Origin: a virus
Length of the DNA: 42,309 nucleotides
Strand: one strand, 5' to 3'
Virus record (IMG/VR): IMGVR_UViG_3300035682_000070
Coordinates: 1-42,309 of that record
Below the pieces are notes generated by a model, which was given only the letters and a program-made list of their open reading frames with translations, was not told the DNA's origin and did no database searches. The position numbers and the translations under genes are program-made. Shown piece by piece: positions 1-42,309 of the stretch (within the stretch, counting starts at the first letter, position 1; every line of letters begins with the position of its first letter).

Positions 1-1380
1 AGCTAAACCAGCAACACCTATACCAATACTTCTTTGGTCTTCACCAGCTAGTCGTGATGGTTCATCTTGCCAATTATTTTTATCAATAACTCTATTTAAT
101 AAAGTTGTTAATATTTTAGTACTTTCAGTAATAGTGTCTAGATTATCGTGAGCAGCTAAATTTACTAAACCTAAATCGCATTGACTAGTATAATTAGACT
201 TGCTAACACCTCCGAATTCAGCACATAAGTTAAATGACTTAATGGTACCGATATTATCTTGCATATTGATTCTGTTTGCATTATCCTTAAACATAACATA
301 AGGTGTTCCAGTTTCAGCGCAGCTACGAATAATTGCATCCCAAATAACTTTTGGGTTTATTTTTTCACCTAAACCTAACTCAACAGCTTTATTATATTCT
401 GATTCGTATTCATTACCCCATAAATCTTGTAATGGTGTTAAACCAGCTTTTTTAATGTCATTTGGGCAAAATAAATACCAATCTTCATCATTTATTAATG
501 CTTTCATAAAATTATCATTAATAACAACAGCAGTAAATAAATCTCGTGTTCTTAATTTTTCATCACCAATTGGTAGTTTTAAACTTAAGAAATCTTGAAT
601 ATCTTTATGCCAAACACTCAAATATAATGCAGCTGAACCAGCTCTTGTACCTTGTTTAAAAAAACGCATATGTGATTGAACCATATCGGCAAATCTAATT
701 ACACCACCAGCGTTACCTTTAAATGATGATACCATAGATTTTTTACTTCTTAAAGCATCAATAAGTAAACCAATCCCAGCACCTTCTCTTGATGCTTTAG
801 ATATGTTGTCTAATGTTTCTAAAATACCTTCAGTACTATCATCAATAAGTGTAGTAATATTACAAGAAATATAAGCTTCTCTTACGGTGTCTGAGTTGGT
901 TAATATCGGTGTTGCAACAGATATTCTTTTACTCATTAATTCATTTGTAAATAATTCTTTTTCATTATCATCAATACCAAAATAATATCCAACTCTTTTA
1001 TACATACAAGACGGTAGTTCAATTGAATTTCCCTTATCATCTTTTAAACTATATTTTTTTAAGAAAGTAACCGTACCAAAAAAATCATAATTCATATCAA
1101 CTTCTTGAGGTTCTTTTCCGATTATTTTACCTTGTCTTGTGATTAATATTCTACTAGCCAATGTTGAATAATCTGGGTGGTCTTGAATAAAATCAGCAAT
1201 ATTAAAGGCTAATAACTCATCAATCTCAGTTGTTGTCATATTGTCTTGAATATGTGGTATAACTGATTTAAATATATTATCAACATTAACCTTAAGGTCT
1301 TTTGATGAACTCTTAATTCTTTGCATTATTTTATTTGGTGAGAAATCTTGTGACTTACCATTATTTTTTATAATTCTCAT
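1..1380 (-). CDS. nrdA: Aerobic ribonucleoside-diphosphate reductase, large (alpha) subunit, partial (C-terminus beyond window edge)
   Basis: The frame reads from ATG at 1380 to base 1 without a stop (460 codons); the 3' end lies outside the window. NrdA holds the active and allosteric sites that reduce ribonucleotides to deoxyribonucleotides. The N-terminus (about residues 1-90) looks like an ATP-cone, starting MRIIKNNGKSQDFSPNKI. A Cys in ISCNI (about residue 172) matches the first redox-active Cys (E. coli C225). FNLCAEF (about residue 387) matches the NLCxE active-site motif with the thiyl-radical Cys and the catalytic Glu (E. coli 437-441). SIGIGVAGLA lies near the cut edge. It follows nrdB after 32 nt in the same direction, so the two subunits are probably co-transcribed. 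The C-terminal redox Cys pair cannot be seen. Confidence 0.95.
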   Translation of the reverse strand, partial: MRIIKNNGKSQDFSPNKIMQRIKSSSKDLKVNVDNIFKSVIPHIQDNMTTTEIDELLAFNIADFIQDHPDYSTLASRILITRQGKIIGKEPQEVDMNYDFFGTVTFLKKYSLKDDKGNSIELPSCMYKRVGYYFGIDDNEKELFTNELMSKRISVATPILTNSDTVREAYISCNITTLIDDSTEGILETLDNISKASREGAGIGLLIDALRSKKSMVSSFKGNAGGVIRFADMVQSHMRFFKQGTRAGSAALYLSVWHKDIQDFLSLKLPIGDEKLRTRDLFTAVVINDNFMKALINDEDWYLFCPNDIKKAGLTPLQDLWGNEYESEYNKAVELGLGEKINPKVIWDAIIRSCAETGTPYVMFKDNANRINMQDNIGTIKSFNLCAEFGGVSKSNYTSQCDLGLVNLAAHDNLDTITESTKILTTLLNRVIDKNNWQDEPSRLAGEDQRSIGIGVAGLA

Positions 1381-1412
1381 TCTATCTATATTTTTTTTAT
1401 TATTAGTTTATT

Positions 1413-2363
1413 TTAAAAATTATCATCAAACATATCACTCTTATTTGTTGGAACATCAACCCTAGTATATTCAGTTTGTCTTTTCTCGAAGAAATTAGTT
1501 TTTCTTTTAAGTGCTATTCTATCCATGTATTTTAAAGGACTTTTAACATTGAAATGTGTTTGTAACCCATAGTTAACTAAAATAGTATCAGCAACATATT
1601 GTACGTACATAATCATATCATCTTTAGATAATCCTAATAATCCAGCTGGCATACTATCTTCAACAAAGGTTTTTTCAGTTTCGTAACAATCTAAAATAAT
1701 TTCTTTTATTTCTTTTTCAGATAATTTATATTCTTCCTTTAAGTAATTATGATATAAATGTGTCGCAAATTCATAATGTGAATTTTCATCAGACATAATC
1801 ATTTCATTAGCCTCACAAAGACCTGGCATTTTATTTCTACTTCTAAAATAAAATATACCAGCAAATGTTGAACTAAATGCTAAACCTTCAACACAAGCAA
1901 AGGCTACAAGTCTATGAGCGTAACTATCATTGTTTAACCATTTTAAAGCCCAACTAGCTTTTTTAGATACTGCTTCTATTTTAGATATAGAATTATACAT
2001 TCTATTTTGTTCTTCTCTATCTTTTATGAAAGTATCAATTAATAAAGCATACATATTAGCGTGTACTTGTTCAATATATGATTGGTGATTGTAATAATAT
2101 TGCGCTTCTAATATATTTGAGTTTTCTAATAAATTAGTGTTAATATTTTCCAAAACAATACCATCTGATATTGAAAAGAAAGCTAGTAAATTTTTTAAAT
2201 ATACCTTTTCTTTATCACTTAATTCATCAAAATCATCACTTGATAAATCAATTTCTTCAGCTACCCAAGTTTGGGATTCTGCTTTTTTGTAATAATCCCA
2301 TAAATCATTATGTAATATTGGGAATATCGACCACCTTTTTTCTGTTTCTCTCGTTTTTAACAT
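1413..2363 (-). CDS. nrdB: Aerobic ribonucleoside-diphosphate reductase, small (beta) subunit
   Basis: This 316-aa class I small subunit carries the di-iron/tyrosyl-radical cofactor that starts catalysis in NrdA. Ligands aligned with mammalian and E. coli R2 are visible: D39 (AEEIDLS), E98 and H101 in IEQVHANMY, E159 (ACVEGLAFS), and E193 and H196 (DENSHYEFA). Y105, four residues after H101, sits at the radical-tyrosine position, so the protein looks like a normal radical-bearing enzyme. The acidic, Phe-ending tail (DMFDDNF) resembles the R2 peptide that docks on the large subunit. The sequence is closer to the eukaryote-like R2 type (SDGIVLEN, LLIDTFIKD) than to E. coli NrdB. ATG start at 2363, 6 nt after the helicase stop codon, which implies one operon. 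Confidence 0.95.
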   Translation of the reverse strand: MLKTRETEKRWSIFPILHNDLWDYYKKAESQTWVAEEIDLSSDDFDELSDKEKVYLKNLLAFFSISDGIVLENINTNLLENSNILEAQYYYNHQSYIEQVHANMYALLIDTFIKDREEQNRMYNSISKIEAVSKKASWALKWLNNDSYAHRLVAFACVEGLAFSSTFAGIFYFRSRNKMPGLCEANEMIMSDENSHYEFATHLYHNYLKEEYKLSEKEIKEIILDCYETEKTFVEDSMPAGLLGLSKDDMIMYVQYVADTILVNYGLQTHFNVKSPLKYMDRIALKRKTNFFEKRQTEYTRVDVPTNKSDMFDDNF

Positions 2364-2369
2364 AATAAT

Positions 2370-3767
2370 TTAATTTTCTAATTCTCTTCTTCGCTGTATC
2401 GCTACATCCATTAATTGATTTACTCTATCTTGACTTCTTTCATCTTTAACCGCACCATGATTAAAAAATGACCTACCTTGTGTATCTTGACCCATATCAA
2501 TTTGAATAGTTCCGTTATCAAATATAACATCTTCTAACACAATACCTGATTTACCAAATCTTGATTTTAAAATAGCTATATTAGCTGTACCTTTTTCTCT
2601 TTGTTCTAGGTTTTTAGCGATTGATAATAAAAAATGACCAATTTGAGCTTTTTTAATTGAGCCACCCATTTGGTCACCTTCAACTACATCTGATTTAATC
2701 GAACTTCTATTTCCTTGAGTCGGGACCCACAGTGCAATATTCAATTCATCAATCATACTCTCTAATTCTCTCATTATCACACCTTGTGCTTCATTTGAGT
2801 CGGTAAAATTTCTTGATGGTGATATACAATCAACATAATCAATAAGTACTAAATCAGGTCTAAAACCTTGAGCTATTTTCTTTCTAATTATTTGTCTTAT
2901 TTTAGGTACAGTTACACCGTCACTCCTTAACTTAACTAATTTAAGTTTACCAGCTGTTTTTTCAAATTTTTCCCATTCAATCTTAACTTCAGATTTTCTT
3001 GATGTTAATTCAAGTAGTGGTATCTTTGTATAGCAAGACATGTGTTTTCGTTGAATTACTTTAACGCTATCTTCAAAAAATATTTGCATAACATTATAAC
3101 CTAATTGTTTTGCGTGATTTGCTAATTTAGTTACCATTGTTGTTTTACCAACACCATAAGCTGCTAGTATTATGCCTAACTCACCTTTTGCTAAACCCCC
3201 ATCCATAATTTCATCTAAACCTTCTATACCAGTTGGTATTGGGTTTCTATAATCATCAGCTAATACATCATCAACATTACTAAATACATCCACATCAGAA
3301 TCATTATTATCACCATGTTCTAAAGCTTTTTTTAATATCTCTTCACATTGGTCAAAATCATTCACATCACCCTTGTTGATTATCTCATTCATTTGTTTTA
3401 CAGCCTTAACTAATTCTTGCCTCTTACAGAATTTAAGAGCAGTTTCTTGAATGTAAAAAGTGTCATTTAATTCAGCTTCCTCAATTCTTCTTAACTGACT
3501 AAATACTGAATTTCTATCAATTTCATCTTTTACATTTTCAAGCAATCTGCTCCTTAAACTTCCGATATCTGGTACCGCATCATACTTTTCATAAGCATCT
3601 TTGATTGTGGCAACAATTATTCTAACGTAAGAATCCTCAAAGTAATTAGGGCTAATAATTTCCATTATTGATTGAGCGAATTTTCGGTCTGTCAACATTT
3701 GTAATATAAGTCTATATTGAAAATCTAGACCTAAATACCCTAAACTATCTTTGTTTATTTTACTCAT
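2370..3767 (-). CDS. 41: Replicative DNA helicase, DnaB/T4 gp41 family
   Basis: This 465-aa protein is a ring helicase that would unwind DNA at the phage fork. Residues 1 to about 150 form a helical N-terminal domain; a RecA-like motor follows. Walker A is AAYGVGKTT (about residue 202), with Ala where the first Gly of the P-loop normally stands. Walker B is LVLIDYVD (about residue 304), followed by the polar motif VPTQGNRSS. A C-terminal segment MGGSIKKAQIGHFLLS and KSRFGKSG fit the arginine-finger/H4 region of DnaB-type enzymes. Length matches T4 gp41 (about 475 aa). It sits between an upstream 162-aa gene and nrdB in one tight unit. No primase or helicase loader is visible in this window. 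Confidence 0.92.
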   Translation of the reverse strand: MSKINKDSLGYLGLDFQYRLILQMLTDRKFAQSIMEIISPNYFEDSYVRIIVATIKDAYEKYDAVPDIGSLRSRLLENVKDEIDRNSVFSQLRRIEEAELNDTFYIQETALKFCKRQELVKAVKQMNEIINKGDVNDFDQCEEILKKALEHGDNNDSDVDVFSNVDDVLADDYRNPIPTGIEGLDEIMDGGLAKGELGIILAAYGVGKTTMVTKLANHAKQLGYNVMQIFFEDSVKVIQRKHMSCYTKIPLLELTSRKSEVKIEWEKFEKTAGKLKLVKLRSDGVTVPKIRQIIRKKIAQGFRPDLVLIDYVDCISPSRNFTDSNEAQGVIMRELESMIDELNIALWVPTQGNRSSIKSDVVEGDQMGGSIKKAQIGHFLLSIAKNLEQREKGTANIAILKSRFGKSGIVLEDVIFDNGTIQIDMGQDTQGRSFFNHGAVKDERSQDRVNQLMDVAIQRRRELEN

Positions 3768-3794
3768 TTTAAAACTTTATTTTTATAAATATTA

Positions 3795-4283
3795 CTACTT
3801 TACTAACTGGTAATCTTTTCTTGTGAAGAATTCTGTAATTTCTTCTATAATGCTAGGTATGATAGGTTTAATGTTTACCTGATATCTAACCATCGTTGGA
3901 AACCAATTACCTGAAAATGTTGATTTAGCAATTATGTTTTTATCAACTTTAATTTCAAATGTAAAAGTATCTTCATTTTTAAAAATATCCCTATCTGAAG
4001 CATCTTCTTCTCTTCGGTTTTCAGTATATGGGTCATATCTATCCCATAAATAATCAACTGATTTATCTTTTAAAAATTTAGGTACAATACCACATGAACC
4101 AAAGCTACCATTATTCATCCCACATAATGAATCAATTAATTCTTTTAATTCAATAGATTTTAAAATATCTTGATTGTAACCATCAACATTAAAATATCTT
4201 TGACATATAATGTTGTTATTAATTTTTAACAAAAATTCAAATTTCTGATTTGAAAAGCTAGTATTTTTTTTAATATTACTCAT
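3795..4283 (-). CDS. Hypothetical protein between RNase H and helicase genes
   Basis: I do not recognise this 162-aa protein. It has no signal peptide, transmembrane segment or clear metal motif. It looks like a mixed alpha/beta cytoplasmic protein, with two similar beta-rich stretches (KFEFLLKINNNIICQRYF near residue 15, and TFEIKVDKNIIAKSTF near residue 107) that could be an internal repeat. The middle (about residues 68-100) is rich in Asp, Arg and Glu. Its ATG overlaps the last 8 nt of the RNase H gene (ATGAGTAA), so translation is probably coupled. The helicase gene follows 27 nt later. Context suggests a replication accessory role; that is inference only. Confidence 0.8.
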   Translation of the reverse strand: MSNIKKNTSFSNQKFEFLLKINNNIICQRYFNVDGYNQDILKSIELKELIDSLCGMNNGSFGSCGIVPKFLKDKSVDYLWDRYDPYTENRREEDASDRDIFKNEDTFTFEIKVDKNIIAKSTFSGNWFPTMVRYQVNIKPIIPSIIEEITEFFTRKDYQLVK

Positions 4284-5331
4284 AATTATTATTTTTTTCT
4301 CTTTCTATCAATCTTTTAAATGGTAAAAGATATTCAGATATGTTATTATGTATTTCCCTATCTAAACCGTCTTCTTTCATCATCTGATAAGCATTTTTAA
4401 TATCTCTCCCTTCTGGGTCTATGGAACATTCCATAATTAATTCTAACTCATCAGACACTTTTTCAGTAATCATTGGTTTTTTTAGGTCTACTAATTTTTG
4501 ATTTATTTCATATAATTTATCACCTTGTATTCCATCTGTGATACCCATAGCAATATTATCAAAAATTTGTAAAGGTTTTAATTTATTATCAATTCGTTCT
4601 ACTTGTAATTTTGAAGATTTACTAACTATATCTTCTATAGTTACAGGACCCTCTCTAATTTCAGGAAAATGTTTTAATAATGTATCTTCACCTAATCTTC
4701 TTACACCTTTAATACAGTCACTATTATCACCACAAAATACTTTTATTAATGCAGCGTTTGATTGATGATGTTTAAATGTTTCATTATAATTTTCAAGTGT
4801 AATATATTTTTTTAAATCACACATGTAAATTCTAACATCTTCATTTATTAATTGACATAAATCCCTATCACTTGTACATATTGTAATTTTTTCATTTTCT
4901 TTTTTATTATTACAAATGTAAGCAATCAAATCATCACTTTCAACAACATCATCCTCGTACTGGCGAACAAACAATTCCTCAAGGTATCGTTTAATTTGTA
5001 CTTTCTGAATTAATTCAGATTCATCAACTGGATGTGTTCCATTAATAAAATCTTTATTTCTGTTGGCTTTGTAATCATTGTATATATTATACCTTAATTG
5101 ACCACTTAATTTACCATCCCAGAAAACAAAAACCTTATGGTATAAATCATCATCTATTAACTTTCTTAATACAGTTATAAACTGATATAAACCACCGATG
5201 TGTTCTTGATTTTGATTATAAACATCTTTAGCACCCAATATACTTCTTTTAAATAAAGCATTACCATCAACTAATAATATGTTTACCAACTTTTCTCGTT
5301 TTCCACCATTTTTAGGTGGTCTTCGATTCAT
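4276..5331 (-). CDS. rnh: 5'-3' exonuclease / RNase H, T4 Rnh (FEN-like) family
   Basis: This 351-aa nuclease of the PIN/FEN superfamily would remove RNA primers and 5' flaps from lagging-strand fragments. The PIN core begins NILLVDGNALFKRS with metal ligand D22. It continues with VFVFWDGKLSGQLR and the basic helix YNDYKANR. Acidic clusters follow in VVESDDLIAY and TICTSDRDLCQL. A helix-three-turn-helix-like segment reads CGDNSDCIKGVRRLGEDTLLKHF. Compared with T4 Rnh (305 aa) it has a short basic N-terminal extension (MNRRPPKNGGKREK) and a longer C-terminus. The ATG at 5331 overlaps the stop of a 27-codon upstream ORF (ATGA). A TTG at codon 15 could be an alternative start, but the ATG with coupled overlap is preferred. 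Confidence 0.88.
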   Translation of the reverse strand: MNRRPPKNGGKREKLVNILLVDGNALFKRSILGAKDVYNQNQEHIGGLYQFITVLRKLIDDDLYHKVFVFWDGKLSGQLRYNIYNDYKANRNKDFINGTHPVDESELIQKVQIKRYLEELFVRQYEDDVVESDDLIAYICNNKKENEKITICTSDRDLCQLINEDVRIYMCDLKKYITLENYNETFKHHQSNAALIKVFCGDNSDCIKGVRRLGEDTLLKHFPEIREGPVTIEDIVSKSSKLQVERIDNKLKPLQIFDNIAMGITDGIQGDKLYEINQKLVDLKKPMITEKVSDELELIMECSIDPEGRDIKNAYQMMKEDGLDREIHNNISEYLLPFKRLIEREKNNNYE

Positions 5332-5411
5332 TTAGATTTTTTAGACTGGTTAATACTTTTTAACCAAGAAGTTAAAACTTCAATTCTCTTTTTTGAACTA
5401 GTTTTGCTCAT
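5328..5411 (-). CDS. Small basic ORF (27 aa) at the head of the RNase H-helicase-nrd unit
   Basis: Reading from ATG at 5411 gives MSKTSSKKRIEVLTSWLKSI followed by seven more residues and TGA at 5328-5330. The stop overlaps the rnh start as ATGA, a classic coupled junction. The ORF begins about 23 nt after a good host-like promoter (5435-5466), so it would be the first codons translated from that transcript. It is Lys/Ser-rich and has no recognisable domain. It may be a real small protein or a leader peptide that sets rnh translation. Its coding status rests on position and overlap only. Confidence 0.45.
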   Translation of the reverse strand: MSKTSSKKRIEVLTSWLKSINQSKKSK

Positions 5412-5434
5412 ATATTTTTTTTTAATTGTTTTTA

Positions 5435-5466
5435 CAAAAATACTAATTTTTTAAAGTTAAAACAAT
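5435..5466 (-). promoter_or_regulatory. Bacteroidota-type promoter upstream of rnh operon
   Basis: On the minus strand: ATTG (5466-5463), 20 nt, then TATTTTTG (5442-5435). This fits the -33 TTTG / -7 TAnnTTTG architecture known from Bacteroidota, with one mismatch in the -33 box. It lies directly downstream of the terminator at 5484-5516 and upstream of the 27-aa ORF and rnh, separating two transcription units. Confidence 0.6.
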
Positions 5467-5483
5467 GATTTTTTTAAATAAAT

Positions 5484-5516
5484 TAAAAAAAAAGTGGCTA
5501 GTAAAACTAACCACTT
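5484..5516 (-). terminator. Rho-independent terminator after uvsX
   Basis: Arms 5492-5501 and 5507-5516 form a 10-bp stem with a 5-nt loop. The single C-A mismatch on the plus strand becomes a G-U pair in minus-strand RNA, so the helix is complete in that orientation. Nine T residues follow in the minus direction. It lies just past the uvsX stop codon. Confidence 0.8.
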
Positions 5517-5529
5517 AATAATCATTTAC

Positions 5530-6639
5530 TTATTCATGCATGTCATCATCAGAAACACTAGTCACTACTTCTTTTTCAATTACAAATTCACTAAGTGGTG
5601 TATTTAATTTTGATAAAATGTAATCTTTGTGTTCTTTTTTATATTGTTCAATTTTATCTGGATTCCAATAACCATGAGGTGTTGATGCTAAAGTACCATG
5701 TTCTTCAATACCATTAACTTGGTTTTTCTCACATCTTACTTTTGTTTCAATACCAAATTGATACGTCTCACCACCAGCTGTTGCTTTTAATTTAACAGTA
5801 CTGTGTGATAAAATACCACCATAATGAATAATAATTCTTGGTGAGTAAAAGAAAGCTTCACCACCTTTATGTTTAATAACTTTATTTTCGTTATCTAACC
5901 ATATCTTTTGAACAACTGCAAATGTGTTGATGTATTTTTTACCTTCTCTTCTTGATGCTGGTATTCTATGATTAACCAAAGATTTAAATGCAGCTTCCAT
6001 TGACCCAGCATTCCATTGATTGTTTGACGATTTTGACATTACTGATTTAAATCCGTTAATAGAACCAACTGAATCCCATAAAAATAATAAATTTCTTGGT
6101 AATTGACCTTCTTGTTGCAAATCTAAGAAGTCAGTCATTAATCTTGCAACATCTTCAATTACTGGTTCATCTCTTAATGGTTTAGCTCCAAGTTTACCAT
6201 TTGAATAATCTAAGCAAGAATATCGCTCAACTAAATCATCTGATTGGAAAAATAAGAAATCACCAACGTAGTCAATAATTTCACCAGTTTCTTCATTAAT
6301 TACTTCCTCAAATTGAACTCCGATATTTTTAGCATGTTCCCAATCCCAGTTTGTTTCAGTATCAATAATAATTGGTAAATCACCAACCTTTTGAGCACCA
6401 GCAACAGCTTCATAAATAGCAGTTGATTTACCCGTATTAGAGTAACCTCTAAAACTAGTAAAATAACCTCTAGGTATACCTGGAATTTTTAATGCTTCAA
6501 AAAAAGAATCAGATAATGGAACCCAAGTCAATTCTTTCATCTTTACGGTTGTATCCATTCCGTTTTTTTTCTTAAAATCATTAAGATTAAATGATTGTTT
6601 TTCTATTGTTTTTTTTGGTAACTTTTTTGTTTCACTCAT
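5530..6639 (-). CDS. uvsX: UvsX-like RecA-family recombinase
   Basis: This strand-exchange ATPase would drive recombination-dependent replication and repair. With ATG at 6639 the protein has 369 aa. An in-frame TTG eight codons upstream (6663) is possible but lies against the hairpin at 6665-6701, so ATG is preferred. Walker A is GYSNTGKST (about residue 63), preceded by GYFTSFRGYS. A Glu/Asp-containing segment IIIDTETNWDWEHA fits the RecA core, and Walker B is LLFLWDSVGS (about residue 183). The segment INTFAVVQKIW fits the conserved Gln region after Walker B. The C-terminus is acidic (SVSDDDMHE). It follows gene 32 and precedes a terminator. It is slightly shorter than T4 UvsX (391 aa). Confidence 0.92.
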   Translation of the reverse strand: MSETKKLPKKTIEKQSFNLNDFKKKNGMDTTVKMKELTWVPLSDSFFEALKIPGIPRGYFTSFRGYSNTGKSTAIYEAVAGAQKVGDLPIIIDTETNWDWEHAKNIGVQFEEVINEETGEIIDYVGDFLFFQSDDLVERYSCLDYSNGKLGAKPLRDEPVIEDVARLMTDFLDLQQEGQLPRNLLFLWDSVGSINGFKSVMSKSSNNQWNAGSMEAAFKSLVNHRIPASRREGKKYINTFAVVQKIWLDNENKVIKHKGGEAFFYSPRIIIHYGGILSHSTVKLKATAGGETYQFGIETKVRCEKNQVNGIEEHGTLASTPHGYWNPDKIEQYKKEHKDYILSKLNTPLSEFVIEKEVVTSVSDDDMHE

Positions 6640-6664
6640 GTTGTTAAATTTAATTTTTGACAAT

Positions 6665-6701
6665 AAAAGGTTTAACAGATAATAATACCCATTAAACCTT
6701 T
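6665..6701 (-). terminator. Hairpin between gene 32 and uvsX (probable partial terminator)
   Basis: AAAAGGTTTAA (6665-6675) pairs with TTAAACCTTTT (6692-6702) around a 16-nt loop. T-rich sequence follows on both strands; the longer run is on the plus strand. No uvsX promoter was found in the gap, so I infer that it attenuates read-through from gene 32 rather than stopping it fully. Confidence 0.5.
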
Positions 6702-6731
6702 TTTTTATTTATTAATGATTAATTTAATATA

Positions 6732-7658
6732 CTAAAAGGGCAAATCATCATCCTCATCTTCTTCATCATTCGATGTTACCGATACTGGTTCTGATTTTTC
6801 AGTTTTAGATTCTTTAACTTTAGATGCCTTACTTTCAGATTCTTTAATTCCAATCTCCAATTCATCTTCCAAATCATCATCCTCATCAGAATTAGCTTTA
6901 CCTTTAGCTTCCATTTCTAATTTACCAACATAACGTTTTTCGTCTTTGTCCCATACTGGACTATCACCTTTAACAACGATTGCTAAGTATTCATAACCTC
7001 TAACGCTATAAACATCTTCCCATGTTCTCACATCGGATGTCCAAGTGTTAACTTTTTCTTCATTTGTACTTAGTGGTGTTTTATCAAGTGCAACAGATAT
7101 TGCTTGAATGGTTGACATTTGACCGTCTCTAATGATTTCAATATTTAAATCTCTACCATTTTCAGTGTCAGTAATATCATGACCAGCATTCTTAATTGCA
7201 GCCATGATTTTATCATAAGCACCTTGTTTTTTGTAATTGTGTTTAATTCTCCAAAATTTAACACCATCAGCTTCGTTATCTCTATCAATAACTTTAATGA
7301 TGTAGTATTGTCTAGCTGAATACTGTTTTGATAATTCTTTATCTTCATCTTTACCAGTTGCTAATAAAGCTTCTCTAGCTTGACAGAAAGGACAATCCTC
7401 ATCCATTTCGTGTTTTAAACAAGGGAATGTTTTCCATTCTCCGTTAATTTTCTTAGTGTGCCCCCACATTGTTGTAAATGGTGTTTTACTTTCACCACTT
7501 GGTGGTAGGATTCTAACTCTTTTTGTTTGACTATCTACACCTTTTGGTAAAATGGTGTTAAAATAGTTTTTCAAATCATACGTTTTTTGAGAACCGTTAT
7601 CTCTTTTTCCGTTGTGCGATGACTCATACTGCTTCATCATTTCATCAAAGATACTCAT
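6732..7658 (-). CDS. 32: Single-stranded DNA-binding protein, T4 gp32-like
   Basis: This 308-aa protein would coat ssDNA during replication and recombination. A zinc site like that of T4 gp32 is clear: H67, then 12 residues, C80, then 8, C89, then 2, C92 (T4 has H-x12-C-x9-C-x2-C). The OB-fold core covers about residues 45-240. The C-terminal 60 residues are very acidic and end DEEDEDDDLPF. T4 gp32 also has an acidic tail, but the DDDLPF tip resembles the DDDIPF tip of bacterial SSB, which recruits partner proteins. ATG at 7658. It has its own host-like promoter at 7743-7774 and a leader of about 85 nt. uvsX lies directly downstream. Confidence 0.93.
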   Translation of the reverse strand: MSIFDEMMKQYESSHNGKRDNGSQKTYDLKNYFNTILPKGVDSQTKRVRILPPSGESKTPFTTMWGHTKKINGEWKTFPCLKHEMDEDCPFCQAREALLATGKDEDKELSKQYSARQYYIIKVIDRDNEADGVKFWRIKHNYKKQGAYDKIMAAIKNAGHDITDTENGRDLNIEIIRDGQMSTIQAISVALDKTPLSTNEEKVNTWTSDVRTWEDVYSVRGYEYLAIVVKGDSPVWDKDEKRYVGKLEMEAKGKANSDEDDDLEDELEIGIKESESKASKVKESKTEKSEPVSVTSNDEEDEDDDLPF

Positions 7659-7742
7659 AAATTTTAATTTATATTTGTTTAATTGTTACGCTATTAAAAA
7701 GTGAAATACTATTGTGTTAATTCTAAATTTCTATTTGTTTTA

Positions 7743-7774
7743 CAAAACTACTAACTAAAAATACTTATTGCAAT
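7743..7774 (-). promoter_or_regulatory. Bacteroidota-type promoter for gene 32
   Basis: On the minus strand: ATTG (7774-7771), 20 nt, TAGTTTTG (7750-7743). It matches -33/-7 architecture with the usual spacing and stands in the 146-nt gap upstream of gene 32. Confidence 0.65.
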
Positions 7775-7804
7775 GTTTTTTTTATTTAATTTATTTTTTT
7801 TATT

Positions 7805-8590
7805 TTAAAAATTGTTTTTTTTCTCATAATCATCAGCATTAAAGCTGTCCTCAATATCTGATTCAATATAATCATTATCAATATCAGATTGTTTTAATAT
7901 ATATTCTTTTGGTTTTTCTTCTTCAGCTCCAGTTTCATATCTATCACCTTTTTCAGCCCAGAAATCAGTTAATTTAATATTATAAGGATATGAATCCAAT
8001 GAACGCATTTCAAGTTTTTCTTTTGGTGTTGGATTTCTAACTTCAATTTCTTTTTCCAATGCATCAATTTTACTTGATATTGTACTCATTGTTGTTAATT
8101 GATTCTCCAATTTATTAACCATATCCATCAATTGTTCAATTTTTGAATTTGCAGCATCTGCTGATTCTTTTGCAGCCTCTGAACCTTTAACTAATTCGGT
8201 AACATCTAGTTCAATTTCATCACCAGCTGGTGCATCCATTGCTGGTTCTTCCATTGGTGCTTCTGGAGTTTCTAAATTATCAACTGGTGGTGTTTCTGCT
8301 GGGACATCAGTTGCTGGTTCTTCTATTGGTGCTTCTTGATTGGCTTCAATATCAGCTGTTATATCACCGACTAATTCATCTGTGTTTTCAACATCATCAC
8401 CTTCAACTTCATTTGTTAAGCTACCTAAAATTAGGTTATCATCTTCCTTTTCTTCATTATCTGAAACAATTGGAAATGGAAAGTTTTCTGATATATTATT
8501 TTTATCAACATAAAAATCGTAATCAGTTAATGATTTAAATCTTTTAAGTTCCTCAGCCAATAACGCTTTATTTATTTTCTTATTTTTCAT
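7805..8590 (-). CDS. Acidic Pro/Glu-rich coiled-coil protein, function unknown
   Basis: This 261-aa protein is strongly acidic. The N-terminus is KINKALLAEELKRFKSL. Residues about 60-130 are a low-complexity Pro-Glu-Ala-Thr region with repeats such as EEPATDVPAETP and EEPAMDAPAGDE. Residues about 138-180 form a predicted coiled coil (AANSKIEQLMDMVNKLENQL). The C-terminus carries a conserved-looking stretch (YPYNIKLTDFWAEKGDRYE). The N-terminal LLAE resembles the L/I-x-E site cut by T4-type prohead proteases, so a capsid-core or internal-protein role is possible but unproven. It starts 2 nt after the stop of the 60-aa gene, so the two are coupled. Confidence 0.75.
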   Translation of the reverse strand: MKNKKINKALLAEELKRFKSLTDYDFYVDKNNISENFPFPIVSDNEEKEDDNLILGSLTNEVEGDDVENTDELVGDITADIEANQEAPIEEPATDVPAETPPVDNLETPEAPMEEPAMDAPAGDEIELDVTELVKGSEAAKESADAANSKIEQLMDMVNKLENQLTTMSTISSKIDALEKEIEVRNPTPKEKLEMRSLDSYPYNIKLTDFWAEKGDRYETGAEEEKPKEYILKQSDIDNDYIESDIEDSFNADDYEKKNNF

Positions 8591-8592
8591 GA

Positions 8593-8775
8593 TTAAACCA
8601 ATAATTGTCTTCCGTCTTCGGTTATTATTTTTTTATTAATTCTTTCGATTAAACTTTTATCAGTCTTAATTATACAACCATCTTCATTGCATTCAAGTTC
8701 TTGATTTTTATTTACATTTTTTAAAAAACTATCCAAATTTTTTTCCAAATCTTTTGTTTTGTTATTAGTTTCCAT
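8593..8775 (-). CDS. Small conserved-looking protein (60 aa)
   Basis: A charged 60-aa protein. A helical N-half (KDLEKNLDSFLKNVNKN) is followed by a two-Cys turn (LECNEDGCII) and a C-terminal stretch ERINKKIITEDGRQLLV. I do not recognise the family. The ATG at 8775 lies 7 nt after a TATAAATA motif (8790-8783). It ends 2 nt before the acidic 261-aa gene, so the two probably form one late unit. Confidence 0.7.
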   Translation of the reverse strand: METNNKTKDLEKNLDSFLKNVNKNQELECNEDGCIIKTDKSLIERINKKIITEDGRQLLV

Positions 8776-8782
8776 AATTAAT

Positions 8783-8798
8783 TATTTATATATAAATA
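8783..8798. promoter_or_regulatory. Palindromic TATTTATATATAAATA; possible T4-late-type promoter
   Basis: A perfect 16-nt palindrome holds TATAAATA (the T4 late -10 consensus) on both strands. On the minus strand it stands 7 nt before the ATG at 8775. In sequence this AT-rich such 8-mers occur by chance, so confidence is low. Confidence 0.35.
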
Positions 8799-8808
8799 TC
8801 TATAAAAA

Positions 8809-9207
8809 CTAAAAAATTCTATTTATTGGTGTAATAATTAGGTTATTATTTCTTACTAACATTAATTTATCTTGATATTGATTCCAATCTATTTTGAAAG
8901 TTTTGTAATCAATATTTCCAATATTATCTTCATTTAATGAATCAATCAATTTATTTAATGCATTTATACTATATATAGCGGTACCTCTTTTATGTATTAA
9001 TGTTGCATTATAAAAATCTTTTTTAAAATCAATTTTTGTTTTATCATTAATAGTTAGTTTAAAAGTAACCATATATTTGTATTCATCAGAAACATCATAT
9101 ATAAAAACTGTATCTTTTGGGATATTAAATGATTTTTCCAAATAATTTAGAAAGATTTCGGTTTTATCTTTAAATATAAAAGATGCTAATAATATGTTTT
9201 TATTCAT
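8809..9207 (-). CDS. Hypothetical protein (132 aa)
   Basis: Unrecognised 132-aa mixed alpha/beta protein beginning MNKNILLASFIFKDKTEIF. Hydrophobic strands alternate with Lys/Asn-rich segments; there is no signal peptide or Cys cluster. Its ATG overlaps the end of the upstream 198-aa gene by 8 nt (ATGAATAA), so the pair is probably translated together from the promoter at 9819-9850. Confidence 0.72.
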   Translation of the reverse strand: MNKNILLASFIFKDKTEIFLNYLEKSFNIPKDTVFIYDVSDEYKYMVTFKLTINDKTKIDFKKDFYNATLIHKRGTAIYSINALNKLIDSLNEDNIGNIDYKTFKIDWNQYQDKLMLVRNNNLIITPINRIF

Positions 9208-9796
9208 GTTCTATAGTGTACAAATAAGGGACATATTTAACTTCATTATCCAATGACTCAATAATATCCTTGTACTCTATAAGTATTTGGTCACCACTTA
9301 AAAAAACAAAAGAATTTGTTTTTATTTTTTCAATTGTTTTTTTAACATCATAATCCAAATACTTAACCAATTTTAAATCAATACCATATATGGTATTATC
9401 ACAGTAAACATATATCATATCATTATATTGATATGTTGCTGATTTTTTACATTTTTTAATATTATTAAACGATTCTTTAATTTCTGAATCAGTTAATGTT
9501 ATTAGGTCAATGAAACTATAATCAATATCTTTAATTAAATTTTTATAACAATATGTTATAAAATTATATAAATCTTCCTGGTATATATCTCTTCTTTCAC
9601 TTTTTTTAAATGTCCAAAATATATTATCTGATAATTTTTTATCAATAAAATCAACATCTGGATTTATTGTTTTAACAATATCCCAACCAATTATTAATGT
9701 TGGTAAATCTTGTATTATATTATCCAGTGAATTTGATATGTTGAAATATTTATCAACTGTTATATTTGAATTGGTAACAATATTAGCTATATGCAT
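9200..9796 (-). CDS. Hypothetical protein (198 aa)
   Basis: Unrecognised 198-aa protein. It is Ile/Asn/Asp-rich with no transmembrane helix. Its C-terminal half has alternating strands (SATYQYNDMIYVYCDNTIYG; SFVFLSGDQILIEY) and the segment in between is helical. ATG at 9796 lies 22 nt after the -7 box of a perfect host-like promoter. It is the first gene of a two-gene unit with the 132-aa protein. Confidence 0.75.
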   Translation of the reverse strand: MHIANIVTNSNITVDKYFNISNSLDNIIQDLPTLIIGWDIVKTINPDVDFIDKKLSDNIFWTFKKSERRDIYQEDLYNFITYCYKNLIKDIDYSFIDLITLTDSEIKESFNNIKKCKKSATYQYNDMIYVYCDNTIYGIDLKLVKYLDYDVKKTIEKIKTNSFVFLSGDQILIEYKDIIESLDNEVKYVPYLYTIEHE

Positions 9797-9818
9797 TTAT
9801 ATTTAAAATTAGTGATTA

Positions 9819-9850
9819 CAAATATAAGAATAATAATTTTATTAACCAAA
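9819..9850 (-). promoter_or_regulatory. Bacteroidota-type promoter, exact consensus
   Basis: On the minus strand: TTTG (9850-9847), 20 nt, TATATTTG (9826-9819). Both boxes match TTTG and TAnnTTTG exactly. It lies just past the end of the 102-aa gene and 22 nt before the ATG of the 198-aa gene. Confidence 0.75.
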
Positions 9851-9851
9851 T

Positions 9852-10160
9852 TTATTTTTTTCTGGTCAATTTAATCATTTTACCATCATCAAATAATGCG
9901 ATGAATTCAACCCAAATATTATTAATTTGTGAATAAAAAATAATTTCACCAGAATAGTCTAATCTATATGGTTTAATAGGTTCATCTGAATCGTTACCAA
10001 TTACCCATGGTTTCTCTTCAATAAATAAATAACCATCTTTATCAATGATAATATCATTCAAAAGGTTTTCATGTGATTTTGTTTGCCAACCTTCACTATA
10101 AACTTTCAATTCTTTTGGTAGATGAATATCATCAATAAACAAATAATCAAACATTCCCAT
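9852..10160 (-). CDS. MGMFD-type hypothetical protein (102 aa)
   Basis: The start MGMFDYLFIDD, followed by GWQTKSHENLLNDIIIDKDG, matches a pattern I know from a widespread family of small phage and bacterial proteins of unknown function (MGMFD..., WQTK..., DG). It is beta-rich and acidic, 102 aa, with a basic end (KLTRKK). The ATG lies 20 nt past the folded element at 10181-10264, whose T-run reaches its leader, so that RNA could affect its expression. I assign no function. Confidence 0.75.
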   Translation of the reverse strand: MGMFDYLFIDDIHLPKELKVYSEGWQTKSHENLLNDIIIDKDGYLFIEEKPWVIGNDSDEPIKPYRLDYSGEIIFYSQINNIWVEFIALFDDGKMIKLTRKK

Positions 10161-10180
10161 AATTATATATTTTTAAAAAA

Positions 10181-10264
10181 CGTAGGCTGATGTCGTTGTT
10201 TCCGATACTATCCTGAAACTACAGCTATATTTTTTGGTGAAACATCATTTTAGCTAAACCTACG
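10181..10264 (-). ncRNA. Compact structured element (candidate small RNA, leader or complex terminator)
   Basis: This 84-nt block is closed by a 6-bp helix (CGTAGG 10181-10186 with CCTACG 10259-10264). Inside are a second helix (TGATGT 10188-10193 with ACATCA 10242-10247) and a hairpin (about 10195-10202 with 10215-10222, 8 bp with one mismatch). TAGCT/AGCTA segments could form an alternative or loop-loop pairing. In the minus direction the closing helix is followed by TTTTTT, as in an intrinsic terminator. It is less AT-rich than its surroundings and lies between the 93-aa gene and the MGMFD gene. It matches no riboswitch or tRNA that I recognise. Confidence 0.55.
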
Positions 10265-10274
10265 CTAATATTAT

Positions 10275-10556
10275 TTAATCCTTATATCTTTCAAATTTTG
10301 CATAGGTGTTATAATTTCCACAACTATCACATCTATCTGAATTATTTTCAATCATATCATACTGAAGATATTCAATTGTTGTTTGAAACAATTCCTTAAT
10401 CAAATTTGATTTATTGATATCATTTTCCATCATGTTGTTTATAAATGATATGATATCAAATTCATCAATATCTTCGTAATCAATGTCATTAACCCTTAGT
10501 ATTGGACCAAAACAATGTTCACCAAGTTCATAAGTTTTAATATCTTCAGGTTTCAT
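10275..10556 (-). CDS. Hypothetical protein with C-terminal CxxC (93 aa)
   Basis: The frame opens at a TTG at 10577, but that codon lies inside a TATATTTG promoter box. The ATG at 10556 (MKPEDIKTYELGEHCFGP) is therefore chosen, giving 93 aa. The protein is acidic and helical in the middle, and ends with DRCDSCGNYNTYAKFERY, a CxxC that might bind metal with other Cys/His residues. No family is recognised. The stop is 11 nt before the structured element. Confidence 0.7.
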   Translation of the reverse strand: MKPEDIKTYELGEHCFGPILRVNDIDYEDIDEFDIISFINNMMENDINKSNLIKELFQTTIEYLQYDMIENNSDRCDSCGNYNTYAKFERYKD

Positions 10557-10574
10557 TTTATAATAATATTTCTG

Positions 10575-10582
10575 CAAATATA
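10575..10582 (-). promoter_or_regulatory. Possible -7 box TATATTTG upstream of 93-aa gene
   Basis: A TATATTTG box lies 18 nt before the ATG at 10556. The -33 box at the expected distance is poor, so this is a weaker candidate than the other promoters. It helps reject the TTG start at 10577. Confidence 0.4.
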
Positions 10583-10591
10583 GTAAATAAA

Positions 10592-13500
10592 TTATGTATA
10601 CTTTATTTTTTCATTTTTATCTAATAAAAATAATCTAGCTTCTTCTATTCTCCTATCTTTTAAACCTGGTAAATAACCACTTTCAACTCCAGTTATTGGT
10701 CCATTTAATATACCTTGAGCAGCGGCTTCAAAGTCATTATTTGATATACCATCTTTTATTTCTCCACCGTAAACTTTTTTAATGATGAAATTAGACCCAG
10801 CATTATAACCTAAACTAATTAAAGTTGCTTTTTGATATTTATTTAACTTATTCCAATTTGATACACCTAAATCATTTTTTAATGCTGGTATAAAATTATT
10901 AACTATTTGATAAATTAATGTGTTGTCAGCGGTTTCTTTTGTGAATATAGTATTTGAGTCAACCTTTGTCAATTGACTAGCCCCTGTTTTTAATATCTTA
11001 TCAGTTCCATACCCACCTCTTAAGTCACCTTCATCATTACTTGGTCTAGCTGTAAAAGTACTATTAGCCTCTTTTTTAGCTATATAATTAGCAGCTATAG
11101 ATATATGGTCATTTTCCCAATCACTTATTGTTTTACCACCATAGGTACCATTTTTTATAATTGCTTTAACTGTTGTTGGGGCGAAACCAGGTGGTAATTT
11201 ATCAACCTTCATTTGTTTTCTAGCTTCAGTTTCATTTGCACTTTCTGTTGAACCAGCTTCATAATAATTACCAGTTCCTACTATTTTTTTACCTTTATAA
11301 TATTTATTGTCAGTTTTTTTGATATATAATCTATATTCATTAATATCACTACTATCTATAAAATAACCATCACTTAATTTCTTTTCTTTTAATCCAATAG
11401 TATTACTTAAATTACCACCAACAATATATGCAATATTATTATTTACATCAACTTTATAAACAACATCACAATGTGATGCGGTATATCCCCCTGACCTTTT
11501 GGTACAAAGTAAATCACCAACCCCAGCTTTTATTTTTAAACCAGCTTGTAATGGGAATAATTCGTAACCTTTTTTACCATTTATAGCCGCAGTTATGTAA
11601 TCATAATGTAATGTTGATTTTGGAAAATCAGGGTCACCGCTAAACATAATGTAGGATGTGAAAACTGCACTCCAAGGTGCTGAGTCATTTGCATACTGAG
11701 AACCACTACTACCTGGTGTTACTTTAGCATACTCATTTAAATAATCAACACCATCTTTTTCATCCAATTGACCATTTTTCCATTTTTTAATTTCTTCTTC
11801 AGCTGTTTTTTGTAGTTTAGGTCTGTCTGGTATTGTGCTACCTTCTATAGTTTTGTTAGCTGGTAAATTAGCAATTAAATCAGCGTAATATTTAGCAACA
11901 AAACCACCTTGTGGTCCAGATGACCTAATATTACTACCTCCACCTGGTGTTGTTCCAACCAAATTCATTAACATTGTTGCTTTATCAACCAATGGTGTTT
12001 TAGTTTTTTTGGTTCTATTACCTTTAAATGAGGTTATCATACTATGTGGTTTTATACTGTGATTAACTTTATAAATCAAGTATGCACCTCTAAACATTGG
12101 TATATTATTTAATTGGAAATACATCATAGGTTGAATCATTGGTGCCCCCAACATTTCAATTTCTGCACTATAAGACCTTGTTTGATAAACATTAAATAAA
12201 TTATTACCTCTATATGTTGCTTTACTTTTATCACCACCTTGAGAAATGTCTTCAATTGTTTGTAGTGATTCCATTGTTTCGGTAAATTCTCTTTGGTCCA
12301 ATTTAACATTTTTAAAATAATTTTGGTTTTGTTGACCATAATTAACTGAAAAAACTGGAACTAATGAATCTAATGAATTTGATTCTATGGGTTCTGAAAA
12401 ATCTTCAGCACCTTCGGAAATTATAAATTTTCCACTAGCATCTTTATGTATTGATAAACCATCATCAGGATATACTGAACCAACACCTAAATCTAAATTG
12501 GTTGATGTTTGTCCAACATAACAGCAAACAAATGATGGACCTGTTCCACTAAATGTTATTGGGTCATTATAACTGTATGGTGTGAATACTGATGATAACT
12601 CATCTATATTATTAAAGTTTATAAATGTTGGTAATGTGAAAAAATTAAAGTTATTATCAGATAATATTTTATTAGCAACATCAAAAAAACTTTGATTATA
12701 ATTACTTCTAATTAAATCGGTTACTGAATTAATATTAATATAAAATTCATCACCAATATCAGCGAATGCTCTATCAACAAATCTAAATGTATCAATTAAA
12801 GTTGATGTATCAGCACTTTCTCCTCTGAATTTTTTAGCGTATTGTAAATCTTTACTATTCTTAGCGTTTGCACCACATTGACTAAATACTGAACCTTTAA
12901 GTTCACCATTTAACCATTTATCATTTATTGATGATAAGGTTCTATATATAATTAATTTAATTGTATTATCATCAGTTGTTCCAAAAATTTCTTGCTTCGC
13001 TTCTTCTTCTTCACTTTTTACAACTTCTTTTGAATAAGTCTCATTTAATTTTATTAATCGCTCAAATAATGATTTTAAATATATATTTAACTCTTTGTCT
13101 CTAATTTGTATAGGGTTAGATGAATTTAATTTTTTAACATTAACTTCACTACTATTATTATGCCAAATACCTGGATTATTATTCTGTAATATAACTGGTT
13201 TTGTTAATAATGAAACTAAATTACCCATTACTGTTGTATTAGGTTTTAAAACTGTGAATAAATTGTTTTTATTTTTTTCTGATTCACCATCAAATTGTTG
13301 ATATATACTAATTAATTCATAATTATCAGTAACTTCTTTTGTGAATAGTTTTTCTAATTCTTTTCTATCTATTTCATATTTACCGTTTCCAATATTATTT
13401 TGATAATCTTTAACTTTAGAATATTTAGATATCCAATTATCGTTTATGTTTTTTACTAATTCTAAATTATTTTTTATTAATTGCCACCCATTTTCATCTT

Positions 13501-16500
13501 TAACCCAATTCTCAAAATAATTTATAAATTCATCTCTAACTTGTTTGGGTAAATTAATTAATGTTCTATCTATTGGTGTGTAAGTATTTGATTCTTCACC
13601 ATAAGAACCAATATAACCACCAAAAAACATACCTTGTGGATTAACGTAAGCTGACTCTTCTGAATTATCATATCTATGTGTATATAAAAATTGATTAGGT
13701 GATGGTTGTTTTGAAATTTCTTTAGGTACTAGTGAGAATTTATTATCGTTATTATCCACATATTTAATAGGGTCATTATAAGGTAAAAAACTAAAAACAG
13801 GTTTATTTTTATATGCCTCCCTAATTCTCCATAACATTGCACCAATAAATAAAACCCAAGCTTTTGGTGCATGAATAAATGCTGAATTTACACTAAACAT
13901 TGCTTTATGACTAAGTACCCTAGTGTTTGAATCTTCAACTTTACCTATTCCCCAATCTGTGTATTTATCAAACATTAATACTTCAGATAAATATTCACCA
14001 ATTGTTTTAACTCCTTGCCATGGTATTGTGTGTAAAAATAATAACGCTCTAACTTCATCACTATCTTGCATATAATAAAAATAACTACCAAATAATGATA
14101 AATTTATATTAGAAAAATTACTTTCATTATTTACTGAACCAAACTCAATAAATGGTAAATATAAATTTGCCCCTTGATTAAAATATGTACTCAATAATGT
14201 TTTATTTTTTAAATAACCATTTTTAACCCACTCTTCTCTTGCGTTATCTTTAGGTAAATTACCTCTCAGTACATCATTAAAAATAATATTTGTACCTTTA
14301 TTGTATAAAACTTTTTTATTTTCTATGTCAGTATTAATATATGATAAATAAGTGCCATTATAGAAAATAGTTCTATCTACTGAAAATTGAGTATAAAAAG
14401 CAATAATTGATGAATCTATAGCTGTATCTGTTTTCCATTGTGGTTCACCCATGTATTTATTCAATTCATTACCACTAGTGTAGGTATAATTTAATTTACT
14501 AATCTCTAATGCTGAATAATTACCAGATAAAAATTCAGTTACTTCTAATACACTCTGTGGGTTATCTTTAGTGGCTGGTTTTATAATCGCATCATATACC
14601 GAATCAACATTAATTACTTTAGCTGTTTTAGCAAATACTAAGTTGTAAGTTTCAACACTTTTAGCACCGAATGATGGTTTCATTGTTTTACTTAAATATT
14701 GCTCTTCTTCATATATTTTAAATAAATAAGAACCATTATCTTCTTCTTTAAAGTTACTATATCTACTATTTATAGGGTTAGAAATAAATAATACTGAATT
14801 AGATAAGTCTTTTAATCCTTTATTACTTTTAAACTTACTGTTACTATAAAAATCTTTACCATCAAATGAACCACTAATAGGTATATAAGTTCTATCTTTA
14901 CTATCAGATATATAAGTATATTTATAATAAAAATTATCTTCTTCTTCTGATTTAGTTGTTGTTACGTTACCACTATCAATTCCTAATGTGCCTGTTGAAA
15001 CTTTTAAATTTATAAGTTCCATTATAGGTTTTTTCTTACCAGTAGGGTTTATTATTTTATCTGAACCTTCTAAACCTATTTTATCTATAATATTAGTAAC
15101 TAATTCATCAGTTGATTTACTATCAATTAATTGTGATATAAAGGTTTGACCAGCTTGCCTTTTTTTTCTTGATGCTTCAACGATATTTTCAGCTTCAAAG
15201 CTAGCCATTAATTCTAAGTTACTTTCTTTTTTACCACCACTAACAAAAGGTATTTTATTTTCAAATGCTGATACACCTATAGACATAAATGCTCGTAATA
15301 ATATTAAACGTTTTACTGCATCAGTATTTCCTGGTTCAACTACTTTAATATAAGGATTTTCAGTTAATAAATCATTAACTGGTGTATCTGCTGTACATAA
15401 TGGGTACCAAGCATCTTTAATAGTTGTTGGGTCTGAATCTATATCAAGTCCAGCGTTTTCTATTTCTTTATCTAATTCTTTATCAAATAATGCTACATTA
15501 ACCAATTCTTTAAGCATTTCTTCAACAAATACAACTTCATTAATATTATATGGGTTTATAGTTTTAACCGAACCTAACCATGTTTCAACATAACCTTCTT
15601 TATCTTTCTTTTCTCTATATTCTGGCCAGGCATATATAACACCATTATTCACATCTCCTTCATGTACATTTAAATTTGCTTGAGTGTCTACTAACTTTTT
15701 GAATTCAGCAGTTCTATTTTGATTACTTTGTCCAGCTACCGATACATCTCTTAGTACTTCCAAAAATATCTCACTATTAATCGTTAAAACTCTAAATATA
15801 TTCCTAATTGTTGGTTCAAAACCTATTATCCCAATTGCGGTTTCAGATAGTGTATTATTAAATTCACTAGTTGTTTTTTTTTGATTTTCTTCTATCTTAC
15901 CTCTTTTGAAATTAATTTCACCGTATAAAGCTTTAAGGTTATATATATCAATTTTGGAACTATCAGATGCTGATGATGTACCAAGCGTTCCGATTGTTTT
16001 TAATAAATCATTAAGTTTATCAAGACCTGAACCTGAACTGGCATATTGATTATTACCACTTGTTTTTTGAATTATTAAATTAACATTATTTGAGTCGTTA
16101 ATTTCTTTTTTTGTGATATCTAATGTTATTTTAATATCATTTAATTCATTTTCACTAAGCATTAAACCACCAATATCTATTTTACCATTAATGTTACTTA
16201 GTAAATTGGTTAATTTATCTTTATACTCTTTAAAAGCTTTTTCGTATTTAGTCTTTGTATCACTATTTGATGGTACACATAATACATCACCATTAGGACT
16301 TCTAAAGAAATTATTCGATGGATTACCATCATATATAGCGTTGCTTAATTTATTAATTTCACCTTCAAGCTCCGTTATTGCTGAATATATTTCTGGATAT
16401 GTTTGAATTTGTGATGCTGTATCATCTTCCGCTGATATTTTCCTTAAACTATTATTTAAGTCAACAAAACTTTTAAGCATTTCATCAATAGTTATAACCA

Positions 16501-17194
16501 AATTTGAATTTGCACCATATTCAGCTTGTTTTAATTTTAATTTTTCTTGACCAGCTTTTGTTCTTACGGCTGCCCTAACCAAACCCATTAAAATATCAGT
16601 TAACATGGCGTATGTATATCCCATGAAATCAGCTTGTATCTCAAAATTACCAGTATCTGAATTAAATGATGCGTTCCATCTTAACATGTGTAAACAGTAA
16701 TTAACTGTTTTTCCATAAAAACCTTTTACTTTTAAACTAAATATAGGGTATGGTAATTCAAAGAACATTCTATATTTTGACATGGTTCCTTGAGATAAAA
16801 TAGCATTACCCCTAACATCAATAAATTTAATTTTAATTAATGGTGTGTTAGCTGTGTCAAATTCAATATCAATACTTTCAATACCTAAACTTTCATAATC
16901 ATCAACTTTATCGGTTGTGGTATTCATTATTTCTAATGCAATAGCATCATTATATCTAGTTGTTAATGATGGTTGAGGTGAAGTACTATTAACTCTACTA
17001 CCTTCTATAAACCCAACTGTTAAATCTTTACCTCCAGAATTTTTAGCTTCTTGTCCAGAATAAATAATAGTTCTACCTTTTTTATATGATGTAAATTCAA
17101 CCTTAATTGACAAATCCTCTGGATTTACCATTGTGTTATTGGCTAAATTTGGGTCATACCATAAAACTCTACCACTTGTTTCTTTACTATCCAT
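10592..17194 (-). CDS. Giant baseplate hub / tail lysin with two C-terminal wall-hydrolase-like domains (2200 aa)
   Basis: ATG at 17194 (MDSKETSGRVLWYDPN) overlaps the gp53 stop by 8 nt and is chosen over an upstream TTG at 17248 inside gp53. Residues 1 to about 230 look like a baseplate structural domain. Near residue 1680, PMIQPMMYFQLNNIPMFRG, then YLIYKVNHSIKPHSM, resembles gp27/gpD-type hub proteins. About 1740-1950 resembles DUF2272/CHAP-like folds (PWSAVFTSY, ASHCDVVYKV, YIVGGNLSNTIG), with Ser where cysteine peptidases have Cys. About 2030-2200 is a GH24/T4-lysozyme-like domain: a Glu in AKKEANSTF, GYGTDKI, QKATLISLGYNAGS, LPGLKDRRIEEARLF. I infer a tail-tip protein that perforates the wall during injection. 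The middle 1,400 residues are unassigned. Confidence 0.85.
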   Translation of the reverse strand: MDSKETSGRVLWYDPNLANNTMVNPEDLSIKVEFTSYKKGRTIIYSGQEAKNSGGKDLTVGFIEGSRVNSTSPQPSLTTRYNDAIALEIMNTTTDKVDDYESLGIESIDIEFDTANTPLIKIKFIDVRGNAILSQGTMSKYRMFFELPYPIFSLKVKGFYGKTVNYCLHMLRWNASFNSDTGNFEIQADFMGYTYAMLTDILMGLVRAAVRTKAGQEKLKLKQAEYGANSNLVITIDEMLKSFVDLNNSLRKISAEDDTASQIQTYPEIYSAITELEGEINKLSNAIYDGNPSNNFFRSPNGDVLCVPSNSDTKTKYEKAFKEYKDKLTNLLSNINGKIDIGGLMLSENELNDIKITLDITKKEINDSNNVNLIIQKTSGNNQYASSGSGLDKLNDLLKTIGTLGTSSASDSSKIDIYNLKALYGEINFKRGKIEENQKKTTSEFNNTLSETAIGIIGFEPTIRNIFRVLTINSEIFLEVLRDVSVAGQSNQNRTAEFKKLVDTQANLNVHEGDVNNGVIYAWPEYREKKDKEGYVETWLGSVKTINPYNINEVVFVEEMLKELVNVALFDKELDKEIENAGLDIDSDPTTIKDAWYPLCTADTPVNDLLTENPYIKVVEPGNTDAVKRLILLRAFMSIGVSAFENKIPFVSGGKKESNLELMASFEAENIVEASRKKRQAGQTFISQLIDSKSTDELVTNIIDKIGLEGSDKIINPTGKKKPIMELINLKVSTGTLGIDSGNVTTTKSEEEDNFYYKYTYISDSKDRTYIPISGSFDGKDFYSNSKFKSNKGLKDLSNSVLFISNPINSRYSNFKEEDNGSYLFKIYEEEQYLSKTMKPSFGAKSVETYNLVFAKTAKVINVDSVYDAIIKPATKDNPQSVLEVTEFLSGNYSALEISKLNYTYTSGNELNKYMGEPQWKTDTAIDSSIIAFYTQFSVDRTIFYNGTYLSYINTDIENKKVLYNKGTNIIFNDVLRGNLPKDNAREEWVKNGYLKNKTLLSTYFNQGANLYLPFIEFGSVNNESNFSNINLSLFGSYFYYMQDSDEVRALLFLHTIPWQGVKTIGEYLSEVLMFDKYTDWGIGKVEDSNTRVLSHKAMFSVNSAFIHAPKAWVLFIGAMLWRIREAYKNKPVFSFLPYNDPIKYVDNNDNKFSLVPKEISKQPSPNQFLYTHRYDNSEESAYVNPQGMFFGGYIGSYGEESNTYTPIDRTLINLPKQVRDEFINYFENWVKDENGWQLIKNNLELVKNINDNWISKYSKVKDYQNNIGNGKYEIDRKELEKLFTKEVTDNYELISIYQQFDGESEKNKNNLFTVLKPNTTVMGNLVSLLTKPVILQNNNPGIWHNNSSEVNVKKLNSSNPIQIRDKELNIYLKSLFERLIKLNETYSKEVVKSEEEEAKQEIFGTTDDNTIKLIIYRTLSSINDKWLNGELKGSVFSQCGANAKNSKDLQYAKKFRGESADTSTLIDTFRFVDRAFADIGDEFYININSVTDLIRSNYNQSFFDVANKILSDNNFNFFTLPTFINFNNIDELSSVFTPYSYNDPITFSGTGPSFVCCYVGQTSTNLDLGVGSVYPDDGLSIHKDASGKFIISEGAEDFSEPIESNSLDSLVPVFSVNYGQQNQNYFKNVKLDQREFTETMESLQTIEDISQGGDKSKATYRGNNLFNVYQTRSYSAEIEMLGAPMIQPMMYFQLNNIPMFRGAYLIYKVNHSIKPHSMITSFKGNRTKKTKTPLVDKATMLMNLVGTTPGGGSNIRSSGPQGGFVAKYYADLIANLPANKTIEGSTIPDRPKLQKTAEEEIKKWKNGQLDEKDGVDYLNEYAKVTPGSSGSQYANDSAPWSAVFTSYIMFSGDPDFPKSTLHYDYITAAINGKKGYELFPLQAGLKIKAGVGDLLCTKRSGGYTASHCDVVYKVDVNNNIAYIVGGNLSNTIGLKEKKLSDGYFIDSSDINEYRLYIKKTDNKYYKGKKIVGTGNYYEAGSTESANETEARKQMKVDKLPPGFAPTTVKAIIKNGTYGGKTISDWENDHISIAANYIAKKEANSTFTARPSNDEGDLRGGYGTDKILKTGASQLTKVDSNTIFTKETADNTLIYQIVNNFIPALKNDLGVSNWNKLNKYQKATLISLGYNAGSNFIIKKVYGGEIKDGISNNDFEAAAQGILNGPITGVESGYLPGLKDRRIEEARLFLLDKNEKIKYT

Positions 17195-17504
17195 AAAGTA
17201 CTTTATAATTATTAATTTGGTCAATATACCTTTCAATTGCTGAATCAAAAGGATATGGGATTCTTATAATATCACCGTCTTTTATATTAAATTCCAAACC
17301 ACCATATTGTGGATTTGCCAACATAATTAAATAACCATGATATGGGTTATTATAATAAGTTTGGCTCAATTTGTCAAGTCTTGTTCTTGTTAATTTATAA
17401 ACAACACTCTTATCTGTTGATAATACTGGTATATTAACAAACGGTACTGGTAATATTTTACCATTATTTCTGAACTTTTCGTATCTGTCGTAGTATATTG
17501 CCAT
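17187..17504 (-). CDS. 53: Baseplate wedge protein, T4 gp53-like (LysM-type fold)
   Basis: This 105-aa protein matches the gp53 pattern: YYDRYEKFRNNGKI at the start, then TRTRLDKLSQTYYNNPYHGY, LIMLANPQYGG and IKDGDIIRIPYPF. The last part is the LysM-like core that in T4 helps join baseplate wedges around the hub. T4 gp53 is longer (about 196 aa), so this is a compact version. ATG at 17504, 12 nt after the stop of the 1680-aa gene. Its end overlaps the hub gene by 8 nt (ATGGATAG). Confidence 0.82.
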   Translation of the reverse strand: MAIYYDRYEKFRNNGKILPVPFVNIPVLSTDKSVVYKLTRTRLDKLSQTYYNNPYHGYLIMLANPQYGGLEFNIKDGDIIRIPYPFDSAIERYIDQINNYKVLYG

Positions 17505-17516
17505 AATATTTTATTT

Positions 17517-20500
17517 TTAAGTTTGTAAAAGACTTGGGTAATAAAAACCACCTGGTTTACCAACTATAATTGTCGCTTTACTTATTATAGTTGAAGCTTG
17601 TTTAATATTTAAATTATAATAACCATCTGGTATTTCTAAACTATAATTACCACCAATATCTTTACCTAATCTATAACCATTACTTGCTAAAGATGCGATA
17701 CCTTTAGGTTCGTTTTCTTCAAATTTAACAATTTCTTCATAATGATACTTATTATCAATAATACCACCAGTTATTATATCTGGTAACGGTATTGATGTTA
17801 TACTTATTACTATACCAGAATCAACATAAGGTTTAACTAAATTAGTAGGTATAAAATTACCAACAATTATGTTTTTACTATTCATTATTATAGTTATATT
17901 ATTTTGTTTACCAGTTGAGTCAAGTAATGATTCTGTTTTGGTTACAATTATTGATTTAAAATTGAGTAATTTTGGATTATATTCACTATCAGTTAATGGT
18001 TGTGAATTTTCGGTTCCAGAATTTTCAACAACTTCTTCCTTAACTTGGTCTTTAACTGGTTCTACTTTATTTGTTAATCCAGCTGTGTCTTGAGCCAATG
18101 GTGCTTTATTTTTTTCTCCCGTTATATTTTTTTCACCATCAACAATTTCAGTAACATTTCCATTAATTTTAATGGTATCTGGTCTTGGGTCATATATTTC
18201 ATTATTTGCATAATAGTTAAATGATACAGCATTTTGCAATCTATTAATTGGTCCATTAAGACTTGACCCACCAATAAATGCAAATGACATATCAACATTA
18301 CAAATCATTGGTTGAACCCCAATACCTTCTGGATTTAAATCCCAAACCAACGGTTCAAAACTAAATGATAAATTTTCAATAACAATTTTTGTGTGATAAA
18401 AATCACCAATTCTTAATATGCAAACTGGTGGTCTACCAAAAGCCAAGTTATTTGGGTTGTTATTACTTCCAGCACCATCTGTTGGTCCTTGTCTCATACA
18501 TTGTTGCAAGAAGGTTAATCTCGCATTAAAACCTTCTGGTGTTGTTGAATGAAATGCTGGTTGGAAATATTTAATTTGTTCCTTAATTGAATTATAAACA
18601 ACTGGTGATGATTGTTCCAGTTTTTCAAAATAATCACATTCTGTGTAAAATCTTGATGTTGATATCGCTGGTGTTTTTATTGGTTCATCATTTTTTGATT
18701 CCTTTTCAGTACCAGTTTCATTTTTTGGTATTAAAGTTTCATCAATAACAAATTCAACTTTAACATACCTATTAGCTTTACATGATATGGTATCTGTATC
18801 ACTTTTTTCTGTACAAGGATTTTTAGTATCACCTCTAGATACTGATATTCCTTCACCTGTTTCTGAAATAATTCTATCATTAAGTGGTGGTGTTTTGAAT
18901 ATATTAGTTTCCAACCATTTTTTAACATTTTCAGCTCTAAGTATTGATAATTCTTTATTTCTTGCTGCTGAATCAGTACCTTGATTACTGGCGTATCCTT
19001 TAACAATAACCTTACAAGTTTTACATTTATTTTTTAAATATAATTCCAAATCTTTATGATATTCTGGGTCTCTCCATGATTTATATGTTTTACCTTCTAA
19101 TGTAACTGGTTTAAAGAAAGTTGCATTTGGTGAACCACCAGCAGCATTTAATCCGAAATCATTTCTATCTGGTTGTCTTCTACCTAATGTTCCGACTGGT
19201 GTTTTATTACAATATGGTCCTTTAATTTTATTTTCTGTATCATATTTTGATGGTGCAATTGATGACCATTTTTTCTTTCCAGCAAATGTATATTCATAAC
19301 ACATCTCATTATAATCACCAATACCAAAACCATCACCACTTGCATTTACCTTATAATTAATTAAACATTCTGGTTCATCAACTTCCCATATTTTTGCTGT
19401 ATTATCATCACTTCCTGTTACAATTTTTGTTCCGTCTGGACTAAATTCAACATCATTAACAGTGTCGTTATGACCAACTAATGTTTTTAATAAATTACCA
19501 GTATTAACTTCCCATATTTTTGCTGTATTATCAAAACTACCAGTAACTATCTTTGTACCATCTGGACTAAATTCAACATCAAAAACAGCGTTAGTATGTC
19601 CAACTAGAGTTTTTAATAAAATACCAGAGGATACATCCCATGTTTTAGCTGTTTTATCACTACTTACTGTAACTACTTTAGTACCATCTGGACTAAATTT
19701 AGCTACCCAAATAATTCTAGTATGACCATTCAATGTGAATAATAAATTACCAGTTAATATGTCCCATATTTTTACAGTTTTATCAGCACTTGCTGTAACT
19801 ACTTTTGTTCCGTCTGGGCTAAATTCAGCATAATCAACATTTCCTGTATGACCATTCAATGTAAATAATAAACTACCAGTTGATGTATCCCATATTTTTG
19901 CAGTATTATCATAACTTGCTGTTACGATTTTTGTTCCGTCTGGACTAAATTTAGAATCAGAAATTGAACCAGTATGACCATTCAATGTAAATAATAAATT
20001 ACCAGTGGTAACATCCCATATTTTTGCTTTTTTATCATAACTTGCTGTTACAACTTTTGTTCCGTCTGGACTAAATTCAACATCACTAATAACTTCATTG
20101 TGCCCTTTTAATGTTTTTAATAAATTACTGGTATTAACATCCCATATCTTTGCTGTTTTATCATCACTTCCTGTTACAATTTTTGTTCCATCTGGACTAA
20201 ATTTAACATCATTAATAAGTTTGGTGTGTCCTTTTAATGTTAATAATGAACCATCACATCGCCCATCTTCATAATTTGGGTATCTATCAACATCATAAAC
20301 GTCATTTGGGAAAAATACTTCAAAAGAATCTGGTGGGGTTTCTTTAGTAATTGTAACCTCTGGTTTCTTTTGAGTATTAACAACTTCTGTTTTATCTTTT
20401 TCATCAGTTGTGATTAAATCATCCAAATCTCTATAATCAACACATCCAGCAAAATAAGATGCAAGTAAATCATCAAAATTACCACCTTGTTGTTTTGTCT

Positions 20501-22559
20501 TACTTGATATGAAATTCATATAATTTGGATGGTCAATAATTATCTTCCAACTTAAATTTCCACTTCTTTCTGTATTATTATAAGTATACATCGGTTCACC
20601 TCTTCCAATAAAATTGTGTTTATCCCAACTTGCTGACGTTGTTTCACTAAAAGTGATATCATAAGGTGGGAACCACATAATTCGTCCTTTAAGATTACCA
20701 TCACCTGGACCTCTTTCACAAGGTAGTAAATTAAAATCATTACCAGCCCAAGCTAAATTTTCTATTGAAAACATAAACTTAGTATTATCTACAAGTCTTT
20801 TTGAAATAGGTGCTATTTTAACAAATCCATTATCTTGTAATACAGAAGCACCTATATTACCTCTGTAAACTTTTTTATTATCTCTACCAACGTATTCACC
20901 ATCTAATCCCTTGTGTTTTTGTAAGTCTCCAACTTGAGCATATCTGTCATATGTTGTCCATGTTCTACAAAATACATTTTCAGGTCCATTATCAACACCT
21001 GTCAATATAGTATTTCTACCTAATACTCCACTACCCTTTGATGTGTATTTACCAACACTAGATACAGCTGAATTAATTTGAGTAGGTGAAGAACTTATTA
21101 CACCGTGACCAGTTACTAAAGTTCGCATATTATCACTATTGAATAATTGCTGTGTTTTGTATAATAATGTTTTTTTATTTTTTTCATCACCTTCAAACAA
21201 AGCATCAGAATCACCATTTAATGCTATATTAGAGTCGATATTATAATATAAGTCACCCCAACCCCAAGAATCTTTATATAAAAATGCTCCATGTTTTTGT
21301 GAATTGTAATCAACACTTCTAAAATATTCTTTATCCCAACCATCAATATTTATTTGAGATGATAATTCATAATTTGTTGATGATATTGGTGAATCTCTTG
21401 AGCTATTTAAAAAATCTTTAATAGTACCATCACCATTTCCTCCAAAATATATATTTGGATTAAGACCATCATCACCACTATTATATCCTGGTGCATAACC
21501 TTGTCTTAATGTTTTTCCGTTTGGACTATCAATTATTGTATTTCTTCTTAAATTATCAAATAGTGATTTAACTTGACCTGAACCAGTATTTTTAATAATC
21601 TCATTACCTCTTTCAATATTACCAACACTGATAAAACCACCTTTATTATCAAATGAATATATACCTTGTTGTAATAAACTAACTGGTGATTGAGTTCCCA
21701 ATATATTTGCTGCAAAATTTAAAACTTTACCTACTGCACCTTCTGGTGTGGTTATTTGATAGTTTGAATTAATCAGAGAACCACCTTGGATGAGATTTAA
21801 GACATTTAAATTCAATTTACCTAGTGTTTCTTGCTGTAAGCCAAAAGCTGCGTTATATCCAACGTGAGCTAATAATTGTTGACCACCTATATTTCCTAAC
21901 GGAGTATCATTGATTACACCAGTAGCTCCTAACACTCTTCCTAACAATGTTGACCTAATATCTTGATTTGCTATTAAACCACCTCCAGTGAAATCAAATC
22001 CAACACCTTGACCAGTTGCTACACCAGCTATTATATCAAGTGCATTTGTTGAAGGGCCACCAATATTTAAATTATTATTTTCATCTAAGTAAGAAGTTAA
22101 ATTTTGATATGTTGATACTGCCTGTGTATTTAAATCAATAGTTAATTGTTTTGGAACATCAACATAAATATTTTTTAATGTCAATTCTTTTCTAATTGTT
22201 TCACTATTAGTTAAAACACCATTTGAATAAAAATTTTCATTTAATAAATCATTATTATTATTATATGGACCTACGGTACTATTGATTGAAGGATTATAAA
22301 TTATATTAACTTGAGTATAATCATTAACCCCACCTTGATATTGATTTACTATCGTATTATATTCTTGATATATTTGATATGTATCATCAATGCTATTTGA
22401 CGGTTGCACCGCATTTGGTAATGTTTCAGTTTGTGCTGGAAAACCAATACCAGATAATAATGATTGTAAACCATTATCAACTACCGTATCGGTAACTAAG
22501 TTTTTTAATAATAAATAATCCCTAAATGACGGAGATAATGTATTTATTGAATTTGGCAT
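17517..22559 (-). CDS. Baseplate/tail structural protein with OmpA-like domain carrying an inserted seven-bladed WD40 propeller (1680 aa)
   Basis: Domains in order: residues 1 to about 550, Asn/Gly-rich structural region. About 590-690, a conserved-looking core (IMWFPPYDITFSE, FIGRGEPMYTYNNTERSGN) possibly related to tail-tube/cap folds. About 745-760, a strand (FEVFFPNDVYDVD) like the first strand of an OmpA-type domain. About 768-1060, seven WD40 repeats of exactly 42 aa (GH, FSPDG, KIWD). About 1065-1285, the rest of the OmpA-like domain (WRDPEYHKDLELYLKN, VIVKGYASNQGTD, LSILRAENVKKWLE, NRYVKVEFV). About 1300-1680, further structural sequence. The place between tape measure and gp53 indicates a baseplate component. 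The OmpA-like domain may touch peptidoglycan and the propeller may bind a host protein or glycan; both are inference. Confidence 0.85.
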   Translation of the reverse strand: MPNSINTLSPSFRDYLLLKNLVTDTVVDNGLQSLLSGIGFPAQTETLPNAVQPSNSIDDTYQIYQEYNTIVNQYQGGVNDYTQVNIIYNPSINSTVGPYNNNNDLLNENFYSNGVLTNSETIRKELTLKNIYVDVPKQLTIDLNTQAVSTYQNLTSYLDENNNLNIGGPSTNALDIIAGVATGQGVGFDFTGGGLIANQDIRSTLLGRVLGATGVINDTPLGNIGGQQLLAHVGYNAAFGLQQETLGKLNLNVLNLIQGGSLINSNYQITTPEGAVGKVLNFAANILGTQSPVSLLQQGIYSFDNKGGFISVGNIERGNEIIKNTGSGQVKSLFDNLRRNTIIDSPNGKTLRQGYAPGYNSGDDGLNPNIYFGGNGDGTIKDFLNSSRDSPISSTNYELSSQINIDGWDKEYFRSVDYNSQKHGAFLYKDSWGWGDLYYNIDSNIALNGDSDALFEGDEKNKKTLLYKTQQLFNSDNMRTLVTGHGVISSSPTQINSAVSSVGKYTSKGSGVLGRNTILTGVDNGPENVFCRTWTTYDRYAQVGDLQKHKGLDGEYVGRDNKKVYRGNIGASVLQDNGFVKIAPISKRLVDNTKFMFSIENLAWAGNDFNLLPCERGPGDGNLKGRIMWFPPYDITFSETTSASWDKHNFIGRGEPMYTYNNTERSGNLSWKIIIDHPNYMNFISSKTKQQGGNFDDLLASYFAGCVDYRDLDDLITTDEKDKTEVVNTQKKPEVTITKETPPDSFEVFFPNDVYDVDRYPNYEDGRCDGSLLTLKGHTKLINDVKFSPDGTKIVTGSDDKTAKIWDVNTSNLLKTLKGHNEVISDVEFSPDGTKVVTASYDKKAKIWDVTTGNLLFTLNGHTGSISDSKFSPDGTKIVTASYDNTAKIWDTSTGSLLFTLNGHTGNVDYAEFSPDGTKVVTASADKTVKIWDILTGNLLFTLNGHTRIIWVAKFSPDGTKVVTVSSDKTAKTWDVSSGILLKTLVGHTNAVFDVEFSPDGTKIVTGSFDNTAKIWEVNTGNLLKTLVGHNDTVNDVEFSPDGTKIVTGSDDNTAKIWEVDEPECLINYKVNASGDGFGIGDYNEMCYEYTFAGKKKWSSIAPSKYDTENKIKGPYCNKTPVGTLGRRQPDRNDFGLNAAGGSPNATFFKPVTLEGKTYKSWRDPEYHKDLELYLKNKCKTCKVIVKGYASNQGTDSAARNKELSILRAENVKKWLETNIFKTPPLNDRIISETGEGISVSRGDTKNPCTEKSDTDTISCKANRYVKVEFVIDETLIPKNETGTEKESKNDEPIKTPAISTSRFYTECDYFEKLEQSSPVVYNSIKEQIKYFQPAFHSTTPEGFNARLTFLQQCMRQGPTDGAGSNNNPNNLAFGRPPVCILRIGDFYHTKIVIENLSFSFEPLVWDLNPEGIGVQPMICNVDMSFAFIGGSSLNGPINRLQNAVSFNYYANNEIYDPRPDTIKINGNVTEIVDGEKNITGEKNKAPLAQDTAGLTNKVEPVKDQVKEEVVENSGTENSQPLTDSEYNPKLLNFKSIIVTKTESLLDSTGKQNNITIIMNSKNIIVGNFIPTNLVKPYVDSGIVISITSIPLPDIITGGIIDNKYHYEEIVKFEENEPKGIASLASNGYRLGKDIGGNYSLEIPDGYYNLNIKQASTIISKATIIVGKPGGFYYPSLLQT
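19380..20252 (-). repeat. Seven tandem 126-nt WD40-coding repeats
   Basis: The anchor TCTGG(A/G)CTAAATT recurs at 19435, 19561, 19687, 19813, 19939, 20065 and 20191, exactly 126 nt apart. Each unit codes 42 residues with GH, FSPDGTK(I/V)VT and K(I/T)W(D/E). Repeat identity is high at DNA level. The block lies inside the 1680-aa gene. Confidence 0.97.
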
Positions 22560-22849
22560 ACCTTTAATTCTTTATCAATAAATACTAGATTAATTAAAAT
22601 TTTAAAAAAATAAATATATATTAATTATTATATTAAATATATTATATATTTTATTATATATTAATTATTATAATATATTATTATATTATATATATTTTAT
22701 TATTATATATTAATTATTATAATATATATTATATTATTAAGTATAATATATTATTAAGTATATTATATATAAATAAAAAAAAGGAAATTTTTTCACAAAG
22801 TCAATAGGAAAATTATAATTTAACAAAAATTTAACATTAATTAATTAAA
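22560..22849. repeat. Gene-free gap with a 152-nt G/C-free tract and imperfect AT repeats
   Basis: No gene is seen in this 290-nt gap between the tape measure and the 1680-aa gene. Bases 22589-22740 contain only A and T. Within it a unit of about 38 nt (TATATTTTATTATATATTAA...) occurs at about 22645-22682 and again at about 22691-22729, with a partial copy near 22618. It would melt easily. It could be a replication or recombination site, a promoter region, or simply mutational drift. Confidence 0.8.
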
Positions 22850-25405
22850 TTATTTTTTACCTCTTCGTTTTGGTCCGCTACCTGTTATTTTACCTCCAGC
22901 TACAGCTGATTCAGTAGCTATATGAATTTCTTGTGTTAATCGTCTCATTATTTCTGGTGAATTAAATATTTCTCTCCATGCTTTTTCATCAGTAGGTGCA
23001 CTTATTTCAACTTTAATTTTTAAATCTTCAAATTTATGACTAATATTACCAGATGAACCACCACCAGTTAACTTGTTTGCGGCTTTATCTAACTGACCTT
23101 TTTGAGTTGAGGCAATCATTGCATTACTACCAACTTGCATAAATTTATCTTGAGGATGAAATATAATTCCATCATTCATTCCCCTTATATGACTTGTATC
23201 AGCACCAGCTGAAACTGCGCTACTTTTTGTATTTCTATTTCTTTCATTTCCATATATTGCATCACCAGCAGCTTCACCAGCAGCACCACCACCCCAAGCA
23301 CCAATTGCAGCACCTATTAAACCACCTATAGCTGTACCAATAACAGGAAGAGCAGCAGTACCTATAGCGGCACCAGCAGCACCACCACCCCAAGCACCTA
23401 AACCAGCACCACCAGCCTTAACAGCTGTTCTACCAGCGTTTTCACCACCACCCATACCCATTGCGGCATTTTCACTATACTCATTATAACCAGCAAATCC
23501 AGCTGAAACAAGTCCAGCAGCACCACCACCACTCATAAATTTACCACCACCCATTCCCATTCCACCACCCATTCCTTTAGTTACAGACATAAACCCTATA
23601 CCTAAAGAAACGCCATTTGCAATCCACATGGCAGCTTTACCAATAATACCACCAAATAATGTTCCACCAGCTATTACCGCACTAGTAATTGGATTGTTTT
23701 TCATAAAATCACCAACATATTTAATAAAAGTACCAATACCTGTAATAACGTCTTCAACCATAGTTCTAAATTTTGAACTATTAAACCATTTAGCCAGTTC
23801 CTTAACTCTTTCACCAAAATTTTCTCTTAAAGATTTAGCTAATGGTAATAACATCTCTTTAGCCATTAAAATTAAATCTTGTATAGTTTCATCAAAAGAC
23901 CTACCAAATTCAGCTCTTTCTTGTAATGTTTTTTCTTCTGCTCTAATATTTTTCATATCAGTTGCTCTTAAATCCTTAACTAATTTATCCTGACCATTAA
24001 GATTAATAACCCAACCCTTTTTCTTATCAAATTTAGCTAAACTAGTTATCAATTCGGTATCCTCTTGCTCAAACATACCCCCTTTAAGGTTTTTACTAAC
24101 CTCTTCAATTCTAGCTTGAGCTTCAGCCATATTGAATAATTCTTCTTCAGCTATACCTAACTCCTTAGCTAATACTTTCATTTTGTGAGCCGCTAAACCT
24201 GTCTTTTTTTCAAATTCACCATTTTCTTTATTAAATGTTAGTAGTTCAGCAGAAGCCTTTCCGATATCTTTAGCAAAACTAGCCATATCATTCCTACCTT
24301 TAAACATTAATTGCATTGGGTCACCTAAAGATGCAAATCTACCACCTAATGTTGTTAATGTTGCAGCTAATTCAATTGCTCCTTCTGGATTAAATACTTT
24401 ATCAGCTAATCCAGCAATACCTTGCATATCTAATCTTAATCTAGTGGCTTGAACTGAAAAATCAGCCAATCCTTTAATACCATTCTTAAAATTAAATCTC
24501 TGTGCTAACTTTAAATTATTTTGAAATACTTTCAAAGCTGCCGCACCGTTTACACCAATTTTAGCAGCTTTATTCATTGTACCCTCAACAATAGTTCCAG
24601 TTCTTTCAGCTGAAATATTGAATTTATCCATTTCACCAGCCATCTGAACAGCAAATTCTTTACCTAATCCAGTACCCTCAGACAAACCAGCCATAGCTTC
24701 ATTACCTTTTTGAGTCAATATTACCGACCTACCAATTGATTCACTGTAACCTTGTTGCATAAGAGCTAAATCCTTAACCCCAACACCCCACATTGTTGTT
24801 GATTTAGCAGAATTTTTAATACTATTAAAGATATTCTCATAAGTTTTTTCTGAACCAGCCATGCTTTTGTTAGCATTTAGTATCGGCTTCTCCATATCAA
24901 ATATTCCAGTACCTTTAAGTTTACCAAAACCTTTACCAATTAAACCTGGTATTTTACCTAAAAGACCAACAGTTGAACCAAAACCAGCACTAATTACACT
25001 TGCATTCTTTGCTGATTCAACTAATTGCTTATTAGTTTCATTTAATAATCCTAGTTCTTTTTCAGTTAGTGCAACAACTTCTTTTTTTGCTGCTAATATT
25101 TTTTCTAATTCTTCTTTCTTATCCTCAAGAGCTTTAATTTCGGCTTTATCATTTTTAGCTATAGCTTTAGCTAATTTATCTTCATTATCTTTTAAATCTT
25201 GAGCAGCTTTAGCTTGTTCCTTTTTTAATTGAGCAACCTTTTGTTCAATAAAATTTATATTTTTTTGTAATTCACTAATTTTCTTGACAGTTTCCAAATA
25301 ACCACTAACACTAGAATTCATTTTATTCTGTATCTCAAGTGATTCTTTTTGCGAAGCTTTCCAAGCTTCAAATGCTTCTTTATCGAATGTATATCCTTTT
25401 GCCAT
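22850..25405 (-). CDS. Tail tape measure protein
   Basis: This 851-aa protein shows typical tape-measure features. Residues about 10-135 are a long Lys/Glu/Ala coiled coil. About 140-560 is helical, with GLSEGTGLGKEFAVQMAGEM and a loop-rich middle. About 575-720 is Gly/Ala-rich and hydrophobic (repeats of GMGGG and GAWGGGAAG, with ALPVIGTAIGGLIGAAIG), probably membrane-active. The C-terminus is basic (GSGPKRRGKK). At about 1.5 angstrom per residue the length predicts a tail of about 130 nm, longer than T4 (gp29, 590 aa). Its place upstream of baseplate genes and downstream of the gp26-like gene fits. ATG at 25403-25405. Confidence 0.88.
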   Translation of the reverse strand: MAKGYTFDKEAFEAWKASQKESLEIQNKMNSSVSGYLETVKKISELQKNINFIEQKVAQLKKEQAKAAQDLKDNEDKLAKAIAKNDKAEIKALEDKKEELEKILAAKKEVVALTEKELGLLNETNKQLVESAKNASVISAGFGSTVGLLGKIPGLIGKGFGKLKGTGIFDMEKPILNANKSMAGSEKTYENIFNSIKNSAKSTTMWGVGVKDLALMQQGYSESIGRSVILTQKGNEAMAGLSEGTGLGKEFAVQMAGEMDKFNISAERTGTIVEGTMNKAAKIGVNGAAALKVFQNNLKLAQRFNFKNGIKGLADFSVQATRLRLDMQGIAGLADKVFNPEGAIELAATLTTLGGRFASLGDPMQLMFKGRNDMASFAKDIGKASAELLTFNKENGEFEKKTGLAAHKMKVLAKELGIAEEELFNMAEAQARIEEVSKNLKGGMFEQEDTELITSLAKFDKKKGWVINLNGQDKLVKDLRATDMKNIRAEEKTLQERAEFGRSFDETIQDLILMAKEMLLPLAKSLRENFGERVKELAKWFNSSKFRTMVEDVITGIGTFIKYVGDFMKNNPITSAVIAGGTLFGGIIGKAAMWIANGVSLGIGFMSVTKGMGGGMGMGGGKFMSGGGAAGLVSAGFAGYNEYSENAAMGMGGGENAGRTAVKAGGAGLGAWGGGAAGAAIGTAALPVIGTAIGGLIGAAIGAWGGGAAGEAAGDAIYGNERNRNTKSSAVSAGADTSHIRGMNDGIIFHPQDKFMQVGSNAMIASTQKGQLDKAANKLTGGGSSGNISHKFEDLKIKVEISAPTDEKAWREIFNSPEIMRRLTQEIHIATESAVAGGKITGSGPKRRGKK

Positions 25406-25407
25406 AA

Positions 25408-26802
25408 TTAATAAGCGTCAGTTACTTTTATTGTTCTATTTTCAGTATATTTTTTATCATCAGCATCATTAACCATTAATGTTGCTCTAAACACACCCTT
25501 TACATTATCATCTTCTAATTTATTAACCTTAAGGATAAACCCATCACCATATAAAAATACAGTTAATCCACCATCTATGTTAGTTCTTCTTTTTGCTTTT
25601 ACTCTATATTTTTTAGTACTATCTAATGTTAAATTACCTCTAGCAAATGATTTATCCGTTAATTGAATAAAATATTCTTGATTATTTTTAAAGAAACTAG
25701 ATACTGGGTCTTTTTTATCTTCTTTAGAACTTGATGAAGGTGAATTAAAATTCTTTAGAATATCTTTAGCAACCAAAATACCTTTTGGTTTACCACCAAC
25801 AAGTTTTTTCCAAAAACTAGGTTTAGATAAAAAAGCGGCTTTAAATGTTGGGTCACTTAAAACCAATTTAGTTATATCCTCACTAGACATATCATCGATT
25901 TCTTCATCGGATAATTCTTCAACACTTGGAATTTCTTCTTCAGTTTTATCATCACCATTAAACTTACCAATAGGGTCAATTTCTTTTATGTTTTTTATGG
26001 TTACAACATCGTAAGCTCTATTACCTTTTTTATCAACACCTTCTTTTAATTTATTAAATTTAATTGTATAAACCGAATCAACGTTTTCATCTGAAACCAA
26101 TGAAGAAACTCTTTGCTCAATATTTGGTTTATTCAAATCCAATATTAATTCAGCATTAATTAATTGATTATAAGATTTTGCAGCACCACCCAATGAATTA
26201 TATTCAAATAATAAACTACCTTCTTTATTATCAATTAAATTTAAATCAATGGTACCACCATTTGATAATGTAAATTGATATGTTGTTCCAGCTTTAAAAG
26301 ATTTAAATTCTTCATATAAATCATTTAAATCAGTAACCTTTATATAATTTTTAAATTTTTCATCCTCATTATCTGGTTCATCCATTTCAATAACCTCATT
26401 ACCCATTAATAATCTATCAATAGCTTTAAATGATGAATTTCTCCATTTACTTGTTGGAAATAATTTTAATATCTCTGAAAGTTTAATATCATCAGATTCA
26501 TTCTGCAAATCAACTGGAAGGTTCTTTTTTACATTTATTGTTTTAAATGATAAGTTATTTGTTGTTAAATCAGATACCGTTATAAAAAAATAATTATTTT
26601 TATAAACACCACCATCCAAATTCTTCAAATACAATTGACCACTATCATTGAATATGACTTCAAAGTTTAATAAATCACCATTCTTATCAGAATATTGAAC
26701 CTCATCACCTTTCTTTAGTTTTTTAATAACATCTTGATATTTGGCTTCAGATATTAAACCATTTATTATTAAAAAAGACCATTCATTTATTATTAATTTC
26801 AT
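25408..26802 (-). CDS. Hypothetical tail-cluster protein (464 aa)
   Basis: I do not recognise this protein. The frame opens with GTG at 26805, but the next codon is ATG (26802), which is preferred. The N-terminus is MKLIINEWSFLIINGLISEAK. Two similar beta-rich stretches appear (GDEVQYSDKNGDLLNFEVIF near residue 30, and GTTYQFTLSNGGTIDLNLID near 170), suggesting repeated small barrels. A very acidic linker lies at about residues 280-310 (EEEIPSVEELSDEEIDDM). The C-terminal 90 residues are again beta-rich. It ends 2 nt before the tape-measure ATG, so a tail-assembly or baseplate role is likely by context. Confidence 0.75.
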   Translation of the reverse strand: MKLIINEWSFLIINGLISEAKYQDVIKKLKKGDEVQYSDKNGDLLNFEVIFNDSGQLYLKNLDGGVYKNNYFFITVSDLTTNNLSFKTINVKKNLPVDLQNESDDIKLSEILKLFPTSKWRNSSFKAIDRLLMGNEVIEMDEPDNEDEKFKNYIKVTDLNDLYEEFKSFKAGTTYQFTLSNGGTIDLNLIDNKEGSLLFEYNSLGGAAKSYNQLINAELILDLNKPNIEQRVSSLVSDENVDSVYTIKFNKLKEGVDKKGNRAYDVVTIKNIKEIDPIGKFNGDDKTEEEIPSVEELSDEEIDDMSSEDITKLVLSDPTFKAAFLSKPSFWKKLVGGKPKGILVAKDILKNFNSPSSSSKEDKKDPVSSFFKNNQEYFIQLTDKSFARGNLTLDSTKKYRVKAKRRTNIDGGLTVFLYGDGFILKVNKLEDDNVKGVFRATLMVNDADDKKYTENRTIKVTDAY

Positions 26803-26844
26803 CACAAATCAAATTGATATTATATAAATATCAAAACCAAAGAA

Positions 26845-26873
26845 AAATTCCCAACTTTATTAGTTGGGAATTT
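26845..26873 (-). terminator. Intrinsic terminator overlapping the stop codon of the 87-aa gene
   Basis: A 12-bp perfect stem (26845-26856 with 26862-26873), a 5-nt loop and, in the minus direction, TTTTTCTTT. The stop codon (26860-26862) of the 87-aa gene lies in the loop, and its last codons form one arm. Confidence 0.75.
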
Positions 26874-27123
26874 CTCCAGATTTTAATTTAGCTTTCAATT
26901 GGTCTCCTGAAACTTTCGTTGTTCTGGACCCTTTAGCATTATTATTAGTATATTTCTCTTTCTCTTCCTCAATAGCTTCCTCTTTTGCTTTATTTTCATT
27001 CAATAAAAGATTTAAATATTGTCTTCTTTCATAAACTGACATATTTAAAACATCTTGATAAGTAAATCCAATATGTTTAACACAATAAAATATCTCTTCA
27101 ATTAGATAAGATTTATAATTCAA
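26860..27123 (-). CDS. Small helical protein downstream of the gp26-like gene (87 aa)
   Basis: The pattern EEIFYCVKHIGFTYQDVLNM, then SVYERRQYLNLLLNE, fits small helical tail-assembly partners encoded before tape-measure genes in contractile-tail phages. The C-terminal half is Lys/Glu-rich and likely disordered. The ATG overlaps the end of the gp26-like gene by 11 nt, indicating coupling. By position I infer a baseplate or tape-measure chaperone; the family is not certain. Confidence 0.7.
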   Translation of the reverse strand: MNYKSYLIEEIFYCVKHIGFTYQDVLNMSVYERRQYLNLLLNENKAKEEAIEEEKEKYTNNNAKGSRTTKVSGDQLKAKLKSGEIPN

Positions 27124-28204
27124 AGTCAGGCCAAAAAAACTTGAGTGTAAAGGGAAGAAATCGAGTTACCGACCCACCCCCAGGAGTCTCAAAAGTTACA
27201 TTTGTATCAACACCACAACCAATCTCACTAATATAAGATTTCAATTTCTTACTATCCATTATTCGCATTGTTTCAATAAAATCAGATATATAATTTTTAT
27301 CTCTTATACCATCAATATCAACAATTTGATTTTCCAAAATCAAAGTTGGTTCAGTATTAATTAAATTATTTTGCTCTCTTAAATATTGAGCAAGTTTTTC
27401 AAGCTCCTCAACTTCACCAATCGTTAATAATTTAAATTTAACAACCGAACCTGATGTTGGTAAAGTAAATGAAAATAAACCTTCACTATCTGGTTCATGT
27501 TGTAATTTTTTAATTTTTAATTTTGTTAAATCAACCTCAGTGTCAAATATTTTATCATTTTCATCCAAAACACTTACAGGATACATTTCACCATAACCAG
27601 TTGCTCTCAACCAAATCATAATAGCATCTCTATCACCAGGAATTAAATCTTTATATCTTAAATCTGGTTCCAATAATTTTCTGTTAATTAATATCTCTAA
27701 GAAATCACCACTATCTAGTAAATTTGGTGACGTTAAAATATTTTCATCAGCTGCCGTTAAATAAGCAAGCTTAATCTTACCTTTTTTGTTTTTATATAAT
27801 TTACCATCACTAGGTAAAGGAATAATATCATAAGGTTGATTCATTTGAGGTTGACTTAATTGTGAAATAGCCAAACTATTATCAACCTTAACTTCTTTTT
27901 TTAAATTTTGAATTGGACTATTAACTTCCCTAGGATAAACCTCAACTTTTTGGTTTGATGCAACATAAGGAACATCTTGATTAATTAATTCTTCTTTCGA
28001 TTGCTCAATTTTTTTCAATGTCTCTTCTCTTAACCTTAATTGTTCTTGAGTTCTTCTTAACATTTCAGCAGCCGCCTCAGCTTCACCAGATGAAACCTGA
28101 CCAGATGTGATTGTTTCTTCTTGTTCTTTTGCTATTTCTGCACCAGTTTGATTTGCAGCAGCAATTTGCTCCGCTGTAGGGAACACTTTTGGTCTATTTT
28201 CCAT
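27113..28204 (-). CDS. Baseplate hub assembly protein, T4 gp26-like family
   Basis: This 363-aa protein has a helical Glu/Gln-rich N-terminal third (AEAAAEMLRRTQEQLRLREE). A conserved core follows, typical of T4-type baseplate proteins of the gp26 group (Pfam T4_baseplate): PLPSDGKLYKNKKGKIKLAY, then LTAADENILTSPNLLDSG, then GDRDAIMIWLRATGYGEMYP, and a C-terminal alpha/beta part. T4 gp26 is about 208 aa; the extra length is mostly the N-terminal extension. In T4 such proteins help build the hub. ATG at 28204, 18 nt after a TATAAATA motif. Confidence 0.8.
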   Translation of the reverse strand: MENRPKVFPTAEQIAAANQTGAEIAKEQEETITSGQVSSGEAEAAAEMLRRTQEQLRLREETLKKIEQSKEELINQDVPYVASNQKVEVYPREVNSPIQNLKKEVKVDNSLAISQLSQPQMNQPYDIIPLPSDGKLYKNKKGKIKLAYLTAADENILTSPNLLDSGDFLEILINRKLLEPDLRYKDLIPGDRDAIMIWLRATGYGEMYPVSVLDENDKIFDTEVDLTKLKIKKLQHEPDSEGLFSFTLPTSGSVVKFKLLTIGEVEELEKLAQYLREQNNLINTEPTLILENQIVDIDGIRDKNYISDFIETMRIMDSKKLKSYISEIGCGVDTNVTFETPGGGSVTRFLPFTLKFFWPDFEL

Positions 28205-28221
28205 ATTTAAAACTTATTTAT

Positions 28222-28229
28222 TATTATTT
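28222..28229 (-). promoter_or_regulatory. TATAAATA, possible late promoter for the gp26-like gene
   Basis: The T4 late -10 consensus on the minus strand stands 18 nt before the ATG at 28204 in an untranslated gap. Chance matches are common at this A+T content. Confidence 0.4.
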
Positions 28230-28295
28230 ATAACTTCAGAAATAAATATAGTTTAATAAGTTTTTTTGTAAATAAAAATTTATAATTTAAAATAA

Positions 28296-28583
28296 TTAGA
28301 TTTTTTTAAAATTACTTTCAGAAGTATAAAAAACTTTTGAGAATGATACAGCGTGTCCATTACCATCTTGACCTAAATATCTACCAATATCTCCTTTTTT
28401 TGTTGGTTCACCATATGGGAAACTTTTCTCATCACCAATCCACATAATTTTATCATCAGCTTTTAACTTTTCATTTTCTGAAATTTCAAATGATTCACTT
28501 ATTAAACCTTTTGATTCCAAATATCTTTGTTCAGCTAATAAATTAACTTTAGATATATTATGTTTTTTATCAAATCTTCTCAT
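28296..28583 (-). CDS. Small protein with LLAE N-terminal motif (95 aa)
   Basis: The start is MRRFDKKHNISKVNLLAEQR, followed by YLESKGLISESFEI. The rest (about residues 38-95) looks like a small beta-barrel (DKIMWIGDEKSFPYG, GDIGRYLGQDGNGHAVSF). The N-terminus holds two L-x-x-E type sites like T4 prohead-protease sites, so an internal head protein is possible. No named family is recognised. It is followed by a 91-nt gap with a late-type motif. Confidence 0.7.
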   Translation of the reverse strand: MRRFDKKHNISKVNLLAEQRYLESKGLISESFEISENEKLKADDKIMWIGDEKSFPYGEPTKKGDIGRYLGQDGNGHAVSFSKVFYTSESNFKKI

Positions 28584-28757
28584 TACTTTTATTTTATATA
28601 TAAATATGATATAATGTTAAAAAACATAATTAATCAACGTTTATTATTAAATTATTCAACGTTAATCATAAAATAAATAACGATAACTAAATGATATTAT
28701 TAAGTATTTATTTTTTAATTACTTGATAATATATTTATACCATAATTAAAAAAAGGA

Positions 28758-28765
28758 TATAAATA
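28758..28765 (+). promoter_or_regulatory. TATAAATA, possible late promoter for the plus-strand gene at 28795
   Basis: A TATAAATA motif lies 29 nt before the ATG at 28795 in a 211-nt gap (28584-28794). The gap otherwise holds AT-rich sequence and two copies of CAACGTT. No TAnnTTTG box was seen here. Confidence 0.4.
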
Positions 28766-28794
28766 AAATTTGTGATATTTATTAAATAAATTTA

Positions 28795-29445
28795 ATGAGG
28801 AATTTAATTAGTAAAATCTTAAAAGAATATTTAATTAACGAACTAAATATTTCATATATTAAACAATATAAAGAAAATATATCAATATTTGAAAATACAG
28901 TAACAACTTTAATATCCAAAAATAGTGAAAATAATAATAAGTTATATTTATTCGTTGGTTTTCAAAATATTGGTAATAATATAATGGAATATTATTATTC
29001 CTTTATATTATATAACAATAATAATCCAATATCTGACTTTATGAATAAACGTTCAGAGGTTAGTAAATATTTACCAGATGATATTAAAAATAAAAATTTA
29101 ATTTTACCAATTATAATAGATATGACTAAAATATTATTAAATAATAATCTACCAGAAAATATTTTAAGAAAAACTTCAGAAATATTGGATAATGATAATT
29201 CTATTCAAAGATACGAAGTTATCGGTAATATATTAATAAATGAATATAACTATAAACTTGAAAAAACCTATCAGGAACACGGAATAATGTATTGGTTATA
29301 CAAGAAGAATAATTCAAATAATAATCAAACGTTAAATGAAGAATATTTAATTAGCTCGCTACCCACAACGGAAGATACGAATAGAATGGTTAAACGAGAT
29401 TTTCTACCAATATTTAATGAACATCTTAAAAATAATCCTATCTAA
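28795..29445 (+). CDS. Hypothetical plus-strand protein (216 aa)
   Basis: Apart from one endonuclease this is the only convincing gene on the plus strand. The 216-aa protein starts MRNLISKILKEYLINELNIS, is very Asn/Ile-rich, and has no Cys cluster or membrane helix. The middle is beta-rich (NKLYLFVGFQNIGNNIMEYY). I do not recognise it. Its stop codon overlaps the tail of the opposing endonuclease gene by 8 nt, so the two genes converge. Its orientation suggests it is a separately acquired cargo gene. Confidence 0.7.
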   Translation: MRNLISKILKEYLINELNISYIKQYKENISIFENTVTTLISKNSENNNKLYLFVGFQNIGNNIMEYYYSFILYNNNNPISDFMNKRSEVSKYLPDDIKNKNLILPIIIDMTKILLNNNLPENILRKTSEILDNDNSIQRYEVIGNILINEYNYKLEKTYQEHGIMYWLYKKNNSNNNQTLNEEYLISSLPTTEDTNRMVKRDFLPIFNEHLKNNPI

Positions 29446-30907
29446 TATTTAAAACATATTTCTTATTTCCACAATCATATACCCTATATTTCTTCAATCC
29501 AAACATAATCTCCCTCTCACTCTTATCCTTATCATAACCCATCTTAATCAATTCTGATTTTCTATATTTATATCTATACTCTCTATTCAAACCAAAAACA
29601 TACCAATAATTTGGTCTGCTATCATGAACAAATTCAAATCCCAATGTTTCATACACTCCACCCTGGCTCCATCTCCTATCAGCATAACTTATAACCTTTC
29701 TTGGTTTATAATTCTTAACAAAATATTTTAATAACCTTGATGCCCCACCAATAACATTTAAATCAAGCTTGTTGCAAAATCTTAATAATTCATATTCACA
29801 TTCCTCACCTTTCAACCCCATATTCTTTCTTAAATCACCAAAACTCATCAAACTAACCAATTCATCATTATAATATAAACCAATCCTAACTTTAGATTTA
29901 ACAAATCCTTGAATATGATTCTTATCCAAGAACTCCCTACATTCTGATGAACCAACTTCCCTTATCTTACACTTTCTAGCATAAACCCTATCATCAATCA
30001 ATCCCAATATATTTCTTATTCGACTCTTAACAATATCATTCTTATATAACCACTCATCCTCAAATATATGGATTAACCTAACCCCAACCTTCTCACAATC
30101 TTCAGTTTTATTCAAATGATAATTATTATCCTTATATAATTCAGAATGCCAAAATAAACCATTATATTCAAATCCAATTTTTTTTGAAGGAATATAAACA
30201 TCAATATCTTTTGGATATATAATATTATTAACAGAAGTTTCAACAACTTCCTCAATTGACTTAATATAATCAATTAACGCATTCTCTCCAGAACTAACAC
30301 CACAATTTGAACACTTAATACACCCATAACCTTTTCTTAAATGATTATCTGGTAATTGCTCAAATTCACCATGTTCTGTACATACAATCTTAACTAAACT
30401 CTTTGCATTAACATATTCAACCAATGAATAATCATATTTATCCCCATGAATAATCTTAGCTTTAACTATAAAATCATCAACACTATCAACCTTAACTTTT
30501 CTCTGCTCATCAATTGAACATTTAAAACAACCATATTTGCCATTTAAATGAACCTCTGGACTTTGTTCAAATTCCCCATGTTCAGGACATATAATCTTAA
30601 CATTAGTTTTATTATTTACATAATTAACCAATGAATAATCAAATTTATTATTATATTTTATATTGGATTCAGATATGAATTTATCAATACCTCTACTTCT
30701 ATTTTTAGCCAATGACTCAAATGAACATAACTTACAACCATTACTACTTAAATGTGTTTCAGGTGTCTGCTCAAATTCACCATGTATTGGACATATTATC
30801 TTAATATTGGTTTTGCTATTAATATAGTTAACCAATGAATAATCAAACTTATTATTATGCTTTTTACGAGCATTATCTAAAAAAGTAACATATCGTTTAT
30901 TATTCAT
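29438..30907 (-). CDS. Putative homing endonuclease (Vsr-like/EDxHD type) with three N-terminal zinc-binding repeats
   Basis: ATG at 30907 (MNNKRYVTFLDNARKK) is chosen over a TTG at 30937, since the TTG abuts a promoter box. The 489-aa protein has three repeats of about 65 aa (KFDYSLVNY, CPxHGEFEQxPExHL, GCxxC), a DNA-binding pattern common in phage mobile endonucleases. A nuclease core of the Vsr-like type follows (about 200-290: SGENALIDYI, DIDVYIPSKKIGFEYNGLFW, HIFEDEWLYK). The C-terminal 190 aa contain NHIQGFVKSKV, ELVSLMSFG, NVIGGASRLLKYF and SYADRRWSQGG. It is clearly related to the plus-strand endonuclease at 31624. It probably cuts a phage lacking it, near the tube gene. Confidence 0.85.
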   Translation of the reverse strand: MNNKRYVTFLDNARKKHNNKFDYSLVNYINSKTNIKIICPIHGEFEQTPETHLSSNGCKLCSFESLAKNRSRGIDKFISESNIKYNNKFDYSLVNYVNNKTNVKIICPEHGEFEQSPEVHLNGKYGCFKCSIDEQRKVKVDSVDDFIVKAKIIHGDKYDYSLVEYVNAKSLVKIVCTEHGEFEQLPDNHLRKGYGCIKCSNCGVSSGENALIDYIKSIEEVVETSVNNIIYPKDIDVYIPSKKIGFEYNGLFWHSELYKDNNYHLNKTEDCEKVGVRLIHIFEDEWLYKNDIVKSRIRNILGLIDDRVYARKCKIREVGSSECREFLDKNHIQGFVKSKVRIGLYYNDELVSLMSFGDLRKNMGLKGEECEYELLRFCNKLDLNVIGGASRLLKYFVKNYKPRKVISYADRRWSQGGVYETLGFEFVHDSRPNYWYVFGLNREYRYKYRKSELIKMGYDKDKSEREIMFGLKKYRVYDCGNKKYVLNIR

Positions 30908-30922
30908 AACAGTAAATAAAAT

Positions 30923-30972
30923 AAAAAGTTTGTACAAATATAGTTAAAATTCTAAATTTATACAAACTTTTT
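30923..30972 (-). terminator. 12-bp inverted repeat enclosing the endonuclease promoter; possible terminator of the tube transcript
   Basis: AAAAAGTTTGTA (30923-30934) and TACAAACTTTTT (30961-30972) are perfect inverted copies. In the minus direction the second arm runs into TTTTTATTTTATTT. The tube gene stops 79 nt upstream. Confidence 0.5.
30935..30966 (-). promoter_or_regulatory. Bacteroidota-type promoter of the minus-strand endonuclease
   Basis: TTTG (30966-30963), 20 nt, TATATTTG (30942-30935): both boxes match consensus. The ATG is 27 nt downstream. The -33 box lies in one arm of the inverted repeat and the -7 box abuts the other. Confidence 0.72.
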
Positions 30973-31004
30973 TATACTTTTTTTAATAAAATCATAACTT
31001 TTTT

Positions 31005-31043
31005 ATCAGAAAAATACGATAAAAACAATCGTAACTGTCTGAT
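31005..31043 (-). other. Stem-loop 8 nt after the tail tube stop codon
   Basis: ATCAGA (31005-31010) pairs with TCTGAT (31038-31043) and TACGAT (31015-31020) with ATCGTA (31028-31033), separated by a small internal loop. No immediate T-run follows in the minus direction, so it may protect the 3' end of the tube mRNA rather than terminate it. Confidence 0.45.
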
Positions 31044-31050
31044 AATCAAC

Positions 31051-31539
31051 TCAAAAGAGCAATATAGCTCGGTCGAATCGTAAATCCGCTGTGATGTCTG
31101 CAATACCATCATCATCCATTGATAAATCACCAAAATTAACGTTAGTAAGCATAGTACTTTGTAATTCCCATTTTTCGATAACCACACCAGTAGGGTCAAG
31201 CATTTCTAGTTCTACATTTTTCTTATAACCAGCAGCATAACCTTGTCTACCAGTTACAGATTCTGATTGTAAACGAACCCATTCCATAATAGCTTGAGCA
31301 GCAGAAGGACCAATAGGGTCTCTAAAAGTTACACTAATTGATTCCCAAGTAAATCTACCGATAACCCAAGTTGATGTATTTAAGAAAGGTATCTCAACCT
31401 CGTTTTGAGTAATTGATGGTCTTGAAGCCGATGCTAACCACCATTCTTGTATACCTAAATCAGCTGGGAATCTTAGAAGCCATCTATTCTTCTTTTTCGG
31501 CTCATACGGAGTAGGCATCTTCATTAATAAATCTGACAT
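31051..31539 (-). CDS. 19: Tail tube protein, T4 gp19-like
   Basis: This 162-aa protein has the size and pattern of T4 gp19 (163 aa). It contains NRWLLRFPADLGIQEWWLAS, then ASRPSITQNEVEIPFLNTS, then FTWESISVTFRDPIGPSAA and VTGRQGYAAGYKKNVELEML, and ends with a strand pair including ADLRFDRAILLF. It would stack as hexamers to form the inner tube through which DNA passes. ATG at 31539. It is bracketed by two related endonuclease genes, one facing away on each side, which separates it from the sheath gene. Confidence 0.92.
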   Translation of the reverse strand: MSDLLMKMPTPYEPKKKNRWLLRFPADLGIQEWWLASASRPSITQNEVEIPFLNTSTWVIGRFTWESISVTFRDPIGPSAAQAIMEWVRLQSESVTGRQGYAAGYKKNVELEMLDPTGVVIEKWELQSTMLTNVNFGDLSMDDDGIADITADLRFDRAILLF

Positions 31540-31542
31540 TTC

Positions 31543-31573
31543 ATTGTTTTTTAAAAAATTATTATTATATTTG
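31543..31573 (+). promoter_or_regulatory. Bacteroidota-type promoter of the plus-strand endonuclease
   Basis: ATTG (31543-31546), 19 nt, TATATTTG (31566-31573). The -7 box is exact and the -33 box has one mismatch. The ATG at 31624 is 50 nt downstream. The promoter overlaps the leader of the divergent tail-tube gene. Confidence 0.6.
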
Positions 31574-31623
31574 CAACTTATTAGGTATGCATTTAAAAAT
31601 AAATATCACAAAAAATAAAAAAT

Positions 31624-33240
31624 ATGAAATTAAATGATTTTTTTTTAACAGATAATAAAAATGGCTCTAAGTGTAGGGAGAATTATTTAATTAAAAATTA
31701 TCCTGATATACATAAAATAGTTATTAATTATATTAACGATGCTTGGTATAATGAATTACCTTTTAAGGAAAAGATTTGGTATTGTATTAATAATGTAAAT
31801 ATTAAAAAGGTATGTAAATTTTGTAGTACTGAATTAAAATTTAAAAATTCATTGTCTGGTGGGTATGGTGATTATTGTTCAATATCATGTGCAAATAAGT
31901 GTGATGAACATAAAGATAAAGTTAAGGTTACTAACAATATTAAATACGGTTCTGATGTTCCATTTTTTGATGAAGTTATTAAAGAAAAAAGTACAAAGAC
32001 ATTAATGGAAAAATATAACGTTGATAATATATTCAAGAACAAGGAATACATTAAAGAAAAAACTTTATTAAAACATGGTGTTAATCATATTGCTAAATTA
32101 GAATCAACAAAAACTAAAAGAGCTAACACTAATATAGATAGATACGGTGTAAGCACTCCAATATTAAAATCTGAAAATAGACATAAGGTATATAACAAAA
32201 GAAGAGAAATATTCCTTGAAAAATACAAGGATTTAAACATAATTAATGGTTATGGTAATGATATTATAATTCATTGTGATAAATGTAATTCTGAATATGT
32301 AATTAATAGAGCTTTGTTATCACATAGGTATTTAATAACTGAAAATCCTTGTACAAATTGCAACCCTATAAAACAAGGTGTATCAATAAGTGAGAATATG
32401 TTAAGAGAATTTATAACTGATTTAGGGTTATCATTTAAACCTAATGATAGGAATATAATAAATCCTCTTGAATTGGATATATATATTGAATCTAAGAAGG
32501 TTTCTATTGAATATAATGGATTATACTGGCACAGTAGTAAATACGTTAATAGTGACTATTATTTAAAGAAAACAGAACTATGCAATGATAAGGGTATTAA
32601 ATTAATTCATATATTTGAAGATGAATGGGTTTATAAACGAGATATTGTTAAAAGTAGGATAAGAAACATATTGGGATTAATTGAAAATAAGATTTACGCT
32701 AGGAAATGTGAAATAAGGGAAGTTAAGACAAATGAAAAAACACTATTTTTAAATAACAATCATATTCAAGGAGCCGTTGGGTCTTTAGTTAATATAGGTT
32801 GTTATTATAATAACGAATTAGTTAGTTTAATGTGCTTTTCAAAAAAGAGGGTTATATTAAAAAACAAAGACGAGGATGATAAATATGAACTAATTAGATT
32901 TTGTAATAAATTAGATACTAATGTTATTGGTGGGGCATCAAAATTATTATCGTATTTTATTAAGAATTATAAACCAAAGGAAATAATAAGTTATGCTGAT
33001 AGAAGGTGGTCAACTGGTAATTTATATGATAAGCTTGGATTTAAATTTGATAATTATTCAAAACCAAATTTTTATTATGTTATTAATGATACTAGAGAAC
33101 ATAGGATTAAATATCAAAAACATAAATTAATTCAGAAGGGTTTTGACAAAGATAAAACTGAAGATGAAATTATGTCAGAAAATGGAATATACAGAATATA
33201 TGATTGTGGAACAATTAGATATAGTTTAAAATTAGAATAA
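31624..33240 (+). CDS. Putative homing endonuclease (Vsr-like/EDxHD type), plus strand
   Basis: A 538-aa protein. The N-terminal half has a four-Cys knuckle (KVCKFCSTELKF, GDYCSISCANKC), several repeats with a K-Y-G/N-V pattern (NIKYGSDVPFF, LMEKYNVDNIF, LLKHGVNHIAK, IDRYGVSTPI), and a second Cys pair set (CDKCNSEY, CTNCNP). The C-terminal 280 aa parallel the minus-strand endonuclease: LELDIYIESKKVSIEYNGLY, LIHIFEDEWVYKRDIVKSRI, YARKCEIREV, NVIGGASKLLSYF, SYADRRWSTGN. The core acidic and His residues are kept, so it looks intact. It lies between the sheath and tube genes on the opposite strand and has its own promoter, typical of a free-standing mobile gene. Confidence 0.85.
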   Translation: MKLNDFFLTDNKNGSKCRENYLIKNYPDIHKIVINYINDAWYNELPFKEKIWYCINNVNIKKVCKFCSTELKFKNSLSGGYGDYCSISCANKCDEHKDKVKVTNNIKYGSDVPFFDEVIKEKSTKTLMEKYNVDNIFKNKEYIKEKTLLKHGVNHIAKLESTKTKRANTNIDRYGVSTPILKSENRHKVYNKRREIFLEKYKDLNIINGYGNDIIIHCDKCNSEYVINRALLSHRYLITENPCTNCNPIKQGVSISENMLREFITDLGLSFKPNDRNIINPLELDIYIESKKVSIEYNGLYWHSSKYVNSDYYLKKTELCNDKGIKLIHIFEDEWVYKRDIVKSRIRNILGLIENKIYARKCEIREVKTNEKTLFLNNNHIQGAVGSLVNIGCYYNNELVSLMCFSKKRVILKNKDEDDKYELIRFCNKLDTNVIGGASKLLSYFIKNYKPKEIISYADRRWSTGNLYDKLGFKFDNYSKPNFYYVINDTREHRIKYQKHKLIQKGFDKDKTEDEIMSENGIYRIYDCGTIRYSLKLE

Positions 33241-33246
33241 AATAAA

Positions 33247-33269
33247 AAAGGTCGCAAATTGCGACCTTT
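33247..33269 (-). terminator. Strong terminator between sheath and plus-strand endonuclease
   Basis: A 9-bp GC-containing stem (33247-33255 with 33261-33269) and a 5-nt loop. In the minus direction TTTTTTATTTTATT follows, so it would end the sheath transcript. On the plus strand the T-run is weaker (TTTAATTATTTTAA), but it may also serve the endonuclease that stops at 33240. Confidence 0.88.
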
Positions 33270-33296
33270 AATTATTTTAATTAAGTTATTTTTTAA

Positions 33297-36134
33297 TTAG
33301 ATATCATCAAATGATGCACCAGTGTTCATTACGTTGAATTCAACGCAAATATATTCTAATGAGCGAGTTGGTTTTAAATAAATTTTACCACATAGTTCAT
33401 TTCTATCAATCGATTCTGGTGTTACATCAAGAACAACTCTAAAGTCCGTTAAACCTCTTTCAGCTCTAATGTTATCTAAAATTGGATTAACTAAGCTCAA
33501 GAATTGATTTCTAACGATTGCATCATTTTGTTCAAACAACAATCTAATTGCAACAGCTGAAATAAGTTTTCTAGCTTGTAGTAACAATCTTCTAACGTTA
33601 ATTCTATCAAGTGCAGACTCTTTAACTTGTAGCGTTTTGTTACCCCAAATTTTAACACCTTCAGATGCGAATGTTGCGATTGGATTAATTCTACTTGAGT
33701 ACAATATATCTCTTTCACCTAATGTTAATTTAACTCTAGCTTTAATTGCATCAACATCACCTCTTTGAACACCAGCTACAGCAAACCAAGGGAATGATAT
33801 ATTATCAGTTAAAGCTATATTTCTAACAACATCTCTTGTTGGTGGAACATAAATGTAAACATTATTTTCAGCATCATTCATTTGAATCCAAGGCCAGTAA
33901 GTACAAGTGTAGTTACTATCAAATTGATTATCTAATTGGTCCGCAACTTCTTCAGCTGTTAAAACTTCACCACCTGAATTTGTATCAGGTGTTGTAACGA
34001 TGTATAATGAATCAGCTCTATCTTGCTCAATCATTTCAATTGTTTCCTCAACCAAGTTTGTATTATCAAACGTATCGATACCAGGTGTGGCAAATATATT
34101 AACATTTGTTGATTCTGGGTTTTTAAATGTCCAGATAGCTTCTAAGTAAGCATAGTAATCAGAAGTTGCCCCTGGGTCACCATTTGGTAATGTTCTATCA
34201 GCAAATGTACCGTTAAGAATACCGTCTTTTAATTTTTGTTTACCTAAGAAATAGTTATCAGTGTTTGTTCTACGTGTTCTATAAGGGTCCCAACCATCGA
34301 ATCCACCATAAGGTACGAATGTAAATTTACGTGAGTATAATTTTTCATAATCAGTACCTTCCAACTGGAAATCATTTTGGAATGAGCAACATCCAGTTTC
34401 AAATTCAAATACTGGACAATATGTACCACCAGTTGAATTAATTGTAACACAAACGTTATCAATTGTTGCTAAACCAGCATTAACGTCCATATGGAAACCT
34501 TTTGTCATTCCAGTCCACATATCAACTTGAGAACTTAATGGTTTACCTTTATAATCAAAGAAATCTTGGTCAATACCTAAAGTTTCTGTTAATCCTAAAT
34601 AAGCTTTTCTTTTATTTTCAAAAACACCATAAGTTCTTTTGTACTCAATACTTGGTGCTTGAACATTTGTATTACCATTTTCAGTATAATCTCTTTGAGG
34701 ATAACCAACAAATCCAGCTGGGAATGCATCAGCAACAACTGAGTCGGTATCAACTTCAACCAACACATAATTTGATACTGAAGGAAATTCACCATCCAAA
34801 GAACCAATTCGTTTAGCGATATAATTATTTGATGATGGGTCCATAGAACATCTTGTAAAAGACTCCAAAATATTTGGTCTAGCATCAGTATCGAAATAAC
34901 TTCTAACTACTAAATCAAATTCTTTAGCATCAGGTTGAATATTTCTAATTGAAATTTTAAATTGTCTATTTGCTGCATTACCATCAGATATTGTCCATAA
35001 TCTAAACAATCTTAAAATATTAGTACCTCTAAGTTCAGATACAACCCATGGTGTAACCGCTGGTTGATATTCATATTTATAGTCACTAAATTCGTTATCA
35101 TATTCTACTAAATTAGTGATATTGATTCCCAAAACTTGGTCATTATTAACATAATCAGAGAACATATTTTCATATATTTCTTCTACGAATAATGTAGTTT
35201 TACCGTCTTGAGGGTCTGTACCTAAAACTCGTGTAATATAATTCTGTTTAGCTCTATCAAATGATAGGTTATAGCTATAAGCTCCAGAAATAGAACCAGT
35301 ACCGAATAATTCAAAATCACCATAAGGGTCATTTTCAGCTGTTGTTACAGTTGTTCCGAAATTAACTTGAGTATTTGCTGAAATTTCAAATACTAATTTC
35401 TCAGTAGTATTATATCTACCTCTTGACCTTAACAAAGCAACAACTTTATTTTCTACAGCTGTATATCCAGAACCTGAATATTGAATTGTAACACCAGATG
35501 TTGTTCCAGTTGTACCACTAAGGTAATTACCAGTAGCGATTAATTCCATACCTGAAGTTTCAACACCATTAAATGTGTTACCAACTTTTTCAAATGTTTC
35601 TGTAATGTCAGCAACTGGTGTATTAATTGCAGCTGTAACCAAATAATCCAAACCTAATAAATCATTATCCCATAAACTTTGAATTACTGAGTCAGTTGAA
35701 ACTAAATTAGTTATTGAACCTGTAGTATCAGCAGTAAATGAAATAAGTGGGTTATGAGATGTTGTAGATACAATTGATACCGTATCTGGGTCTAGAGCAG
35801 AACTAAGAGTAATACCCCAAGCATAACCACCATCATAACCAGAAAAACCTAATACTCTAGTAACGAATAATTGATTTGATTGTGATAGATATGATTTAGC
35901 TATATAAGGTAACTCATATTTTGGCGCTCCATTATCTTTAATTCTTGTAGGGTTACAACCACCGAAAAAAGACCTAAATTCATCGTAATTTGAAACGAAA
36001 ATAGGTTGGAACGCTGGACCTTGAGTTGTCTCACCAACCAATCCTAGAGTTGTTACACCTACTTGACGTGTAACGAATGATAAGTCTTTTTCTGATGTAT
36101 AAACACCTGGACTGACGAATACTTTATCTGCCAT
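33297..36134 (-). CDS. 18: Tail sheath protein, T4 gp18-like (945 aa)
   Basis: The N-terminus (DKVFVSPGVYTSEKDLSF, LGLVGETTQGPAFQPIFVSN, EFRSFFGG) and C-terminus (SRINPIATFASEGVKIWGNK, RINVRRLLLQARKLIS, NPILDNIRAERGLTDFRVVL) are standard contractile-sheath sequence. The C-terminal domain forms the inner mesh that contracts around the tube. T4 gp18 has 659 aa, so about 285 residues are extra. They lie in the middle (roughly 150-700) and probably form protruding outer domains. ATG at 36134. A TATATTTG box stands 76 nt upstream and a strong terminator closes the unit. Confidence 0.93.
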   Translation of the reverse strand: MADKVFVSPGVYTSEKDLSFVTRQVGVTTLGLVGETTQGPAFQPIFVSNYDEFRSFFGGCNPTRIKDNGAPKYELPYIAKSYLSQSNQLFVTRVLGFSGYDGGYAWGITLSSALDPDTVSIVSTTSHNPLISFTADTTGSITNLVSTDSVIQSLWDNDLLGLDYLVTAAINTPVADITETFEKVGNTFNGVETSGMELIATGNYLSGTTGTTSGVTIQYSGSGYTAVENKVVALLRSRGRYNTTEKLVFEISANTQVNFGTTVTTAENDPYGDFELFGTGSISGAYSYNLSFDRAKQNYITRVLGTDPQDGKTTLFVEEIYENMFSDYVNNDQVLGINITNLVEYDNEFSDYKYEYQPAVTPWVVSELRGTNILRLFRLWTISDGNAANRQFKISIRNIQPDAKEFDLVVRSYFDTDARPNILESFTRCSMDPSSNNYIAKRIGSLDGEFPSVSNYVLVEVDTDSVVADAFPAGFVGYPQRDYTENGNTNVQAPSIEYKRTYGVFENKRKAYLGLTETLGIDQDFFDYKGKPLSSQVDMWTGMTKGFHMDVNAGLATIDNVCVTINSTGGTYCPVFEFETGCCSFQNDFQLEGTDYEKLYSRKFTFVPYGGFDGWDPYRTRRTNTDNYFLGKQKLKDGILNGTFADRTLPNGDPGATSDYYAYLEAIWTFKNPESTNVNIFATPGIDTFDNTNLVEETIEMIEQDRADSLYIVTTPDTNSGGEVLTAEEVADQLDNQFDSNYTCTYWPWIQMNDAENNVYIYVPPTRDVVRNIALTDNISFPWFAVAGVQRGDVDAIKARVKLTLGERDILYSSRINPIATFASEGVKIWGNKTLQVKESALDRINVRRLLLQARKLISAVAIRLLFEQNDAIVRNQFLSLVNPILDNIRAERGLTDFRVVLDVTPESIDRNELCGKIYLKPTRSLEYICVEFNVMNTGASFDDI

Positions 36135-36209
36135 TATTTACTTTTTTATTTAATTATTATCAATATTATTGTTAACTATAAATATATAGAAGTTTTTCAA
36201 AAACCAAAA

Positions 36210-36217
36210 CAAATATA
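36210..36217 (-). promoter_or_regulatory. Possible -7 box upstream of the sheath gene
   Basis: TATATTTG on the minus strand (36217-36210) lies in the 106-nt gap before the sheath ATG. No TTTG is present at the -33 distance, so the assignment is tentative. Confidence 0.4.
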
Positions 36218-36240
36218 TATTTAATTTATTTTTCTAAATG

Positions 36241-36423
36241 TTATAATAATTCTTCTATGTAAGTTTCATACATTACATAAATACCATCTTCGTCAGATTC
36301 ATATTCTGTATATGTTCTGGTTACAGCTTCATCATTTACGGGTATCCCCAATAATGTATTTATTTGTTTAATGAAATCTTCTGCTTTTTCAACAGTATCA
36401 AAGTATCTTCTAATAAATTTCAT
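36241..36423 (-). CDS. Small protein after the fibre genes (60 aa)
   Basis: An acidic 60-aa protein, MKFIRRYFDTVEKAEDFIKQ, then INTLLGIPVNDEAVTRTYTE, ending YVMYETYIEELL. The basic start followed by an amphipathic helix and two strands suggests a small alpha/beta fold. The ATG at 36423 overlaps the end of the 455-aa fibre gene by 14 nt. No family is recognised. Confidence 0.7.
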   Translation of the reverse strand: MKFIRRYFDTVEKAEDFIKQINTLLGIPVNDEAVTRTYTEYESDEDGIYVMYETYIEELL

Positions 36424-37777
36424 AATATTCGTTTATTTTATTACTTATCTCACTTTTTAAAGAAACATAATCCTGTTTCCATATAATCATTTCTTGTATT
36501 TCCCCACCAGATGCGATAGTAGAGGAGGACTGTCTACCAACTACCGTAAAATCAGCAGTAGTGTTTGTACCTAAAGTACTACCACCAATAATACTATTAT
36601 TAACTGAAACTTCAGCGTAATTTGATGTATCTCTGGTTGTTGATGTTATTAAACTTCCATTAGTTTCAAATGGTAAGTTAAAGTCTTGACCACTATTTGA
36701 AGTTAGTCTTGTAGTTATAACTCTACTTCCAGCAGCACCACTATGTAAACACATAACAGGTCTACCACCAGCATTATTACCAAACAAAATCATATTAGCT
36801 GTTGTTGATTTATAAACATTGAAATTAACTAAAGGGTTAGATGAAGATATAGAAGTTGTTAAATTATAAAATCCAGTTGAAATTACAAATGTTGATGGTA
36901 ATCCATTGTCAGAATTTCTATAAATGAATCCATTTAAAAGTATTCTATATTGTAATGAACCACTAGAATTAGTTAAGTCATTACCGTTACCACTTTGGTC
37001 ATAATAAGTAGTAACTGAAGCCTCAGATGCTCTTACAGTTGTAGTTTTAAAATATGGTATACTTGACCCAAGATAACCACTAATTTGAGCACCCCATATA
37101 TAGCAACCCCAACCTGTTGTACCTATATATATTTGTGTACTACCATTTGTCAACCTAACTTGTAAACCAGTAGGAACCGATGTTACTGCTGACGTTACGA
37201 TTACCTCAAATTTCCACCAACCGCTACCAGCAGAAGTTAGAGTTGGAGTGTTAATAAAAGAATTGGATACGATTGTACCTGTTGTAAGATTTACCCTAGC
37301 CACTCTAGAGGACCCATCTATACCACTTACAACATCAACTATATTTCTTTCACCAGCTCTTAAATAAATTGATAAAAAATAATTAGCCCCGTTTGTTATT
37401 GAACCTGATGCTTGTGTTAGTGTGTGTACACCACTTGTTATGTTTTCATCTAATTTATCAGCCATATCTATACCATTTGGACCAAGTATAATACCTGTAG
37501 TTATTACACTATTAAGTTTTGTCCAAGAAGCATTTCCGAAGTTTTCAGATTGTAGTAAAAGATTGTTACCAAAGAAATTAATAATAGATGTTGTGTCTAA
37601 ATTACCAGAACCATCAAACCCAAAGTCTTGTTCAGCACTATCAACATTACGTCTAACTCTTATTGCGGAACCAGTATAAGTATCTCTTAATTTTCTTAAA
37701 GAATATGCAACAGTAGCATTTGGATAAATATCTAATAATTTACCTTGTTCTATTAAACTTCTATAATATAAACTCAT
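36410..37777 (-). CDS. Fibre/adhesin-type protein with interrupted LamG-like (arabinofuranosidase-type) domain (455 aa)
   Basis: The ATG at 37777 (MSLYYRSLIEQGKLL) is preferred over a TTG at 37801 inside the neighbouring gene. Residues about 20-70 (AYSLRKLRDTYTGSAIRVRR) and VTTYYDQSGNGNDL (about residue 257) are two parts of the arabinofuranosidase-B-type concanavalin fold often found in phage fibres. Between them sits about 180 aa resembling a carbohydrate-binding jelly-roll (NLLLQSENFGNASWTKLN, YFLSIYLRAGERNI, GSGWWKFEVIV). The C-terminal part is again LamG-like. Glycan binding is inferred; a catalytic role is not shown. It starts 2 nt after the 433-aa fibre gene ends. Confidence 0.75.
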   Translation of the reverse strand: MSLYYRSLIEQGKLLDIYPNATVAYSLRKLRDTYTGSAIRVRRNVDSAEQDFGFDGSGNLDTTSIINFFGNNLLLQSENFGNASWTKLNSVITTGIILGPNGIDMADKLDENITSGVHTLTQASGSITNGANYFLSIYLRAGERNIVDVVSGIDGSSRVARVNLTTGTIVSNSFINTPTLTSAGSGWWKFEVIVTSAVTSVPTGLQVRLTNGSTQIYIGTTGWGCYIWGAQISGYLGSSIPYFKTTTVRASEASVTTYYDQSGNGNDLTNSSGSLQYRILLNGFIYRNSDNGLPSTFVISTGFYNLTTSISSSNPLVNFNVYKSTTANMILFGNNAGGRPVMCLHSGAAGSRVITTRLTSNSGQDFNLPFETNGSLITSTTRDTSNYAEVSVNNSIIGGSTLGTNTTADFTVVGRQSSSTIASGGEIQEMIIWKQDYVSLKSEISNKINEYYEIY

Positions 37778-37779
37778 AA

Positions 37780-39081
37780 TTAAACCCCTTTTACAATCCA
37801 ATATTCAGCTATATTTGAACTAGTCCATTCAACGTAAATTACATTTAAAGTTAAAGTTGTATAAGTTCCACTACCTAACTTAACCCAAGTACCTGGGAAT
37901 GTTGGTGCAACTGAATCATTATGATATATTTTTTGGACAACACCAATAATAGCATTGGTATAATCACCAGTTATATTTCCAGTTGCTGCTGATGTTCTAG
38001 TATTATAAATTTGTGGTGTAGCAAACGCAACAGACACACCAGTTGTTGCAACAGATTTATTAGCTTTATTATTAAATGTAGTCCAATCAGTTGCACTTAG
38101 ATAACCATCAACTGAAGTTGTAGCTTGAGCAATTGATAATGTTCTATCAGCTGTTAAATCACCACCACCACTTAATGGTGATGTTGTACTTATTGTTCTA
38201 GCATTTGTAACAGGGGTAAACCCTAACCAACTTGCAATTGTTTTATTAACCCATAAAGTACCATCAAATCCAAGTATATGACCATTTATTGGTGTTGTTG
38301 TAATTAAATCTACATCGTGAATTTCTTTTAATTCAAATCCATTTTGAACTTTAACAAATATCTCACCATTAATATTATTTTTTCTGGTAACAATACCAAT
38401 AAACACTAAATGTGCTGGTGCATAAGGTTTATTTGTTAAACCATAAATCAAATTACCATTTGTACCTAACCAAACTGGGTCACCAGCTGCTCCAGCTGAA
38501 CTAGTATTTAATCCAGATAATAAACCTTCTGTAATTAAAAACCCTTTATCATTATTTGCTAAATTTTGCGCTAATAAACCCATAGTTTTAGATGAAGTAG
38601 CTTCACTAACATTTGATGCTTTTGATACTATCATATTTGTACCATCAGCTGATGATACATAAACAGCTTGTCCTTTGTTTATAGCTTCACCAGCTTTAAC
38701 TTCGTGTTTTAATGTTGAAGTATAATTAGCATAGTTTTCAATCCACTCAACATTATAATTTACTGAATCAATTTTAGCTAATATTTGACCAGCAGTTCCA
38801 CCAGTAGGTAAATCATTTGGATAATTTGAATACGTTGTTGCTGATATAGTTGTCGCAGTTATCCCACCATTAAAAATAAAATCACCAGTAACTGTATCAC
38901 CAGTTCTACTTATCCTATCCCAACCAATTTGAACAATATCATTTTCGGTTGTTCCAGAAGCATATAACTTTACGTCAGCTGTGTTTAATGCAATTTCACC
39001 AAGATTAACATCACCAGCTAATGGAACCTTCCCAGGTACATTTGACCTTTTAAGTAAAAAAGTATTTTCTCTAATTGCCAT
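37780..39081 (-). CDS. Tail fibre-like protein (433 aa)
   Basis: The N-terminus LLKRSNVPGKVPLAGDVNLG, then EIALNTADVKLY, is a common fibre anchor motif. A globular region follows (AGEAINKGQAVYVSSADG, KTMGLLAQNLANNDKGF), then a beta-rich shaft (TTSPLSGGGDLTADRTLSI, DGYLSATDWTTFNNK) typical of trimeric fibres. A C-terminal head ends EYWIVKGV. It probably forms part of the adsorption apparatus. A weak AAGGAA lies upstream of ATG 39081, one of few Shine-Dalgarno-like sequences here. Confidence 0.8.
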   Translation of the reverse strand: MAIRENTFLLKRSNVPGKVPLAGDVNLGEIALNTADVKLYASGTTENDIVQIGWDRISRTGDTVTGDFIFNGGITATTISATTYSNYPNDLPTGGTAGQILAKIDSVNYNVEWIENYANYTSTLKHEVKAGEAINKGQAVYVSSADGTNMIVSKASNVSEATSSKTMGLLAQNLANNDKGFLITEGLLSGLNTSSAGAAGDPVWLGTNGNLIYGLTNKPYAPAHLVFIGIVTRKNNINGEIFVKVQNGFELKEIHDVDLITTTPINGHILGFDGTLWVNKTIASWLGFTPVTNARTISTTSPLSGGGDLTADRTLSIAQATTSVDGYLSATDWTTFNNKANKSVATTGVSVAFATPQIYNTRTSAATGNITGDYTNAIIGVVQKIYHNDSVAPTFPGTWVKLGSGTYTTLTLNVIYVEWTSSNIAEYWIVKGV

Positions 39082-39132
39082 ATATAATTTCCTTATTTAA
39101 TGTTAAGGTTTATTTTTAATTTTTAAATGTTA

Positions 39133-40347
39133 TTAATATGAACCAGAATCTAAAATATCTCCTTCAGCTATTACTCTAACACCATCTGGAGCACCATCAT
39201 TAAGGTTTGTATTTCTAATAACAATATCATTTAATTGTGTAACCCATCCTCTATTATTATAACCAGTTAATCCAGTATACTCTGATGTACTACCAGACAC
39301 TAAAGTTTGCATTAAACCAACTGTAAAATAAACATCACCACTCGTAACACCATTTCCATCTTGTATTTTAATACCAGATGAAACTGAAGTAACAGTTGTT
39401 GCACCAGTTGGATTATAATTTAATGTTATTTGTGGGTCTTCAATATATAATTCATTTGTTGATATTGTTGTTGTCGCACCAAATACTGTTAAATCACCAT
39501 GAACTGTTAAATCACCAGTACCAGGTGTTGATATTGAACCACCAGTACCTATTTCAGTACTACCTAAAAAAGTTCTTGTTCCACCACTTCCAGCGGCAAC
39601 AGTATCTTTTAATCTTATTTTATTTGTTGTTAAATTAAGTTCTATTGTTAATTCATCAGTTTCAGCTAAACCAGCGATTGCTGCATTTAAATCTTCAGTT
39701 AATCCACTAACTTCAAAATCACCACCAGTATTATAATCAAATACGATAGTACCACCACTAAAATAAGTACCACCAGTTACATAAGTATCCGTAGTAGTTA
39801 TAGAACTTAAATCAACTGTAAATCCAGTTAATAAATCATTTCTTTTGAATGTTATCAACTTTGTTATATTATCATAAGTACCACCAGTAGTGTAAGTATT
39901 TTCTGTATTTATATAATACGGACCACCTGGAGGTGTTATATTATATTGTAATTGTGATGATTGTTGATTATTATTTACTGTTGCTGCACTTAAAGTTGAA
40001 CCTGTAACATAAGTATCAGAGCCAACAATATTTGAAATATCATTAAGTACAAAACCAGTTGTAGTTCCAGATAAGAATTTACCACTTAAATCTGTAACAC
40101 CACTATAAGATGTTATTTGATTTCTTATCTTTAAATTATATAAGTTAGAACCAACTTCAAAAAAACTAGCATTACCACCAGGTCCAGCTGGAGTCCAATC
40201 ATTACCTCCAGTTGTTACACCAGAAAACATCATTATACCAGCAGCTGTATTAACTATTGGTTCACCAGCAAGTAATGTTGCACCAGAAAAAGGTGCAGCT
40301 GAGTTTGGATTATTTTTTAATACGAATCTTGTGTTTCTTATTGCCAT
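39133..40347 (-). CDS. Fibre-like structural protein (404 aa)
   Basis: The N-terminus MAIRNTRFVLKNNPNS is similar to the 433-aa fibre (MAIRENTFLLKRSNVPG), suggesting the same attachment site. The body is Gly/Thr-rich beta sequence (SDTYVTGSTLSAATVNNN, TDTYVTGGTYFSGGTIVFDY) as in beta-helical fibres. The last 120 residues (IEDPQITLNYNP, GIKIQDGNGV, NNRGWVTQLNDIVI, RVIAEGDILDSGSY) are paralogous to the 128-aa protein upstream. ATG at 40347, 9 nt after a TATAAATA motif. Confidence 0.78.
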   Translation of the reverse strand: MAIRNTRFVLKNNPNSAAPFSGATLLAGEPIVNTAAGIMMFSGVTTGGNDWTPAGPGGNASFFEVGSNLYNLKIRNQITSYSGVTDLSGKFLSGTTTGFVLNDISNIVGSDTYVTGSTLSAATVNNNQQSSQLQYNITPPGGPYYINTENTYTTGGTYDNITKLITFKRNDLLTGFTVDLSSITTTDTYVTGGTYFSGGTIVFDYNTGGDFEVSGLTEDLNAAIAGLAETDELTIELNLTTNKIRLKDTVAAGSGGTRTFLGSTEIGTGGSISTPGTGDLTVHGDLTVFGATTTISTNELYIEDPQITLNYNPTGATTVTSVSSGIKIQDGNGVTSGDVYFTVGLMQTLVSGSTSEYTGLTGYNNRGWVTQLNDIVIRNTNLNDGAPDGVRVIAEGDILDSGSY

Positions 40348-40356
40348 TTTTTAATT

Positions 40357-40368
40357 TATTTATAAATA
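40357..40368. promoter_or_regulatory. Palindromic TATTTATAAATA, possible late promoter
   Basis: TATAAATA reads on both strands. On the minus strand it stands 9 nt before the ATG at 40347. Chance occurrence is possible. Confidence 0.35.
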
Positions 40369-40377
40369 TATATTATT

Positions 40378-40764
40378 TTAAAATTCACCACCATCTAGTA
40401 AATCTTTTTCCTTAATTACTCTATAACCAGTTGTTAAATCATTATTTGAACCTATAATGATATCATTTAATTGTGTAATCCACCCCCTATTACTATAACC
40501 AATATTACTAATATATTCCGATTGATTAATATGTTCAGAATTTAAACTATTAACATTAATAATATTAAAATTAACATCAGAATTTATACCATCACCATCT
40601 TGGATTGTGAAACCAGCACCAATTGATGAACCAGACATATTAAAATTATCTTTGTAATTGAAAATTATATTATTATCTTCAATATCCATTTCCCCAGCCT
40701 TTTTAAAATAAAAAGGTAAGTTATCTATATCTTCAATTTGTCTTAAACTTAATTTTGTTGCCAT
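40378..40764 (-). CDS. Short fibre-module protein (128 aa)
   Basis: The start MATKLSLRQIEDIDNLPFYF is a different N-terminus. From about residue 28 on it parallels the last 120 residues of the 404-aa protein: DNNIIFNYKDN, GFTIQDGDGI, YSNRGWITQLNDIII, RVIKEKDLLDGGEF. It therefore looks like a small paralogue that keeps only the C-terminal module. It lies between the 404-aa and 129-aa genes in the same direction. Confidence 0.72.
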   Translation of the reverse strand: MATKLSLRQIEDIDNLPFYFKKAGEMDIEDNNIIFNYKDNFNMSGSSIGAGFTIQDGDGINSDVNFNIINVNSLNSEHINQSEYISNIGYSNRGWITQLNDIIIGSNNDLTTGYRVIKEKDLLDGGEF

Positions 40765-40775
40765 ATTATAATGTT

Positions 40776-41165
40776 TTAATAATTACCACCAAAAAGTGTA
40801 TCATTTTTTATTATTGAATTATCCGCAGTTATAGTTCTTTGGTTATTATCTGAGTCAAGCCCTAAATTTAGATTAGGTGTTATAACTTGATTAATAGATG
40901 TCCAAACTGTAGATGTCCCACTAACTGTATTAACATCTCTAAATCTCTTAGATGCTGTACCTAAGTTTAAAGTATTATCAACGTTAGGTATTATACTTTT
41001 ATATGGTGTTATAGTATTACCACTAAATGTGAAAGTTGTTGAACCATCACAACTATATATAATATTTGTAGTAATAGCAGTGCATGGTAATACAGGTACT
41101 ATTGGTGTACTACTAATTATAAATGTTTTATTTATATTTACATTACCTTGTGAACAATTATCCAT
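40776..41165 (-). CDS. Short fibre-module protein (129 aa)
   Basis: Beta-rich and Thr/Asn-rich with four Cys residues (DNCSQGNV, VLPCTAITTNIIYSCDG). ITPYKSIIPNVDNTLNLGTA resembles phage fibre repeats. The end (QRTITADNSIIKNDTLFGGNY) shares the R-x-I...L-x-G-G-x-Y/F ending of its two neighbours. Its ATG overlaps the upstream structural gene by 8 nt (ATGGATAA). Confidence 0.7.
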   Translation of the reverse strand: MDNCSQGNVNINKTFIISSTPIVPVLPCTAITTNIIYSCDGSTTFTFSGNTITPYKSIIPNVDNTLNLGTASKRFRDVNTVSGTSTVWTSINQVITPNLNLGLDSDNNQRTITADNSIIKNDTLFGGNY

Positions 41166-42231
41166 CTATTGAATTACCTATTAAACTAAATGTACTATTA
41201 CCAGAATTATCAATTCTAGTTATTATTATTGTAACACTATCCCATTTATTTATTTTAAAATTTTCAGTTATTTCTGTACCATTAAATATGATAACATTAT
41301 TAACTTTAATTTGAATATTTGAGATATTAATTAAATTTTCTATTTTGCAGAACTCACCATTAAAATCTGATGTAAATGTAAAATTATTTATATTTTGACT
41401 CACCTCTTTACCTCTTTCAAATATAAAATTATATGCAACGGAATCATCAACAACATTTGGTAGAACTTTAAATTTAACTCTACTCATACTATCGTATAAT
41501 TCAGTTGATACAAAAGCTCTATTAATTGTAGGTATTACTTTAAAATCAGCTTCATTTAAAATATAACCATATAAGGACATTTCAAATGGTTGAACATAAA
41601 ACCTTCTATTCTCAAAATCATCAATATTACTCTCATCACCAATATTTTCCAAATGTATTGGCATTGGATGTCCATTAACCCTAATATAATATTGTCTTGA
41701 TTGAAACGTTAATTGGACTAGTTGATTTAATTTATTTAAATCCCTCATTCTATTACAAAATAACCTAACTTCATAAATTAAATCAACCGATGTTGGTTGT
41801 GGTATTTGATAAACATCTACACCAGTCCTACCACCCTCAAAGGTTGGTACTTTCATATAAGTATATGTGTTTCTACCTGGAATATTAAATAACCCAGCTT
41901 GGTTTCTACCAGGTTGTGGGTTTGGTTGCCTAACAATCGTTATAAACGGCATTTTAATATCCCTATATTTATCTGAAAATTGCCATGTTTTACTAAACTC
42001 TGACCATCTTTGTAATGTTAAAAATAGAACTGGAACCTTTTCACCATCAATCTCAATAGTTAATATATCCTCTACAAACTCAATAAAACTACTATCCATA
42101 TCCTCATACATTACACCTCTTGGTAGAAACGTACCCTTATGTGATATATCATCTAAATAACCTTGCCTTTGTTCAAAACCATAAGGCTGTCTAACAATAT
42201 TAATATCTTTCTTAAATCCCTTTGGTACCAT
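41158..42231 (-). CDS. Conserved-looking virion structural protein (357 aa)
   Basis: The 357-aa protein has a compact N-terminal 230 aa (GFEQRQGYLDDISHKGTFLP, SFIEFVEDILTIEIDGEKVP, RWSEFSKTWQFSDKYRDIKM, VDVYQIPQPTSVDLIYEVRL, RVNGHPMPIHLENIGDE). A beta-sandwich-like C-terminus follows (about 255-357). No signal peptide. The position at the head of the fibre and sheath cluster suggests a neck, tail-terminator or baseplate role, but I do not recognise the family. It begins 2 nt after the stop of the partial gene upstream. Confidence 0.75.
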   Translation of the reverse strand: MVPKGFKKDINIVRQPYGFEQRQGYLDDISHKGTFLPRGVMYEDMDSSFIEFVEDILTIEIDGEKVPVLFLTLQRWSEFSKTWQFSDKYRDIKMPFITIVRQPNPQPGRNQAGLFNIPGRNTYTYMKVPTFEGGRTGVDVYQIPQPTSVDLIYEVRLFCNRMRDLNKLNQLVQLTFQSRQYYIRVNGHPMPIHLENIGDESNIDDFENRRFYVQPFEMSLYGYILNEADFKVIPTINRAFVSTELYDSMSRVKFKVLPNVVDDSVAYNFIFERGKEVSQNINNFTFTSDFNGEFCKIENLINISNIQIKVNNVIIFNGTEITENFKINKWDSVTIIITRIDNSGNSTFSLIGNSIDG

Positions 42232-42233
42232 AA

Positions 42234-42308
42234 TTATTGTGCTGAAAATTCATTGTAATCTATAGGAGCACAAAGCACAGTTCTAAATGCACCTTTATAA
42301 CCCAAAAT
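42234..42308 (-). CDS. C-terminal fragment of an upstream gene (partial)
   Basis: An open frame entering from the window edge encodes ILGYKGAFRTVLCAPIDYNE followed by FSAQ and TAA at 42234-42236. It ends 2 nt before the ATG of the 357-aa gene, spacing typical of this phage. The 24 residues are too few to identify the protein. Confidence 0.55.
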   Translation of the reverse strand: MLGYKGAFRTVLCAPIDYNEFSAQ

Positions 42309-42309
42309 A

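Follow-up and report, generated by a model that had tools for sequence, protein, structure and literature searches.

A WD40 propeller predicted to be nested in the OmpA-like domain of a candidate baseplate protein from uncultured phages

The DNA analysed here is a metagenomic virus record of IMG/VR (IMGVR_UViG_3300035682_000070), and its whole length of 42,309 bases is referred to below as the window. Its minus strand encodes a protein of 1680 aa among genes for a gp25-like wedge protein, a hub-like protein and a tape-measure-like protein (Table 1); residue n of the 1680-aa protein begins at window position 22559-3(n-1). Downstream of it, homologous loci have the gp25-like gene in 87 of 88 cases and the hub-like gene in 86 of 87; upstream, the tape-measure-like gene is present in 56 of 66. 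This gene order supports the assignment of the 1680-aa protein as a baseplate component of a contractile-tailed phage. The cluster resembles that of T4-type baseplates in having a gp25-like wedge protein, sheath, hub and tape measure, but T4 gp53, gp48 and gp54, which were tried as homologues of the 1680-aa family, were rejected at hhalign probabilities of at most 0.3 and show no detectable similarity to it. The top cultured match of the sheath is Microcystis phage Mel-JY01, and the only two relatives in GTDB genomes, in a Holophagaceae MAG and in a Prochlorococcus single-cell genome, do not settle the host. A gene for a protein of 162 aa (31051-31539), which adjoins the sheath gene and has 95% protein identity to its relative in the homologous stretch L010, is probably the tail tube gene; it is flanked by HNH/homing-endonuclease genes on opposite strands (29438-30937 and 31624-33240). 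Immediately upstream of the 1680-aa gene lies an AT-rich tandem repeat of about 160 bp (22613-22774), and a tRNA-Thr called by ARAGORN within its coding sequence (21563-21656) is probably a false positive.

Table 1. Window coordinates of the 1680-aa gene, its predicted domains and the neighbouring tail genes
Feature	Position	Strand	Basis
Hub-like protein, 2218 aa	10592..17248	minus	C-terminal DUF2272, Pfam 9.8e-12; weak lysozyme-like matches
gp25-like baseplate wedge protein, 105 aa	17187..17504	minus	phrog_7145, E 8.8e-6
Propeller-bearing candidate baseplate protein, 1680 aa	17517..22559	minus	ORF; gp25-like gene after it in 87/88 homologous loci
C-terminal core, most conserved part of the family, aa 1302-1461	18177..18656	minus	Alignment
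Rest of beta1-alpha1 loop and OmpA-like alpha1-beta2-alpha2-beta3-beta4 (predicted), aa 1063-1276	18732..19373	minus	Model; Pfam OmpA
Seven-bladed WD40 propeller (predicted), aa 771-1062	19374..20249	minus	PF00400 x7; AlphaFold2 model; Foldseek; flanking cysteines
OmpA-like strand beta1 and surrounding residues (predicted), aa 744-755	20295..20330	minus	Alignment with empty-site homologues; model
Tape-measure-like protein, 851 aa	22850..25405	minus	phrog_794, E 2e-10

In a Pfam search the whole 1680-aa protein matched WD40 with E = 1.6e-78, which is far beyond chance, and PF00400 gave seven separate matches (19386-20246) of 35-50 bits each against a cut-off of 27. The preliminary description of this locus had counted seven repeats of exactly 42 residues, and this was confirmed: seven gapless 42-aa units cover aa 775-1068 (19356-20237), and Tandem Repeats Finder places a 126-bp array at 19380-20247. 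Across the seven blades 17 positions are invariant, G3, H4, D26 and W32 among them. The suggestion that the repeats make one complete closed propeller is borne out by a confident AlphaFold2 model, in which the propeller has a pLDDT of 91 and 28 strands, and by Foldseek, in which it superimposes on v13WRAP-T with a TM of 0.98 (0.8 Å, 48% identity) and on WDR5 with a TM of about 0.92; the predicted structure is thus a closed seven-bladed ring. WD40 proteins are indeed rare in phages, with a single weak tblastn match among 50,697 phage records. Two cysteines, Cys768 and Cys1065 (codons at about 20256-20258 and 19365-19367), bracket the propeller. The same pair occurs in two other complete carriers of a propeller (L008 and L010) and similarly in the relative L022, and both cysteines are absent from the propeller-less relative L023; a disulfide between them may close the neck of the propeller.

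The surroundings of the propeller have the features of an OmpA-like domain. The AlphaFold2 model, which spans aa 741-1276 and was built with 65 homologous segments, has a mean pLDDT of 91 and a pTM of 0.76, and runs from strand beta1 through the 28 propeller strands and a partly uncertain loop to alpha1-beta2-alpha2-beta3-beta4. Strand 1 corresponds to FEVFFPND (aa 746-753) and appears as E6-9 of the model in a block with a pLDDT of 95; its predicted pairing with the OmpA sheet is based on strand assignment and confidence rather than on measured contacts. The C-terminal flank scores 25.9 bits against Pfam OmpA (PF00691; cut-off 27.2), the homologues L011 (32.7 bits) and L013 (36.5 bits) exceed this cut-off, and a PDB search with a profile built from members that lack the propeller finds Pal with E 8e-8. 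The beta-alpha-beta-alpha-beta-beta fold of OmpA_C-like domains is present in the models of both the window protein and the propeller-less L018, and the OmpA-like part of the latter finds OmpA-like domains in Foldseek; the full-length L018 model was poor overall (pLDDT 54) and was used for this part alone. In OmpA domains an Asp and an Arg bind diaminopimelate, and the two positions can be compared across the family: the Arg is kept in 67 of 67 members, and the Asp is replaced by Ser in 61 of the 62 members with a letter at that position, which makes peptidoglycan binding by this domain doubtful.

The model places the closed propeller between strand 1 and helix 1 of the OmpA-like domain, in agreement with the insertion proposed in the preliminary description. 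Flanks that fail to form one domain, or a propeller set between two independent domains, were not seen, since the model nests the propeller and a relative with an empty site was found. Less accurate was the claim that the OmpA fold resumes straight after the propeller, as about 85 residues (aa 1066-1150) intervene before helix 1. These belong to a long loop between strand 1 and helix 1 that is also present in propeller-less homologues, so the propeller sits within a loop that was already long. Homologues were found in at least 591 IMG/VR stretches, of which the best 80 were kept and about 65 compared. The distance from strand 1 to a conserved FGLN motif is 384 aa in the window, 419 aa in L008 and 420 aa in L010, and 8-83 aa in the complete homologues other than propeller carriers. 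It is 81 aa in L023, which has FNVYFPNDVYDVDKYPLYENGLQNPLTDPILYKDNVTGANFGL at the position of the window's propeller, and whose C-terminal core is 87% identical to that of the window (this core, aa 1302-1461, has a mean column identity of 82% in the family alignment). Judged by alignment, L023 is a near-exact empty site, and the continuous OmpA-like domain anticipated in homologues is present without a propeller in complete members outside the carriers' group as well.

This family occurs widely among uncultured phages, of which some are on contigs above 300 kb, and was not found in 50,697 cultured phage records. Most of its members are without the propeller, which is therefore not needed for the core role of the protein. 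Propellers occur in a single small clade only. A peptide-based search of viral contigs for the propeller gave one distant match, and a motif scan found clear WD40 arrays in the known carriers, in a new carrier (L103) and in the contig L104 only. What occupies the slot differs among relatives. The window has seven blades, and L008 and L010 have eight each; L103 and L015, two contigs of one sample, both break within the same duplicated blade, the first stopping and the second starting there, so that together they probably encode about eight. In L022 the slot holds an insert of about 400 aa in which no Pfam family is above its cut-off. It can be aligned with the propeller of the window, at 33% identity in the best BLASTP segment (E 3e-11 in a single comparison), and is bracketed by cysteines at the same places as in the carriers, which suggests a different, propeller-like domain in the same slot. 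In the part of the L022 gene (L022:3-4984) that encodes the OmpA-like domain, close to the GxAS motif, the reading frame shifts and splits the gene over two frames; this is either real or an assembly error. In a tree of the N-terminal part, where L009 was labelled a carrier although its contig ends before the slot and L022 was left out, L023 nests inside the carriers, its grouping with L008 and L010 having a support of 0.98 and the deeper branch 0.16. This position makes loss or exchange of the propeller likely in L023, with repeated gain as the alternative.

Over most of 53 kb the DNA of L008 and L010 is 96-97% identical, and where they can be aligned they diverge most in the propeller and in parts of the hub gene next to it. 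In the protein, the N-terminal flank and the C-terminal core are nearly identical and the propeller is 60-67% identical in central windows. The propeller has dN 0.245 and dS 0.39, against dN 0.020 and dS 0.08 in the N-terminal flank. Values for the remainder of the OmpA-like domain fall in between (dN 0.138, dS 0.17), so the hotspot is wider than the propeller. The raised dS of the propeller indicates that import or rapid repeat turnover, besides selection on residues, explains the divergence, and misaligned repeats could account for part of the raised distances. Since the hub-like gene (10592-17248 in the window; about 11500-15800 in L113) contains the other stretches that diverge strongly between L008 and L010, it may encode a further region of host contact, or a partner for the propeller.

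The blades of one array also differ among themselves. Positions 7, 9, 25 and 27 are the top-face sites described for fungal HNWD proteins (PMC2873952), and this register was set on the phage blades by the residue types given there, after a first look at the blades. In the window dN/dS reaches 6.5 at these four positions, compared with 0.35 elsewhere, and in L103 the two values are 3.6 and 0.47; the excess is significant by permutation in both (p 0.0007 and 0.003), while the same test was not significant in L008 (p 0.07) and L010 (p 0.18). A control array of recently amplified, unrelated WD40 repeats in L104 shows the pattern even more strongly, with a top-face dN/dS of about 11; top-face diversification is therefore general to amplified WD40 arrays and not evidence of an arms race by itself, and the test was dropped as proof of one. 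The control lies on the minus strand of a viral-labelled contig (L104:3489-5225) in an open frame of 579 aa with 12 very similar repeats. For all seven blades of the window, which have a mean nucleotide identity of 74%, the nearest nucleotide relative is a blade of the same array, which is consistent with amplification or concerted evolution. A diversity-generating retroelement is not indicated, as nine records, which may be fragments, were searched for a reverse transcriptase and gave none.

A domain that is optional and exchangeable, varies in blade number and diverges much faster than its scaffold fits best with a role in host contact. Host recognition was one of two roles suggested in the preliminary description, and it agrees with the localised divergence and with the varying content of the slot. 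Our preferred reading, of moderate confidence, is that the propeller serves the baseplate as a contact module, exchangeable and fast-evolving, which would bind a variable structure of the host cell. It builds on computed features, namely the nested architecture (from prediction and homologues), the empty site, the change in blade number, the hypervariability and the syntenic setting, and it supposes presence of the protein in the virion, exposure of the propeller, binding to the host, a route of diversification and the disulfide. Beside gp25 and the hub, the protein would be anchored in the baseplate through its conserved N- and C-terminal parts, with the OmpA-like domain between them as a stalk or as a secondary envelope-binding domain. 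The long loop past OmpA strand 1 would be the slot in which the propeller is seated, its neck probably pinned by Cys768-Cys1065. Blades that duplicate or recombine with one another, and sequence imported from other phages, could alter blade number and top-face residues, while the WD40 framework would preserve the fold as the blades change. One may speculate further, and quite tentatively, that blades are reshuffled and mutated and whole propellers swapped so as to track host surfaces, an antibody-like logic that would work without a diversity-generating retroelement and resemble that of HNWD receptors.

WD40 propellers commonly act as protein-interaction scaffolds, and the propeller could accordingly be a structural or assembly platform in the baseplate that binds another phage protein and not the host, the other role named in the preliminary description being that of an assembly platform. 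The second L008/L010 hotspot in the adjacent hub gene would agree with this, as the two could co-vary as partners. Such a role appears unlikely to us, since the propeller is missing from the propeller-less homologues examined, including L023 within the carriers' own clade, and since divergence much faster than that of the flanks, together with a changing blade number, would be unusual for an assembly interface.

Among solved structures, those nearest to the OmpA-like domain in sequence and in fold include Pal, the TolB/Pal complex and PorE of type IX secretion, the last with a propeller and an OmpA_C domain in a single chain (PMC7192894); DUF2272 and weak lysozyme-like matches are present in the adjoining hub gene. 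From this it could be argued that the propeller and the OmpA-like domain act on the envelope after attachment and, as the phage penetrates, engage peptidoglycan and partners in the periplasm or outer membrane. We find this rather improbable: the replacement of the diaminopimelate Asp by Ser suggests that peptidoglycan binding may be lost, and conserved periplasmic partners are not expected to drive strong divergence of the propeller. The likeness to PorE and TolB-Pal, a propeller and an OmpA-like domain in one chain or complex, also has limits, as their domains are in tandem or separate and the PorE propeller has five blades, whereas the phage propeller, of seven or eight blades, is predicted to interrupt the OmpA fold.

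In the window the array stays in frame, its 42-aa period is intact and the framework residues (the 17 invariant positions) are preserved; dN/dS is 0.35 outside the four top-face positions, complete arrays have seven or eight blades, and carriers keep the bracketing cysteines. These observations argue against the propeller being a recently amplified, largely neutral repeat in a permissive loop, with no binding function, an explanation we hold to be very improbable even though WD40 arrays keep amplifying from single blades (PMC9218822), the loop accepts many lengths, L023 does without the propeller and top-face variation is generic to such arrays, as in L104. An assembly chimera was rejected as scarcely credible: all sequences are metagenomic and contigs do break at the array (L103 and L015 in the duplicated blade, L009 just before it), but in three carriers complete on a single contig (L008, L010 and the window) the propeller, of a different sequence in each, lies in an open frame at the same slot.

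If the host-contact reading is compared with known systems, the nearest in structure are the repetitive bacterial WD40/WRAP propellers (PDB 2ymu, 7big and 7bie), which likewise have seven closed blades of very similar units; these are free-standing, natural or designed, whereas the phage propeller is predicted to be nested in an OmpA-like baseplate domain. The fungal HNWD receptors HET-D, HET-E and HET-R of Podospora share the variable repeat number and the same top-face diversification (PMC2873952, PMC12222747), but their repeats are more than 80% identical, compared with the 74% of the window blades, and they are immune receptors, whereas the phage propeller is, by gene order, part of a tail protein. 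HET or NACHT domains were found neither among the 25 best Pfam families shown for the protein nor in either flank. The receptor-binding protein of Staphylococcus phage phi11 is similar in its host recognition at the tail tip, and the paper on it discusses a propeller (PMC4901313), but the term WD40 does not occur there. Repetitive WD40 propellers, combinations of a propeller with OmpA and variable receptor-binding domains of phages are thus each already known. In the titles and abstracts of the literature, searched without being exhaustive, we found no description of a phage baseplate protein with a WD40 propeller inside its OmpA-like domain, or of a change of blade number in such a propeller. 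If the host-contact reading is true, the WD40 ring would serve phages as a host-recognition module spliced into a second folded domain. The ring fold is better known from eukaryotic scaffolds and immune receptors. The occupants of the slot (empty, seven-bladed, eight-bladed and diverged) would then make a natural series for relating blade number and top-face residues to specificity.

Long C-terminal regions are present in some members of the same family, of about 1150 aa in L054 and L075 and of about 600 aa in L090-L094. Those of L054 and L090 were scanned and gave no Pfam match, and the C-terminal extensions of these members may represent another site of domain addition.
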